Shown piece by piece: positions 1 through 58,594 of a stretch of 58,594 nucleotides of DNA; positions within the stretch are counted from its first letter, which is position 1, and each line of letters opens with the position of its first letter. Source of the DNA: Candidatus Melainabacteria bacterium (GTDB lineage Bacteria > Cyanobacteriota > Vampirovibrionia > Obscuribacterales > Obscuribacteraceae). The notes under the pieces are model-generated. The model had not been told where the DNA came from and ran no database searches. It saw nothing but the letters and a program-made list of their open reading frames with translations. Made by a program: the position numbers and the translations under genes. The stretch lies in NCBI GenBank assembly GCA_027451745.1, contig DAIDIP010000020.1, forward strand, positions 1 through 58,594, written 5' to 3'.

Positions 1-70
1 GATTACCCAATACATCATCCTTGGCAACGGGGCAAAATAATTATTGCTCCAAGGGGCTATTTTCACCGGT

Positions 71-1039
71 TTACACATTTCGGTTAGCAGAGTGGGCTCG
101 TCTCAGTAGAGCCGGATGCCTTTGGATGGTTTCTATCATGCTGTGGTTTTTAGTTAATAAGCTCGGCTTTATCTCACCTTCCTCGCGTAGCAGAGATATG
201 AACTCCACCTCGCTCTGTCGCAAAGGAAAGAGCGGCAGTAACAGACTTTTACACTCAGCAACTAGATTAGCAGCAAAAGCATCATCGTCTTTTTTGGCAG
301 GCAGACTCTTTGTTCGCAATACAGGAATCAGTTTCTGTTTGAGTTCCTTAACACTTGCCGATAGATTGTCTGGCGTCACCTGCCGCCAATCAGCGCGTGG
401 ATTCATAGCACCATAGAGGACGTATACAAGCCTTAGTTGTTCGTCAGTGGGATCAACTAACTTCAGCAGGTTTGTTGTGTCAAACAGATCGCGGCTGGCG
501 TTTCTGGTCAGCAGCGCTGAGAGCTTACCTCCAGCTAGCTCCTTGGTGTCAAGGACAGGTATCTGCAAAGCCTGGTAAGAGCCAAGTTTTTTTGAATCGA
601 GTCGGATCACTGGATGAAAGTTAAGCCGGTACATAAAGTTGAGATCCAGTTCCAGGCTAGCCATCCCACCTAATGCATTTTGGTAGGCTAGTCTCCATTT
701 GCCACCAGCATGATCTTCGGATGGAATTTCATTAGGCGTCAATCCGGCACGCTGACAAATCCCAAGAATTTCCTCTTCGAGTTTTGGCCTTTCAGCTTCC
801 ATTTCCGCTAATTCAACGGCACCAATATAATTCAGGTCAATATCTACAGATAACCTTGGAATGTCGAAAACAAATAGATTCAGTGCTGTTCCACCTTTTA
901 GCGCGAGGCGAGATGTGAGGTACGGATTTTCATTTATCTGATTGAGCAGGTCCAAGAGCCGGATTACTTTCTCAAGTGTATCCGGTCTAAACCCTGTATC
1001 AGCTGCTACCTCAGCGAGCCTTGCCTGCGAAATTTTCAA
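71..1039 (-). CDS. abiEii: AbiEii-type nucleotidyltransferase toxin
   Basis: Nucleotidyltransferase of the AbiEii/AbiGii family, the toxin half of type IV AbiE systems, which in characterised cases act by transferring nucleotides to cellular RNA. Seen: the family signature KGGTALNL followed about ten residues later by SVDIDLNY, supplying the G-[GS] and D-x-D residues of the nucleotidyltransferase core; the rest is helical as in the family, and the length (about 320 aa) fits. The open frame extends to a TTG at 1054, but I prefer the TTG at 1039: it follows a GGGAGGAG Shine-Dalgarno by a few bases and overlaps the antitoxin stop codon as TTGA, the usual translational coupling. It lies downstream of its antitoxin in the same operon, on a genomic island. 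The family call is firm; activity is inferred. Confidence 0.88.
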   Translation of the reverse strand: MKISQARLAEVAADTGFRPDTLEKVIRLLDLLNQINENPYLTSRLALKGGTALNLFVFDIPRLSVDIDLNYIGAVELAEMEAERPKLEEEILGICQRAGLTPNEIPSEDHAGGKWRLAYQNALGGMASLELDLNFMYRLNFHPVIRLDSKKLGSYQALQIPVLDTKELAGGKLSALLTRNASRDLFDTTNLLKLVDPTDEQLRLVYVLYGAMNPRADWRQVTPDNLSASVKELKQKLIPVLRTKSLPAKKDDDAFAANLVAECKSLLLPLFPLRQSEVEFISLLREEGEIKPSLLTKNHSMIETIQRHPALLRRAHSANRNV

Positions 1040-1851
1040 TGTGGCTCCTCCCAAGTTCGTTCCAATACATCATTTGGAACAATCAAGTTCCAGTCACGGA
1101 CTAGCTTTCCTTTACGCTCCATGCGGAACATATATGATTTGTGTGCCGGCCTACGGCTGCACAAAAATTCTAGATCCTTTTGCTCAACGTGGAAACGCTG
1201 CTGGTTCATCTCAAGGAAAAAACCTACTTTCGCAGTAGTAACCGCATTATTGAGCAGCACCACATATTGTAAGATTTGCGATATACGCAGGTAAGGCACC
1301 AGCTCCAATGAACGCCAGACTTCCTCGATGCCACCCGAAATATCCAAGCGATCAAAGCAGTCAACCAGGGTTCTTTCAAGCGAAGTCACTCGAATATCCA
1401 AGCCGCTATGCTCCACGAGGTCTACAGCGTCAAGCTCCCGTCCTTGTTTCATAAGTGCTTTCGGCTGGGTAACACCAACGTATTCGCTGTTCTGGAAAGT
1501 AAACTTGCTTGCTTCCTTCTGCTTGGTCAAATATGTGAACAAGTTGAAGTCCGAGTACGCGTAACCATGAAAGGACAGCGCCGAATGATAAGCGACAACT
1601 GCGTCACTGGTGGCCTTGGCTGTCACGAGATATGGATTGACCATGTATGATTGCGGTTCTGCTCCATCTGGTACAACAGCATAGATCCCGCGGCGTATGT
1701 TGAGCACACGCCCACTGCGCCGGTTGTAGGCAAGCAGCGCGTATTTAGACTCACGCTTGGTCAGCTTATTGAAGGCAGCAAACTCATCCATGGTAAAGAC
1801 AGGATGACGGGCAAAAAACCAGCGATTGGTTGATGTTGACCGGCTAAGCAT
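1036..1851 (-). CDS. abiEi: AbiEi-type antitoxin / autorepressor
   Basis: Antitoxin of the AbiE system. Seen: an N-terminal winged-helix region (about residues 10-70, containing ARHPVFTMDEF and a basic RRGIYAVV wing) followed by the AbiEi C-terminal domain with the typical PYLVTAKATSDAVVAYHSAL stretch. Known for the family: the N-terminal domain represses the operon by binding repeats in its promoter, while the C-terminal domain is needed for neutralising the toxin. Here the 5' end is embedded in a cluster of TGACCGG[C/T]TAA repeats, and one copy covers the start codon. A TTGACA at 1881-1886 (minus strand) with a weak -10 (TAGGAT) 17 bp on would place transcription start at or next to the ATG, so the message may be leaderless. 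The stop codon overlaps the toxin start. Confidence 0.85.
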   Translation of the reverse strand: MLSRSTSTNRWFFARHPVFTMDEFAAFNKLTKRESKYALLAYNRRSGRVLNIRRGIYAVVPDGAEPQSYMVNPYLVTAKATSDAVVAYHSALSFHGYAYSDFNLFTYLTKQKEASKFTFQNSEYVGVTQPKALMKQGRELDAVDLVEHSGLDIRVTSLERTLVDCFDRLDISGGIEEVWRSLELVPYLRISQILQYVVLLNNAVTTAKVGFFLEMNQQRFHVEQKDLEFLCSRRPAHKSYMFRMERKGKLVRDWNLIVPNDVLERTWEEPH

Positions 1852-1952
1852 ATAATAATCCTATAGGTTTCTCCGGTTAATGTCAACTTATTTAAGTATT
1901 GGTTGACGTTGACCGGTTAAGTATATAATAAACTCATGGGTTTAGCCGGTCA
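1826..1952. promoter_or_regulatory. Repeat cluster, probable AbiEi operator
   Basis: Two 33-bp direct repeats, 1826-1858 and 1899-1931, are identical but for three bases. Their shared core is TTGACCGG[C/T]TAAG followed by TATATAATAA or CATATAATAA. An inverted copy of the 11-bp core (TTAGCCGGTCA) sits at 1942-1952, and a further related element (CCGGTTAATGTCAA) lies at 1873-1886. The first repeat covers the abiEi start codon. AbiEi proteins are known to bind repeats of this kind to autorepress; that this cluster is the operator is inference from position. Confidence 0.6.
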
Positions 1953-1993
1953 GATATACCTTTCAGATTTCTCACGATTTGCAAATTTGTCTC

Positions 1994-3286
1994 TCATTTC
2001 TTCTTCGCCGGCCGAGATGCTTTTACGGTCATTAGATCAAAGAGCCTCTCGCCCACTTTTTCCATTGGGCTAAGCATGTCGTTTACGCTCACAATAAGAT
2101 AACCTTTCGTGACATCATCAGACCCACGAGTTTTGTGATTGGCAAGCTTCTTCAGCGTCTCTAAATCATGGCCCATTAAAAAGCCCTGGGTCAGATAGGT
2201 TCGCCTGAGATCATGCAGCCCAAACTTAACGCCACTTCCAGCGGTGACAAGGTTGAAATGATGTCCGCGAAGATCGAAGCGCCCAGTTTTGCCAGATCCT
2301 GAAAATACATATGGATTGTCTTTGTTGGCTATTTGATCATAGCGGCGCTTAAGAATATCTTTCAGGCGACGCGTTAGTGGTAAAGCAAATTCTCTTTTGT
2401 TCTTAGTATTCATAATTTCGAGATAGCCATCATTGCTATGAACATCACGCCATTTCAAATGCGCCGCTTCGCTTTTTCGCAGACCGGTTAGCAATACAAA
2501 TAGAAAGTAATCGGCCATAACTTTGTCATCAAGCTGGTTGATAGCCGCATACCACTTTGGTAAATCAGCATGAGACAATACGGTCTGGCGCCGTCTAAGC
2601 TTATTCCATGAGTCAAGTTGGTTTAATCGTCGCACCGGATTTTGGGGAACAAGAGGGGAACCATCAGGCAACTCATACATATCATGCGCAAAAGAAAAAA
2701 GTGCCCTGAGCACGCGCATCGTGTTGTTAGCAGCACCAGGTCCCCCTTTGCCATTACGAATCTCTCTGCGAGATATCTGCCGAAATCTTTCCTCAATTTC
2801 ATCCTTCGTTATTTCAGCCAGCGGACGCTGCATCCAATCGAATAAATAAGCGTTGGCTACTATGCGATAATTCTCGATTGTTCCAGGCTTAAGAGATTTT
2901 CGCTGAAGGTAATCGGTAAGAACCAATTCCAATGTGTGTTTCTTCAATCTCTGGTGCATTGCCCATTGGACTTGCTGTTTTTTCTCTTGGATTTTCCTTT
3001 CTAAACGCGGATCAACTCCCTGCCTCAATAGCGATAGCAAGCGAGTTGCTTCCTTGCGAGCTTCTTTAGCAGAAATGGCCGGATAGCGCCCCATAGTCAG
3101 AGTTATCGATTTGCGCGTGCCATGCAAGAGATTTTCAACAAACCAAACTTTATTGCCAACAGGACTCACTTTAAAACGAAAACCTGGCAATTTGGAATCT
3201 CGCCATTCACCGGCGATTGTTGTGTTTTCAGCAAATGCATCTGTTAAAGGGACAAGTTTGCTGCCGAAATCACTTGAATACGCCAT
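1994..3286 (-). CDS. Tyrosine-recombinase integrase of a genomic island
   Basis: Site-specific tyrosine recombinase of the island/prophage integrase class with an N-terminal DUF4102-like arm-binding domain (about residues 1-100), a SAM-like core-binding domain (about 115-205) and the catalytic domain (about 235-410). Catalytic residues can be seen: R270 in LLTGLRKSEAAHL, a probable lysine in TKNKREF near 295, H358 and R361 in HDLRR, H384 in LANHK, and the nucleophile Y396 in TKGYL. Length (430 aa) is normal and the gene looks intact. It lies beside the 3' half of a tRNA-Leu gene, the kind of site such enzymes use. Its reading direction points into the island (leftward). Confidence 0.9.
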   Translation of the reverse strand: MAYSSDFGSKLVPLTDAFAENTTIAGEWRDSKLPGFRFKVSPVGNKVWFVENLLHGTRKSITLTMGRYPAISAKEARKEATRLLSLLRQGVDPRLERKIQEKKQQVQWAMHQRLKKHTLELVLTDYLQRKSLKPGTIENYRIVANAYLFDWMQRPLAEITKDEIEERFRQISRREIRNGKGGPGAANNTMRVLRALFSFAHDMYELPDGSPLVPQNPVRRLNQLDSWNKLRRRQTVLSHADLPKWYAAINQLDDKVMADYFLFVLLTGLRKSEAAHLKWRDVHSNDGYLEIMNTKNKREFALPLTRRLKDILKRRYDQIANKDNPYVFSGSGKTGRFDLRGHHFNLVTAGSGVKFGLHDLRRTYLTQGFLMGHDLETLKKLANHKTRGSDDVTKGYLIVSVNDMLSPMEKVGERLFDLMTVKASRPAKKK

Positions 3287-3310
3287 AGCCGATCACCTAC
3301 ATCTTTTATT

Positions 3311-3363
3311 AACCGATCAATAACCGATCAAATTTGGTTTCCATGATATCATGAAATTTGACG
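3311..3363. repeat. Short repeats upstream of the integrase
   Basis: Two direct copies of AACCGATCAA (3311-3320 and 3322-3331) are followed by the 12-bp palindrome CATGATATCATG (3352-3363). The palindrome is itself flanked by inverted CAAATTT/AAATTTG. Position between the integrase start and the attachment scar suggests arm-type integrase or excisionase sites, or an int operator. No direct evidence separates these. Confidence 0.4.
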
Positions 3364-3443
3364 CCAGATTCACTATATGCTTCTCCAGTTGTCTGTTTTG
3401 ATAAAATCAGATAAAAGCTCGGAAAAGCCCAAAAATGATTATT

Positions 3444-3503
3444 ACCTAGACTTAGGATCTAGTGGAGCAATCCTTGAAGGTTCAAGTCCTTTCTCGCCCA
3501 CCA
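3444..3503 (+). tRNA. 3' half of tRNA-Leu(UAG): island attachment-site scar
   Basis: This is a partial tRNA-Leu. Readable in order: an anticodon arm CTAGA-CTTAGGA-TCTAG (anticodon TAG), a variable arm, a T arm with the loop TTCAAGT, the 3' acceptor strand CTCGCCC, discriminator A and an encoded CCA ending at 3503. No D arm or 5' acceptor strand (expected to start GGGCGAG) precedes it, so it cannot be a functional gene. Known: tyrosine integrases recombine in the anticodon or T arm of tRNA genes and leave such a 3' repeat at the far end of the element. The orientation predicts that the island lies to the left and the restored intact tRNA-Leu is beyond the window's left edge. Confidence 0.72.
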
Positions 3504-3633
3504 TCTATGTTTCAGTGGATCACAAAATTTCTCTTCAAAGATGCCAAGCACTCCATTGTGACGCCCTTGTGACACAAAAAGAGAAGAAAATTGACTGCCA
3601 AAAGTATGACAAAAACAAGCTACATTTAGCATT

Positions 3634-4197
3634 TTAGTCGTGATTTTCAGCCAGAATAATATTTTCAATTTGTGTCAAAGGTATTGGTTTGAAATCCCAG
3701 ACGTCCACACTAACATTGATTTGTTTTCCTTTTATTTTCTATCCGTTATGTACATGCCCGTGCAGTAACCATCCACCATCATCTTGTGGTCGATGATCAA
3801 AATAACGTTGATCTGGATCATGAGGATTTCGATACGGAAAATGATGCAGGCGCACTGATTGGTTAGCTATCTCTATTTGCTGCTCTTTATCTAGAGATTC
3901 AAAACCTGCATCAGTATAAAATGATTTCCATCTATCTGAATTGCCTTTGAAACAACGATCATGATTGCCCATTATCAAATATTTCCTGCCGTGTAAGCGC
4001 GGCAATATTTTAGGCACCAAAAATGATTTCATAGCAAAATCGCCAAGATAATAAACTTCGTCCTCTAGCAATACTGTTTCATTCCATGCGAGAATCATCA
4101 ATTCATCCATTTGCTGAACCGAGCTAAATGGGCGATTACAATATTTAATAACATTGTAGTGCCCAAAATGATGATCAGAAGTAAAAAATATGGACAT
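3634..4197 (-). pseudogene. Metallophosphoesterase interrupted by an in-frame amber codon
   Basis: Calcineurin-like metallophosphoesterase of the small (about 180 aa) bacterial family. Metal-binding motifs are all present: SDHHFGH near residue 7, GDFA near 52, GNHDR near 80, then HHFPY and HGHVH near 150. A TAG at 3739-3741 ends the frame right after HGHVHNG. However, the same frame continues without another stop for 34 codons to a TAA at 3634. That tail reads IKGKQINVSVDVWDFKP, which matches the family's usual C-terminus (INVGVDVWDF-like). The TAG most simply replaces TGG (Trp). So either a recent nonsense mutation, a sequencing error or read-through; the 152-aa product keeps every metal motif and might still fold. 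Start ATG at 4197; the Shine-Dalgarno is weak. Confidence 0.75.
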
Positions 4198-4505
4198 TGT
4201 CTTATCCTACTGGAAAACAAACGGATTCTTCGTTTATACAGGCACAGCACTCTTGAGCACGCTTTGCAGTTTTATCATGCAACAAATAAATGCTTATGTG
4301 ACTGAGGATAATTATATTGCGCTAAATCTATAATGGTGTGTCAATAGCGCCGTTTAGGTGAATGAATAGGAACTTCCGTCAAAGATATGACTGGATCATT
4401 GCAATTTTGATAACCGTAGCAACAAGAAGATCTTGCAATCAAAAATCTAAATCCGAGAAACTAAGGCAATGCATGAGTGTCAACTATGTTCTTAAGAGTC
4501 ACGGC
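4198..4505. other. Intergenic stretch with no recognisable gene
   Basis: About 300 bases between the phosphoesterase start and the frameshifted zinc-ribbon remnant. Open frames here are short and show no family features. I see no terminator or RNA structure. It probably represents decayed sequence next to the island end. Confidence 0.4.
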
Positions 4506-4743
4506 TTAAAACTCGTCCTGTTCGTCATGCCACTCGGCAGCTTTGAACAACTCTTCTGGTAAATCTTTGAGTTCCGGTAACATTCCTCTGTAGATTCTCT
4601 GACCTTTAGTAGAAAGTTCTTTTCCCTCCGCCGATATCGGCACAATGGCAACAATAACTGTTATTGATATCCCTTAATGCATGATCTTCTGCTTTTTCAA
4701 ACGGCATTCCGCAAGAACCACATGAATCACATTTTGTTTCCAT
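4506..4743 (-). pseudogene. Frameshifted zinc-ribbon protein
   Basis: Starting from an ATG at 4743 with a good upstream AGGAG, the frame encodes CDSCGSCGMPFEKAEDH and then YCCHCADIGG, the CxxC...CGMP...YCxxC pattern of the small putative zinc-ribbon family (zf-ribbon_2-like). This frame stops after 45 codons. The adjacent frame then continues as EGKELSTKGQRIYRGM and ends DEQDEF at a TAA at 4506-4508, matching the family's usual second half (G-K-x-L ... GM). The total, 238 nt, is one base more than a whole number of codons, so a single extra G around 4624-4632 explains it. It follows the TetR gene by 12 bp, presumably as its co-transcribed partner. Sequencing error cannot be excluded. Confidence 0.65.
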
Positions 4744-4755
4744 ATCACTTCTCCT

Positions 4756-5346
4756 CTATTTTTTTATTAGTGATAAATAGTGCCGAAGCAGTTCGTTGCC
4801 TTTTTCGGCTATTACAGATTTGTTAGGTGCAAATAAATCTTTGTTTGCTAGATAATAATGAATAAGACTTATCCATGTATTGAAAAGTAAATGGCGCTTG
4901 ATATTGCGAATTTGTCCCTGCTTTATTTCGCGCATAGCCGCTGTAAAAATTTCATGCGAGATACCAGATTGCAGTGTAAACAAAGTGCCCCTTACTTTAA
5001 GTGGCAATAATGGAGACTCAATAACAAGCCGAGCATAGAAGTCTTCAAACTCTTGCAAAATTTGGAGGTGTGCTTTAAGTACGTGGCTTAACCCTCGATT
5101 ATTATTAAATGCATCTTTAAATTCAATAGACAAACGCTTGCCAAATTCATCAATTACAGCGTTAACCAAATCATCTCTAGTGGGAAAGTGAAGAAATACA
5201 CTGCCGTGTGACATTTTTATTGCTTTAGCTAGATCAGCGGTAGTAGTAGCCATAATGCCCTGTTCGGCAAATAATTCTGTAGCAGCTTCTATTAATCGCT
5301 GTCTTGTTATCTCTTTTTGCTCAGCTCTTGTAATTGTAGTTTTCAT
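4756..5346 (-). CDS. TetR/AcrR family transcriptional regulator
   Basis: One-component repressor. Residues 10-57 form the TetR helix-turn-helix (TRQRLIEAATELFAEQG, then MSHGSVFLHFPTRDDLV, the usual recognition helix region), and the remaining 140 residues are the helical ligand-binding half. Length 196 aa is typical. The ligand is not predictable. Its start codon lies against a strong inverted repeat (5344-5386), which is its likely own operator. The only downstream partner is the broken zinc-ribbon gene, and the divergent side holds a small protein and a VOC-family protein which it may also control. Confidence 0.88.
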   Translation of the reverse strand: MKTTITRAEQKEITRQRLIEAATELFAEQGIMATTTADLAKAIKMSHGSVFLHFPTRDDLVNAVIDEFGKRLSIEFKDAFNNNRGLSHVLKAHLQILQEFEDFYARLVIESPLLPLKVRGTLFTLQSGISHEIFTAAMREIKQGQIRNIKRHLLFNTWISLIHYYLANKDLFAPNKSVIAEKGNELLRHYLSLIKK

Positions 5347-5386
5347 ATGCTAAGTTATAACTCACTGAGTGAGCACTTAGTATATG
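5344..5386. promoter_or_regulatory. Inverted repeat, probable TetR operator
   Basis: The perfect inverted repeat CTCAC-TGA-GTGAG (5361-5373) sits inside a looser outer repeat, CATATGCTAAGT (5344-5355) against ACTTAGTATATG (5375-5386). It overlaps the tetR start codon and faces the divergent genes at 5507. Operator function is inferred from symmetry and position, as is normal for autoregulated TetR genes. Confidence 0.55.
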
Positions 5387-5506
5387 GTTGTATAAAGCCC
5401 GTGTCAAGCATTGGATTTGTTGGTTAAACAGAACTAAGACCGATACAAGTAGAATTGCCAGGTGAAATTGAATTAGGCTCATCAAAATTTAGCAGGAGTC
5501 ATCAGT

Positions 5507-5788
5507 TTGAAACATGCCACAGATAGCGCTTTAGATAAATTAGAAGATCTATTACAAGAGATCCGAAGATTGGGTATTCTCAAAGAAAATAAACGCGGAG
5601 TTTTTTATTTAAAATCAACTGCTTTTCTGCATTTTCATGAAGATCCTGCTGGATTGTTTGCGGATCTTAGAATAGGTAAAGATTTTCAGCGCTTCTCGGT
5701 CAGCAGTTTAAGCCAACAAAAAGCCTTTCTGCGGAAAGTTAAAGATACAGGAAAGCAATTTATCAATGATAAGGAGTTGGGTTTGTGA
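5507..5788 (+). CDS. Small uncharacterised protein (93 aa)
   Basis: No named family recognised. The sequence has a conserved-looking centre, AFLHFHEDPAGLFADLRI, preceded by GVFYLKST and followed by an FQRFSVSS segment: an alpha/beta protein without signal peptide or membrane segment. Start is a TTG supported by AGGAG nine bases upstream (5493-5498). Its stop overlaps the next gene's GTG start as GTGA, so the two are translationally coupled and probably act together. The partner is a VOC-superfamily protein. Confidence 0.65.
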   Translation: MKHATDSALDKLEDLLQEIRRLGILKENKRGVFYLKSTAFLHFHEDPAGLFADLRIGKDFQRFSVSSLSQQKAFLRKVKDTGKQFINDKELGL

Positions 5789-6132
5789 AAATTAGGACAG
5801 TATATTTTAAAGTCAATGAGATGGCCAAAGTAGTTAAGTTCTGGACAGACTTTCTGCAAATGGCACCAGTAAAAACATTTGACACATATCATGAATGGCG
5901 CATTGGAAGTCTAAACTTTGGTCTAGCATTGAACGACATTGATGACAAATGGACTGGCTCCAATTGTGTGCCGGTATTTGAGTTTGATGACTTAGAAGTA
6001 TTATCTTGGGTTGAAAGAGCCAAATCATTAGGCGCCACAGTTATTTTGGATGCATTGGAAAACCCGGCAATTTTAAGCGTTGTTATGGCTGATCCCTGGG
6101 GTAATGAATTTGAAGTTAGCAAATTTCATTAG
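5785..6132 (+). CDS. VOC (glyoxalase/bleomycin-resistance) superfamily protein
   Basis: Single VOC module of 115 aa: beta-alpha-beta start IRTVYFKVNEMAKVVKFWTD, then a central WRIGSLNFGLAL strand and the C-terminal VVMADPWGNEFEVSKF, the usual last strand where DPxGN precedes a metal-ligand Glu. Such proteins bind small molecules or catalyse metal-dependent isomerisations as dimers; the substrate cannot be told. GTG start overlapping the upstream stop (GTGA). Confidence 0.78.
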   Translation: MKIRTVYFKVNEMAKVVKFWTDFLQMAPVKTFDTYHEWRIGSLNFGLALNDIDDKWTGSNCVPVFEFDDLEVLSWVERAKSLGATVILDALENPAILSVVMADPWGNEFEVSKFH

Positions 6133-6137
6133 ACCTT

Positions 6138-7881
<1,744 letters not shown>

Positions 7882-7899
7882 AAAATATATTCTTTTAGA

Positions 7900-8064
7900 A
7901 TGGCTACAATGTACTCTGGATTGGGTCTTGGTTTGTTGCTTGCAGGACAGTTATATAATAAATGGCAACCAGCGCTTGTGATGCCATGGGCAGCAAGTGT
8001 CTATCTTGTAATGGATATCTTTGGTATACTTCGCTTTTATAAAAGCAAATCGGTGTCTAAATAG
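7900..8064 (+). pseudogene. 3' fragment of a small membrane protein next to the IS
   Basis: A 54-codon frame, MATMYSGLGLGLLLAGQLYN through FGILRFYKSKSVSK, contains two hydrophobic segments joined by a short polar turn. The frame is open upstream right to the IS end at 7881, and no good ribosome-binding site precedes the ATG. It therefore looks like the C-terminal end of a longer membrane protein truncated by the IS, although a genuine small membrane protein is possible. Confidence 0.4.
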
Positions 8065-8101
8065 GCAGTACTTTCATACTAGAAAACGATAAACTTTCAA
8101 A

Positions 8102-9262
8102 ATGACTACGTCTCCGTCAGATTTAGCTAATAAAAATCAACCTGAAAGTAAACTATGCACTTTGCAGCGCCAGCTTGTTATTGCTGTTCTGACGATGCTT
8201 GCTTGCATAATAATTTTTCAAGTTTGTTCTTATTTTGCTGATATATTGCGGGTTCTGGGCATCTCTATTCTTTTCTCTTATCTGTTTGTCGCTGTTGTGG
8301 ATTGGCTAAACAAATACATCAAAATCCGACTTGTAGCTGTTGCCATCGTTTATATTGTGGTTTTGATTGGTATCACACTTAGTGCTATCACTTTGGTGCC
8401 CACCGTAATTAGTCAGATTTCTCAACTTGTAAATAGTATTTATGAACAATTGCCGCATTTTGTTCAAAATATGTCCAGGATTATATTGCCTATAGAGTCA
8501 CATTTACGTTCGACTCATATAGAAATAAAAACAGCTGATTTAGTCAATGAGATGTTGTCCTTTTTGACCAAAATAGATTCAGGACAAATTTTTAATCGCG
8601 TTGGAGATGTGGCAGTTTCCACTATGACCTGGACTGTTTATGGTCTTAGTATTTTGCTTCTATCTTTTTACTTTCTTTTAGATGGGCACAAAATGCAAAA
8701 GTCCATAGTGCAACTCTTCCCAAACGAGCATCAAGATGGACTATATGCTATAGCAGCAGAGATTGATCAAAGCTTACAAGCATTCTTTAAAGGGCAAGTT
8801 GTCTTAGCTCTTAGCTTCGGCATTTTGATGACGATTATTTATTACGCCTTAGGAGTTCACTATGCTTTGCTGCTTGGAATGATTCTTGCTATTTTTGAAA
8901 TCATTCCTGTAATTGGTCCAACAATTGGTTTTGTACCAACTGTTTTTTCAGTGGTCTTTGATGGAATTGATAATATGCCCGGCAATAGATTTACTGAGTT
9001 ATTAATTGTCTTTGCTATTTTTTGTGGGCTGCAATGGGCCAAAGATAATCTCATTGCTCCTAAATATATGGGAAATGTCATAGGACTACACCCAGTTGTA
9101 ATTTTCTTGAGCATAATGATTGGTGCCAAAATTGATGGCTGGTTAGGCATTATTTTTGCCTTGCCAGTGGCATGCGCTATTCAAGTTTTGGCAAAACATA
9201 TCTATGCCCATTACGCAGATTCTAATCATCTGTCTGAAAACATTCAGCCAGATGGTCCTTAA
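8102..9262 (+). CDS. AI-2E family (TqsA/PerM-like) membrane permease
   Basis: Integral membrane protein of 386 aa with the family layout: two to three N-terminal membrane helices, a soluble amphipathic stretch (about residues 115-170), then about five more helices. The conserved C-terminal half includes FKGQVVLALSFGILMTIIYY, then FEIIPVIGPTIGFVPTV and the IAPKYMGNVIGLHPVVIF segment. Known members export autoinducer-2 or act as Na+/H+ antiporters; which applies here is unknown. Stand-alone gene with its own intergenic regions on both sides. Confidence 0.87.
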   Translation: MTTSPSDLANKNQPESKLCTLQRQLVIAVLTMLACIIIFQVCSYFADILRVLGISILFSYLFVAVVDWLNKYIKIRLVAVAIVYIVVLIGITLSAITLVPTVISQISQLVNSIYEQLPHFVQNMSRIILPIESHLRSTHIEIKTADLVNEMLSFLTKIDSGQIFNRVGDVAVSTMTWTVYGLSILLLSFYFLLDGHKMQKSIVQLFPNEHQDGLYAIAAEIDQSLQAFFKGQVVLALSFGILMTIIYYALGVHYALLLGMILAIFEIIPVIGPTIGFVPTVFSVVFDGIDNMPGNRFTELLIVFAIFCGLQWAKDNLIAPKYMGNVIGLHPVVIFLSIMIGAKIDGWLGIIFALPVACAIQVLAKHIYAHYADSNHLSENIQPDGP

Positions 9263-9302
9263 AATTCTTGCATCCCAGAACTATTAGCTAGATCAAAAAC
9301 AT

Positions 9303-9343
9303 GCCAAAACAAAAATACCACCTAGAATAAATCTACAGTGGTA
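9303..9343 (-). terminator. Intrinsic terminator of the candidate ncRNA
   Basis: On the minus strand the stem TACCACTGTAGA pairs with TCTAGGTGGTA around an ATTTAT loop (plus-strand 9316-9342). It is followed immediately by TTTTTGTTTTGG (9303-9315). On the plus strand no T-run follows, so it cannot serve the AI-2E permease gene. Confidence 0.65.
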
Positions 9344-9518
9344 TTAGTGCTACTGCCTAACTGCCCCTTGCGAAGTGGGCTCAGTATTTTATTACACTTC
9401 AGTCAGTCCTTCATGTAATACGGGCTCGCTTGCTACTGTTTCTAGTTAGCGCCAACTTGAAGTTTCCGCAAGGCCCCTCGGCTCATAGAACTCAACTTTT
9501 GTGTGAGTGCTCACCGAA
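9316..9518 (-). ncRNA. Candidate structured non-coding RNA, possibly 6S-like
   Basis: About 200 nt without coding frames, ending at a clear minus-strand terminator. Pairings seen: CCTTGCG/CGCAAGG (9366-9372 with 9467-9473) closing the body, an apical hairpin TATTACA/TGTAATA (9390-9396 with 9414-9420), and CTAACT/AGTTAG (9357-9362 with 9444-9449), which interleaves with the first stem and would be a pseudoknot or an alternative fold. GTGAGTGCTCAC (9503-9514) lies near the presumed 5' end, with AT-rich -10-like sequence (TATTAT) just upstream. The size and long imperfect hairpin resemble 6S RNA, but I cannot recognise 6S consensus bases; tmRNA, RNase P and SRP signatures are absent. Confidence 0.42.
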
Positions 9519-9663
9519 TATGTTTATATAATAGCGCCTTCTATCCAGAAGAGAAGTACCCCAAATTGCATTTTATCTTTCCAACAGAAAAATTAAAAAC
9601 CCGCCCACCAAGCCAATTTTTTTGCAAAAAAACATTATAAAGCGCTGGGACACCCTACTCTAT

Positions 9664-9706
9664 AAGCAAAAGCTTTGCTTTATATCTAGCATATATAAGC
9701 AAAGCT
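9664..9706 (-). terminator. Intrinsic terminator of the ZIP-fusion gene
   Basis: A ten-base perfect stem, AGCTTTGCTT (9671-9680) against AAGCAAAGCT (9697-9706), is extended by AT pairs. On the minus strand it is followed by TTTTGCTTATA. It begins about 34 bp after the stop codon of the gene at 9740. The loop is AT-rich. Confidence 0.55.
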
Positions 9707-9739
9707 GAATAGCATTCTCTTGCTCTGTATATAGAATTA

Positions 9740-11512
9740 TTATTCAAGAGTTTTTTCGATTGTTTCAAAATGCTCTTCTATTTCTTTGAATGGCACAGGA
9801 TGTTTGGGATCTGGTGGATTTATATCTTTCAATTGACTGCCAAGCAAGTCATTTATGATTTCCTGAGCCTTAGTGCACTTTTTATTTCCAGTACCATTTA
9901 AAAGCGCTCTAATTGCTTTAAGAAATCCATGAGTATCCTGATATTCCAAATAACCATCTTTGCCAGGTTGTGCCGCTTGTAGCACAACAATTTCACCGGT
10001 CTCCACTGCTTCTTTGTATTCTGACTCAGCTTGAGCCAGTGTCAATAATGCTACTTTGGCTTTGAATTCTGGCTTGTTGTACGCTTCACCACCAACAAGT
10101 CTGCGTGTCTTTTCTACTAGTGCAAGCAGATCAGCATACCCTTTGACAAAGTCTTTATCAGAGTTCTTGCTTGATCCGGCTAATTGACTGAACTTTTCCA
10201 GACCATCTTTAAGCTTATCTAACATGCCAACTTTTTGTAGGGCTGATTGCACCATTAAAGACATTGGCGTTTTGTCTTCAAACAATTCATGTACCGGATG
10301 ATAAGAATGTTTTTTCGCTCTAGCTAGATCAACTGTAGCCATTGGATTATTTTTTATGAGCGAATCATTGTGCAAATCAAATGCAGCCTGCACATGACCT
10401 TCTAAAATTGTTAGAGCGGCAATAATCTTTTGCATGTCGTCATCTTGCATATTGGTTTTACCAGGCACAACTGTTACTTGGGCAACAAGCGAGCTTCCTT
10501 CGGGGCTAATAGCATATTTGCCGGGCACACCAGTTATTTGCACCACCACTTCACTGTTTTTTGCAATGAATGCTTCTTTATTCATCAAACCATGGGCTTC
10601 AATTTCTAGCGGCTTATCGCTTTTGTTTTCAAGCTCGATATATTCACCACGCGTAATAGTAATTTGAGCTGGATCAATATCGCTTGCTTCAAATGAAATC
10701 TTTCTACTGCCAGTGTGATTTACCGATTGTTCTGCAGTACTTTTAGCTGAAGCAACTTCTATATAAATCTCGGTACCAATACCAATAACAAGCCCAAGTG
10801 TTAATGCTGTCATAGCTTCTACTGTACTTAGAGCTGTAAAGCGAAGACGCAACAATTCGCGAGTTACATATATAAGAGAACCAACGGCCAATGACAAAAT
10901 GAATAATTCAAAATTCGTATTTACAAAAGTACCGCCTAAAGCTGCACCCAGTGCAGTTGGTCCTCCAGCGATAAAACCTAGAGTAATTAATTTGGACCAC
11001 GGCACATTGGCTCCTGTTAATGGTGCAGCAATACCAAACCCTTCAGTGGCATTGTGCAAAGCAAAACCAAGGACCAAAATTAGACCAAAACTTGCGTTTC
11101 CACTTGAGTATGACTGTCCTATCGCCAATCCTTCAGCAAAATTATGAAGACCAATGCCGATTGCGATCATATTAGCGATTTCAAGCGGTGTGGCGCCAAC
11201 GCTCTTGGCTTGATGGCGATTTTCTTCAATTGCTCCTAAGCCAATCAGTCCAAGAACAAGGCCTATAGTCAAAATGCCGCCTTGCAATAAAGCCATATTC
11301 ATATCGCCGCTTTTAGCGGTCATTTCTAAAGTTTCTATGGCATGATAACCAACTTCAATAATAAGGAATAAAAGTACACCAGCCGAACCTAACGCCAATT
11401 TTCCCCTGAGTGATTCGGAGGCACCCTTCAAGCGTGCAACCGGTAAGCCCAAAAATATTGTCATCCCTGCCAAGAGACCTAAGGTTATATTTGTTGGCGC
11501 TAATTCACACAC
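9740..11512 (-). CDS. ZIP metal transporter fused to cupredoxin-like and helical domains
   Basis: A three-part protein of 590 aa. Residues 1-255 are a ZIP-family divalent-metal transporter with about eight membrane helices; the metal-site helices are plain: IGIGLHNFAEGLAIGQ (TM4) and GFALHNATEGFGIA (TM5). Residues 270-355 look like a cupredoxin-fold beta domain (KISFEASDIDPAQITITRGE ... PGKYAISPEG), but the cysteine and usual histidine copper ligands are not evident, so it may be degenerate. Residues 355-590 are helical with several histidines (EGHVQAAFDLH, KKHSYHPVHELFE), loosely recalling periplasmic iron-binding helical domains. I do not recognise the last domain by name. GTG start with GGAG eight bases upstream. 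Normal ZIPs are about 250 aa. Confidence 0.82.
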   Translation of the reverse strand: MCELAPTNITLGLLAGMTIFLGLPVARLKGASESLRGKLALGSAGVLLFLIIEVGYHAIETLEMTAKSGDMNMALLQGGILTIGLVLGLIGLGAIEENRHQAKSVGATPLEIANMIAIGIGLHNFAEGLAIGQSYSSGNASFGLILVLGFALHNATEGFGIAAPLTGANVPWSKLITLGFIAGGPTALGAALGGTFVNTNFELFILSLAVGSLIYVTRELLRLRFTALSTVEAMTALTLGLVIGIGTEIYIEVASAKSTAEQSVNHTGSRKISFEASDIDPAQITITRGEYIELENKSDKPLEIEAHGLMNKEAFIAKNSEVVVQITGVPGKYAISPEGSSLVAQVTVVPGKTNMQDDDMQKIIAALTILEGHVQAAFDLHNDSLIKNNPMATVDLARAKKHSYHPVHELFEDKTPMSLMVQSALQKVGMLDKLKDGLEKFSQLAGSSKNSDKDFVKGYADLLALVEKTRRLVGGEAYNKPEFKAKVALLTLAQAESEYKEAVETGEIVVLQAAQPGKDGYLEYQDTHGFLKAIRALLNGTGNKKCTKAQEIINDLLGSQLKDINPPDPKHPVPFKEIEEHFETIEKTLE

Positions 11513-11735
11513 TTCAGTTTCTCCTTTGACAGCTGTTCTCGATTTGCTATGTCCAGCTTATATATATGCAAAGATTCTCAGTTATGTACCATATCAGTTT
11601 TTGGGAAGAGTTTGCACAATTCTAAAGTCATTGAAGACAAAATTTTGCTTTGTCTAAAATTTGCTGTCATCATCAACTAAGTAGGATTTGGGTCTTTACT
11701 GTATAAATTTAAAATGTATACATGGGATAGGGTTA

Positions 11736-13307
11736 ATGACTGGTAGGCAACAAAGTTTAAGTAGAACATTTAGTTTAGTTGCCCTACTAAGCATATTTTC
11801 TAAGGTAATTGGTCTAATACGAGATGTTGTAGTAGCTGCTGCCTACGGAACATCTGTACTGGCCGATGCCTATAATTATGCCTATCTCTTTACTGGCAAC
11901 GTACTTATTTTATTTGGTGGTTTGGGTGGTCCATTTCATTCCGCAACTGTAACAACATTAGCACCCAAGCGCTCCTCTCCTGAAGCGGGAAATTTGATTG
12001 CTCAAATTTCTTTCTTCACCACAATTGCCCTTTCGCTTGTTGGCATTCTCATATTTTTCTTTGCCCCACAGATTATGCATATCGTTGCTGGCAATTACGG
12101 CGACACTGATGATAATCGACTTAAATTTTTTGGTGAAACTATTATGCAGCTGAGGGTGATGTCGCCCCTCATTCTTTTATCTGGATTAATTGGTATTACC
12201 TATGGTGTGCTGAATGTATACAATCTCGTTTTTTGGCCTTCCTTATCCCCTGCCATTGCCAGCATTGCCATTATTGGTGCTATTTTAGTAGGCAATAATC
12301 GTGAGTCATCACTTCCTGTAGCTATAGGTACTTTGATAGGTGCCTTTGGTCAATTATTGGCCCAAATGCCAGGAATGTTTTCTGTCGGTTTGCATTACCG
12401 TTTTCAATTTAAATTGGTTGAAGGTATCTCTAGCTATACTAAGGTTCTTTGTCCAGCTCTTATAAGTACCTCAATTGGCCAGCTCATTATTTATGTGGAT
12501 AGTTTCTTTTGTTCTAATATAGGAGAAGGTGCTTGGACAGCTATTTCCAATGCTAATCGCTTAATTCAATTACCTTTAGGTGTTTTGATTACAGCTATGC
12601 TTGTACCCATACTGCCTCGCTTTACGGAGATGGCTGCTGAAAAAAGAAACGATGATTTAAAGTATGAGTTTAGACGTGCCTTGAGTTTTTTATGGTTTTT
12701 AGCTTTGCCTTTGTCAGCAATTCTGCTTGCTTTGCCTGAGCCAATAATTCGACTGCTCTTTCAGCGTGGGGCTTTCAATGCTCAATCTACTTATCTGGTT
12801 GCCACAGCTCTTATATATTTAGTACCTTCAATTATTTTTTATATGGCACGGGATCTTATTACACGCGTCTATTTTGCTTTTCACGATAGCAAAACACCAT
12901 TTTATGTGGCTATGGCTGCCATTTTCATTAAGGCTTTTCTCGACTGGCTTTTCGTTATAAAAATTCCATTGGGAGTAGCTGGTATTTCACTTGCTACATC
13001 CTTAATTACCGTCTTTAATCTTGTCCTGCTAGCTTATCTGTTACGTCCTAAAATTGGGCTGCTGGGCTTTTCTAAGCTAATTAGACCTACTTCCATAATG
13101 TTAGTGGCCACTCTAGCTGCTTACCTTTTAGCCAAAATAGGCTTTGAGATAATGCAAGTTTATTTTGCCAGCATGTCTCTAATTCCTTTAGCAATTAAAA
13201 TATTTATTGCTGCCACTGTCAGTGGTATCATATACTTTGCTGTAACTTATTTGCTAGAAATTGATGAAGCCAAGCTTCTTACACAAAGATTGAAACTAAC
13301 AAAATAA
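11736..13307 (+). CDS. murJ: Lipid II flippase MurJ
   Basis: MVF/MOP-superfamily flippase that moves lipid II across the inner membrane for peptidoglycan synthesis. Seen: about 14 membrane segments, the start SLVALLSIFSKVIGLIRDVV (family motif with the essential Arg near the N-terminus), PLGVLITAMLVPILPRF near the middle and LLFQRGAF around residue 345. About 523 aa is normal. The frame is open to a TTG at 11688, but I chose the ATG at 11736 because it puts the conserved start of helix 1 at the expected distance and has AGGG just upstream. The next gene starts within bases of the stop. Confidence 0.92.
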   Translation: MTGRQQSLSRTFSLVALLSIFSKVIGLIRDVVVAAAYGTSVLADAYNYAYLFTGNVLILFGGLGGPFHSATVTTLAPKRSSPEAGNLIAQISFFTTIALSLVGILIFFFAPQIMHIVAGNYGDTDDNRLKFFGETIMQLRVMSPLILLSGLIGITYGVLNVYNLVFWPSLSPAIASIAIIGAILVGNNRESSLPVAIGTLIGAFGQLLAQMPGMFSVGLHYRFQFKLVEGISSYTKVLCPALISTSIGQLIIYVDSFFCSNIGEGAWTAISNANRLIQLPLGVLITAMLVPILPRFTEMAAEKRNDDLKYEFRRALSFLWFLALPLSAILLALPEPIIRLLFQRGAFNAQSTYLVATALIYLVPSIIFYMARDLITRVYFAFHDSKTPFYVAMAAIFIKAFLDWLFVIKIPLGVAGISLATSLITVFNLVLLAYLLRPKIGLLGFSKLIRPTSIMLVATLAAYLLAKIGFEIMQVYFASMSLIPLAIKIFIAATVSGIIYFAVTYLLEIDEAKLLTQRLKLTK

Positions 13308-13352
13308 ATGAACTATAATTGCTCAGTAAATCTGCAACAGGAGTGTAGTGGT

Positions 13353-13949
13353 ATGCAAAACTCTGGATATACTAATAAAATAGACTTCTTGTCATCGCTG
13401 GCAATCATGTTTCTTCTAAGCAGTTTCTTTTATAGTTCTGCTTGTCCATCCATTTATGCCGCAAGCAAAGAGGTGAATATGTCTACAGCAACTCTAACAT
13501 TAGCAAGCCCAGCTTTTACAGAAGGTCAAACAATTCCCAAGCAGTACACAGCTGACGGGGCTAATGTTTCACCACCCTTATCATGGGGAAAAGCACCAGG
13601 TGACACACAAAGCTTCGCTCTTATTTGTGAAGATCCAGATGCTCCAGCAGGTACATGGATACATTGGATTGTTTATGACATACCGGCAAATAAAACTAGC
13701 TTGTCTGAAGGCGTTTCGACCAAACCAACATTACCTGATGGCAGCAAACAAGGTGTAACGTCTTTCCATCGTGTCGGCTACGGCGGACCTTCACCACCAC
13801 CTGGAAAACCACATCGTTATTATTTTAAATTGTACGCATTAAACACTGTATCAGGACTTGAACCTGGTATTGATTTGGCCCAATTCCGTAATCTAATTGC
13901 GCATCATAAAATTTCTCAAACGGAAATTATGGGCACTTACGGCCGCTAA
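13353..13949 (+). CDS. Exported YbhB/YbcL-family PEBP protein
   Basis: Phosphatidylethanolamine-binding-protein family (the bacterial YbhB/YbcL Raf-kinase-inhibitor-like group). Core motifs are intact: GANVSPPLSWG, the ligand-site CEDPDAPAGTWIHWIVYDIP, and GYGGPSPPPGKPHRYYF. Molecular function of the family is poorly defined. A hydrophobic N-terminal segment (FLSSLAIMFLLSSFFYSSA) is a signal peptide, which the usual cytoplasmic members lack, so this one is probably periplasmic. Start ATG at 13353 has AGGAG nine bases upstream; the ATG at 13308 directly abutting the murJ stop lacks one. Confidence 0.88.
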   Translation: MQNSGYTNKIDFLSSLAIMFLLSSFFYSSACPSIYAASKEVNMSTATLTLASPAFTEGQTIPKQYTADGANVSPPLSWGKAPGDTQSFALICEDPDAPAGTWIHWIVYDIPANKTSLSEGVSTKPTLPDGSKQGVTSFHRVGYGGPSPPPGKPHRYYFKLYALNTVSGLEPGIDLAQFRNLIAHHKISQTEIMGTYGR

Positions 13950-13976
13950 TTATAGAGTCAAAATACAGGAAACATT

Positions 13977-15545
13977 GTGCCTAAGTCAGAAGAAAAAAGC
14001 AGTAAAGTGAGTGAGAAACTCAAAAACATAAAGCAAGGTGGCACTGCTAAATATCATGCAAAAGCAAAAGAAGAAGGCAAACTTTTTGCCCGGGATCGTT
14101 TGCAACTATTGCTCGATAAAAATACACAATTTATAGAAGATGCTGCTTTTGCTAATTGTCTGGATCCGGATTTGCCAGCTGATGGTGTAATTACTGGAAT
14201 TGGTCAAATTGATGGCAAAACAGTTTGTTTAATGGCCAATGATTCCACTGTTAAAGCAGGCTCATGGGGAAAACGCACAGTTGAAAAAATAATTCGTATT
14301 CAAGAAACTGCTATAAAAATGCAGGTGCCAATAATTTATTTGGTTGATTCAGCTGGTGCTCGTATTACTGATCAAGTAGAAATGTTTCCTGGTCGTCGCG
14401 GCGCAGGAAGGATTTTTTATAACCAAATCCAAATGTCCGGAATGGTTCCTCAAGTGTGTTTATTGTTTGGGCATTCTGCAGCTGGTGGCGCCTATATTCC
14501 AGCCTTTTGCGATATTGTCATAATGAATGATGGCAATGCATCAATGTACCTTGGTTCTCCACGAATGGCTGAAATGGTCATTGGTGAAAAGGTTACTCTT
14601 GAAGAAATGGGCGGTGCAAAAATGCATTGCACCGTATCTGGTTGCGGTGATATTCTTGTCAAATCTGAACATGAAGCAATAGAAATAGCAAAACAGTACC
14701 TCTCTTATATGCCTTCCAATTATGCCGCTTTTGACAATAATAGCCATGAACCATCAAGTGTTAAACATGCAGCAAAAACTAAAACAAAAGCTGCTAAAAG
14801 CCTGGCAGAAATTATTCCTGAACAAGAAAATTTACCTTTTGACATCTACGAAGCCATTGATGCTCTAGCAGATAAAGATTCATTCTTTGAAATAAAACGT
14901 CTTTTTGCTGCAGAAATTGTTACTGGACTAGCACGTTTAGATGGCAAAGTAATTGGCATAATTGCTAATCAACCAAAAGTAAAAGGCGGTGTGCTCTTTG
15001 TTGATTCTGCAGACAAAGCAACGCGATTTATTTGGCTTTGTGATGCTTTCAATATCCCTCTTTTATTTTTGGCCGATGTACCAGGCTTTATGATTGGTAC
15101 TAAAGTGGAAAGAGCAGGCATTATACGCTCCGGCGCTAAAATGATTTCAGCTGTAGCTACAGCAAGCGTGCCTAAAGTCTCTGTGGTATTGAGAAAAGCA
15201 TACGGTGCTGGATTATATGCAATGTGTGGACCAGCCTTTGAGCCAGAAGCGTGCATAGCCTTACCCACCGCTTGGATTGCTGTTATGGGACCAGAAGCAG
15301 CTGTAAATGCTGTTTACTACAATAAAATTATGGAATTGCCAGAAGCAGATAGACCCGCCTTTGTCGCCGAAAAGCGAGCGGAGTACAAAGAAGATGTCGA
15401 CATTTACAAGCTTGGTTCTGAAATGGTTATTGACAGTATTATTGAACCAGATAATCTGCGCGATGAATTGATTGCCAGATTTAACAGCTATCAAACAAAA
15501 ATTCCCGCTCTTTGGCCAAAAAAATGCCCAGTACTGCCAGTCTGA
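13977..15545 (+). CDS. Acyl-CoA carboxylase carboxyltransferase (beta) subunit
   Basis: Biotin-dependent carboxyltransferase of the propionyl-/methylcrotonyl-CoA carboxylase beta type (PccB/MmdA-like), 522 aa. N-terminal crotonase-like half: RIQETAIKMQVPIIYLVDSAGARI and the oxyanion-hole region GHSAAGGAYIPAF. C-terminal half: GGVLFVDSADKATRFI, LADVPGFMIG and the RKAYGAGLYAMCGP segment. It transfers a carboxyl group from carboxybiotin to an acyl-CoA. The MAEMVIGEKVTLEEMGGA stretch is typical of branched or propionyl-CoA enzymes. No biotin carboxylase or carrier gene is in the window. GTG start. The stop overlaps the next gene as TGATG. Confidence 0.9.
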   Translation: MPKSEEKSSKVSEKLKNIKQGGTAKYHAKAKEEGKLFARDRLQLLLDKNTQFIEDAAFANCLDPDLPADGVITGIGQIDGKTVCLMANDSTVKAGSWGKRTVEKIIRIQETAIKMQVPIIYLVDSAGARITDQVEMFPGRRGAGRIFYNQIQMSGMVPQVCLLFGHSAAGGAYIPAFCDIVIMNDGNASMYLGSPRMAEMVIGEKVTLEEMGGAKMHCTVSGCGDILVKSEHEAIEIAKQYLSYMPSNYAAFDNNSHEPSSVKHAAKTKTKAAKSLAEIIPEQENLPFDIYEAIDALADKDSFFEIKRLFAAEIVTGLARLDGKVIGIIANQPKVKGGVLFVDSADKATRFIWLCDAFNIPLLFLADVPGFMIGTKVERAGIIRSGAKMISAVATASVPKVSVVLRKAYGAGLYAMCGPAFEPEACIALPTAWIAVMGPEAAVNAVYYNKIMELPEADRPAFVAEKRAEYKEDVDIYKLGSEMVIDSIIEPDNLRDELIARFNSYQTKIPALWPKKCPVLPV

Positions 15546-16441
15546 TGGAAGACAGAAAAAGTTTTAGTCCTCAGTTTAAGCAATCTTTAATTGAAAAGTT
15601 ATGGATAGTGGCTGCTTTAGTCTTAGGCGCAGCTGAACCGATCATTGTCAAATATGGCTACAGAGGTGGACTGGGACCATATCAGTTTTTTATTATTAGA
15701 AATATTGCTGGAGCTATTACTCTTGCTCCTGTGTTCTTCTATTTTTGTACTAAGCGTCCTGATCAAGAAAAAGTATTCAAACCAATCATACCGATTGCTT
15801 TATTGCTCATGACCACAAGTTTGTGTACTATTCTAGCTCTCAAAAATCTCACTGCCGTTACTGTATTAACTGTAGTAACTACAACACCGGCACTGGTAGC
15901 CGTTATTAATGAAAAACTGGGGCGTGACATTTTAGGACCAAAATTCTGGCTGGGTTTTTGGCTTTGTTTTGCCGGTATAATTTTAAGTATGCCTCTGGAT
16001 AATTATTCAGGCGATTGGCTTGGCACTATTGCTGTATTAATAGCCGTATTTAGCTCTGGGTTCTATCGTGTAAAAATGGATCAAATTACAAGCGATCACA
16101 ATGCTATTTATGTTTCTGCTGCTTGTTTTGTAATTTTAGGTATAGCTTCTCTATTCTTCTTGCCTATTTTGGGAAATATATCGGCTTATGATATTGGCTA
16201 TGGCATTATTGTTGGCATTTGTGCAGCTTTGGCTAATGTTGCTTTTATCAAATCATTAAGCCTAGTTGGTGCTACTCGCATATCAGTTATTACTATGATC
16301 CAGCGACCAGCTTTTATTCTTATTGCGGCATTGATTCTTCGCGAAGTTCCTACATGGCTGCAATTATTTGGCATCGTTTTAGTAGTAGCTGGCGTAAACT
16401 TTGCTAAAGTCAAACGAGCTGTAATTAATTCAGAACATTAA
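15545..16441 (+). CDS. EamA/DMT-superfamily permease
   Basis: About ten membrane helices in two EamA-like repeats of five (residues 10-140 and 155-295), ending in the typical GIVLVVAGVNFAKVKRA. Drug/metabolite transporters export diverse small molecules and the substrate cannot be read. Start chosen at the ATG of TGATG overlapping the carboxyltransferase stop; the frame is open further up to 15512, inside the preceding gene. Coupling with the carboxylase may be mere packing. Confidence 0.8.
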   Translation: MEDRKSFSPQFKQSLIEKLWIVAALVLGAAEPIIVKYGYRGGLGPYQFFIIRNIAGAITLAPVFFYFCTKRPDQEKVFKPIIPIALLLMTTSLCTILALKNLTAVTVLTVVTTTPALVAVINEKLGRDILGPKFWLGFWLCFAGIILSMPLDNYSGDWLGTIAVLIAVFSSGFYRVKMDQITSDHNAIYVSAACFVILGIASLFFLPILGNISAYDIGYGIIVGICAALANVAFIKSLSLVGATRISVITMIQRPAFILIAALILREVPTWLQLFGIVLVVAGVNFAKVKRAVINSEH

Positions 16442-16553
16442 TCTAAAAACTGTCTTCGGCTTTATGAAGATCAGGCAATAAACCCGTGACAGCATTATTA
16501 TATGAGAGTAAGCTTTATTCTGGATTGAATTCTTCAGGTAGAGAAAATATCCA

Positions 16554-18119
16554 ATGTCATTAAACGAAAAATTTGGACGTGGTGGAGGGGATGTTCGTAA
16601 ACTGAACATTCCAGATACTCCAGACACACATATGCTGCAAAAATTACTTAGTGATCTAAGTACCGCTACTACTTTAGCTAAATGTGATATTAGTTGGCAG
16701 TCTGGAGAAAATTCATTTACTCTTACTTTAAATCATTCGCGTCAGGCTGCCAGGGCTGGTTGGAAGCTTTATAAGGGTAAGGGCCTGCAATCAAGTTTAG
16801 TATGGGACTATGCCACAAATGATGTAGCTTTCGTGCATAAATTAATTTTGGATTCGCTCAAACAAATCAGTGCTAGTCAAAGCCAGATACGTATTCCGGC
16901 AGTGCAAAATCCAGCCGATATTCTCGAAGAAAGAAGGGCTGTCAATATAAATAGCAATCTCAGCGGTAAATTGAGAAAGCTTTTTATAGGCACTCAAGAA
17001 GACTTAATTGCGGAAAATCGACCGCCTATTTCGCCTATTGCAAAATCTAAAGTCTCGACCAAATTTAAGGTCGAGTACATAGATTTAAGTCCTGGCAGAC
17101 AGTTGTTAGAGCATCTCTTCGTTGGTCAATTTGGCATATTTTCTTATCCGACATTTTTATTCTTTTTAGAACGAGAATATTTTGAAGCAATAGAAAATAA
17201 AAACCACCTTGCGTTGATAGTATTCAAAGCAATTGAAAATAATGCAAGCTCCCTTAATATAGCCCAAGCATTATCTCCTGTGATTTTGCAAGAAATTGCT
17301 AAACGGATAAACCAAACCCAGCGTAAAACCGATATTCTTGCTGAGTACGATCAAAATACTTTTGCAGTATTGTTGCCTGATACAAGCACCATTGGTGGCA
17401 AAACATTTATACGTCGAGTTGAAAAAGCGTTGTTTAAATCTGCACTTGATTCCGAAGTAGCAGAAAGCTCGATTAAATTTGCTTTTGGACTGGCTACATT
17501 AGGTGAGCATTGTAATACATTGCCTTCTCTTTTATTATTCGCCAGAAAAGCTTTGGAAAAAGCGCAGAAGCTTGGTACTGATATAGTTTGCGATCAAGAT
17601 ATTATTGCTGAGCCAGACTTCAAGCAACATGAATATTTAGGCAAACCGATAGACCTAACTCCTACTAAACAGCTAGTAAGCGAATTAGTATCTGCCGGCA
17701 TTTTTACTTATGCAGCTTTTCTCGCTTTCCTTGAACATGAATATTATCGCAGTATTCGAAAAAAACGTGATCTGTTAATTATGCTTCTGAAAATACGTAC
17801 CTATGAGGAAAGTTTTGACGAAGCAATTAATTTATTACCGCCGCCAGCTTTCTATGAAGTCATAAGACGAGTGAGCCTTTTATTAGGTAAACGCGATATA
17901 TTTGCCCATTATGGACATGGAAATTTCATAATTATGCGCTCCAATACATCAGTAGTTCAAATGCAAAATTTTGCCAAGCGTATAGAACAATCCATCATGA
18001 AAGAAAAATGGTTAACACCGGAATGTCCTATCTCCGCTGTGCGCATACGCAGCGAAGTTTATACTGTGAAAGCGCAAGAAGATACACCAAATATGTTTGG
18101 CCTATTTCCAGCCAAATAA
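16554..18119 (+). CDS. Tandem degenerate GGDEF-domain protein
   Basis: 521 aa with two diguanylate-cyclase-like folds after an N-terminal DNA- or ligand-binding-like region of about 150 aa. In repeat 1 (about residues 200-360) the signature site reads AEYDQNTFAVLLP, where an active enzyme has Y-GGDEF-AVLLP. In repeat 2 (about 385-515) it reads AHYGHGNFIIMRS. Both have the surrounding helices (FIRRVEKAL; FAKRIEQSIM), but neither keeps GGDEF or an inhibitory-site RxxD that I can see. Likely a non-catalytic sensor or scaffold rather than a c-di-GMP synthase. The repeats also share a SYPTFLFFLEREYFEAIE-like helix (second copy TYAAFLAFLEHEYYRSIR). Confidence 0.72.
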   Translation: MSLNEKFGRGGGDVRKLNIPDTPDTHMLQKLLSDLSTATTLAKCDISWQSGENSFTLTLNHSRQAARAGWKLYKGKGLQSSLVWDYATNDVAFVHKLILDSLKQISASQSQIRIPAVQNPADILEERRAVNINSNLSGKLRKLFIGTQEDLIAENRPPISPIAKSKVSTKFKVEYIDLSPGRQLLEHLFVGQFGIFSYPTFLFFLEREYFEAIENKNHLALIVFKAIENNASSLNIAQALSPVILQEIAKRINQTQRKTDILAEYDQNTFAVLLPDTSTIGGKTFIRRVEKALFKSALDSEVAESSIKFAFGLATLGEHCNTLPSLLLFARKALEKAQKLGTDIVCDQDIIAEPDFKQHEYLGKPIDLTPTKQLVSELVSAGIFTYAAFLAFLEHEYYRSIRKKRDLLIMLLKIRTYEESFDEAINLLPPPAFYEVIRRVSLLLGKRDIFAHYGHGNFIIMRSNTSVVQMQNFAKRIEQSIMKEKWLTPECPISAVRIRSEVYTVKAQEDTPNMFGLFPAK

Positions 18120-18137
18120 ATCAATTAGCCAAATATT

Positions 18138-19931
18138 CTACGCTTCAGCCAATGGTCTTTCAAATTGTGCTTTGACTAAGCGTGCATAAGCTGTATCTTG
18201 ACTGATTAATTCATTATGAGTGCCTGATTCGACTATGCGGCCTTTATCTAATACATGAATTTCATCAGCATGACGAACGGTAGATAATCTGTGAGCAATA
18301 ACAATGACCGTGCGATCTTTCATAAGATTATCTAGCGCGGCTTGCACCATTGCTTCTGATTCATTATCTAGCGAGCTTGTAGCTTCGTCAAGTATAAGTA
18401 TTGGAGCGTCTTTCAGAATGGCTCTTGCTATAGCAATGCGTTGCTGTTGTCCGCCAGACAACTTGACTCCACGTTCACCAATTTTAGTTTTATAGCCATT
18501 GTTTAAATTCAAAATAAAATCGTGACAATAGGCAGCTTTAGCTGCTTCTATTATGTCGCTCTCACTAGCACTTAAATTGCCGAGTCTAATATTTTCTTCA
18601 ATAGACATATTGAAGAGAAAATTATCTTGAGTAACCAGGGCGATTTGTTGTCTGATAGATGTGAGGGAATATTGTACTAGCGGCAATTCGTCTAGCATAA
18701 TTACCCCAGAAGTCGGATCAAAAAATCTAGGCACTAAATTGACTAAAGTAGTTTTGCCTGAGCCAGACAGCCCAACCAGCGCAATCATTCTACCTGGTGG
18801 AACATTGATATTTATATCTTTCAATACTAATTCATCATGTCCAGGATAATGATAATTGACATTGATAAATTGCAAATGATGAGAATGTCCAGTTAGCTCA
18901 ATAGGATGTTTTGCTTCTTCTAAAGTAGGTTCTAGATCTAATAAATCAAACACCCGTTTAGCAGCTGCTAGTGCTGGTTGTAATATGCCATTAATACGAC
19001 CAATATTTTTAATTGGCGAATATAGTAAAAGCAAAGCAATCACAAAAGAAGTTAACGAACCTAATGTCATTTTGTGATGCATAACCTGATAGCCAGCTAC
19101 CCACATAACACAAGCTATACCAATAGCTCCAATTACAGCCAAAATTGGCGAAAGCATTGCCTCGGCTCTTACTGCTCTTATGGTGTTTGCAAAAAAAGCA
19201 AAGTTAGTTTGTTTAAAGCGTTGGTTTTGATATCTTTGCAAATTGAAAGCCTGGACAATTTTAGCGCCTTGAATTGACTCTGATAAAACTGAAACTAGAT
19301 CGCCAATCGCTTCTTGTCCCCCGCGAGATGATTTGCGGATTTTTCTACCGAGTATGGAGACGGGCAAAACTATACAAGACAGAATACTCAAAGCAATAAT
19401 GCTCAATGACCAACTCTGTACAATTAGAACAACTGCTAACGAGATTACCGTTATTGTACGACTAATTAAAGACTGAAAAGTTTGGGCAATAGCCGTTTCA
19501 ACAATGCTTATGTCATTAACCATTCGCCCAATTAGTACACCAGAAGATTGACTCTGAAAAAACAAAAGAGGTTGTTTTTCTAGATGGGCAAAAAGCTCAT
19601 TTCGCAGATCTCTTATAGATGAACCGCCCACATAACGTATGCAATAAGTTTCGAAAAATCTAAATATGCCCTGAGAGCTAGCTATTATAAGCACTGCTAA
19701 TGGTACAAAATAAACAAGCTTCTGATTGCCTTCAACAAAGATACGTTGTAATCCTTGTCCGGCTAAATAAGCTATAGCACCATCCATGGCGCCATATGGA
19801 ATAGCTGCCAATGATCCCAGCAAAAACATTATCCAATATGGGCGAATATAATGCAATAAACGCAAATAGAGCTTGTTTTGCTCCATCATGTCAGAGAATT
19901 TTATTGCGCGGCGTATTGTTTGTAGATGCAT
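18138..19931 (-). CDS. msbA: MsbA-like ABC exporter (fused permease/ATPase)
   Basis: Half-size ABC exporter: six membrane helices (residues 30-320) followed by an ATPase with Walker A GLSGSGKTTL, Q-loop VTQDNFLF, signature LSGGQQQRIAIARAI, Walker B ILILDEATSSLD and the H-loop AHRLSTV. Position directly downstream of lpxB (14 bp) points to a role in moving lipid A-core across the inner membrane, as MsbA does; by sequence alone it could be another lipid or drug exporter. It is the last gene of the leftward secG-menG-lpxB operon. Confidence 0.85.
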   Translation of the reverse strand: MHLQTIRRAIKFSDMMEQNKLYLRLLHYIRPYWIMFLLGSLAAIPYGAMDGAIAYLAGQGLQRIFVEGNQKLVYFVPLAVLIIASSQGIFRFFETYCIRYVGGSSIRDLRNELFAHLEKQPLLFFQSQSSGVLIGRMVNDISIVETAIAQTFQSLISRTITVISLAVVLIVQSWSLSIIALSILSCIVLPVSILGRKIRKSSRGGQEAIGDLVSVLSESIQGAKIVQAFNLQRYQNQRFKQTNFAFFANTIRAVRAEAMLSPILAVIGAIGIACVMWVAGYQVMHHKMTLGSLTSFVIALLLLYSPIKNIGRINGILQPALAAAKRVFDLLDLEPTLEEAKHPIELTGHSHHLQFINVNYHYPGHDELVLKDININVPPGRMIALVGLSGSGKTTLVNLVPRFFDPTSGVIMLDELPLVQYSLTSIRQQIALVTQDNFLFNMSIEENIRLGNLSASESDIIEAAKAAYCHDFILNLNNGYKTKIGERGVKLSGGQQQRIAIARAILKDAPILILDEATSSLDNESEAMVQAALDNLMKDRTVIVIAHRLSTVRHADEIHVLDKGRIVESGTHNELISQDTAYARLVKAQFERPLAEA

Positions 19932-19944
19932 TTGTTTGCGATTC

Positions 19945-21153
19945 TTAGTTCGATAGTACTTGGGCTAATTGTGAAGCACAGCTTTGAGCGTAATCTCCTT
20001 CGCCTAATTTGGTCTTCAAAGATAGCAATTCTTGGCTAATCTCTTTACTCAGGGCTGGTACATCTAATATGTCTTTGCTGTATTGTACGAGCTTTTCGGG
20101 TGTACAATCCAATTGCATTAATTCAGGAACAAGTTCTTTGCCGGCTAAAAGGTTCGGCCAGCCTGCTCTTTGGGTTCTTTTAACGATTAGAAATATCAAG
20201 TAAGTTAGCCAGTCTGCTCGGTAAAAAATTAGCATTGGTTTAGCAAACAAGGTCAATTCTAGCGTTGTTGTGCCAGATTTTGCCCAGGCAAAATCACAAA
20301 TTGACATAAGACTATAAGTGTCTTCCGGCTGGATAAGGCGGACAATTTTGTTGATTAAGGGATCATTATTTATTGTTTGCTCAATTACTTTGCCTAATTC
20401 TTTGGTAGTTTGAGAAATCGCAAACCGAATTTCTGGGCGTTCTTTATTCAGCTTTTTTGCTGCAGTCAGCGTTACAGGCAATAAATTTTTTATTTCAGTT
20501 TTTCGACTGCCCGGAAAAATACTAATGATAGTCTTATTTGAGTCTAGATTATATTTATTTGCAAATCGTTGACGATCAAGCAATGTGCTGCGATCAGGCA
20601 AATTTTTTGTTAACGGGTGCCCGACAAAGGATACCGGTATGTTTTTCTGAGCATATAAATTCTCTTCAAAAGGAAAAATGACAAGCATTTTAGTTATGGT
20701 TTTGGCAATTGTATTTACACGCCAGGGGCGTGAAGCCCAGACTTGCGGCGAAATAAAATAGTAAATAGGCAGATCTTTATACCGAGCCCTAATTGTGCGG
20801 GCTAAAACAAGATTGAAGCCACTATAATCAACCAGTAAAATTGCTTTTGGCTGACGTTTTTCTATTTCCATCAATAAAATCTGACGGATCTTGACTAATA
20901 CCGGAAGAAGCCTTATTGCTTCAGCTAATCCTATAGTTGAGAATTCCTGACAGTCATATAAAATTTCTGCGCCTGCTTCGCGCATTTTGGTACTGCCCAG
21001 TCCCCAAACACTCAAATCGGGTTGCATTGCTTTTAATTGACTGACAAGCTTACTAGTATGTTTATCAGCAGAAAGATCGCCCATTGATACCATCAGCGAT
21101 ACTGCGGATGATTGGCTTAACGACTTCTCTTCTTTAGCACTCAAACTATTCAT
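19945..21153 (-). CDS. lpxB: Lipid-A-disaccharide synthase
   Basis: GT19 glycosyltransferase joining UDP-2,3-diacylglucosamine and lipid X to form the lipid A disaccharide. Seen: N-terminal MVSMGDLSADKHTSKLV (the family GExSGD region, altered to MGDLSAD), VWGLGSTKMREAG, LLVDYSGFNLVLA, ISPQVWASRPWR, PFEENLY, VSFVGHPL, and the donor-site FAWAKSGTTTLELTLF. 402 aa is normal. Its presence implies an LPS-bearing outer membrane. In an operon between menG and the ABC exporter. Confidence 0.93.
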   Translation of the reverse strand: MNSLSAKEEKSLSQSSAVSLMVSMGDLSADKHTSKLVSQLKAMQPDLSVWGLGSTKMREAGAEILYDCQEFSTIGLAEAIRLLPVLVKIRQILLMEIEKRQPKAILLVDYSGFNLVLARTIRARYKDLPIYYFISPQVWASRPWRVNTIAKTITKMLVIFPFEENLYAQKNIPVSFVGHPLTKNLPDRSTLLDRQRFANKYNLDSNKTIISIFPGSRKTEIKNLLPVTLTAAKKLNKERPEIRFAISQTTKELGKVIEQTINNDPLINKIVRLIQPEDTYSLMSICDFAWAKSGTTTLELTLFAKPMLIFYRADWLTYLIFLIVKRTQRAGWPNLLAGKELVPELMQLDCTPEKLVQYSKDILDVPALSKEISQELLSLKTKLGEGDYAQSCASQLAQVLSN

Positions 21154-21179
21154 TCTTTATACCCAAGCTTTGGTTTGTT

Positions 21180-22028
21180 TTATGGTTTTGCCCCTATGTG
21201 TAAGGCTACTGATTCCATTGCTAAGGGAAGATATTGAACACTTCTTAGTCCGGCTTCTTGAAATAGTTTACTTATGCCTACCGGAGCAGGATAGGTATCC
21301 AGGGAGCGCGGTAAATAGGTATACGCTTTCACATCCTTTTGTAGTAATTGGCCAATGATGGGGACGATGTGACGAAAATAAAAATAATAAATAGGAGTAA
21401 AAAATACATTCGTTGGCCGCCCGAGATCAAGATTTACTATATTGCCACCAGATTTTACTACGCGTACCATTTCAGAGAGCCCCTTATCTAAATCGGTCAA
21501 ATTACGCAGTCCAAAAGATATGATTGCTCCATCAAAATAATTGTCTGAGAAAGGCAAGCTTTGTGCATCTCCTTCAACAAAACTAACCGATGGCATAAAT
21601 TCGGGATAAAGTAAGCGGCTTTTCTCTTTATCGAATCGTACTTTAGCTATCTCTAGCATATTAGGAGAGAAGTCCAACCCCACCACAGTACCGTTGCTAG
21701 ATAAATAATCAGATATTATGTCATTACTAGACGGACTATTGGTAGCAGAATCTTGTGTGGATTTGACCAGTGTTGGCACAATGCCACTTGTTCTAGTTTT
21801 AAATATCTTTTTAGCAATACGCAGGGTTAAGTCCCCTGTACCGCAACAAACATCCAAATATTTTCCGCCGGGCTTTACATCCAAAGCTATGATTGCTTTT
21901 TCTTTCCAAAGGCGATGCATGCCAAGGCTAATTGTGTCATTAGCTAAATCGTAGCGCTTGGCTATACGATTGAACTGATTGAGGACATAATCTGCCTTTT
22001 CTTCAGTTGTTGGCAGGCGAAATGACAT
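21180..22028 (-). CDS. menG: Demethylmenaquinone methyltransferase (MenG/UbiE family)
   Basis: SAM-dependent C-methyltransferase completing menaquinone. Seen: FNRIAKRYDLANDTISLGMH, SAM motif YLDVCCGTGDLTL, GLDFSPNML, FVEGDAQSLPFSDNYFD and FGLRNLTD, with the C-terminal PRSLDTYPAP close to the family's YLPxSxxxFP. Unusual: about 35 low-complexity, Ser/Thr-rich residues (near 75-112) are inserted between SAM motif I and the next strand. With mqnE elsewhere in the window, quinone is probably made by the futalosine pathway. Operon: 12 bp after secG. Confidence 0.9.
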   Translation of the reverse strand: MSFRLPTTEEKADYVLNQFNRIAKRYDLANDTISLGMHRLWKEKAIIALDVKPGGKYLDVCCGTGDLTLRIAKKIFKTRTSGIVPTLVKSTQDSATNSPSSNDIISDYLSSNGTVVGLDFSPNMLEIAKVRFDKEKSRLLYPEFMPSVSFVEGDAQSLPFSDNYFDGAIISFGLRNLTDLDKGLSEMVRVVKSGGNIVNLDLGRPTNVFFTPIYYFYFRHIVPIIGQLLQKDVKAYTYLPRSLDTYPAPVGISKLFQEAGLRSVQYLPLAMESVALHIGAKP

Positions 22029-22040
22029 CAGCGAATTAAA

Positions 22041-22274
22041 TTAGCGGACAAAACCAAAGCCCAAGACGACACAAATAACTAGAAATAAGCCAACTATAGT
22101 CCAAGTAGTGCGGTCTATACCGGCTTCAGCGCCACGCTTACCCGAAAATAACATAGCTGTACTACCAATTCCGCCCATACCTTCGCCTTTTGGCGCGTGT
22201 AGAAGAACAAGTACAACCATCATTATGCCAAGCAACGCTTGGACGACAACCAATGCTTTATAAGCCAAGCTCAT
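22041..22274 (-). CDS. secG: Preprotein translocase subunit SecG
   Basis: 77 aa with two membrane helices joined by the conserved loop LLHAPKGEGMGGIGSTAMLF (SecG motif around the G-GIG segment). Accessory SecYEG subunit that helps SecA-driven export. First gene of the leftward secG-menG-lpxB-msbA cluster. Confidence 0.9.
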   Translation of the reverse strand: MSLAYKALVVVQALLGIMMVVLVLLHAPKGEGMGGIGSTAMLFSGKRGAEAGIDRTTWTIVGLFLVICVVLGFGFVR

Positions 22275-22454
22275 ATTAGACCCTTAAAAATCACTATAAC
22301 AAAGCCTAATCTAGCAGATGAGGTTGCAAAGTAATCACAGTACAACGTAATTTTAATAAATGCATAGTAAAACTTTATAGCTAGTTTACTATTGTGGACT
22401 ATTACAAATTTATCGGCCGGACAAGTCGGCTGTTCCCCGGAGCAATTTTTGCTA

Positions 22455-22685
22455 ATGACAAATCCAAGGCCATTCTGGAAACGGATAGCCATTTACCATT
22501 TATCGCTTTTATTTATTCTGGGAAGTCTGACATTTTTTCCCAAGACTTGTTCGGCTGCAGATTTTAGCACTGAATATAGTGTCATTACAAAAGAAATATT
22601 ACTTTCTTCAATCGAGCTAGAGCGTTCCAGCCTGCACTATAGAAGAGAATGTTTAAAGCCACCCAAGTTTAGACAAATACATTAG
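22455..22685 (+). CDS. Possible small exported protein (76 aa)
   Basis: From the ATG at 22455, preceded by CCGGAGC about ten bases upstream, the frame gives a basic N-terminus, a hydrophobic core (ISLLF-type, IYHLSLLFILGSLTFF) and a plausible cleavage after KTCSAA, then 40 polar residues. No family recognised. The mature part is short, so it may be a truncated gene. The upstream frame (to 22392) would add an implausible leader. Confidence 0.42.
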   Translation: MTNPRPFWKRIAIYHLSLLFILGSLTFFPKTCSAADFSTEYSVITKEILLSSIELERSSLHYRRECLKPPKFRQIH

Positions 22686-22711
22686 AAAAAACGATTTTAG
22701 CTTTGCATTAA

Positions 22712-23731
22712 CTAAATATCTTTAGCACAACGAAAGCCAACATGACACGAGCTGCTGTCCGGCTCCCCTTTTCCTCTTGCGCCAACTAAAAAGCGGGCAC
22801 AATATTGATCACTGCATAAAAAAGATCCACCACGTTGCACCCGTTTAGCAACCTTAGGCTCTTTAGGATCAAAACTATTGTCTGGTCCTTGGGGGCTATT
22901 TGTAATTTTGTTCTGTGCCAAAGTTTTATAATAATCACTACTATACCAATCGGAACACCATTGCCAGACATTACCTGCCATATCATATAAACCAAAACCA
23001 TTAGCTGGAAATGATCCAACAGGGGCAGTCGATACATAACCATCTGCTTTAGTATTGTTCGTAGGAAATTCTCCTTGCCAAATATTTGCTTGCCATTTAT
23101 CGTTTGGCTTTAATTTGTTTCCCCAACAATAAACTTTGTTTTTTAGACCACCACGCGCTGCATATTCAAATTCTGCTTCGGTGGGTAAGCGCTTACCAGC
23201 CCATTGAGCATAAGCAAGTGCATCTTGCCAGGCAATATGGACAACCGGATGATTCATGCGGTTGTTAATGTCACTATTAGGACCTTCTGGCTGACGCCAA
23301 TTTGCGCCAGCGACATACTGCCACCACTGATAGTGATTGTTTAAATTTACTTTATGCTTTGGTGCTACGAAAACTAAGGAGCCAGAGACTAAGTTTTCTG
23401 GTGGTGCATCTGGAAAATCTTCTTGTTTTGGTTTTTTCTCAGCTATTGTCACATAGCCAGTAGCATTAACAAATTGAGCAAATTGCTCATTAGTAATATC
23501 AGTTTTATCTAACCAAAAACTAGATATATGCACTTTGTGAATTGGCTGAGCATCAGGAAAAGAAGGATCGTCACAGCCCATAAAAAAACTGCCACCTGGT
23601 ATTCGAACCATGCTTTTTTCTTCTCGTGTACGATGATCAGCACTGGCACAAGCTCTCCAGTTAAATAGTTGCCCAACGATTAAGCAAACAATGATTGAGT
23701 TGTTTGAAAACTTGCTGTGCCTTTGAATCAT
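22712..23731 (-). CDS. Formylglycine-generating enzyme (sulfatase activator), exported
   Basis: SUMF1/FGE-sulfatase fold: MVRIPGGSFFMGCDD, then DKTDITNEQFAQFVNATGY, LPTEAEFEYAARGG, LYDMAGNVWQWCSDWY and RVQRGGSFLCSDQYCARF ending VGFRCAKDI. Both cysteines of the copper site of true FGEs are present (LCSDQYC, five residues apart), so this is a catalytic activator rather than a general C-type-lectin-like member. It oxidises the sulfatase CxAxR cysteine to formylglycine. An N-terminal hydrophobic segment (IIVCLIVGQLF) suggests export or membrane anchoring. Divergent from the sulfatase at 23847, its obvious substrate. Confidence 0.92.
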   Translation of the reverse strand: MIQRHSKFSNNSIIVCLIVGQLFNWRACASADHRTREEKSMVRIPGGSFFMGCDDPSFPDAQPIHKVHISSFWLDKTDITNEQFAQFVNATGYVTIAEKKPKQEDFPDAPPENLVSGSLVFVAPKHKVNLNNHYQWWQYVAGANWRQPEGPNSDINNRMNHPVVHIAWQDALAYAQWAGKRLPTEAEFEYAARGGLKNKVYCWGNKLKPNDKWQANIWQGEFPTNNTKADGYVSTAPVGSFPANGFGLYDMAGNVWQWCSDWYSSDYYKTLAQNKITNSPQGPDNSFDPKEPKVAKRVQRGGSFLCSDQYCARFLVGARGKGEPDSSSCHVGFRCAKDI

Positions 23732-23776
23732 CAGTTAATTATATAAGGCTTTGCTTATGAGATTGCCTTAATTGGC

Positions 23777-23809
23777 AAGATTCAAAGACATATATTAAAG
23801 ATTCAAAGA
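23777..23809. promoter_or_regulatory. 12-bp direct repeats between FGE and sulfatase genes
   Basis: AAGATTCAAAGA occurs at 23777-23788 and again at 23798-23809, start to start 21 bp apart, i.e. two helical turns on one DNA face. A -10-like TATAGT follows at 23812. The arrangement suggests a dimeric activator or repressor site controlling the divergent pair. Function is inferred only from geometry. Confidence 0.45.
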
Positions 23810-23846
23810 ATGTATAGTTCAATATTGAAATTTGTAGGAGTGTCTC

Positions 23847-25451
23847 GTGAATTATCAACAAAAACTATCTCTACTTGTAGTAGCAGTTTTGTCCTTTCTC
23901 ACACCCCCTTTTGCAATAGCAGCTGATCAATCAAAACCAAATATTGTTTTCATTATGGGTGACGATATAGGTTGGTTCAATATTGGAGCCTATCATCGCG
24001 GCATTATGTCCGGCAAAACACCCAATTTAGATAGATTGGCAAGCGAAGGTATGATGTTCACCGACTATTATGCCGAAGCAAGTTGTACTGCCGGACGCGC
24101 TAATTTCATTACTGGCGAATTACCAATTCGTACAGGACTTACTACTGTAGGACAAGCCGGTGCAGCTGTAGGTATGCCTGATCAAGCCCCCACCATTGCT
24201 ACTGCTTTAAAAAGTCTTGGTTATGCTACTGGCCAATTTGGCAAAAATCATCTGGGAGATTTAAATAGATATCTCCCCACACTACATGGTTTTGATGAAT
24301 TTTACGGTTATCTCTATCACCTTGATGCTATGGAAGATCCAGATTGGTTTTCCTATCCTAAAGATGCAGCCTTTAGAGCTAAATTTGGGCCACGTAATAT
24401 GGTTCATTCGTGGGCAGTTAGTATTGATGATCCAACAGTAGAAGCACGCTGGGGACAAGTAGGCAAGCAAAAAATAGAAGATGCTGGCGCACTGGATCCA
24501 AAGCGTATGGAAACAGTAGATGATGAAATCTTAGACCATACATTGAATTTTATTGATAAGGCAAAAAGTGATGGTAAACCATTCTTTGTTTGGCTCAATC
24601 CGACTCGCATGCATATCTATACGCATTTATCGCCAAAATATAATGCTTTGAGAAACTCTACGACTGGTTATGGTTTGCAAGAAGCCGGCATGGCACAGCT
24701 TGATGATATCGTCGGTAGTGTCATGAAAAAGCTAGATGATTTAGGTGTTTCTAAAAACACTATTGTAGTTTTTACAACTGATAATGGTGCTGAATGCTTC
24801 ACCTGGCCTGATGGTGGCACAACACCATTTAAAGGTGAAAAGGGTATGGTCGCCGAAGGTGGCTTCCGCGTACCAGCCATAATTCGTTGGCCTGGTAAAA
24901 TCCCAGCCAGCAAAGTGGAGAATGGACTTTTCTCTGGATTGGACTGGTTCCCAACTTTAGTTGCTGCCGCTGGCAATGACAATGTTATTGATGAACTCAA
25001 ACAAGGCAAGCAATTGGGCGATAAGACTTATAAAGTGCATCTTGATGGTTACAATCAACTTGATTTGCTCACCGCCAAGGGTCCATCTAAACGACATGAA
25101 ATTTGGTATTTTGCCGAAGCCAATCTAGGCGCAGTGCGTTTAGATGACTATAAATTTGTTTTTCTTGATCAGCCACAAGGATGGGTGGGTGCCAAAGTCA
25201 AATTGAATATGCCTGGTATGTATAATTTGAGACTGGATCCATTTGAAAGACAAGGTATGAATAATGCGCCACCAGAATTGTATGATTGGTATGCTCACGA
25301 ATTCTGGCGCTTTGTTTTTGTGCAAGACAAAGTTGGTGAACTCGCTAAAACTGCAGTTCAATTTCCGCCTATGCAAAGACCAGCTAGCTTTAACCTTGAA
25401 GCAGTGAAAGATAAAGTAAGAGCTGCTGTTGAATCACATGTGAGTCAATAA
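23847..25451 (+). CDS. Type I arylsulfatase, exported
   Basis: Formylglycine sulfatase of the alkaline-phosphatase superfamily, 534 aa. Signal peptide (LLVVAVLSFLTPPFAIAA). Metal and catalytic motifs: NIVFIMGDDIGW, the maturation site ASCTAGRANF (C-x-A-x-R with Cys about 71), TGQFGKNHLGD, and TTDNGAE near residue 310. It hydrolyses sulfate esters in the periplasm or outside; the substrate is not readable, though the CTAGR-type and length resemble S1 arylsulfatases. Start GTG with AGGAG upstream. Adjacent, divergent FGE supplies the cofactor modification. Confidence 0.92.
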   Translation: MNYQQKLSLLVVAVLSFLTPPFAIAADQSKPNIVFIMGDDIGWFNIGAYHRGIMSGKTPNLDRLASEGMMFTDYYAEASCTAGRANFITGELPIRTGLTTVGQAGAAVGMPDQAPTIATALKSLGYATGQFGKNHLGDLNRYLPTLHGFDEFYGYLYHLDAMEDPDWFSYPKDAAFRAKFGPRNMVHSWAVSIDDPTVEARWGQVGKQKIEDAGALDPKRMETVDDEILDHTLNFIDKAKSDGKPFFVWLNPTRMHIYTHLSPKYNALRNSTTGYGLQEAGMAQLDDIVGSVMKKLDDLGVSKNTIVVFTTDNGAECFTWPDGGTTPFKGEKGMVAEGGFRVPAIIRWPGKIPASKVENGLFSGLDWFPTLVAAAGNDNVIDELKQGKQLGDKTYKVHLDGYNQLDLLTAKGPSKRHEIWYFAEANLGAVRLDDYKFVFLDQPQGWVGAKVKLNMPGMYNLRLDPFERQGMNNAPPELYDWYAHEFWRFVFVQDKVGELAKTAVQFPPMQRPASFNLEAVKDKVRAAVESHVSQ

Positions 25452-25463
25452 ACCGTAACTAAC

Positions 25464-26465
25464 CTAAGCTAATGCAGCCGCTAGTGGCGCTGGTGGTGCT
25501 ACTTTGCGACGTTCCATTTCTGTGACTGCTTCAGCTTCAATTGCCCATACATACAGGCAAGTGTAAAAAGCTGAACGGATGTACATGAATGCTGCTGTGG
25601 TAAAAACAACAGCGCAGAACCATAAGAACATGGCACCTATAAAAGCAATAGATGCTAATAAGCCTGAAACATAAGCATAACCAAAAATTCCTATTCCTAC
25701 TGCACCCATTAGGAACATAACAAATTGAGCTACTTTATCAATACCAACTTCACCAAAACCTATTGTCAGCAAATTACCTGTGGCAATTTTGTCTGCTCTT
25801 TTTAAGGCCGCAAAGAAACCGCAACCTTCTATTACTATGGCGGGCAATAAAAGATGTCCAGCTAATGTCCAAAATATCTGTACCATCCCAGCTAGAAATC
25901 CTAGACCAAATCCCATGCCGGTATTTTGTTTGCCTTTTAACCATTTAGCAAAGGTGTTGGCCAAAAATGTAGCAATGCCTAAGCATATTAATGCTGGTGC
26001 GCTATCCAAAACGGCTTTAGCTGCCAGTTTAAACTTACCACTTCCTGGACCTTCAGTAAGATGGCTATAGACCATGGCCGTTGTGACACCTTCCAAAAAC
26101 CTGTTCACCAACCACCAAACAGCTACTAAAAATGCTGCTGACCAACACAAAGGACCATCTACGTTACTTGCCATGGCACTAAGACCACTTTGTTCCATAA
26201 AACCATTAATTCCACCACCATTACTTAAATGCATGAGCTGATTAGGGTCCATATGTCGAATTAAATGCCGAGTGCTGCTAGCAATATGTTGTCCAGCTTG
26301 GCTGCCGCTAGTCATTAATTTAGATCCATCAGCATAAAGCAACAAGCCAAAGAAGAAATTGACAAAAACGGTCATTATTGATGGTAGTAAAAGACGCTTA
26401 TCTTCAAAGCCCATGCGAATGCTGGCTTTAATCATTTTCCAGCCGCGCCCTAACGATTCGAACAT
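25464..26465 (-). CDS. DUF6159-like integral membrane protein
   Basis: 333 aa with about six membrane helices in the C-terminal two thirds and the N-terminal signature FESLGRGWKMIKASIRMGFE followed by DKRLLLPSI. This FxxxxxxWxLxKxSxxxxxxDKxLLxxP pattern is that of the DUF6159 family, whose function is unknown. An insertion rich in His/Ser (about 45-95) sits after helix 1. Convergent with the sulfatase, 12 bp apart. Confidence 0.62.
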   Translation of the reverse strand: MFESLGRGWKMIKASIRMGFEDKRLLLPSIMTVFVNFFFGLLLYADGSKLMTSGSQAGQHIASSTRHLIRHMDPNQLMHLSNGGGINGFMEQSGLSAMASNVDGPLCWSAAFLVAVWWLVNRFLEGVTTAMVYSHLTEGPGSGKFKLAAKAVLDSAPALICLGIATFLANTFAKWLKGKQNTGMGFGLGFLAGMVQIFWTLAGHLLLPAIVIEGCGFFAALKRADKIATGNLLTIGFGEVGIDKVAQFVMFLMGAVGIGIFGYAYVSGLLASIAFIGAMFLWFCAVVFTTAAFMYIRSAFYTCLYVWAIEAEAVTEMERRKVAPPAPLAAALA

Positions 26466-26627
26466 TTAAAAAGCCCCTATTTGAGCCATATTGCTCATTT
26501 TAATCTTTGTCATAAATAAGTCTAGTAAAAAGTGGACAAAGTGTTTTCTGAACGACATTATTTTAGCAGTTGCCAAGCGAAAGTAAAGTACTTTTAGACC
26601 GAAAAGCCGTAATTTTGCTTAAATTAG

Positions 26628-28487
26628 TTACTTTGTCGTTAATTTCTGGGTGCTGCCATTCTCTATTTCGATATCTTCTGGAGGGTAGAAGCCATCCAAA
26701 ACTTGCTTGTATTTCTCAATAATCGTCTTTCTTTTCACTTTTAATGTTGGTGTTAACTCGTTATTTTCTATGGTGAAGTCTTCAGGCAAAATAGTGAATT
26801 TTTTGATTCTTTCAAAATTGGCTAAAATACTATTCTTTTCGTCAACGGTTCGAGAAATTCTTTCGCCAATAAGCCTGTTTCTAGATAACTCTGCATAGTC
26901 GGTATAGGAAATACCATTGGCCTTCGCAAAAGAAACAGCATGGTCTTTATTTAAGGTTATTAGAGCACTAATAAATTTGCGTCTGTCGCCATAAATAAGC
27001 ACATGACCAATTAATGGATCACCTTTAAATAAATTTTCTAAGAACTGAGGAGCTATATGTTTGCCACCAGCGGTGATGATAATATCCTTTTTCCTGTCTT
27101 TAATTTTTAGAAAACCTTGCGAGTCTATTTCCCCAATATCGCCTGTGCAAAACCATCCGTCCCTAAAAGCTTCTTGGGTTGCTTCTTCGTTTTTATAATA
27201 TCCTGCAAAAATAGTGGGACCTTTAAGCATAATCTCGCCATCCTCGGCTAGTTTTACTTGCACACCAGGTAATGCTGTGCCAACTGTACCAAAGTGATTA
27301 TCTCCAGGTTTATTGCAAAACGCAGGAGCAGCTGTTTCTGTTAGTCCATAACCCTCTACAATCGGCAAACCTATGATTTCGAAGAAAGCCTGAACTTCGT
27401 CCGACAATGGAGCAGCGCCAGAGACCATGCATCTTAAGCGTCCGCCAAAACGTCGGCGGATTTTAGAAAACACCAAACGATCGGCAACTCGCAATTCAGT
27501 ATCGTAAATATGATTAACTATTGAGTTATTACCATTGAAAGTTCTACGATATTTAAAAGCCCTTTTCCCTAAAGATAATGCCCAACGAATTAGATATTGC
27601 TGAGCTTTAGGCAAATGCCTGATCTCCAATTGAATTCTTTGATATGCCTTTTCAAAAAATCTTGGCACACCTATCATAACTGTTGGTTTTACTTCAACCA
27701 TATTTTGTGGCACATGATCAATTGATTCAGCATAAGCTACAGTTATGCCTCTATAAATTGGATAAAAATGTCCGCTTATGCGTTCAAAAACATGGGATAA
27801 AGGTAAAAATGACAGCATTAAGTCATTGTCTAAAAAAGGACCAGTTTCATCGATAGCTTTGCATACAGCATAAAGGTTTGAATGTAATAACATTGCTCCT
27901 TTTGGTATGCCTGTCGTTCCGGAAGTATAAACAATAGTAGCTATTTGCTTTGGATCTAATTCTTCAATGCGTTTAGGCAGGACTTCTGGATGTGCTTTTA
28001 AATAAACTTCTCCATCAGCAAGAATGTCGGCAAAACTAAGTAAACGCAATTTATCATGTGTACGATCCAACTCCCCCTCTATAAGAGTGATAAAGCGTAG
28101 CTTAGGCGGCAGGGTTGGGGCTGACAATACTTTTACTAATTGGGCCTGATTTTCAACAATAATGCCCACAGCATCACTATGATTCAATAAATAATTTACT
28201 TCTGCCTGCGCTAAAGTTGGATATATAGGAACTGTAATGGCGCCACAAGAGAGAATAGCTATATCTTCCCATCCCCACTCGACTCGAGTTTGAGACATTA
28301 TGGCCACAGTTTCACCACTTGAAACACCGAGATTTAATAAACCGCCAGCGATTAATTCCACTATACGACCATGCTCGCGCCAAATAACTTGTCTGTACGC
28401 TTCGTCGACTTTACGCATAATGGCCGGTGCTTCAGGTTGATTCTTTACCCGTTGCCAAAAAATATCTATTAGTGTTTCCTTGGACAA
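26628..28487 (-). CDS. Long-chain acyl-CoA synthetase (AMP-forming)
   Basis: ANL-superfamily ligase, 619 aa. Motifs: IVYTSGTTGIPKGAML (P-loop, about residue 185), EGYGLTETAAPAF (about 380), FCTGDIGEIDSQGFLKIKDR and KKDIIITAGGKHIAPQ (about 470). The N-terminal half contains the long linker typical of the FAA1/FadD15-type long-chain enzymes, which activate fatty acids to acyl-CoA for beta-oxidation or lipid synthesis. Probably membrane-associated. The acyl chain is not determinable. Confidence 0.9.
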   Translation of the reverse strand: MSKETLIDIFWQRVKNQPEAPAIMRKVDEAYRQVIWREHGRIVELIAGGLLNLGVSSGETVAIMSQTRVEWGWEDIAILSCGAITVPIYPTLAQAEVNYLLNHSDAVGIIVENQAQLVKVLSAPTLPPKLRFITLIEGELDRTHDKLRLLSFADILADGEVYLKAHPEVLPKRIEELDPKQIATIVYTSGTTGIPKGAMLLHSNLYAVCKAIDETGPFLDNDLMLSFLPLSHVFERISGHFYPIYRGITVAYAESIDHVPQNMVEVKPTVMIGVPRFFEKAYQRIQLEIRHLPKAQQYLIRWALSLGKRAFKYRRTFNGNNSIVNHIYDTELRVADRLVFSKIRRRFGGRLRCMVSGAAPLSDEVQAFFEIIGLPIVEGYGLTETAAPAFCNKPGDNHFGTVGTALPGVQVKLAEDGEIMLKGPTIFAGYYKNEEATQEAFRDGWFCTGDIGEIDSQGFLKIKDRKKDIIITAGGKHIAPQFLENLFKGDPLIGHVLIYGDRRKFISALITLNKDHAVSFAKANGISYTDYAELSRNRLIGERISRTVDEKNSILANFERIKKFTILPEDFTIENNELTPTLKVKRKTIIEKYKQVLDGFYPPEDIEIENGSTQKLTTK

Positions 28488-28537
28488 ATCTTTCCCCCAG
28501 ATATTACTACTTTTAATTATACGCGCTGATTATCTAT

Positions 28538-28858
28538 TCAAGTTTTACCAAGACTATCACTTAGCCAATCAAGATAAGGACCGTGTCCTCTTTCAATGTC
28601 AAAGGCGATAATCTCTGGCACTTCATAAGGATGTAATGCTTTGATTCGTTTTTCTAGATTATCCCAATTTTGGTAAGTACTTTTAATAAAAAGCAAGCAT
28701 TCTTCTTCCTGACATAATTCATCTTCCCATATATATAATGATTTTGCTTTGCCAACAATTGAAACACAAGCAGCAAGTTTTTCTTCAACTATCGGCTTTG
28801 CTATTGACTCAGCGACAGGTTCTGGACAGCTGACAAGGACAAGAATTTTCTCTGCCAT
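28538..28858 (-). CDS. cutA: Divalent-cation tolerance protein CutA
   Basis: 106-aa CutA1 protein: ILVLVSCPEPVAESIAKPIV, EKLAACVSIV, YIWEDELCQEEECLLFIKS and the C-terminal HPYEVPEIIAFDI, all family signatures. Forms trimers with a ferredoxin-like fold; linked to copper tolerance in E. coli though the biochemical role is unclear. The ATG follows the upstream stop without a gap (TAGATG), so translation is probably coupled to the fusion protein gene before it. Confidence 0.93.
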   Translation of the reverse strand: MAEKILVLVSCPEPVAESIAKPIVEEKLAACVSIVGKAKSLYIWEDELCQEEECLLFIKSTYQNWDNLEKRIKALHPYEVPEIIAFDIERGHGPYLDWLSDSLGKT

Positions 28859-29965
28859 CTAGTTCTTGCTCCGCAATAATTGCTCGCTAATACTATGCAT
28901 AAATTGAGTAATAGCATTAATTATAAGAGAAAAGTACACCGGTTGCAGACGTGGCATACGGTAACGTTTGTGCATTTTTAATACTAAAGTTGGCACATTT
29001 AATTCATCACTGATGAATTGTGGCAAGGTGCCTAGTCTTGAATCGAATTGATTGGCTGAGGCTTGTTCAATATTCAACAATTGCAGTTTAAGACGATTAG
29101 CATATTCTTCTTCAGCTTTTTCATCTTTAAATTGAATCTGTAGTCCAGGCGATTCATTCCATTGTGCTCCTAAAAGTATAAATACAAATCTGATTTGTCC
29201 AGCCTTAATTACATCCGCTAAGGCGCGGCAAAAGGGCGTTTCTAAATAGGACAATGGATCTGCAACACAACAATAATTAGTAAGTAATGCATGACTGGAT
29301 GACATGCGTCCAAGTAGAGCGGCCATACTGCCGGTAAATGCATCTGCTTCCTGAAACTCGCCATCACAGAAAAATGCAGTGGCATGGGGGGCAATAATTA
29401 AAGCTGGAATTTCGCCGCCAATAAATTTATAGTCTGGTTCACCCGCTTTGGGCAATTCTTCATAGCGTTCGGCTAAAAGTGATTCATATTGTAATGCCCA
29501 TAGCAAGGGTTCCGATTGTGATTGCTTTCCTATAATATATTCCAACGCATGTTCAATATCAGCAAAGCGTGCTTGCGAGTGAGAAAGCACCCATGGACTA
29601 AACGGTGACTGTCCGACTACTGTGACCATTTTGTGATGACGATAAGCATAAAAAAGTTCCATGGCCGTTCCATAATTAGGTTTGTTCAGATTAGCCAACA
29701 GACCATCACATTGGTCAATTAGATCAAGAGAACGCTGAACGCGTTCATCGATATTTTCTTTTAAATCCAAGATATCTAGAGGTTGGTCTGAATTGCCAAA
29801 TTCTGTCCAAGCAAATTCAAGCGGATTTATAACTTTAAGTCCATAATGTTGCAATTTTGTCATGGCAAATGAGCGCCAATCAGCATAAGGAGCTGTTACA
29901 GCATCTGCATACGGATTAGGGTAAGGCTCAGTACTCCCGCCTGTTAAATAAATGGAAGACAGCAT
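28859..29965 (-). CDS. Deoxyribosyltransferase-like / N-formylglutamate amidohydrolase-like fusion
   Basis: Two domains in 368 aa. Residues 1-150 resemble the nucleoside 2-deoxyribosyltransferase fold: SIYLTGG at the start, a central SLDLIDQCDGLLANL, and NYGTAMELFYAYRHHKMV, where such enzymes carry the conserved G-T-A/S-x-E. Residues 175-355 resemble N-formylglutamate amidohydrolase-like proteins: PALIIAPHATAFFCDGEFQE, ADAFTGSMAALL and FVFILLGAQW where the family has a DLHG-type metal site. That site is altered here, so hydrolase activity is doubtful. I do not know a named family with this fusion. Coupled to cutA downstream. Confidence 0.62.
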   Translation of the reverse strand: MLSSIYLTGGSTEPYPNPYADAVTAPYADWRSFAMTKLQHYGLKVINPLEFAWTEFGNSDQPLDILDLKENIDERVQRSLDLIDQCDGLLANLNKPNYGTAMELFYAYRHHKMVTVVGQSPFSPWVLSHSQARFADIEHALEYIIGKQSQSEPLLWALQYESLLAERYEELPKAGEPDYKFIGGEIPALIIAPHATAFFCDGEFQEADAFTGSMAALLGRMSSSHALLTNYCCVADPLSYLETPFCRALADVIKAGQIRFVFILLGAQWNESPGLQIQFKDEKAEEEYANRLKLQLLNIEQASANQFDSRLGTLPQFISDELNVPTLVLKMHKRYRMPRLQPVYFSLIINAITQFMHSISEQLLRSKN

Positions 29966-30079
29966 CTTTGGCTCTTTTACCTCCTATTACTTGCCCACTA
30001 TATACCACGTCTTTGCTACTGCCAAGACTAAATCACCATTACAGGCTATAATTTAGCTTTCTTTCTGCCTGAAAATCAT

Positions 30080-30544
30080 ATGACAAACGAAAATCGTTTA
30101 ATGCAGTCTTTTTTGATGTTCTGTCTTTTATGCTTGCTATTTGCAGGTAATTTAGCTTGTGGACAGAACGCAAACTTTGAAAGATTCAGCCAAAATACTG
30201 CCGCTGTAAATTTGGATGATAGTCAGGCTATTGCAGCTCAGACTAATCAGGCAATAGGACAAGAAATAACCGTGGTGGCAAGAGTAAAAAAGCTGTTGGA
30301 AGAAGATACGGTTGGTTTGCCTCATCAACGTTTTTTGATCGTCCTTTCAAATGGTACAACCATACTCATTGCCCATGACTTAAAAATGGCCCCTCCAGTA
30401 CCCATTAAGGCCGGCGACATTTTGACTATACATGGTGAATATATTTGGAATAAACGCGGCGGTTTAATTCACTGGACACATCACAGCAACACACCCAAGC
30501 ATGAGAGTGGTTGGATAGACTTTAACGGCTCTAGGTACCAGTAG
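30080..30544 (+). CDS. Exported DUF3465-family protein
   Basis: 154 aa with an N-terminal hydrophobic signal (SFLMFCLLCLLFAGNLA) and the DUF3465 core: HQRFLIVLSNGTTILIAHDL, GDILTIHGEYIWNKRGG, IHWTHH and the C-terminal GWIDFNGSRYQ. The fold is OB-like and the function unknown. Convergent with sixA, 2 bp apart. Confidence 0.83.
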   Translation: MTNENRLMQSFLMFCLLCLLFAGNLACGQNANFERFSQNTAAVNLDDSQAIAAQTNQAIGQEITVVARVKKLLEEDTVGLPHQRFLIVLSNGTTILIAHDLKMAPPVPIKAGDILTIHGEYIWNKRGGLIHWTHHSNTPKHESGWIDFNGSRYQ

Positions 30545-30546
30545 AG

Positions 30547-31047
30547 TTACTTAACTGAACAAAGAATCTTAGGTGTCAAAAACCACTTTAAAACGCCTGG
30601 ACTAGTTGGTGGTATATCGACAATATCTATGCGACAAATGCCCGCTTTTTTAAAAGGCATATAAAGTTCTGGTCCAGCCCACAGCAAAATCCCCGCTAGA
30701 CGTCCCATGTCTGGTTCATGACCCACTAAAAAAATATTTTCACTTTGATTGAATGGCTTGAGAAATTTATAGAGTTGAGAAGAATTGGTACCAGGAGCAA
30801 GAGCTTCGGTAGTCTGTATTTCGCCATCTTTTGACAGTGTCTCTAATATTATTTGTGCTGTTTGTTTTGCCCTAATCAGCGGGCTGCTCACGACAAGATC
30901 TGCCTTAACACCTATACTCTTAAGTCCAACAGCCACTTGTTTAGTTTCTTCCTGCCCTTCTTTTGTTAACGGACGTTGCCAGTCCGAGGTTATATTGCCA
31001 CCTAAATGGTCAACCGCAATACCGTGACGCAGCAAATATAGTTTCAT
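30547..31047 (-). CDS. sixA: Phosphohistidine phosphatase SixA-like
   Basis: Histidine-phosphatase superfamily, 166 aa: catalytic LRHGIAVDH at the N-terminus, VVSSPLIRAKQTA, and FLVGHEPDMGRLAGIL holding the second catalytic His. SixA dephosphorylates histidine-containing phosphotransfer proteins such as NPr; the partner here is unknown. Single-gene unit by spacing. Confidence 0.87.
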   Translation of the reverse strand: MKLYLLRHGIAVDHLGGNITSDWQRPLTKEGQEETKQVAVGLKSIGVKADLVVSSPLIRAKQTAQIILETLSKDGEIQTTEALAPGTNSSQLYKFLKPFNQSENIFLVGHEPDMGRLAGILLWAGPELYMPFKKAGICRIDIVDIPPTSPGVLKWFLTPKILCSVK

Positions 31048-31195
31048 AGTGGATTATTCCATCGTCCTCTAGTAATCTTTCTAAGAAGAGCCATAATTAT
31101 AACTAGGTTGACATAAGTTAATTGGCATTTTTAGGAAAACTGAGAAAATAGACTGGCATATTCTTGATTGATAGGAACAATAAATATCTAAATTG

Positions 31196-31633
31196 ATGAA
31201 TACAAAGCAACGCATACTTGGCTTAGATGTTGGCGACAGAAGAATAGGCGTTGCCGTTTCTGATCCACTTGGCATTACTGCTGGTGGCTTAGAAACAATA
31301 CAGCGAGTCAATATGGAGCAAGATGTGAATAAAGTTGCACAAATTGCCGAAAAACTTGGCGTCGTACAAATAGTTCTTGGTCTGCCTTTAAATATGGATG
31401 GATCATCAGGGAGTCAGGCTGAAAAAGTAAAGTCTTTTGGCCGTAAATTAGCACGTGCCACAGGACTAACCGTTATATATGAGGATGAACGCCTAACAAC
31501 AATATCGGCAATTCGTACTCTAACTATACAAGGAGTCAAAACAGGGGATAAAAGAGATTTAGTTGATCGCCAAGCAGCTGCGATTATTTTGCAAAAATTT
31601 CTTGATCGCAGTGTCCCACCCTCGTCAGCCTAA
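31196..31633 (+). CDS. ruvX: Putative pre-16S rRNA nuclease / Holliday-junction resolvase RuvX (YqgF)
   Basis: 145-aa RNase H-fold nuclease: ILGLDVGDRRIGVAVSDP (first acidic residue), IVLGLPLNMDGSSG, VIYEDERLTT (second) and a late DRQAAAIIL (third). YqgF acts in 16S rRNA 5' maturation in E. coli and resolves junctions in other contexts. Start ATG at 31196; the preceding TTG at 31193 is less likely. Confidence 0.92.
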   Translation: MNTKQRILGLDVGDRRIGVAVSDPLGITAGGLETIQRVNMEQDVNKVAQIAEKLGVVQIVLGLPLNMDGSSGSQAEKVKSFGRKLARATGLTVIYEDERLTTISAIRTLTIQGVKTGDKRDLVDRQAAAIILQKFLDRSVPPSSA

Positions 31634-31765
31634 AGTTACAAACTAGTCCAATCAACCAAAGCGCATTAAGAGCAAGATGCAAAGAAGATAATACACCTTT
31701 ATTAACTGACAGCGGCATTCTATACTAAGCTAGTTGTTGGCACTCAGAAAAACTTGGAAGAAAAA

Positions 31766-32200
31766 ATGACAGACTCTAAAATGTCGTGGCCGCCCGTGGT
31801 TCGTAAGTTTGAAACATTGGTATTTGCTGCCATGCTAATTATTATTCCATTTTTTGCTTTTCGTATTGTAGATGCAGCAGGTACGGCATTGATGGTACAA
31901 AACACCGCTTCTGATCTAGTGAAAGATTTGATTAAAGCAAAAGAAATAGCCCGTGATTTTCATCTTAACGTAACGGTGACTGCTGCTCCTCCAACTTCAA
32001 ATGAGCCAAGCTCTTATTTGATTCAAAGCGATTCAAAAACTATTGAACAAGTAGTGTTGCCAAATGGAGTGAGTATCGCCGGTGCTGTTAGTTTTAGTGA
32101 TGGTGGTTTGCCACAAATACCGTCTACTTTTATTATTGCTAAGAGCGGCAGAACAGCTCAGGTTCAAATAGACCAAGAAGGACACACCTCGGTTCAGTAA
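31766..32200 (+). CDS. Membrane-anchored GspH/FimT-like protein without prepilin site
   Basis: 144 aa from the ATG at 31766 (GGAAG five bases upstream). One N-terminal membrane helix (LVFAAMLIIIPFFAFRIV) is followed by an amphipathic TASDLVKDLIKAKEIARDFH and a beta-rich end (LPNGVSIAGAVSFSDGG, FIIAKSGRTAQVQIDQEG). The layout is that of type II minor pseudopilins GspH/FimT, but the GFTLxE prepilin peptidase site is missing. The assignment is by general resemblance only. Confidence 0.5.
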   Translation: MTDSKMSWPPVVRKFETLVFAAMLIIIPFFAFRIVDAAGTALMVQNTASDLVKDLIKAKEIARDFHLNVTVTAAPPTSNEPSSYLIQSDSKTIEQVVLPNGVSIAGAVSFSDGGLPQIPSTFIIAKSGRTAQVQIDQEGHTSVQ

Positions 32201-32245
32201 ACTCATACAGCTGCATTACCAATAGATATACAGGACGAAATTAAA

Positions 32246-32884
32246 ATGCGATTATTATTCTTAAGCCTCGCTCTATTATTTGCTGTGAGTAGCGTATCGG
32301 CTGCAACCCCAGACACAATTCGCCAGGATAGAGACCTCGATCATTACTCGATTAGTAACGATACTGTCAGTAGTGGTAATACAAGAGGCTACGCTATGGA
32401 TGAATTTGGTGCACAAGAGCTAAATGGTCGTTCATCTAAAATGCTTTTATTAGAAGCACAACAAGCCTTACACAGCGGTGATCTGGAAAATGCCATGCAT
32501 AAAATCAAACGTTCTATGGAATTAGATGATGACGATATGGATGCGCACTGCATATACGCTGACATCTTGGACGAACAATTACGACGTCAAACAGAAAAAG
32601 ACCCCACTTTATACAACAAATGTGTTGAAGAATGGCTAAATATTATGCGTAATCGTTATGGTGAAGAAAAAGGCATGCGTGTACGGGGTATAAGCCCAAT
32701 TGGCGATTTATATCATGACGAAGAACGATCCATTGTTGCCAAAAGAGCGCTTGTTAAATTAACAGGATATTCTCCGAAGACTCTAGAAACTGACAAACAC
32801 TATTTAAAACGTGTATTACTTCCTACTACTGAAAAAGTTTCTGGAGCTGTCGTAAGCAGCAAGGCTAAAATCGAAGCACAATAA
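32246..32884 (+). CDS. Exported TPR-like protein
   Basis: 212 aa. Signal peptide (LLFLSLALLFAVSSVSA) and then a TPR-like helix pair, KMLLLEAQQALHSGDLENAM and SMELDDDDMDAHCIYADILD (residues 70-110). The rest is charged and helical. No enzyme motif. Follows the pseudopilin-like gene by about 45 bp and may share its transcript. Function unknown. Confidence 0.65.
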   Translation: MRLLFLSLALLFAVSSVSAATPDTIRQDRDLDHYSISNDTVSSGNTRGYAMDEFGAQELNGRSSKMLLLEAQQALHSGDLENAMHKIKRSMELDDDDMDAHCIYADILDEQLRRQTEKDPTLYNKCVEEWLNIMRNRYGEEKGMRVRGISPIGDLYHDEERSIVAKRALVKLTGYSPKTLETDKHYLKRVLLPTTEKVSGAVVSSKAKIEAQ

Positions 32885-32935
32885 CATTGTACGAGTGACA
32901 TCGCCAATCCTTGGACCACGGCTATATGCAGCTTT

Positions 32936-33283
32936 TTAATATTTTGTCAGATTAGGATCGACTGTATCAGCCCAAGAAAGAATGCCGCCGGTTAAATTAA
33001 ATACTTTTTTGAAACCCTGAGATTGCAAAAATTCAGTGCAGCGAGCACTGCGCCCACCTGAGCGACAATAAACAACCAGATCTCTATCTTTATAGTCTTT
33101 GAGTTCAGATAATTTATCAGCTAATTCTTTCATACTTATATGTAAGCTCTTAGGCGCATTGATTGAAGCAATGACCAATTCGTGCGGCTCGCGTACATCC
33201 AAGAGGGTCACATCCGCTCCAGAATCAATCTGGGCTTTCAATGCCACTGGTGAAATCTCACCGGCTTTATTTTCTATTGTCAT
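32936..33283 (-). CDS. Single-domain rhodanese
   Basis: 115-aa rhodanese: VTLLDVREPHELVIASI, the active-site loop VVYCRSGGRSARC with catalytic Cys near 79, and the closing VFNLTGGILSWADTVDP. Such cytosolic proteins move sulfane sulfur between thiosulfate or persulfides and acceptors. The CRSGGRS loop is the common six-residue sulfurtransferase loop, not the seven-residue phosphatase one. Confidence 0.9.
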   Translation of the reverse strand: MTIENKAGEISPVALKAQIDSGADVTLLDVREPHELVIASINAPKSLHISMKELADKLSELKDYKDRDLVVYCRSGGRSARCTEFLQSQGFKKVFNLTGGILSWADTVDPNLTKY

Positions 33284-33348
33284 GTGGTAGATCCTTATTA
33301 TGGTTAGTTCTAATATAGTCTCAAATTAATTCACTAGGAGGAAGTAGC

Positions 33349-33627
33349 GTGACTGTTAAAACTTTGTCCGATGCTCTAAAAGAATGTTTTCAGGATAAAC
33401 ATAAAGTCTCATTCTATGAAGCTAAAGTGATTCGTGAACTTATACTTGCTGATGGGCAAGTCTCCCCTCAAGAACGCTTATTATTAGAAGAAGCTTTACA
33501 TGAAGACAAATTTGATGAGAAAGCAGTTGCTTTGTTATCAAATTTGATTTTAAGAGCAGACTGTCAAACTATGGAAGACAATAAAGAAAAATCCAACAAA
33601 GGACATTGCTGCGACCACGAGCACTAA
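33349..33627 (+). CDS. Small TerB-like acidic protein
   Basis: 92 aa, GTG start with a near-perfect AGGAGG seven bases upstream. The centre reads ELILADGQVSPQERLLLEEA, the helix-ADGxVxxxE pattern of TerB-type domains, and the end is Cys/His-rich (KGHCCDHEH), a possible metal site. Function unknown. Divergent from the rhodanese gene. Confidence 0.62.
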   Translation: MTVKTLSDALKECFQDKHKVSFYEAKVIRELILADGQVSPQERLLLEEALHEDKFDEKAVALLSNLILRADCQTMEDNKEKSNKGHCCDHEH

Positions 33628-33664
33628 TGATCATTTGTATTCTCAACAGTATTTCGACAGACGT

Positions 33665-34993
33665 CTATAATAAGCTGCCGTGAAGGAAAAAACTGGCTAC
33701 AGTGAAATAAAGTATCAAGCCAGTTATATCGACTATTGTAGCGACAAATGGAGCAGATGCGCTCGCTGGGTCCCAGCCAACCTTTTTTAAAACAAAAGGT
33801 AAAAAGGAGCCTACTAAGGCTCCCCATAGAACGACCCCAGCTACACTGGCAGCTACCGTCATTGCAAGAAGCAAGAAATAATCACCATAAACTTTGAATG
33901 CCATTTGCCAGAAAATTACACGGAGCAAACCAATAATTGCTAAGACTCCGCCTAAAGCAAGTCCTGTAATGAACTCTCTTTTGATTACGCGAAAACAATC
34001 GCGCACACGCACTTCTCCTAATGCCATAGCACGAATTACTAGCGTTGAAGCTTGGGAGCCAGCATTGCCTCCACTGCTAATAATCAATGGCAAAAATAAT
34101 GCCAGGACTACGGCTTTTTCAATTTGAATTTCATAAAACTGCATTGTGGTTGCAGTTACCATTTCGCCTAAAAATAAGATTGTCAGCCAACCGACTCGCT
34201 TTTTTACCATTTCGCCAACAGTAATTTGTAAATATGGAGCATCTAGCACTTCGCTTCCGCCCATCTTTTGAATATCTTCAGTTGCTTCTTCCTGAACTAC
34301 ATCTACAATGTCATTTACTGTGACGACACCTTTCATGTGTCCGTCCACATCCACAACCGGTAAAGCGAGCAAGCCACTTTCTTGCATTAGCTTGCCAATT
34401 TCTTCTTGATCAACATTTTCTAAAATAGTAGTTGGTTGGGTGCGCATAACTTCTTCCACCCTTTGGTCGGGAGAAGCTAATAGCAATTCACGCATAGATA
34501 TAGTGCCAACGAGGCGCTGCTCGTGATCGAGGACATAAATGTAATAGATAGTTTCTTCTTGTGTGCGTGCTTGTTTTCTAAAATAAGTTATTGCTTCATT
34601 TACGGTCATATCTGGACGAACATGAACATAGCGAGGATTCATGACGCCGCCAGCCACATCCTCTGCATAAGCTAATAAAGCTATCACCTCACTACGAGTG
34701 AGAGGGTCCAGCATACTTAGCAAAGCTTGGCGTTCTTCTTCTTCTGTTTCTTGGATAACGTCCGCCGCATCATCAGGATCTAGCGCCCTTAGCCATAGCC
34801 GTCGCTCTTTGATAGGCAGAGTCAGAATGATTCGGGCTTGATCGCGAGCTTCTAAATCAGCAAAAAAACGTGCCGCATCTAAGGCCGATAGTTTTTTAAA
34901 ACTATTAATTTGTTCTTCAGTAGATAACTCTGACCAGACTTCTTTGATCTGGGCTCTTGTGAGAGTTTGAGATTGTTCTTCTATAGTTACCAT
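33665..34993 (-). CDS. mgtE: Magnesium transporter MgtE
   Basis: MgtE channel: N-terminal superhelical domain (ALDPDDAADVIQETEEEER), tandem CBS domains (residues 135-260, with VGTISMRELLLA and KGVVTVNDIVDVVQEEA), then five membrane helices carrying LPLIISSGGNAGSQASTLVI. Mg2+ uptake gated by cytosolic Mg2+ at the CBS domains. I chose the ATG at 34993; an upstream TTG at 35017 in frame has no Shine-Dalgarno. I see no recognisable M-box or ykoK-type riboswitch upstream. Confidence 0.92.
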   Translation of the reverse strand: MVTIEEQSQTLTRAQIKEVWSELSTEEQINSFKKLSALDAARFFADLEARDQARIILTLPIKERRLWLRALDPDDAADVIQETEEEERQALLSMLDPLTRSEVIALLAYAEDVAGGVMNPRYVHVRPDMTVNEAITYFRKQARTQEETIYYIYVLDHEQRLVGTISMRELLLASPDQRVEEVMRTQPTTILENVDQEEIGKLMQESGLLALPVVDVDGHMKGVVTVNDIVDVVQEEATEDIQKMGGSEVLDAPYLQITVGEMVKKRVGWLTILFLGEMVTATTMQFYEIQIEKAVVLALFLPLIISSGGNAGSQASTLVIRAMALGEVRVRDCFRVIKREFITGLALGGVLAIIGLLRVIFWQMAFKVYGDYFLLLAMTVAASVAGVVLWGALVGSFLPFVLKKVGWDPASASAPFVATIVDITGLILYFTVASFFLHGSLL

Positions 34994-35104
34994 ATAATTC
35001 ACAGTCCTATCGGACAATTGCTTAGAAAAGCTTCCCCTATAATAGCGTAGTTCACAAGATATAGTCTCATGTCCTCTTCACCAGTATTACATAAAGGAAT
35101 TTTG

Positions 35105-35154
35105 CACCGCATGCGGTGAAAACAGCATGGGCCCTGGATGTGCTACTATAGTAG
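35105..35154. promoter_or_regulatory. Two palindromes between mgtE and the NUDIX gene
   Basis: CACCGCATGCGGTG (35105-35118) is a perfect 14-bp palindrome and CTACTATAGTAG (35143-35154) a perfect 12-bp one. The second contains a TGC-TACTAT extended -10 that would serve the NUDIX gene at 35178. The first is placed where a regulator could act on either divergent gene. Regulator unknown. Confidence 0.42.
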
Positions 35155-35177
35155 GCGTATGAAATTGCTTTGAAATT

Positions 35178-35639
35178 ATGTTGAAAAATTCTAAAAAATC
35201 AAAACAAAAACCTAGTTCTAGCAATAAACCCTCTAAGAAAGATACAGCAGGGACCCTTCTTTATAGAAAACGAAAAGACAAGCTAGAAGTTTTGCTAGTT
35301 CATCCAGCTGGCAACTATAATCGCAAAGCTGCTTGGAGCATTCCTAAAGGACAGCCTGAAAAACTAGAATCTTTTGAGGAAACAGCTCGTAGAGAAACAA
35401 TGGAAGAAACAGGGGTTATACCAGCGGCTCTTAAACCACTTGGTTACATAGATTACAGCAGCCACCGTAAAAGAGTACACTGTTTTTATGGACAGGCGCC
35501 TGCCGATGCGGTTCCTCACAATGCTTCTTGGGAAGTTGATAAAGCCGAATTTATGCCCTTAGAACGAGCAATAAAGGCTATACATAATGACCAGGTGGAG
35601 CTCCTGGAACGCTTACAGTTTATTTTGAGTCCCCACTAA
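35178..35639 (+). CDS. NUDIX hydrolase
   Basis: 153 aa with a Lys-rich N-terminal tail and a NUDIX fold. The Nudix box reads GQPEKLESFEETARRETMEETG, split here as GQPEKLESFEETA and RRETMEETG; the first Gly and the REx2EE core are kept. The motif PKGQPE resembles Ap4A or (di)nucleotide-polyphosphate pyrophosphatases, but the substrate is open. Followed by an MFS gene after 6 bp. Confidence 0.87.
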   Translation: MLKNSKKSKQKPSSSNKPSKKDTAGTLLYRKRKDKLEVLLVHPAGNYNRKAAWSIPKGQPEKLESFEETARRETMEETGVIPAALKPLGYIDYSSHRKRVHCFYGQAPADAVPHNASWEVDKAEFMPLERAIKAIHNDQVELLERLQFILSPH

Positions 35640-35645
35640 TTTATT

Positions 35646-36881
35646 GTGGAAATAAACGATAAGTCTTTTAGTTTGCGGGCTCTTGATTGGCTGAACTTTT
35701 TCTTGTCCGTCATGAGAGGCGGTATGGGACCCTATATGGTTATTTATTTTAGCCATATAGGATTTAGTGCATCTGAAATTGGTTCCATTATTGCTGTACT
35801 TGCCATCAGCAATGCTCTTTCTCATATCCCCGCCGGTCAACTTGTTGATAAAAGTGAATATAGAAGAGAACTAATGGCCATTGCCATGTTATTAATTGCT
35901 TTATCTATATTAGCGATAATGTATGTGCATGATTTTGAATTTGTATTGGGCATTCAAATACCAATAGGTATTGCCTCAGCCCTAATTCCTCCCACTTTGG
36001 GTGCGATAAGTCTCGGTTTAGTGGGGCACAATGGCATAGCAAAAAGAGCTGGGCGAAACGATTCCTTTAATCATGCCGGTAATTTAACTGTAGCTGGCAT
36101 CATTGGCATAAGCGGTATGTTTTTGCCAATGGCTAGCATGATGTGGTTATTCATTATCCTTTGCATGATAAGTATTCTTGTTGTTCTTTTTATAAAATAT
36201 ACTGATATAGATTCAGCCTGGGCCAAAGGTATACATACTTCCGGCAAACAAGAAAATGTAAAACCGATTGCACTAAAAGTATTATTGACTAATCGTGATT
36301 TTATAGTTTTTGTAATTGCTATTTTGTTATTTCATTTGACTAATTCAGCTCTTTTGCCAGTAGTCATTCAGAAAATTATAAAAGTCTGTCCTGAAGTAAC
36401 TCCCAAAACAATTTCGCTTTGGTCCACAAGTTGTATTGTTATGGCTGAGCTTGTGATGATTTTTTCCGCAAATTTAGCTGGACGTTTGGCAAGTAAAGGA
36501 CGCAAAAATTTATTTCTTTCCAGCTATTTATTAGTTGCTTTACGTGCTTTCATATTTGCATTAGTGATACAGCCTGTACTGCTTGTATCATCGCAATTTC
36601 TTGATGGCTTATCGGCAGGAATTTTTGGGGTTGTTAGCCTAACTATATTAAGTGATCTTGCTTATGGCAGCGGACGTTTTAACTTAAGTCAAGGCATTTT
36701 TAATGCTTTCACTGCTATAGGGATTGCAGCCAGCAATTATATTGCTGGTGTGCTTATAGACACATTAGGCTTTTCACCGACGTGTTTCATTGCCACGGCT
36801 GTAACTTTGGTAACATTTGTACTCCTGGCAAAATTAATGCCTGAAACAAAAGATCGATTACCGCTAGCATCGCTTACTTAG
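35646..36881 (+). CDS. Major-facilitator-superfamily transporter
   Basis: 411 aa, about twelve membrane helices in two halves, with the loop 2-3 signature IPAGQLVDKSEYRREL (a variant of GxLaDrxgRr) and a GRLASKGRKNL counterpart in the second half. GTG start close after the NUDIX stop. Substrate not deducible. Its 3' end overlaps the convergent TauE-like gene by 8 bp. Confidence 0.82.
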   Translation: MEINDKSFSLRALDWLNFFLSVMRGGMGPYMVIYFSHIGFSASEIGSIIAVLAISNALSHIPAGQLVDKSEYRRELMAIAMLLIALSILAIMYVHDFEFVLGIQIPIGIASALIPPTLGAISLGLVGHNGIAKRAGRNDSFNHAGNLTVAGIIGISGMFLPMASMMWLFIILCMISILVVLFIKYTDIDSAWAKGIHTSGKQENVKPIALKVLLTNRDFIVFVIAILLFHLTNSALLPVVIQKIIKVCPEVTPKTISLWSTSCIVMAELVMIFSANLAGRLASKGRKNLFLSSYLLVALRAFIFALVIQPVLLVSSQFLDGLSAGIFGVVSLTILSDLAYGSGRFNLSQGIFNAFTAIGIAASNYIAGVLIDTLGFSPTCFIATAVTLVTFVLLAKLMPETKDRLPLASLT

Positions 36882-37245
36882 TAAAGGTCAAGTAGCGCAC
36901 AGCAAGTACTAAAAGTAAAACACCAAATGCTCGTTTAATAAATAAATCAGGCAGTGTCAATGTAATTTTGGCCCCAAAAAAAGTGCCAATAAAAAGACCA
37001 ATTAGAAGAAAAATTGCAGCAGCAACATTTATTTGTCCTTGTCGATAGTACTCAATTGCTCCAAGCAGCCCGACGGGCAATAGTAAAGCAGCTAAAGAAG
37101 TCCCAGCCGCCATTTTTATTGAAAAACCAACAATTAGCATTAGTGCCGGTACAATGATGACCCCACCACCCAGTCCAAACATACCTGCCAAAATCCCAGC
37201 GATTAGTCCTATTATTAATACGGTAATGAGTTGAAATATATTCAT
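36874..37245 (-). CDS. Half-length TauE/SafE-type permease
   Basis: 123 aa and four membrane helices; the N-terminal GLIAGILAGMFGLGGGVIIV is the TauE/SafE (DUF81) repeat signature. Full-length sulfite exporter TauE/SafE proteins have two such halves (about 250 aa); this one has only one, so it presumably works as a dimer. It is the last gene of the CNNM-rsmA-ispE-nth cluster, 1 bp after nth. Confidence 0.75.
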   Translation of the reverse strand: MNIFQLITVLIIGLIAGILAGMFGLGGGVIIVPALMLIVGFSIKMAAGTSLAALLLPVGLLGAIEYYRQGQINVAAAIFLLIGLFIGTFFGAKITLTLPDLFIKRAFGVLLLVLAVRYLTFTK

Positions 37246-37246
37246 A

Positions 37247-37984
37247 TCACTTTATCTTGTAGGCGCTTGGACATAATTTGTCAACTGGGCAAAGATGACA
37301 GGCAGGTTTTTTTGCAAAACAAGTACGGCGACCATGGAAAATCAAAGTAATAGATAATTTTGACCAGTCTTCGTGAGGGAATAACTTTTCCAAATCCTTT
37401 TCAATTTTCACAGGATCCTTTTCTTTAGTAAATCCCAACCGTTTCGATAAACGTTGTACATGTGTATCCACCGCCCAACCTCTGACGCCGTAAATCACAC
37501 CAAGTACAACGTTGGCGGTTTTTCTACCAACCCCGCGCAATGTTACAAGTTCTTCCTGTGTTTTAGGTACTTGCCCGTCGAACTGATCAACTAATTGCTG
37601 CGCGCAAGCCTGAATATTGGCAGCCTTAGCATTGTAGTATCCGGTCGGTTTTACGAGTTCTCTTAGGTGCTTTATATCAGCACTGGCCAAAGTTTTTGCA
37701 TCAGGATATTCTTTGAATAAAGGACCGGTTGCCTTATTTACTGAAGCATCTGTGGTCTGTGCCGAAAGAATAGTAGCAATTAAAAGCTGAAAGGGACTTT
37801 TATAGCTCAGTTCACATTCTGCTTCTGGATATTTTTTTATCAGAAGAGACATTATTTTATGAGCTAGGGCCGATTTAACTAATTTATTCCTCGTTCCAAC
37901 AGATGTTTTAGAATTGGCGGCTTTTTCTTCAGAGGACCGCTTTTGTTTTGGGGGCACTTCTTTTATCGGCGCTTTTTTGATCAT
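37247..37984 (-). CDS. nth: Endonuclease III
   Basis: Bifunctional DNA glycosylase/AP lyase for oxidised pyrimidines. LSAQTTDASVNKAT and the helix-hairpin-helix LRGVGRKTANVVLGV carry the catalytic Lys (in the HhH region), AVDTHVQRLSKRLG the Asp. Four cysteines spaced C-x6-C-x2-C-x5-C (CFAKKPACHLCPVDKLC) bind the 4Fe-4S cluster. An N-terminal basic tail of about 40 aa is extra to the usual 210 aa. Between ispE and a TauE-like gene. Confidence 0.94.
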   Translation of the reverse strand: MIKKAPIKEVPPKQKRSSEEKAANSKTSVGTRNKLVKSALAHKIMSLLIKKYPEAECELSYKSPFQLLIATILSAQTTDASVNKATGPLFKEYPDAKTLASADIKHLRELVKPTGYYNAKAANIQACAQQLVDQFDGQVPKTQEELVTLRGVGRKTANVVLGVIYGVRGWAVDTHVQRLSKRLGFTKEKDPVKIEKDLEKLFPHEDWSKLSITLIFHGRRTCFAKKPACHLCPVDKLCPSAYKIK

Positions 37985-37986
37985 TG

Positions 37987-39099
37987 TTAAAACAACCCTG
38001 CCTGACTTGTTAAAACTTGAGCACCATGACTAAAACATTTTGTTAGCCAAATATCTAATTCTACCTTTTCTTTTGTCTCAACTATATTGCCATTCCTGTG
38101 TTCCGTTTTTAGAATGGGTTCTTTAAACGCTTTATCGATAACTTTTTTTGCCTCTTTTTCATTTTTTGCTAGAGCATATATTGTGGGACCACTCCCAGTT
38201 AAATGAGTCTCTATACAATACGCATTAAGGAGGCGCTCTTTTATTTGTGCTAATAGGGAGAACTCTTCAAAAATTGCTGGCTCAAATGCATTCCAAAAAA
38301 CATTCTCATCCAAACCTTTTATGGAGTCAGGTGATTTTTTTGAAAATAATCGCCATGTATCTTTCGTCTTGATCTTAAATTTTTTATTTTCTGCAATTAT
38401 ATCAAGAGCGTGTTTTGTACGTTGTTCAGACAACCCCCTGTCGCCAGCAAGACTGTTTTCTGATAAAGATATAAATTGATCATATTTATTATAGGCCCAG
38501 GGAGTAGGAATAGATAAATCTCTTGGCTTAACGATGATTACAGCCATATCTAAATCTAGACCTGTTTTTTCTAACAATTCTCCACGTCCTCGTCCGAGCG
38601 CTAATCCACCGATAAGACAAAACGCCACGTCTGATCCTATTTGGCTAGCTAAATTGATCAACTCATTTTCATTAAAGTGATTATCAAAATAAGTATTGAG
38701 AGCAATAAGCGCCGCTGCTGCGTCTGTGCTCCCACCAGCTAATCCGGCCCCAATAGGAATACCTTTGGTAATAAATACTTCTATATCGATAGCAGGTTTT
38801 TCCGGTAAACGAGAAAGAAATAAGTCTATTGCTTTTATAATTGAGTTTTCTTTGTTTAGAGGAAAAAGTTTTGCGTCTACTGAAGGATCAATCTTACGTA
38901 AAGCTATTTTTGTGTCGCCAGGCTTATCCTTTGAGAACGAAAAATAAAATGAGAGGATGTCCCAGAGATCTATTGCTTGATAAAGAGTGACTACATCGTG
39001 ATATCCGTCATCGCGGCGTCCTACTATATCAAAACTAAGATTTATTTTTGCAGGAGCGAGCACTGTTACATTAGGCTTTAACATGGGCTTTATTTGCAT
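37987..39099 (-). CDS. ispE: 4-diphosphocytidyl-2-C-methyl-D-erythritol kinase
   Basis: GHMP kinase of the MEP isoprenoid pathway. APAKINLSFDIVGRRDDGYH and the ATP loop PIGAGLAGGSTDAAAALIAL are clear, as is the C-terminal HLTGSGPTIYAL. At 370 aa it is about 70 longer than usual; the extra lies in a middle stretch (about 215-265) and a C-terminal tail after position 330. Overlaps rsmA by 10 bp, as rsmA and ispE often pair. Confidence 0.93.
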   Translation of the reverse strand: MQIKPMLKPNVTVLAPAKINLSFDIVGRRDDGYHDVVTLYQAIDLWDILSFYFSFSKDKPGDTKIALRKIDPSVDAKLFPLNKENSIIKAIDLFLSRLPEKPAIDIEVFITKGIPIGAGLAGGSTDAAAALIALNTYFDNHFNENELINLASQIGSDVAFCLIGGLALGRGRGELLEKTGLDLDMAVIIVKPRDLSIPTPWAYNKYDQFISLSENSLAGDRGLSEQRTKHALDIIAENKKFKIKTKDTWRLFSKKSPDSIKGLDENVFWNAFEPAIFEEFSLLAQIKERLLNAYCIETHLTGSGPTIYALAKNEKEAKKVIDKAFKEPILKTEHRNGNIVETKEKVELDIWLTKCFSHGAQVLTSQAGLF

Positions 39100-39977
39100 G
39101 TTATTTCTTTCTCCAACGCATCAGTCAATTTAGCAAATAAGTCTAAGCTTAAAGATTCAGCCCGTACTTGCGGATCAAAGTTTAGCTGTCTGAAAATCTT
39201 AGTTAGAATATCTTCTTGGACATGCAAGGATCGCAGATTGTTTTTTAACATCTTGCGCCTGCTGGCAAAACTTGTTTGAATAACCTTGCGCAAAAGGATA
39301 TGATTTTTGCATTCGACTCTGATTTTTTCATGAGGAGTGAATTTTATGACCACTGAATGAACTTTTGGTGGCGGAGAAAAACTTTCTGGAGGTATTTTAA
39401 ACAGCATTTCTGTTGAGCCATAATAATTCATAAGCAAAGTAATTTGGCTGTAATCTTTGTTCCCAGGTTTTGCTACTAACCTAACCGCTAATTCTCGCTG
39501 TACAGTCAGTACTATCGATCGAATTTGTTTTAGCCAGGGTGCAGGCTCACCTATTTCTCCAATAAGCTTGCTGATTATAGGCGTGGTTATATTGTAAGGG
39601 ATGTTGCCTACAACTTTAGTCGGAGCATTCAGTATCGAATTTAAATCAGTTCGCAAAAAATCTGATTCTATAATGGTAAGATTTGGCAAAGAAAGTTTAG
39701 CTAGCTCGTTGACACAATACGGATCCAATTCAATAGCGGTGACTAAAGCTCCTTTGGCAACTAATAGTTCGGTAAGAAATCCAAGCCCAGGACCTATTTC
39801 TACAGTTTTTTCGCCAGGCTCTAAGGCTACTTCTTCGACAATTCTCTCCAGTGCTTCTTTGTTTACCAAAAAATTTTGACCCAATTGCTTACGCGTACTA
39901 AAGCCGTACGCTCTTTGAAGCAGATCTCTATCTTGTTCGAGAAATTCAATCGGCAATTTATCTGAATGTCTTTTCAT
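39090..39977 (-). CDS. rsmA: 16S rRNA dimethyladenosine transferase RsmA (KsgA)
   Basis: Dimethylates two adjacent adenosines near the 3' end of 16S rRNA. Seen: KQLGQNFLVNKEALERIV, VEIGPGLGFLTELLV (SAM motif), the catalytic VGNIPYNITTPII, and the C-terminal helical domain with KVIQTSFASRRKML. 295 aa. 22 bp after the CNNM gene and overlapping ispE. Confidence 0.95.
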   Translation of the reverse strand: MKRHSDKLPIEFLEQDRDLLQRAYGFSTRKQLGQNFLVNKEALERIVEEVALEPGEKTVEIGPGLGFLTELLVAKGALVTAIELDPYCVNELAKLSLPNLTIIESDFLRTDLNSILNAPTKVVGNIPYNITTPIISKLIGEIGEPAPWLKQIRSIVLTVQRELAVRLVAKPGNKDYSQITLLMNYYGSTEMLFKIPPESFSPPPKVHSVVIKFTPHEKIRVECKNHILLRKVIQTSFASRRKMLKNNLRSLHVQEDILTKIFRQLNFDPQVRAESLSLDLFAKLTDALEKEITCK

Positions 39978-39999
39978 TAATAACTAATATACTAGCAAA

Positions 40000-41409
40000 T
40001 TATACTGGACCGGCTGTTTCTGAAGATGTTGAAGCCGAGCCCTTTGATTTTTTGCTTCCATTTTTACCATTGCTACTTTTGCCATTCGCATTTTTATTGT
40101 CAGAGGATTTATCAGAAGAACTGCCGCCCTCTATCTTTTCTTCTACCTTGATAAGACGCAATTTGATAATACGATGTCTATCTGATTCAACAATACGCAG
40201 AATATAGCCATCTTGCACTACTTCTTCACCAGGTTTTGGTTCTCGTCCAAGCAAACCAAAAACATGTCCACCAAGAGTATTGAATTCTTCGTTCTTTATA
40301 TTGAGTCCTAACTTTTCATTGGCTTCTTCAAGGGTGAGCTTGGCATCAACCAGAAAAGATCCATCTGGTTCGACTTTGATCATTTCTTGTACAACGTCGT
40401 ATTCATCAGCAATTTCACCAACTAATTCTTCAACCAAATCTTCTAGAGTAACCATGCCGATAGTGGTTCCATACTCATTAACAACGATTGCCATATGAGT
40501 TTTACTTTTTTGAAATTCTGGTAACAAATCGGAAAGATTTTTATTTTCTGGCACAATCAAAACATTCCGAGCAAACTCACGAATAGGTGAATCTTGCTTG
40601 TGGTCTAAAATAGCTCGCACACCGTCTCGAATATGCACTAATCCGAAAATATTATCTTTACTGTCTTCAAAAATCGGAATTCTAGAAAAGCCGTGCTTCA
40701 GTGCTGTTTCTACAAAATCTTTTACAGATGTATCCGCTTTGGCTGTGATCATATCAGCCCGAGGAGTCATAATTTCACCAGAGGTGGTATCAGCAAATTC
40801 AAAAACGCTATGAATCATCTCTTCTTCTTCAGATTCAAGCACCCCCTCTTCTTGACTAGCCGAGACCAGCATTTTAAGCTCTTCTTCTGAATGAACAAAG
40901 TTGCGAGGCTTTTCTACATCAATTTTGAATGCCCGCAATATTATGGTGGTGGTACTTTCCAACAATTTGATAAATGGCGCTGTAATCTGGCACCATCCTT
41001 CCATCGGATAAATAGTAGCCATAATTACAGTTTCAGCATATTGAAATGTACAAATTTTTGGCACTAATTCGCCAAAAACTGTTTGTAAAAAGGCTGTGAA
41101 CGCAAAAGCGGCCAAATAACTAAAGGCACGCGCTGATGAAACAATAGGAACAGTAAAAGAATATTGATTAGCTAAATTTACTGTCCAATCAGCAAGATCG
41201 TTTGCAAGTACTGCTTCACCAGTAGCGCCTAGCCCAAGCGTAGCAAAAGTAATTCCCAGTTGACAGGCCGAAATAAACCGGCGCGGGTCGTTTAGCGCCT
41301 TTTGAACCAAAAGTGCTGTCGTGCTGCCTTCAGCAGCTAATTCGTCGATACGTGTACGCCGCACACGTGCCAATGCCATTTCCACCGCTACAAAGAAGGC
41401 GTTCATCAA
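40000..41409 (-). CDS. CNNM/CorC-family (hemolysin-like) membrane protein
   Basis: Contains CNNM (DUF21) membrane helices (residues 1-130), a CBS pair (about 195-310) and a C-terminal CorC_HlyC domain (about 325-405, with VEDLVEELVGEIADEYD). Members export Mg2+ or act in metal homeostasis. A Ser/Asn/Lys-rich tail of about 50 aa follows. With the ATG/TTG at 41404-41409 the protein starts inside helix 1 (MNAFFVAVEMALARV). A strong GGAGG at 41453-41457 and an open frame with hydrophobic codons up to there point to an earlier non-AUG start, perhaps the ATA at 41442, completing the helix. See also the small ORF upstream. First main gene of the cluster. Confidence 0.87.
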   Translation of the reverse strand: MMNAFFVAVEMALARVRRTRIDELAAEGSTTALLVQKALNDPRRFISACQLGITFATLGLGATGEAVLANDLADWTVNLANQYSFTVPIVSSARAFSYLAAFAFTAFLQTVFGELVPKICTFQYAETVIMATIYPMEGWCQITAPFIKLLESTTTIILRAFKIDVEKPRNFVHSEEELKMLVSASQEEGVLESEEEEMIHSVFEFADTTSGEIMTPRADMITAKADTSVKDFVETALKHGFSRIPIFEDSKDNIFGLVHIRDGVRAILDHKQDSPIREFARNVLIVPENKNLSDLLPEFQKSKTHMAIVVNEYGTTIGMVTLEDLVEELVGEIADEYDVVQEMIKVEPDGSFLVDAKLTLEEANEKLGLNIKNEEFNTLGGHVFGLLGREPKPGEEVVQDGYILRIVESDRHRIIKLRLIKVEEKIEGGSSSDKSSDNKNANGKSSNGKNGSKKSKGSASTSSETAGPV

Positions 41410-41458
41410 TATTAAAACAGGAATTAATGCTATCTGAAATATAGCGAATAGGCCTCCG

Positions 41459-41629
41459 TTATATAAATATCGGTTCAGTACAAACTAAGCATTTGTATTG
41501 AGCTATATGAAGTAAATAAAACCGAGAATCTGGAATACAGATAGCCTGAGGAGGTTCATCCGTATCAATCAGTTTCCCTGCTTGGTTTTCTGCTTTAGTA
41601 ATTGGGCTAGCTTGACTACTCATTTTCAT
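41459..41629 (-). CDS. Possible small protein upstream of the CNNM gene (56 aa)
   Basis: ATG at 41629 (or 41623) to TAA at 41459-41461. It encodes a polar first half and a C-terminal LLHIAQYKCLVC with two Cys spaced CxxC. Its stop codon is one base before the GGAGG of the CNNM gene, so translation of the two could be coupled. An inverted repeat CTATCG/CGATAG (41645-41663) precedes it. No family recognised, and no good ribosome-binding site, so it may be chance. Confidence 0.35.
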   Translation of the reverse strand: MKMSSQASPITKAENQAGKLIDTDEPPQAICIPDSRFYLLHIAQYKCLVCTEPIFI

Positions 41630-41663
41630 CTTTAAATACTAACTCTATCGTGGCTAACGATAG

Positions 41664-41841
41664 TTTACCGCAGGGTCAACCAGGAAAAATAGCATAATAA
41701 TATAATAGCTTACCCAGGCAAAGATAAAGATTGCTTATCCTAAATTTTGCCTGCCTATAATTTAAATTATCTTTCTCTTGTGACATATACTGATAATTAA
41801 TTCTAGGGATGAAGTGCTTAGAGGAATAAAGGGCAAAATTA
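41664..41841. other. AT-rich leader region upstream of the Clp-N gene
   Basis: Together with the preceding inverted repeat this is the only spacing between the leftward CNNM unit and the rightward Clp-N gene, so it should hold their promoters. Nothing closer to consensus than short AT-rich boxes is visible. Confidence 0.35.
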
Positions 41842-42975
41842 ATGCTGGATGGTTGTAACGACGTTAATGAGGACTTGAAAGCAACAATTATAAGAGCTGC
41901 TGAAGACGCCTATCGTTTTGGCAGTTCTCGTATTGGCACTGAACACTTGCTGCTCAGCCTGGCTAGTGAGCAAAATACTATTGCTTCTGCTGCTCTGGAT
42001 TCAATGAAAATTGACGCCCTCAGCGTGCAACAAGAAATAGAAAAGCTTGGAAAGCAGAAAGAGTATATTAATTCTGAATTACCGCACAACGAAGTCCCTG
42101 GCAACATCGCATTAACCCGCCTTTGCTTTAAAAATCGATTGAGCAAGCATCTACCATTCAGCGATCAAGCTATTAGATCTTTAGCTAAATCGGATGATTT
42201 TTCTCATTATTTGGGACAAGAAGAAATTGGCGGAGCTCATCTTTTGCTGGCTTTGCTTGAGAATAAAGAAACTTGCGCTGCCCGCATTCTAGAAGAATTG
42301 AGTATTAATATTGTTTTTCTAAAAGGTAAAATTCTTCATTCGATAGCTGCTGCTTGCCTGAAAATGGGCAAAACTGCATCTTTGCGAACGGTGTTAGCAA
42401 CCGGTCTAAAACAATTGGTCGAAAAGCATAATTCCGCACTATATATGGTGTATGACCTAGAGCAAAAAAGTAAGATGAAAATTATCGATTCACCAAAGAA
42501 AGAAGATATTTTGCATTCTGTTTGTATTGCCTATCTAGCCGAATGTTTATATAACCAAGTGGCCCTTCAACGTTATTTACTAGAAGAATCGCTGAATGCT
42601 CTATGTCTGACTGTAGGCAACCTGAGTGAAGAAATTGCCAGCCAAATAGTATCTATGACCGCCCAGCATCTTAGAAAGCACACACGCCAAGGAATTGAAT
42701 ATATCTGGACCGATGAGTATAGATCTATTCAACACATGCTGAGCGACGCCGAACATGACCTTATTGGTAGCGTTGTTGAAGACCTGTGGTGGGCATATAG
42801 CGAAGATGTGGCGCTTGATAAGTCTTTTACTTCAGCTCTGGCCGATCATCGGAAAACTCATTTACTTGAATTGCAAGAAAGACGTGTTGAGCTTTCGCAG
42901 CGTTTGCGCAGAATTAGATCAAGGCTGGAAGACACAATCCGCCAGTGCTTTAAAAATCGCATTACTAAAGTCTAA
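41842..42975 (+). CDS. Orphan Clp-N domain protein without ATPase
   Basis: 377 aa. Two copies of the Clp N-terminal repeat: FGSSRIGTEHLLLSLASEQN (residues 25-45) and EIGGAHLLLALLENKETCAA (about 130-150). ClpA/B/C use this double four-helix domain to receive substrates or adaptors. No Walker motifs follow; the remaining 190 aa are helical (with an R-rich end RVELSQRLRRIRSRL). It could be a substrate-binding or phospho-arginine-binding adaptor like the ClpS/MecA or ClpN-only proteins seen in some phyla, or act on its own. No protease partner gene in the window. Confidence 0.75.
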   Translation: MLDGCNDVNEDLKATIIRAAEDAYRFGSSRIGTEHLLLSLASEQNTIASAALDSMKIDALSVQQEIEKLGKQKEYINSELPHNEVPGNIALTRLCFKNRLSKHLPFSDQAIRSLAKSDDFSHYLGQEEIGGAHLLLALLENKETCAARILEELSINIVFLKGKILHSIAAACLKMGKTASLRTVLATGLKQLVEKHNSALYMVYDLEQKSKMKIIDSPKKEDILHSVCIAYLAECLYNQVALQRYLLEESLNALCLTVGNLSEEIASQIVSMTAQHLRKHTRQGIEYIWTDEYRSIQHMLSDAEHDLIGSVVEDLWWAYSEDVALDKSFTSALADHRKTHLLELQERRVELSQRLRRIRSRLEDTIRQCFKNRITKV

Positions 42976-42976
42976 A

Positions 42977-43444
42977 TTACAAAATGAATGGGCAACGCGT
43001 GCAATGTGCCTTTGGTAATTTTATCGGTTGTCCATCTATATCGAAACCATGTTGAACGTTCGATTTGAGGCTTTCCCCGCACATGGGGCAATGCAAGTCC
43101 TTATTGCCCGACAAAATAGCTCGTTCTAAATCTGACTTTATATTACTAGTCACCGAGCTATGGTTAATAAGATTTTCAGCGCTATAACGCGCTTCTACTT
43201 CTTGAAGCAAAGCCGGTTCGATGCTTAACGATTTGGCTAATAGTTGACGATCTGTGGAAGAGAGCCAAGTTTCTAAACCTGTTTCAATCTCTTCTATACG
43301 CTTGATACCAAATTTGGTGCTCTTGGCTAAATCACGTATTGTTAGATTACGCAGTTCTCTTAGCTGACTTACTCTTTGGGCAAGTGTTTCAGCTAAAATC
43401 AATGTTTTTGGGAGGGGCCCTACTTGTTTCATATTCTCTAACAA
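42977..43444 (-). CDS. XRE-family regulator with C-terminal zinc ribbon
   Basis: 155 aa. Residues 20-80 are an XRE/Cro helix-turn-helix (RVSQLRELRNLTIRDLAKST through a second helix IKRIEEIETG). The C-terminal 50 residues hold CPMCGES and CTRCPF, two knuckles of a zinc ribbon. The combination suggests a DNA-binding regulator with a metal-stabilised second module. Convergent with the Clp-N gene, whose stop is one base away. Target genes unknown, possibly nurA divergently downstream at 43568. Confidence 0.68.
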   Translation of the reverse strand: MLENMKQVGPLPKTLILAETLAQRVSQLRELRNLTIRDLAKSTKFGIKRIEEIETGLETWLSSTDRQLLAKSLSIEPALLQEVEARYSAENLINHSSVTSNIKSDLERAILSGNKDLHCPMCGESLKSNVQHGFDIDGQPIKLPKAHCTRCPFIL

Positions 43445-43567
43445 CTCTTTAATTACTTTTAAAAACGAGCATAATCTCTGTGCCCTGATTTACATCAAAT
43501 ATTGTAATCTGTTTGAGTGCATTTCAACAAATAACGCACACCCAGCGTAAATATTTTGGTGTAAAAC

Positions 43568-44758
43568 ATGCTTGACTTATATAAATTGATGCCTCAAATT
43601 GAGGCGCTCGGCAAAGAAAGCTTGGCTCAGCAAGACAAGGCAGCTCTGGTAGCTCAGTCGGCGCAAAAACTTTTCCATAAACTAAAAGAAAAAGATGACC
43701 AAACATTAGCCCGACTTAAATCTAATCAGGGATTACCACTTTGGCCCATAGCGTTACCCATCGAACCTTTTGCTAGCCAGCATAAACTAACAACGAGCAA
43801 CAAAGAAATCACAGTAATAGGCGTAGACGGTTCCCAGATTATGCCTAGTCAACATGAAATTTTCTATTGCTATTTGCTTAATATAGGCATCGTTCAGATT
43901 GACTATACCGGTCATACTAAACCAATTTTAACTAATATCCCATATTTGTTTCACAAAACAGAAGAACTTTATCCGCTTCTTGATAGAAGGCGATTGCATG
44001 TAGACGAGCTTTATGTTGCCCTTGAGCGCAATCTTATGGAATTAGATACGTTATCTAAACAAGCTATTCAAGCTAGAAGCGAAGGGATGAAAGTATTAGC
44101 TCTAGTTGATGGTTCTCTCTTGCCTTGGTCTTTAGAACGAATGCCGTTAACTTACCAAACTCAATATTCTCAAAGAATGACGGCTATATTCGACAATATT
44201 AAAGCTAATGGTGTGTCGCTTTTTGGCTACATTAGCAATAGTAGAAGCGCAGAGGTTGTTAACAGTATGCGGATTCTCATTTGTCCTTATGATGAAAGTA
44301 ATTGTAAGGACAATTGTCGCGATCTTAACGAGGATAACTTTCCTTGTTCTGCTATATCCCCATTATCTGATCGACAATTATTTTCAATCGAATTACCAAA
44401 TTCATCCAGGTCTGCTGTTTTTCTTTCGAGTAGCAAAATGAGCAAAGCTTTGCCCACTGAGCTGCAAATGTGTTTTTTTTATTGCAATTTTGCTGGTGAC
44501 ATATCACGTATCGAATGTCCGCGATGGTTATTAGAAGATAAAGACAATTTTGATTTATCTTTGGCCGCTTTGTTCGCTCAATTGCATCGTGGCGGAGGAT
44601 ATCCGGTGGTTTTAGCGGAAGCCCACCACCAGGCGGTAATAAAAAATGCTGATCGAGAGCAGTTTTTTGACTTGCTGGCTAAGCACTTTGTTTCTGCTGG
44701 CAATAAACAGCTTAGCCAAAGTGTCAAAGCTCTCAAAAAGCGCATTTCGGCAGTCTAA
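43568..44758 (+). CDS. NurA-domain nuclease
   Basis: NurA-family protein (5'-3' DNA nuclease, RNase-H-like fold), 396 aa. Motifs: ITVIGVDGSQIMPS (first acidic site), VLALVDGSLLPWSL, the turn LFGYISNSRSAEVVNSMRIL, and a late GGYPVVLAEAHHQAVIKNAD. NurA usually works with the HerA helicase in DNA end-resection in archaea and some bacteria; no herA lies in this window. Ribosome-binding site is weak. Confidence 0.82.
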   Translation: MLDLYKLMPQIEALGKESLAQQDKAALVAQSAQKLFHKLKEKDDQTLARLKSNQGLPLWPIALPIEPFASQHKLTTSNKEITVIGVDGSQIMPSQHEIFYCYLLNIGIVQIDYTGHTKPILTNIPYLFHKTEELYPLLDRRRLHVDELYVALERNLMELDTLSKQAIQARSEGMKVLALVDGSLLPWSLERMPLTYQTQYSQRMTAIFDNIKANGVSLFGYISNSRSAEVVNSMRILICPYDESNCKDNCRDLNEDNFPCSAISPLSDRQLFSIELPNSSRSAVFLSSSKMSKALPTELQMCFFYCNFAGDISRIECPRWLLEDKDNFDLSLAALFAQLHRGGGYPVVLAEAHHQAVIKNADREQFFDLLAKHFVSAGNKQLSQSVKALKKRISAV

Positions 44759-44849
44759 TTTATATCCTTTGCATCTTTATTGAAAGAATTATAATTTTGC
44801 GTTACTGTATGCATTGTGGTCTTCTCTCCATGACAATAGTGTTTATTTA

Positions 44850-45647
44850 ATGAAGCAATTCGCACTCTGGCAAGCGCCATTTTATTCTTTCTGGTCCAAA
44901 TCTTTTTATGTTGATGTGGCAAAAAATTGGCGTGGTGTTGCCTATTCTTATTTGTTTTTGCTTATCTGTTTCACTTGGGTTTTTATGGCCATTAAAAAGC
45001 AGATGGATTTATCCTATTATGTCGAGCATAGTATTAACCCAATCGTTCAGCAAATGCCTGTAGTCACTATCGACAAGGGTATTCTCAGCATTGATTGTCC
45101 ATCACCTTGTACATTGAAAGACAGTCTTGGTTTACCGGCTGTGACTTTTGATACTCGAGAAAAACCAATGGGCATTGATGAAATGCCGGGCAATTTTCTC
45201 ATTACTAAAGATTCTGTTTATGCCAAAGGTCAGCCCAGCGACCAAAAAATTGATTTATCGACTATGAAAGATCATACTGTGATTGATAAGAAAGTAGCCA
45301 AGCAATTTCTGGCTGATTTTTGTAAATCTGTTGGCTTAATTGTTTTTATGATTGCAGTTCCGTTATGTTTTATTTTTTGTATCCTTCAGTCGCTCCTATA
45401 CGCTCTAATGGGCATTTTAATTACTCGCTTAAATAAAGTTGAATTATCTTATCCTGCGTTGATAAGACTGTCTGTTATGGCAATGACACCTGTGCTTTTC
45501 ATTGACTCGATTATCAAAGTACGTGGCCTGGACTACGCAATCTGGCTGGTTTGGCCTCTTGTAGCTTTTCTCATTACTTGTGGATATCTAATATTTGGTA
45601 TTAGCGTCCAAATTGTAAGCGAAAACAACAAACCGGAGTCCGTATAA
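44850..45647 (+). CDS. DUF1189-like membrane protein
   Basis: From ATG at 44850 (265 aa; the frame opens at 44814). One helix near the N-terminus (YSYLFLLICFTWVFMAI), a periplasmic-type domain (about 60-160), then about four helices (GLIVFMIAVPLCFIFCILQS onward). Start SFWSKSFYVDVAKNWRG resembles DUF1189 (PF06691-like), of unknown function. Confidence 0.6.
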   Translation: MKQFALWQAPFYSFWSKSFYVDVAKNWRGVAYSYLFLLICFTWVFMAIKKQMDLSYYVEHSINPIVQQMPVVTIDKGILSIDCPSPCTLKDSLGLPAVTFDTREKPMGIDEMPGNFLITKDSVYAKGQPSDQKIDLSTMKDHTVIDKKVAKQFLADFCKSVGLIVFMIAVPLCFIFCILQSLLYALMGILITRLNKVELSYPALIRLSVMAMTPVLFIDSIIKVRGLDYAIWLVWPLVAFLITCGYLIFGISVQIVSENNKPESV

Positions 45648-45709
45648 TTCTCGATTGTTATAAGAGTGATAAAATCCTATTTTGTTGCAAAATATAGTAG
45701 GTATCGGTA

Positions 45710-46951
45710 ATGACAGCAGTTTTAGCTAAAAACTCACCTCAATCCAATGAGCAGGCCTTTGCTGCAGCTAATAGGGCAAGCTTAGAAAAATATCTAAAAA
45801 GCAATCATCCTCTTTCTTCTCTAGCAAAAAAAATCTGCAATCAAGAGCGTTTAGATCGCCAAGATGCTCTAACTCTTTATGCTAGCGATGATTTGCCGGC
45901 TTTAGCGGCCTTGGGTGACTTTGTCCGCAAACGCAAAGCCGGTCCCGAGAAAGCTAATTATGTTTACTATATTCATAACATGCATCTCAATCCTACTAAT
46001 TTTTGTGTTGAGACCTGTCGTTTTTGTTCATACGCTAATCCCCAAGAAAGAGAAAAAGCATACACTTGGACTATAGATCAAGTTTTAGAACAAATAGGTC
46101 ATGGGGTAAGCCTTGGCATAAATGAAGTGCACATGGTCGGTGGACTTAATCCTGCTTGCGATATTAACTATTACGAAGAAATTCTTCAGGCTGTAAAAAA
46201 CAAATTTCCTAATATTCACATGAAAGGCATGACCGCCGTAGAAATAGAATACCTGGCTAATCTAGAAGGCATTTCTTACGAAGAAACTCTCAAGCGTCTT
46301 ATCAAAGCTGGACTTGATTCAATGCCAGGTGGGGGAGCAGAAATATTTGATGAAAATGTTCGCTCTAATATGGCGGTAAAAAAAGCGCCTGCTGCTACAT
46401 GGTTGGAAATTCATGGTATTGCTCACCAGCTGGGGCTGAAAACAAATGCCACAATGCTTACTGGTATTGGTGAAAATACTGAAAACAAAATTGATCATAT
46501 GTTGCTATTGCGCGAACAACAAGACAAAACCGATGGCTTTATGTGTTTTATTCCTTTGAAATGTTATTACGAAGGAACTGACATTGCGCCTGAAGTAGAA
46601 GAACCAGCTCCAACTACATTATTGAAAGATATTGCTGTCTCACGCCTGTTGCTCGACAATTTTCCCCATATCAAGGCTTATTGGATTCAACTTGGCGAGA
46701 AATTAGCCCAATTAGCATTATCTTTCGGCGCTGATGATCTCGATGGCACTATTGGTGAAGAAAAAATCACTCATGCTGCTGGGGCCAAAACACCTCTTCA
46801 ATTGGCCAAAGAAAAAATGGAAGCATTAATAGCAGAAGCTGGACAGAAACCCGTAGAGCGGGACACCGTATATAATATCAAGCGTGTGTGTGACCATGAA
46901 CCACAAGTATTAGCGCCCATAGAAGAAAGATTGCAAACTTTGTCGGCTTAA
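45710..46951 (+). CDS. mqnE: Aminofutalosine synthase MqnE
   Basis: Radical-SAM enzyme making aminodeoxyfutalosine from chorismate-derived enolpyruvylbenzoate and SAM, first stages of the futalosine menaquinone route. The cluster motif CVETCRFC (C-x3-C-x2-C, about residue 102) follows NMHLNPTNF. Later HMVGGLNPACDINYYEEILQ and MPGGGAEIFDENVR distinguish MqnE from the related MqnC. 413 aa is normal. Its neighbours are unrelated, so the pathway genes are scattered. Stop overlaps the convergent gene. Confidence 0.92.
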   Translation: MTAVLAKNSPQSNEQAFAAANRASLEKYLKSNHPLSSLAKKICNQERLDRQDALTLYASDDLPALAALGDFVRKRKAGPEKANYVYYIHNMHLNPTNFCVETCRFCSYANPQEREKAYTWTIDQVLEQIGHGVSLGINEVHMVGGLNPACDINYYEEILQAVKNKFPNIHMKGMTAVEIEYLANLEGISYEETLKRLIKAGLDSMPGGGAEIFDENVRSNMAVKKAPAATWLEIHGIAHQLGLKTNATMLTGIGENTENKIDHMLLLREQQDKTDGFMCFIPLKCYYEGTDIAPEVEEPAPTTLLKDIAVSRLLLDNFPHIKAYWIQLGEKLAQLALSFGADDLDGTIGEEKITHAAGAKTPLQLAKEKMEALIAEAGQKPVERDTVYNIKRVCDHEPQVLAPIEERLQTLSA

Positions 46952-47688
46952 GACTTCACTACAAATTTTTCTTTCCACGATTTAGCTTTGCTTTCTAGGG
47001 CTATACCTAATAACCATGCTAAAAGTGCTGGCATTAGAACTACATTAGCGTAAAACATACCAATTACGCTATAGGCATAGGCTGCATACGATAAATACAA
47101 TCCGCTCAGCACGGCTATATAGCCAAATGCTTGTACAAGACGACTGTATCTTTCCCTGGTCGCAAAAATCATCATAGCCGCGCATATACTGTACAACCCA
47201 TTTGCTAAAAATCCTGTGAGTATAATCGCCAAACGATTAGCAGTTAAAAATAACTCGTTATTGATTAGTGATATATCTGCTTGCTCAGCCATAATTTTTC
47301 GGGCCAGTTCAGGCAATATACTCATTTCAATCACTTCTGCTGCTAAATCTAAAGCAAAGCCGGCTATAGCAATAAAAAACGCATAACGTAAAAGCGTGGT
47401 TGCTGGTCCGGTATCTTTTTTATGGGCATCAGAAAAACAAAAGTAGAAGAACAAAATCGAAAAATCAGCTGCTGTCCATAGCAGCCAACCAAAAGACCAT
47501 AGCCTATTGTTGTTCGTCAAAAAAGATAAACGCTGAGCAAACTCAACTGTATCTAAACCATTCCGTAGAACAACGAGCATATATAATCCCGCAATTAAAT
47601 GAATTACCAGCGCGAAGATTGCAGCCACACGTAATCTATGCCAGGTAACCGGCGAATCTTCTCTAACTTTATTTTGTTTGTCTATCAT
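46948..47688 (-). CDS. Uncharacterised seven-helix membrane protein
   Basis: 246 aa with about seven hydrophobic helices (VAAIFALVIHLIAGLYMLVV, LWSFGWLLWTAADFSILFFY, and further ones to the LLAWLLGIALE end). I do not recognise a family; the general shape recalls DUF4386-type proteins. No signal peptide or catalytic motif. Convergent with mqnE, overlapping 4 bp. Confidence 0.55.
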   Translation of the reverse strand: MIDKQNKVREDSPVTWHRLRVAAIFALVIHLIAGLYMLVVLRNGLDTVEFAQRLSFLTNNNRLWSFGWLLWTAADFSILFFYFCFSDAHKKDTGPATTLLRYAFFIAIAGFALDLAAEVIEMSILPELARKIMAEQADISLINNELFLTANRLAIILTGFLANGLYSICAAMMIFATRERYSRLVQAFGYIAVLSGLYLSYAAYAYSVIGMFYANVVLMPALLAWLLGIALESKAKSWKEKFVVKS

Positions 47689-47693
47689 TTTAT

Positions 47694-48764
47694 CTAAAAA
47701 AGGATCTGTCCCATTTGGTCGCCACGTTTAACTAGCAATTGAAACTTTTGTCCGTATGGTTTGCTTTGTAGCATCTCCTCAAGCTGGCTTTCTTTCTTTA
47801 TACTACGCCCATCAATGACTTGAATAATGTCACCTGGGCGTAGCCCCGCTTCTGCGGCCCGTGAGCCTGTGAGTAAGGCTTCAATAAGCACACCTTCTTT
47901 ACCAGACTTTACTCGTAAACCGCAAAAAGCTAGATAACTTTGTTTTGATTTGTTCTTGTTGTTTTTTTCTTTATCGTTACTGTGATTGGATAATTGCGTT
48001 TGTTTTTTTGCATCATCCGCTTCTTTAATGCTGAGCTTCAGTTTTTGCAAAGATTCATCATACTGTTTATTGTCCGGCTCCAATTTATGCGCGGCTTTAT
48101 AGTATGTCAGAGCTTCATCTGCTTTTTTTTGAATAAGATAAATAGTGCCAATATTATATTTAGCAAAAGCTAGATGTGGATCTTGTTTCTCTAATTCTAA
48201 ATATAACGATAATGATTGATCATACTGTCCTTGTTTAAAAGCCTCGGCTGCTTGTTTAGCCAATAACTCTTTTTTTGATTTTTCAAATTGAGCAATATTT
48301 TGCTCGTCGAGCTTCTTTTTGGCGCTAGTGGCTGCTTTTTCGTATTCACTGTTTTGTGGCTCTAATTTGTGAGCAATCTGATAATGATCTGCTGCTCCAG
48401 CTAGGTCTTTGCTAGCTTCAAGTGCTATACCTAAACTAAAATGTGCCGCTGCATTATCTGGAGCTAGACGAATGACTTGATTAAACAAATCAATGGCTTC
48501 GGGCAATTGTTTTTCTTTATAAAGGCTTATAGCCTGATCCAATAAAGAATTGATTTGACTATCTCTGGCAGCCTTAGCTCTTAGTTTTTGTTCTTGGTCA
48601 TCTTCATCACTTTGGTAAGTGTTTTGACAGATAAGATTTGCATATTCTTTAGTTTCATTTTGAACTAAAGAATATGCTGCCCAGGACGGAAAAATGCAAA
48701 CAAAAAGGCTAATGAGAGGTAAACTAACCATCAAGTTCTTTTTTTCTATATTTAACATTGACAC
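47694..48764 (-). CDS. Exported TPR-repeat protein with C-terminal PDZ domain
   Basis: 356 aa. N-terminal signal or anchor helix (MVSLPLISLFVCIFPSWAAY, residues 12-32), two TPR blocks (about 65-145 and 160-255, e.g. AIDLFNQVIRLAPDNAAAHF and ALTYYKAAHKLEPDNKQYDE), then a PDZ domain (about 275-356, FCGLRVKSGKEGVLI and AAEAGLRPGDIIQVIDG). TPR-PDZ proteins usually scaffold or sense in the periplasm. No protease domain. Confidence 0.84.
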   Translation of the reverse strand: MSMLNIEKKNLMVSLPLISLFVCIFPSWAAYSLVQNETKEYANLICQNTYQSDEDDQEQKLRAKAARDSQINSLLDQAISLYKEKQLPEAIDLFNQVIRLAPDNAAAHFSLGIALEASKDLAGAADHYQIAHKLEPQNSEYEKAATSAKKKLDEQNIAQFEKSKKELLAKQAAEAFKQGQYDQSLSLYLELEKQDPHLAFAKYNIGTIYLIQKKADEALTYYKAAHKLEPDNKQYDESLQKLKLSIKEADDAKKQTQLSNHSNDKEKNNKNKSKQSYLAFCGLRVKSGKEGVLIEALLTGSRAAEAGLRPGDIIQVIDGRSIKKESQLEEMLQSKPYGQKFQLLVKRGDQMGQILF

Positions 48765-48826
48765 TTTTTCTATTTCTCTTGGATTGCAAGCTAATATATT
48801 AAAACAAAGATAATAACGTAAGGATA

Positions 48827-49975
48827 ATGTCCAACGAAGAATTTAGCAATGTAGACAAAAGCGAGTTGGCCTATTGGCTAGCGTTTAATTCATTATCTGG
48901 AACCGGTCTAGGCTTTCGGAAAATCAAATTACTTTACGATCATTATGGCAGCCTTAAAGAAGCCTGGGATGCGCCGGCAAAAGAACTTAGCCGACTATCA
49001 TGGCTAAATCAATCCACTATTGAACGATTATTAGAACAAAAGAAAACAATTGAACCCGATAATCTTCTAGAGAAGCTGGATAAAAGTGGAGTAGAAGCTC
49101 TTTATTATTTTCATCCCGATTATCCTTCGATACTGCGTCAAATTAACGATCCCCCTTTAGTGTTATATACAAAGGGAAAATTTCGTGCGTGCAATTTCAA
49201 CTGTGCTGTGGGTATTGTTGGTACTCGCAAACCAAGCGCTTACGGAGAAAGACTAGCAAAAAGTTTAGCCAAGGATTTAGCCCAAGATGGCGTATTAATA
49301 GTCAGTGGTATGGCTTACGGTGTCGACTCATTGGCTCATTGGGGGGCAGTAGAAAGTGGCGGCATGACCGTAGCTGTGTTAGGTTGCGGAGTTGATTTAT
49401 GTTATCCCTCATCCAATAAACCTCTCTACAATGCTATTCTTGAAAAAGAATGCGGTGCCATAGTGTCTGAATATTTTCCGGGCAGTCAACCTCAAAAATG
49501 GCATTTTCCGGCTCGCAATCGAATTATTAGTGGACTTTCTCAGGCTGTGGCCGTGATTGAAGCAGGAGAAAGCTCCGGTGCTCTTATTACTGCCCATCTT
49601 GCTTTTGAGCAAAGTAGAGAAGTATTTGCTATCCCAGGACGAGTGGATAGCTCAACTTCTATTGGCACGAATAGTCTAATAGCCAAAAACATTGCCCACT
49701 TGCTTAGAGACCATAACGACATTCTCAAAGAAATGGGCTGGGCAAGCAAAAATACTGAAAATGGTGTTGCAACGGCAGTCGCTTTGCAAGGTCGTGAACT
49801 AGATGTTTACGATTTAATCTCTAATGAACCCAGCCACTTTGACTATTTAATCGAAAAAACGGGAATGAATACTGGTGAGCTATCAGCTATTTTAACAATG
49901 CTTGAATTAGCTGGTGTAATTTCAAAACTTCCTGGCGATTGGTATGTAAGGGAAAAACAAGCATTTAAGGTGTGA
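48827..49975 (+). CDS. dprA: DNA-processing protein DprA
   Basis: Rossmann-like DprA core: GIVGTRKPSAYGE, VSGMAYGVDSLAHWGAV, VAVLGCGVDLCYPSSN, HFPARNRIISGLS and AIEAGESSGALITA (residues 115-290), with an HhH-like N-terminus and a C-terminal winged-helix. It loads RecA on incoming single-stranded DNA during transformation. Implies natural competence, though no other com gene is in the window. 382 aa. Confidence 0.95.
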   Translation: MSNEEFSNVDKSELAYWLAFNSLSGTGLGFRKIKLLYDHYGSLKEAWDAPAKELSRLSWLNQSTIERLLEQKKTIEPDNLLEKLDKSGVEALYYFHPDYPSILRQINDPPLVLYTKGKFRACNFNCAVGIVGTRKPSAYGERLAKSLAKDLAQDGVLIVSGMAYGVDSLAHWGAVESGGMTVAVLGCGVDLCYPSSNKPLYNAILEKECGAIVSEYFPGSQPQKWHFPARNRIISGLSQAVAVIEAGESSGALITAHLAFEQSREVFAIPGRVDSSTSIGTNSLIAKNIAHLLRDHNDILKEMGWASKNTENGVATAVALQGRELDVYDLISNEPSHFDYLIEKTGMNTGELSAILTMLELAGVISKLPGDWYVREKQAFKV

Positions 49976-50123
49976 ATTGAGGGCGTACTGCAAATTTAAA
50001 GAGCAAAAATTGGGCAGTGCTGTTATTCTTGACTTTAGGATGTCGGCAGCAAGATTGTTTATGGTATAGGTCTGCACTGACTTTGCCATAATTCGATGAG
50101 GATGGGGGCATAGACTTTTTTAT

Positions 50124-52784
50124 ATGAAGTTGTGTTTGCGTTGCAATCAATACTTTGAAGAGACGGCCGACAAATGCCCAAGCGATGGAGCTATTCTTGA
50201 AAATGTTGGCAAAGACCCTCTCATTGGCGCTTTAATTAACAATCGTTACTTGGTTGATTCGGTTATTGGTAAGGGCTCAAGCGGTATTGTCTATAAAGCT
50301 AGACGCCTAGGGCGAGGCGAAATGGTTGTGGCAATCAAAGTATTGCACAGCTATATAGGAGCCGCAGGATCATCTTTGGACCGATTCTTGCGCGAGGCTC
50401 AAGCTGCAAGTCGTTTGCGTAACCCTCATATTATTACTATCTGGGAATCAGGTGTTACGGAAGACGGACAGCCTTATTTTGTTATGGATTATCTTGAGGG
50501 GACGACTCTTGGACGCCTTATAAAAGACAAAGGCAACATAGAACCAAAACGCGTTTTGTCTCTATTGCACCAAATATGTGAAGCGTTAGCAGAAGCTCAT
50601 AGACAGGATATAGTACATCGTGATTTAAAGCCAGAAAATGTGGTTTTGCAAGAAAGCGATCATGGTCACGACTATATTAAATTGTTAGATTTTGGTATAG
50701 CCGATTCTCCGCAACATGCTCAATCGAGTTTTAAGTTAGAAAAGCCAAGAACCGTATCGGGAAGCCCTGCTTATATGAGCCCCGAACAATGTCAGGGTTT
50801 GGAGCTTGATGGACGCAGTGATATTTATTCCCTAGCCATAGTTGTTTTTGAGATGTTAACGGGTAAACGTCCTTTTTCTCAAAAAGACAATGTCAACGTT
50901 ATGATTCTGCACGTTAACGAGTCTCCAATGACAATGTCCGAAGTTCGCCCAGATTTGAAAATCCCTCAATCGGTAGAAAATGTTATTGCTCGAGCCTTAT
51001 CTAAACGTCCTGAAGATCGTCAGGCAACTGTACAAGATTTCTTATTAGAATTTGAATTAGCATGGCAAGATAGTGACAATCCACTTAGTGTGCTTTCTGC
51101 TGCAGCAGCTCAACCTTCTACTAGTTTGACAAATTTGGCTAAACGAATCGAAGTACCTAAGCACGAGAGCGAGATAACCTCTGACGACTTAAGCTTTCAA
51201 GGTAGCGATGGCTCACTGGCAGCTTGGGGCAATGTATCAATTCAATCTTCCAGTAAAACAGAAGTAGCTTTGGAGCCCAATTCTGTCTTTGCTAGAGCCC
51301 AAGTTGCAGAAGGCGCTTCAATGTGTCACGAAAAAAAATCATTAATGGATATTTGGACTTCTGCTCCTGAGGACTCACCGTCTCAGACTATTCGCAACAA
51401 CTTATCAGAAGCAGAAATAAATATGGCTCCAGATTTAGGCGAAGGTCGATCAGTAGCTACATCCGAAATGCCAAAAACTCAAGTTCTTGAAGAAAAAGAT
51501 CCTTCTTTAGCTGTTCAACCAAATCCTCCTCAACCAAGTGAAGTGTCGCAGCCAACAGCCCTGTCCGACAATAAAGCTGATCAATCGTTGACTGGCAGAA
51601 ATAGAACAATTGAACGTTTGATGGAAGCTGCTAAAAGGGGACAGGGACAAACTGGAGCACATTCAATACTTCCGACCAAACCAATAATTTCTCCGAAAGA
51701 AGCCCCATCCATGCAGCCCATTCCACTTGCACAGATGCCGCAGTCACCTCAATTGAATGCTATGCCTTCCTCAGCACCATTGATGCAATCGATCTCTAAT
51801 ATAAATCCTCTCAAAACTTTTGATAAAGCGGTCAACAATATAGAGCATATAAGCACGAAGAAGGCAGTTTCACCTACAGCCTCTGGCTGGTTTTCAATTT
51901 GTGATGAGAGCACTGCTCCTGCGACAAATGCAAATGTGCCGCCAGCCAGTACCTCGTTAAGTATCCCAACAGATTTGCCGTCAAATTCTGTACAAGGAAT
52001 GTCTGCAAGTGCTCTATCTCAAAATATATTGTTTCAACGCGACTTGTCCCAACCACCCTTGCCATCGAACGCCTCTCTACAATCTTTGCCTCCGCTAGCT
52101 GAATCTACTCGTAGGCATACGCAACCTGACGCCGATCAACCACAAATTCTCTCATCCTTAATCCGATCAGGTCCACAGTCAAATCTTCAAGAAGTTAAGC
52201 CGCAGCACACTGCTGTCCCTCCTAGTAACGATGTGGATGAACAAGGGATTTATGTAAAACAGAGATATCGAAATACTATTTCACGCATTACCAGTTCGCG
52301 TCTATCTGAACGACCAAAAGTAAATAGATTTGATAATTCACTGGTGACCACTAGAGCCAGAGCAGCAGCTCTAAAATCTGACAGTACAAGACCACCGATA
52401 AATCTTTGGCGAATAGCAATTATCATTGTCGCCTCAGCTTGTTTATTAGCCTCCGCTTACATTGTTTATTCTACTTTATCAGTTCCCATACCACCGGTAT
52501 CATCAATTGATACACTGATTGCCTCAGGCAATCATCAACAAGTAGTAGATATTCTCGAAGGTAAGAGTTTATCTGCTGCTCTCACTCAGGAAGAAAAAGA
52601 TCAATTGAATTATAGTTATCTTGCTCTGGCTAAAATAGCACTGAGTAAGAATAAGTCAGATCAATCATTGGAATACTTATCCAAAATAGATCGGACGTCT
52701 CCATCGGCTGTCCAGGCTAATCAAATTCGCAATTCAATATTGCAAACAAAGAAAGACATGCAGGAAAAATCACTGCCAAATTAG
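50124..52784 (+). CDS. Membrane Ser/Thr protein kinase with N-terminal zinc ribbon
   Basis: 886 aa. An N-terminal zinc ribbon LCLRCNQYFEETADKCPSDG is followed by a Hanks-type kinase (about 40-310): GKGSSGIVYKA loop, VAIKVL lysine, HRDLKPENVVL, LLDFGIADS and SPAYMSPEQ. Then about 430 residues of proline/serine-rich low-complexity linker, one membrane helix (about 762-785, LWRIAIIIVASACLLASAYI), and a 100-aa helical tail with a TPR-like repeat, probably outside. Likely senses an external signal through the tail and phosphorylates cytosolic targets. The same zinc-ribbon/kinase start is common in cyanobacterial relatives. Confidence 0.9.
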   Translation: MKLCLRCNQYFEETADKCPSDGAILENVGKDPLIGALINNRYLVDSVIGKGSSGIVYKARRLGRGEMVVAIKVLHSYIGAAGSSLDRFLREAQAASRLRNPHIITIWESGVTEDGQPYFVMDYLEGTTLGRLIKDKGNIEPKRVLSLLHQICEALAEAHRQDIVHRDLKPENVVLQESDHGHDYIKLLDFGIADSPQHAQSSFKLEKPRTVSGSPAYMSPEQCQGLELDGRSDIYSLAIVVFEMLTGKRPFSQKDNVNVMILHVNESPMTMSEVRPDLKIPQSVENVIARALSKRPEDRQATVQDFLLEFELAWQDSDNPLSVLSAAAAQPSTSLTNLAKRIEVPKHESEITSDDLSFQGSDGSLAAWGNVSIQSSSKTEVALEPNSVFARAQVAEGASMCHEKKSLMDIWTSAPEDSPSQTIRNNLSEAEINMAPDLGEGRSVATSEMPKTQVLEEKDPSLAVQPNPPQPSEVSQPTALSDNKADQSLTGRNRTIERLMEAAKRGQGQTGAHSILPTKPIISPKEAPSMQPIPLAQMPQSPQLNAMPSSAPLMQSISNINPLKTFDKAVNNIEHISTKKAVSPTASGWFSICDESTAPATNANVPPASTSLSIPTDLPSNSVQGMSASALSQNILFQRDLSQPPLPSNASLQSLPPLAESTRRHTQPDADQPQILSSLIRSGPQSNLQEVKPQHTAVPPSNDVDEQGIYVKQRYRNTISRITSSRLSERPKVNRFDNSLVTTRARAAALKSDSTRPPINLWRIAIIIVASACLLASAYIVYSTLSVPIPPVSSIDTLIASGNHQQVVDILEGKSLSAALTQEEKDQLNYSYLALAKIALSKNKSDQSLEYLSKIDRTSPSAVQANQIRNSILQTKKDMQEKSLPN

Positions 52785-52795
52785 TTGGCCAACTA
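52782..52795. repeat. Palindrome at the kinase stop codon
   Basis: TAGTTGGCCAACTA is a perfect 14-bp palindrome containing the kinase TAG stop. It has no loop and no T-run, so it is not a terminator by itself. It may be a protein site or chance. Confidence 0.3.
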
Positions 52796-52853
52796 TCAAA
52801 CAAATAATTTCTGCGGGGCTGATAAGCTGCATTGATTTAAGTGCTATATTTTT

Positions 52854-53132
52854 TTATTTGGTGTTTGTGTTTGCTGGTGCACCAATTGTAGTGGCATTAC
52901 TTTGATTGCCTTTCCCAAACAATTTATTTTTTCTTGCTTCACGTCTTTTAATTCTAGGTCTCATGCTTCTGATTTTTTTGCGCAGACTTCTTAAAGGACC
53001 AGTTGCTGATTGTTGATTACTGGTTGAAGTTTGATTAGGAGCTGTAGTTGTGTTTTGAGCTGTGATGGCTAAGGGTATAGACAAAGAAAGCAGTGCCAAC
53101 AAAAAGGTTTTAGTAATTGTGCGTTTAGTCAT
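52854..53132 (-). CDS. Small exported basic protein (92 aa)
   Basis: Clear signal peptide (TFLLALLSLSIPLAITAQ), then a Thr/Asn/Gln-rich linker, a strongly basic stretch (LRKKIRSMRPRIKRREARKN, residues 50-69) and a polar tail. No family known. The basic part could bind nucleic acid or the cell surface. Divergent from tatD's end and convergent to the kinase. Confidence 0.6.
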   Translation of the reverse strand: MTKRTITKTFLLALLSLSIPLAITAQNTTTAPNQTSTSNQQSATGPLRSLRKKIRSMRPRIKRREARKNKLFGKGNQSNATTIGAPANTNTK

Positions 53133-53275
53133 AAGTTATACCTCTGCAAACTAAATATTGAGTTCCTCACAGGACAAAGTCTAAAAATGTTAGCGCTTAA
53201 TTGTCTGAACTACCTTATTAAATACTAAGCAAGATTTAAAAATTAACCGGTTGACAAGTCCTGCGATTTTTCCTG

Positions 53276-54100
53276 CTAATTGTTAGGCAGTCCAAATAAT
53301 CGCTGGGCATTCTTACTACATAAATTAGCTATATGCTCTATAGTTTGCTGTCTCAGTTGCGCCAGTTTTTCTGCCGTATACCAGACATAAGCCGGCTCGT
53401 TACGTTTGCCGCGCACCGGATGTGGTGCCAGAAACGGGCAATCAGTTTCTACAAGTAATTTGTTATCATCTACAATCTTTGCTGCTTCTTGAATATCTTG
53501 AGATTTTGGAAAAGTGAGAATACCAGAAAAAGAAACATAGAAATCTATTTCTGGGACAAGAGTTTTAAATCGACTGACAATTTCTGTATTACCAGTAAAA
53601 CAATGCAAAACCCCTTTCAAAGGTTTTGGGCCTTTAGCTAAGATGTCAAACAAATCGTCCCAAGCGTCTCGGCAATGAATAATTACTGGTTTATTGAATT
53701 GATGCGCTAATTTAATTTGTTCTTTCAGCACGGAAACTTGTATTTCTTTAGGGCTATTGTTGTAATAAAAATCTAGACCACACTCACCAATCGCCACAAC
53801 TTTAGGGTGGAGGATCTGTTTTTCAATAATTTGCCAGCTTGTGTCATCCCATTCATTTGCTTGATGAGGATGTAAGCCAAGTCCCACATATATGTTTTTG
53901 TACCTGTCCGCGAGGTCCAAGAGCTCTGGTATGGACTTTAAGTCAACCCCAGGATTAACTATTTGCTTAACATTTGCTGCTTCCATATTAGTGATAACAG
54001 ATTGCTGATCTTCGGCAAAGAACTCTTTAACCAAATGGGCGTGGCTGTCGATGATTCCGGCGCCTATGCCTTGAAATCTCGTCATATCTGTGTCACGCAT
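53276..54100 (-). CDS. TatD-family metal-dependent hydrolase (DNase)
   Basis: TIM-barrel amidohydrolase superfamily: GIIDSHAHLV (metal HxH), AIGECGLDFYY, FNKPVIIHCRDAWDD, GVLHCFTGN and LLVETDCPFLAPHPVRGKRN. TatD proteins are 3'-5' exonucleases or deoxyribonucleases. Start: the frame opens at 54169 directly against the divergent gene, which would leave no promoter; the ATG at 54100 (weak GGACGG upstream) or 54085 is more likely. About 270 aa is normal. Confidence 0.9.
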   Translation of the reverse strand: MRDTDMTRFQGIGAGIIDSHAHLVKEFFAEDQQSVITNMEAANVKQIVNPGVDLKSIPELLDLADRYKNIYVGLGLHPHQANEWDDTSWQIIEKQILHPKVVAIGECGLDFYYNNSPKEIQVSVLKEQIKLAHQFNKPVIIHCRDAWDDLFDILAKGPKPLKGVLHCFTGNTEIVSRFKTLVPEIDFYVSFSGILTFPKSQDIQEAAKIVDDNKLLVETDCPFLAPHPVRGKRNEPAYVWYTAEKLAQLRQQTIEHIANLCSKNAQRLFGLPNN

Positions 54101-54169
54101 TAACTTGCCGTCCGTTATCTCTCTAGTTACAATACAGATTATTATCTCTATCTTTAAATTCATTGTCAC

Positions 54170-55021
54170 GTGATTAAAAGCAATATATCTGCTAACAAGA
54201 ATAATAAAGTGCCGCTATATCCTTTAATAGGTGGAATAGTCAAGGTTTCGATATTAATGGCATTCACCTTGACTTTACTTCCTTGCTCTTCATTAGCGCA
54301 GGAAGGTGGCACGGTACTAAAAGGTGGCGTTAATGAGGCTAAATATTTAGGTGGCGGCAAAAACCCCAGTTTAAATTTGCGTGATCTTACAAAGGGCAAA
54401 GATGCTTTTGGCAGCAGTGGCACATCTGGTTTACCGTCCGTTGGCGAAAGTTTTGAACCTCCGTCTGAAGCATTCAATTTAAATGCCCAACAATCTGGTA
54501 ATGCAGTAGCTAATGCCACTCCTCCAGGACTTATCCAGAACCCTGACTTTACTAATGAACAAACTGTGCCTGGTTTACAAAATAACCAACCTTTTAATAT
54601 GTCAGCTGAGCAGAATCAATTGCAGCAAAGTGTTCAAAATGATCCAGACAACTCACCAGAAATGCAATTAGCTTGGGATGCTTGGCATAGACGTGTGGCT
54701 GCGGCAATATATGAGAAATTCAATGCCATGGCTCAATTTGCTTTTCGTTATAGTCATCCTTTAGCCTGCTATGTAACTTATACAGTAACAAAAGAAGGAC
54801 AAGTAATTAACGTTCAATTACCGCAAAAAAGTCCAAATGTGGCCTTCAATGCTATGGTAATGCTAGTAATTAATTCTATGTCTGGACAAACTGATATTCT
54901 TGCTTTTCCACCAGGATCGCGACGTACAGCAGTGAATAAAGCTGGTATGTTTACTCAAAATTATGGTGTGCAAGGTTTTAAATATACAACCGGCGATAGA
55001 GAAATTATTCCAGGGCGTTAG
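54170..55021 (+). CDS. Exported protein with TonB-C-like domain
   Basis: 283 aa. Hydrophobic N-terminal segment ending in LTLLPCSSLAQ, probably a signal peptide; a Pro/Gly/Asn-rich linker (30-165); and a C-terminal domain (about 165-270) of the TonB-C kind: WHRRVAAAIYEKFNAMAQFA, CYVTYTVTKEGQVINVQL, NAMVMLVINSM and ILAFPPGSRR. Unlike TonB proper it lacks a clear membrane anchor after the signal. GTG start has no Shine-Dalgarno; an ATG at 54257 is an alternative but shortens the signal. Confidence 0.7.
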   Translation: MIKSNISANKNNKVPLYPLIGGIVKVSILMAFTLTLLPCSSLAQEGGTVLKGGVNEAKYLGGGKNPSLNLRDLTKGKDAFGSSGTSGLPSVGESFEPPSEAFNLNAQQSGNAVANATPPGLIQNPDFTNEQTVPGLQNNQPFNMSAEQNQLQQSVQNDPDNSPEMQLAWDAWHRRVAAAIYEKFNAMAQFAFRYSHPLACYVTYTVTKEGQVINVQLPQKSPNVAFNAMVMLVINSMSGQTDILAFPPGSRRTAVNKAGMFTQNYGVQGFKYTTGDREIIPGR

Positions 55022-55053
55022 CCAAAATTCAAACTGTTGAGAACACTTATATT

Positions 55054-56511
55054 TTGAATAAACGAAATTACAATTACCAAAAAATTGCTCTTGAACTCGC
55101 TGAGATTGTTGGTAGTAATAATGTTTTATCCCAAGCTATCGATTTAGCAGTTTATGGATGTGATGCTGAAACGCTAGACAGTGCAATACCTGATTTAGTA
55201 GTGCTACCAGGTAATACCCAAGAAGTACAAGCAGTGGTGAAAATAGCCAACAAACATTCTTTGCCATATACAGCTAGAGGTGCTGGCACCGGACTGTCAG
55301 GTGGGGCAACCACTGTATGTGGTGGCATAAGTCTTGTGCTAACGAGGATGACAAAAATTATTGAAATAGATCCTCAGCAGCAAATAGCTGTAGTAGAATC
55401 GGGCGTTACTAATAGTTCCGTTTCACAAGCAGTAGCAAAATACCGGCTCTGCTTTGCTCCCGATCCATCTAGCCAGTTAGCTTCAACGATTGGTGGAAAT
55501 ATAGCAGAAAACGCTGGTGGTCCGCATACGCTTAAATATGGGACAACAGTAGATCATGTTTTGGCAATGACGGTTGTTTTGCCAGATGGCAATATTGCTA
55601 AATTTGGTAGCTTGGCTCAAAGAGATTTTGGCTTTGACTGGACCAGTTTGTTTACAGGATCTGAAGGTACTTTAGGCATAGTTACTGAAGCGACACTACG
55701 ATTAATACCATTGTCTGAATTCACACAAACAGCCATAGTTTATTTTCCCACTTTGGAGTCAGGGGGGGGAGCTGTGACAAAAATAATAGCTTCAGGTGTA
55801 ATTCCCTGTGCTATGGAAATGATGGATCAACTTACACTCAATGCTGTTGAAGACGCTTTCCAGCTCGGTCTAAATCGAACAGCCGCAGCTTTGTTAATTG
55901 TAGAAATTGACGGTAATAAAGAAAGTGTTGAAAACGAAAGAACGCAAATTGAACAAATACTTAAAGAACAAGGTGTTTCGGACTATAGCTGGGCTCAGTC
56001 AGACAAAGAGCGAGCCCAAATGTGGAAAGCGCGAAAAGCTGCTTTTGGCGCGCTTGGACGTATTGCTCCCCATGCTTATGTATTAGACGGCGTGGTCCCG
56101 CGTTCACAACTCGCCGCTGCAATTAGAAGCATAGAAGAGATTGGCAAAAAATATGCTCTAACAATCGCTAATATTTTTCATGCTGGCGACGGTAATTTGC
56201 ATCCGGCATTACTTTACGATCAAAATGATTTAGAAGAAACAGAAAAAGTTTTAAAGGCATCCTATGAAATTTTAAAATTGTGTGTTAACTTAGGTGGCGT
56301 TCTCTCAGGAGAACATGGCATTGGTATTGAAAAAGCGCAGGCAATGCCTTATTTGTTTGGTGACTCAGACATGAATATTATGGAATGCGTGAAAAATGCC
56401 TTTGATCCAAAACTACTATGTAATCCTGGCAAAATATTACCTACTCCCAATATTTGTGGAGAATCGGGTATGCGCCCTCTTGCTAGACACAAATTATCTC
56501 TAGGTTGCTGA
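55054..56511 (+). CDS. FAD-linked oxidase, GlcD-like
   Basis: FAD-binding PCMH oxidase of the glycolate/D-lactate dehydrogenase group, 485 aa. FAD-binding half: LPYTARGAGTGLSGGATTVC, PDPSSQLASTIGGNIAENAG and FTGSEGTLGIVTEATL. C-terminal cap: NIFHAGDGNLHPALLYD and LGGVLSGEHGIGIEKAQAMP. It oxidises 2-hydroxyacids. Partner subunits GlcE/GlcF are not in the window. Start TTG at 55054, with no visible Shine-Dalgarno. Confidence 0.88.
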   Translation: MNKRNYNYQKIALELAEIVGSNNVLSQAIDLAVYGCDAETLDSAIPDLVVLPGNTQEVQAVVKIANKHSLPYTARGAGTGLSGGATTVCGGISLVLTRMTKIIEIDPQQQIAVVESGVTNSSVSQAVAKYRLCFAPDPSSQLASTIGGNIAENAGGPHTLKYGTTVDHVLAMTVVLPDGNIAKFGSLAQRDFGFDWTSLFTGSEGTLGIVTEATLRLIPLSEFTQTAIVYFPTLESGGGAVTKIIASGVIPCAMEMMDQLTLNAVEDAFQLGLNRTAAALLIVEIDGNKESVENERTQIEQILKEQGVSDYSWAQSDKERAQMWKARKAAFGALGRIAPHAYVLDGVVPRSQLAAAIRSIEEIGKKYALTIANIFHAGDGNLHPALLYDQNDLEETEKVLKASYEILKLCVNLGGVLSGEHGIGIEKAQAMPYLFGDSDMNIMECVKNAFDPKLLCNPGKILPTPNICGESGMRPLARHKLSLGC

Positions 56512-56701
56512 GTGCAGCAGGAACATATTCCTAATATTAAATGTTGGTCTATATTATCTCAATAGGTGTATGATTATTTTTAATGGTACAAAGCTATTTT
56601 ACTAGCCAGAATAACCTCGATGCCGCCAAATCAATTAACAATGGCTGCGTCGGTGGAGATAATTTTGCTGGCTTCAATTGTTTGCAGGAGGTAAGCCGCA
56701 G

Positions 56702-58438
56702 TTGACAGGTACTCTAGATTTAATCAAGGCTAAAGGACTGAAAAAATCTGAGATTAATCAATTGAATCGCTTATTACAAAAGCGGCTTCCGCCCGACAGG
56801 ATTATTACTATAGATTTAGCCGAAGCGGTAGCAGAGATATCTCATCGCCTTGGACAACCCATATCTCTAGTTGCAAATCGCCGTGGGCAAATAGTTAATG
56901 TAACTCTTGGACAGCCGTGGCAAATTAATACGCCTGAGCTTAGGCAAGTACGTGTAGGGCCAGGCAGATTGTGCGGACATAGAGTTATATATACTCGGCT
57001 GACTGAAAAAGACAAGCATTCAAATAAGAATGGCGACTTTAGTGTTAACAAAGACAATCTTATGTCTTTAGCTAAAAACAGACTTGATTTATTGGCTCAA
57101 GTGAATGTTGATTCAAGAGGCACTTTTAGCAGGACTCATGGTGAACAAAGTCGTTTAGCTGATTCGGTTGAAATTATTCACCTTTTGCCAGATAGAGATA
57201 CCGATGGCAAATTATGGAAACAAATGCCTGCTTGCACGGTACGTTTGGCGCAGGAAGAAGATTTTAGTGTCCTTATCCAAGCTTTAGAAGAAGAATTTCG
57301 CAAACAAGTTCCAGGCTTGCCAGTGCGGGCTGGAGAAGAGCGAGCCATCCTTGTAGGAGTAATTACTGGCGGTGTTGACCCTTGGCAAATGGAAGATGAC
57401 CTGGATGAATTAGCTCAATTAACGCGCACAGCAGGAGCTACTGTATCCAGAAGATTTACTCAGACTAGACGAGAACCAGATCCGCGCTTTTTCCTTGGTG
57501 CTGGTAAAGCACAAGAATTGGCTTTACTTGTTCAAGAAACAGGAGCTAACGTTGTAATTTTGGATCACGAGTTAACTGCCTTACAACACACATCATTGCA
57601 AAAAGCAGTTGGTGTAAAAGTGCTGGATCGCACAGAGCTTATTTTAGATATTTTTGCTCAACGAGCCAGAACTGCAGAAGGTAAATTACAAGTAGAATTA
57701 GCACAACTGAAATATCTTTTACCCCGCCTAATCGGTAAAGGTACTGCCATGAGCCGACTTGGGGGTGGTATTGGTACAAGAGGTCCTGGTGAAACTAAAT
57801 TAGAAATAGATCGTCGACGTATTCGTCAACGTATAAATCATTTAGAAAATGACATTATAAGAATCAAAAATTATCGTGATACGCAACGGCGTATGCGCAA
57901 TGAAAATCATTTACCAGTAATCGCTATTACTGGATATACCAATTCAGGCAAGTCTACTTTGCTTAATGCAATAACCAAAGCAAATGTTTTTGTCGAAGAC
58001 AAATTATTTGCCACTCTTGACCCAACAACACGCAAAACAACTTTGCCCGATCATAGTTCTGTGCTGTTATGTGATACAGTCGGATTTATCAAGAAGCTAC
58101 CTACACCACTAGTTGCCGCTTTTAGAGCCACTTTGGAAGAAGTTTCAGTGGCAGATATTTTACTCCATGTAGTAGATGCTTCTCATCCACATGCTATTGA
58201 TCAAGTTAATAGTGTCTATGATGTTCTAAGCGAATTGGGTGCTATTGATAAGCCAATTATCACTGTATTGAATAAATCAGAAATGGTTCGCAAAGAAGAT
58301 TTGGTTTGGCTTGTTTCGCAAGTGCCAAATCCAGTAGTTATATCAGCAGCGAAAAGACTTGGTTTTCCACATCTAATGAAAAAAATTCAAGACATGGTTT
58401 ACGAGGTTTTCCCGCAGCAAATAAAAGTTATTGCTTAA
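56702..58438 (+). CDS. hflX: GTPase HflX
   Basis: Ribosome-associated GTPase that splits stalled or heat-damaged ribosomes. G domain: GYTNSGKSTLLNAI (G1), DPTTRKTTLP (G2), DTVGFIKKLP (G3), LNKSEM (G4), and the HflX glycine-rich linker RLGGGIGTRGPGETKLE. An N-terminal region of about 200 aa (KKSEINQLNRLLQKRLPPDR onward) precedes the usual HflX domain; this extension is known from Cyanobacteria and Firmicutes. Start: TTG at 56702, placed after GCAGGAGGTAAG (GGAGG ten bases upstream), is preferred to the ORF opening at 56678. Confidence 0.93.
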   Translation: MTGTLDLIKAKGLKKSEINQLNRLLQKRLPPDRIITIDLAEAVAEISHRLGQPISLVANRRGQIVNVTLGQPWQINTPELRQVRVGPGRLCGHRVIYTRLTEKDKHSNKNGDFSVNKDNLMSLAKNRLDLLAQVNVDSRGTFSRTHGEQSRLADSVEIIHLLPDRDTDGKLWKQMPACTVRLAQEEDFSVLIQALEEEFRKQVPGLPVRAGEERAILVGVITGGVDPWQMEDDLDELAQLTRTAGATVSRRFTQTRREPDPRFFLGAGKAQELALLVQETGANVVILDHELTALQHTSLQKAVGVKVLDRTELILDIFAQRARTAEGKLQVELAQLKYLLPRLIGKGTAMSRLGGGIGTRGPGETKLEIDRRRIRQRINHLENDIIRIKNYRDTQRRMRNENHLPVIAITGYTNSGKSTLLNAITKANVFVEDKLFATLDPTTRKTTLPDHSSVLLCDTVGFIKKLPTPLVAAFRATLEEVSVADILLHVVDASHPHAIDQVNSVYDVLSELGAIDKPIITVLNKSEMVRKEDLVWLVSQVPNPVVISAAKRLGFPHLMKKIQDMVYEVFPQQIKVIA

Positions 58439-58594
58439 CTCATTCGAGCGTAATCATTTTTTGCTAGGCGAGTCATATGACTTTCTATTAATGCCATTCG
58501 ACTTCTAACTAGTTCGTCCTGCAAAACAGGGCAATTTTTTTTGAATAAATGATGGGACAAAGAGAACTTTTTATTGGAAAATTTTGTTGTTAAA
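58435..58594 (-). CDS. 3' end of an uncharacterised gene, running off the window
   Basis: A 53-codon frame open from the right edge to a TAA at 58435-58437, convergent with hflX and overlapping it by 3 bp. It ends HMTRLAKNDYARMS, a charged helical C-terminus. No family recognised. It crosses a hairpin that could instead be the hflX terminator. Confidence 0.38.
   Translation of the reverse strand, partial: LTTKFSNKKFSLSHHLFKKNCPVLQDELVRSRMALIESHMTRLAKNDYARMS
58516..58542 (+). terminator. Possible hflX terminator
   Basis: GTCCTG/CAGGGC (58516-58521 with 58527-58532, one G-T pair) around CAAAA, followed by AATTTTTTTT. It is about 80 bp past the hflX stop, on its strand. The overlap with an open frame on the other strand leaves it uncertain. 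Confidence 0.45.

Follow-up and report, generated by a model that had tools for sequence, protein, structure and literature searches.

Background

Among bacterial regulators, the Qrr and RsmX-type RNAs are multi-copy sRNAs, and RNAs of the CsrB/RsmZ type act in trans, may be present in several copies and bind a homodimeric protein. Rfam types a further family, poplar-1 (RF03041), as gene, sRNA. According to its description (PMC7779021), Rfam 14 took in 253 families from the Weinberg database and cites a 2017 study, and RF03041 is presumably one of these 253. Our literature search, with the 2017 source study outside its range, found no published function for poplar-1 and no paper naming it, and it returned nothing for Obscuribacter combined with noncoding RNA or for Obscuribacterales combined with small RNA.

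The window analysed here is the whole 58,594-nucleotide stretch (contig DAIDIP010000020.1, assembly GCA_027451745.1) from a Candidatus Melainabacteria bacterium of the order Obscuribacterales. A sequence-only reading had proposed that positions 9303-9518 encode a structured noncoding RNA of unknown class, with its own terminator and a possible pseudoknot, that was expressed and was either a divergent 6S RNA or something new.

Identity and extent of the gene

A cmscan search of the whole window against Rfam returned a single match over threshold, RF03041, on the minus strand at 9487-9346, with a score of 142.8 bits against a gathering score of 110.5 (E 3.7e-32). The model was matched end to end (positions 1-141 of 141), and its nested consensus helices are present at the locus and covary in relatives. 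Between 9200 and 9700, no other Rfam model matched at E up to 1 except a sub-threshold DUF805b; tmRNA, RNase P and SRP RNA gave no match there, in agreement with the earlier statement that their diagnostic features and those of 6S RNA were not visible, apart from a general 6S-like size and a long hairpin, and all four were dropped as classes for want of an Rfam match. We regard the identification of the locus as a poplar-1 RNA as practically certain. The RNA is thus not of unknown class, the match being well over the curated cut-off, and the suggestion of something new survives for the function, for which we found no published account, and fails for the family, which is already in Rfam. A second copy in the same genome, on contig 18, scored 127.8 bits and is 79% identical to the copy in the window.

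The Rfam model describes only the core (9346..9487, minus strand) of a longer gene. When the copies of relatives were aligned together with their flanks, they shared a 5' domain that begins close to CGGTGAG and a terminator immediately 3' of the core, placing the probable gene at about 9518 to 9306 on the minus strand, or about 213 nt (9306..9518), in good agreement with the interval first proposed. A full-length covariance model, R1, matched 9307-9518 with 206.2 bits, a score that is not independent because the model was built from 35 copies including that of the window.

The intrinsic terminator (9306..9344, minus strand), also predicted from the sequence-only reading, consists of a bulged stem at 9344-9315 followed by a T-rich tract at 9314-9306, and nine of its 12 pairs show compensatory changes. 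A simple terminator scan found none; the bulged G in the stem is the probable reason. The absence of a coding frame was likewise confirmed: none of the 35 aligned relatives is free of stops in any of the three sense frames, the antisense frames are stop-free in 5, 10 and 3 of the 35, and lengths take every value modulo 3. A simple listing of open reading frames does show antisense open frames in some copies; the stops and the length variation rule out a coding gene on either strand.

Conserved structure and pseudoknot

Of 63 copies extracted, nine were duplicates; the distinct copies numbered 102, and setting aside 11 without an end left 91. The structural alignment (A1) holds 35 of 37 copies picked at less than 86% identity, two having been omitted because the terminator search overran, and the covariation test used 73 of 75 copies picked at less than 97% identity. 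Across the 35 full-length copies, a structure of 57 pairs is 97.5% paired, with changes on both sides in 40 of the 57 pairs as compared with 24.1 +/- 2.4 in shuffles (0 of 500 as high) and 8-16 in slid controls. RNAalifold gave a similar result, with 56 pairs of which 40 had compensatory changes. In a tree-based test over all column pairs, our own approximation of R-scape rather than R-scape itself, ten column pairs reached E 0.02 or less and all were helix pairs; at E <1 there were 19 column pairs, 17 within the structure, one extending P1 and one (24-84) unexplained. The expectation of at least two stem pairings is borne out by nested helices backed by covariation. The single-sequence fold of the window copy (-65.1 kcal/mol, z -2.16, 5 of 200 shuffles equally good) beats chance only moderately.

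The 5' domain (9479..9516, minus strand) lies mostly outside the Rfam model and consists of P0 (9516-9513 with 9482-9479) enclosing the hairpin P1 (9510-9504 with 9494-9488), with compensatory changes in six of the seven P1 pairs in A1. P0 is nearly invariant in A1, where it is fully paired in 34 of the 35 copies, and a change from C-G to G-C was found in 7 of 10 distinct out-of-sample copies, with G-C or A-U in further copies from one genome (G434, read by eye) and a broken P0 (U-U) in a single copy (L018). An antiterminator pairing between the 5' CGGUG and the terminator CAYCG, proposed by eye, was dropped because the change of C3 to G in seven copies of family f44 keeps P0 but would break this pairing.

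The central part of the RNA is the P2/P2c stem (9422..9476, minus strand), which has compensatory pairs and surrounds a symmetric 10x10 internal loop whose strands, 9467-9458 and 9443-9434, each have the consensus RGAAACNNYA. The two strands agree at a mean of 7.2 of 10 positions, compared with 2.6 for other pairs of 10-mers, and GAAAC occurs twice in 81 of 101 copies and once in the other 20. In all 35 aligned copies the facing pairs G53-Y84 and Y60-G77 form and a purine at position 52 faces A85, while A61 faces a purine at position 76 in 34 of 35; the stems flanking the loop are 3-5 pairs long. Two-fold symmetry of this kind would be appropriate for binding a homodimeric protein or twin ligands; it could also have a purely structural role.

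Hairpin P3 (9390..9420, minus strand), with compensatory changes in all seven of its pairs, presents in its loop one side of the pseudoknot (9406-9401), and the other side (9362-9357) lies in the 3' strand of hairpin P4 (9351..9386, minus strand). The six pairs cross the nested helices. Their bases vary among copies (CUGACU/AGUCAG, CUAGCU/AGCUAG, UUGGCU/AGCCAA and others), and yet all six positions are paired in 35 of 35 copies, one pair in the window copy being G-U, with compensatory changes in three of the six pairs in A1. When pseudoknot strands were swapped between copies, only 66% of the pairings were complete, against 35 of 35 for each copy's own. Ten distinct copies from family f44 and genome G435, which played no part in defining the pseudoknot, carry UUUGGC/GCCAAA (nine copies) or UCUAGC/GCUAGA (one). 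Support for the pseudoknot comes from these helix-wise counts, the swap test and the out-of-sample copies, since in the tree-based test over all column pairs its best pair reached only E 0.25. The sequence-only reading had suspected a third pairing interleaved with the first; a pairing of that kind is present and may be the same one, that reading having named no bases.

Promoter and upstream element

In aligned upstream regions a TANNNT box stands at a fixed distance, and in the window it is the putative -10 box TATTAT (9528..9533, minus strand), which would place the start of transcription near 9519-9521. A scan for promoters returned no sigma-70-like pair in a suitable position. Further upstream lies the element AAATGCAATTTGGGGTACT (9555..9573, minus strand), a candidate activator site. 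Its hexamer GGGGTA is present with at most one change in 84 of the 86 copies that have enough upstream sequence, and the distance from GGGGTA to the TANNNT box, start to start, is 29-30 bases in most copies and 40 in four; all ten out-of-sample copies that were checked have GGGGTA at 29-30. A shift of about one helical turn is more than a fixed sigma -35 contact would be expected to accommodate, so the four copies at 40 suggest that the element is an activator site rather than a sigma contact. These four look like one lineage and therefore probably reflect one event.

The element is also practically dedicated to poplar-1. In the 3.0 Mb genome of the window (G000), the pattern AAATG-N4-8-GGGGTAST has two exact matches, both upstream of the two poplar-1 copies, and the control has none. 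Across 53 genomes of the order, the related pattern TTAAAT-N-GGGGTAST has 99 listed places, against nine for a backwards control, and 88 of the 99 are just upstream of a poplar-1 copy. In 77 cases a listed copy follows 20-90 bases downstream. Of the remaining 22 places, 11 stand before additional copies, contig-end fragments or one internally deleted remnant, three run off the contig within the promoter, and eight, about equal to the control number, are followed by no match to the model, including one inside a long open frame on contig 5 of the window's genome. The deleted remnant (L200, G390:C162, 1015-1138) still has its upstream element.

We infer expression of the RNA from promoter and terminator alone. 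The analysis supports the structural parts of the earlier description, a structured noncoding RNA with a pseudoknot and a terminator of its own, and expression is probable.

Distribution and genomic neighbourhood

The full-length model matched in 48 of 53 genomes of Obscuribacterales and in none of 329 other genomes of the class sample. Five genomes of the order have no match (G404, G414, G415, G436, G437), so that the RNA may be dispensable in some lineages. With the Rfam model, only one of 386 genomes in an even sample of the phylum gave a match, that of the window itself, and 216 matches were found in 47 genomes, with a median of four and a range of 1-14 per genome having any. The matches span 23 genera, and tandem copies occur. 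A pattern scan of GTDB r220 contigs, using a pattern built from the order's own copies that remote relatives would escape, gave 81 stretches with 108 matches by recount. Their contigs are labelled mostly Obscuribacterales, Obscuribacter, Melainabacteria or Cyanobacteria, with some unspecific labels, three of Actinobacteria and one of Proteobacteria; we took the off-lineage labels as mislabels because the contig numbers of the three Actinobacteria fit a genome of the same family (G391).

In the window, the promoter lies downstream of a same-strand ZIP transporter gene, and the gene downstream of the RNA, for an AI-2E transporter, is convergent. The ZIP transporter (9740-11512, minus strand) combines PF02535 with a C-terminal cupredoxin-like domain (PF13473) in one open frame. 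On the plus strand, a 447 aa open frame at 6407-7750, 1.5 kb from the terminator end of the RNA, has the DDE transposase domains PF13546 and PF01609. Both neighbours were visible for 70 of 102 copies, and their orientations were mixed (26, 23, 14 and 7). No neighbour is universal and no protein is common to the flanks of all copies; the commonest, a dUTPase, adjoins ten loci, and we read this adjacency as an inherited position. Because of the convergent downstream gene in the window and the lack of a universal neighbour, a cis-regulatory leader was rejected. With a promoter and a terminator of its own and no constant neighbour, poplar-1 very probably acts in trans rather than in cis.

Proposed function and alternatives

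The best overall explanation, to which we assign a probability of roughly 0.55, is that poplar-1 is a stand-alone, trans-acting gene of about 213 nt, driven by an activator, whose pseudoknotted body would bind a partner. Beyond the anatomy of the gene, the mechanism that follows is our inference. A specific transcription activator would bind the GGGGTA element and switch on all copies together, with copy number setting the dose of RNA. The RNA would fold into a rigid pseudoknotted body that offers its internal loop, with its two-fold symmetry, to a partner, most likely a homodimeric protein or else two small ligands, and would act in trans by sequestering, scaffolding or modulating this partner, as 6S RNA or CsrB do, with a different partner. 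A bolder version, which we offer only tentatively, is that a dedicated activator in Obscuribacterales has poplar-1 as almost its only output and that the RNA serves as a dose-controlled global regulator, its symmetric loop read by a homodimeric protein or twin ligand in a protein-sequestering system comparable to 6S or Csr.

The alternative that survives best, though we consider it unlikely, is a trans-acting antisense sRNA, in which the structured body would be protective, a short loop would pair with the mRNAs of other genes and different copies would carry different seeds. A small, stand-alone, multi-copy RNA, in places tandem, with its own promoter and terminator would fit this role, the P1 and P4 loops differ from copy to copy, and the variable 5' hairpin loop could still hold copy-specific seeds. 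Against this, we saw no conserved accessible seed with the pseudoknot formed, the conserved positions being mostly in helices or in the symmetric loop, and family f44 has lost the single-stranded GANGGA that precedes the pseudoknot. Moreover, Hfq (PF17209) exceeded the cut-off in only 3 of 53 genomes and was not found in that of the window, although a divergent Hfq may be missed. With CsrA and Hfq mostly absent and no conserved single-stranded seed seen, we lean slightly towards binding of a protein or ligand over antisense pairing. The Hfq-like proteins over the Pfam cut-off (L162 and L163 in G436 and G437, and G435:C71) all belong to genus g166, in which two of three genomes have no poplar-1 and the third (G435) has a divergent copy, numbers too small to mean much.

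It is improbable that poplar-1 belongs to a mobile or selfish element and multiplies by duplication without serving the cell. Copy number is variable and some copies are in tandem, for 19 of 30 copies from multi-copy genomes the nearest relative is another copy of that genome, and a transposase gene lies near the window copy. But aligned copies from two families have retained the promoter, the structure and the terminator, the genera are many, and no protein adjoins all copies. Searches of 50,697 phage records, 72,556 plasmid records and viral contigs gave no match, and residence on a phage or plasmid was accordingly dropped.

The suggestion of a divergent 6S RNA that binds RNA polymerase is very improbable. 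Size, a stem-flanked internal loop and a terminator are shared features, but RF00013 gave no match at E up to 1 in 9200-9700, the short stems beside the loop do not form a long duplex, a genome may hold up to 14 copies, and 31 of the 53 Obscuribacterales genomes hold separate 6S candidates, of which a single one exceeds the cut-off. The candidate in the window's own genome (L005, G000:C24:22918-23153, minus strand) scored 30.8 bits against a cut-off of 46.4. The sub-threshold candidates across the order suggest that the Rfam 6S model fits this lineage poorly.

An RNA that sequesters CsrA, in the manner of CsrB or RsmZ, would account for the GGA that copies other than those of f44 and G435 have in the P3 loop and that many copies have on one internal-loop strand or on both, and CsrA is present in the window's genome and a congener, but this is very improbable and was rejected, since CsrA is absent from 51 of 53 genomes, most of them with poplar-1, the P3-loop GGA, the sole GGA in a hairpin loop, is lost in f44 and G435, and that of the internal loop varies. 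The two genomes with CsrA (PF02599) are both of the window's genus (L160, G000:C21:15846-15989; and G398:C43), and in the latter two CsrA matches are separated by 240 bases, each of them within a 173 aa open frame.

Comparison with known systems

Poplar-1 was previously a catalogued entry for which we found no function, and now has likely gene ends, a pseudoknot, a symmetric core resembling a binding site and a near-private promoter element. This makes it testable, as the activator can be traced through its DNA site and the partner through the loop. Poplar-1 would be a lineage-specific, multi-copy regulatory RNA in a poorly studied, non-photosynthetic sister group of the cyanobacteria. As compared with RF03041, all of whose model positions are matched above the gathering score by the core of the window RNA, the full gene adds the 5' domain with P0 and P1 and the terminator; the nested structure line in the cmscan output does not include the pseudoknot, which Rfam or the original authors may annotate elsewhere. 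With 6S RNA (RF00013), poplar-1 shares a similar size, a stand-alone gene, a stem-flanked internal loop and possibly the mode of a protein-binding regulator, and differs from it in having no model match and no long duplex, in being multi-copy and in coexisting with separate 6S candidates. Similarly, the CsrB/RsmZ RNAs, compared by model only through the Rfam scan, differ in their array of GGA hairpins, which poplar-1 lacks, and in their partner CsrA, missing from nearly all genomes of the order, and resemble the mode that we propose for poplar-1 in being trans-acting, sometimes multi-copy and directed at a homodimeric protein.
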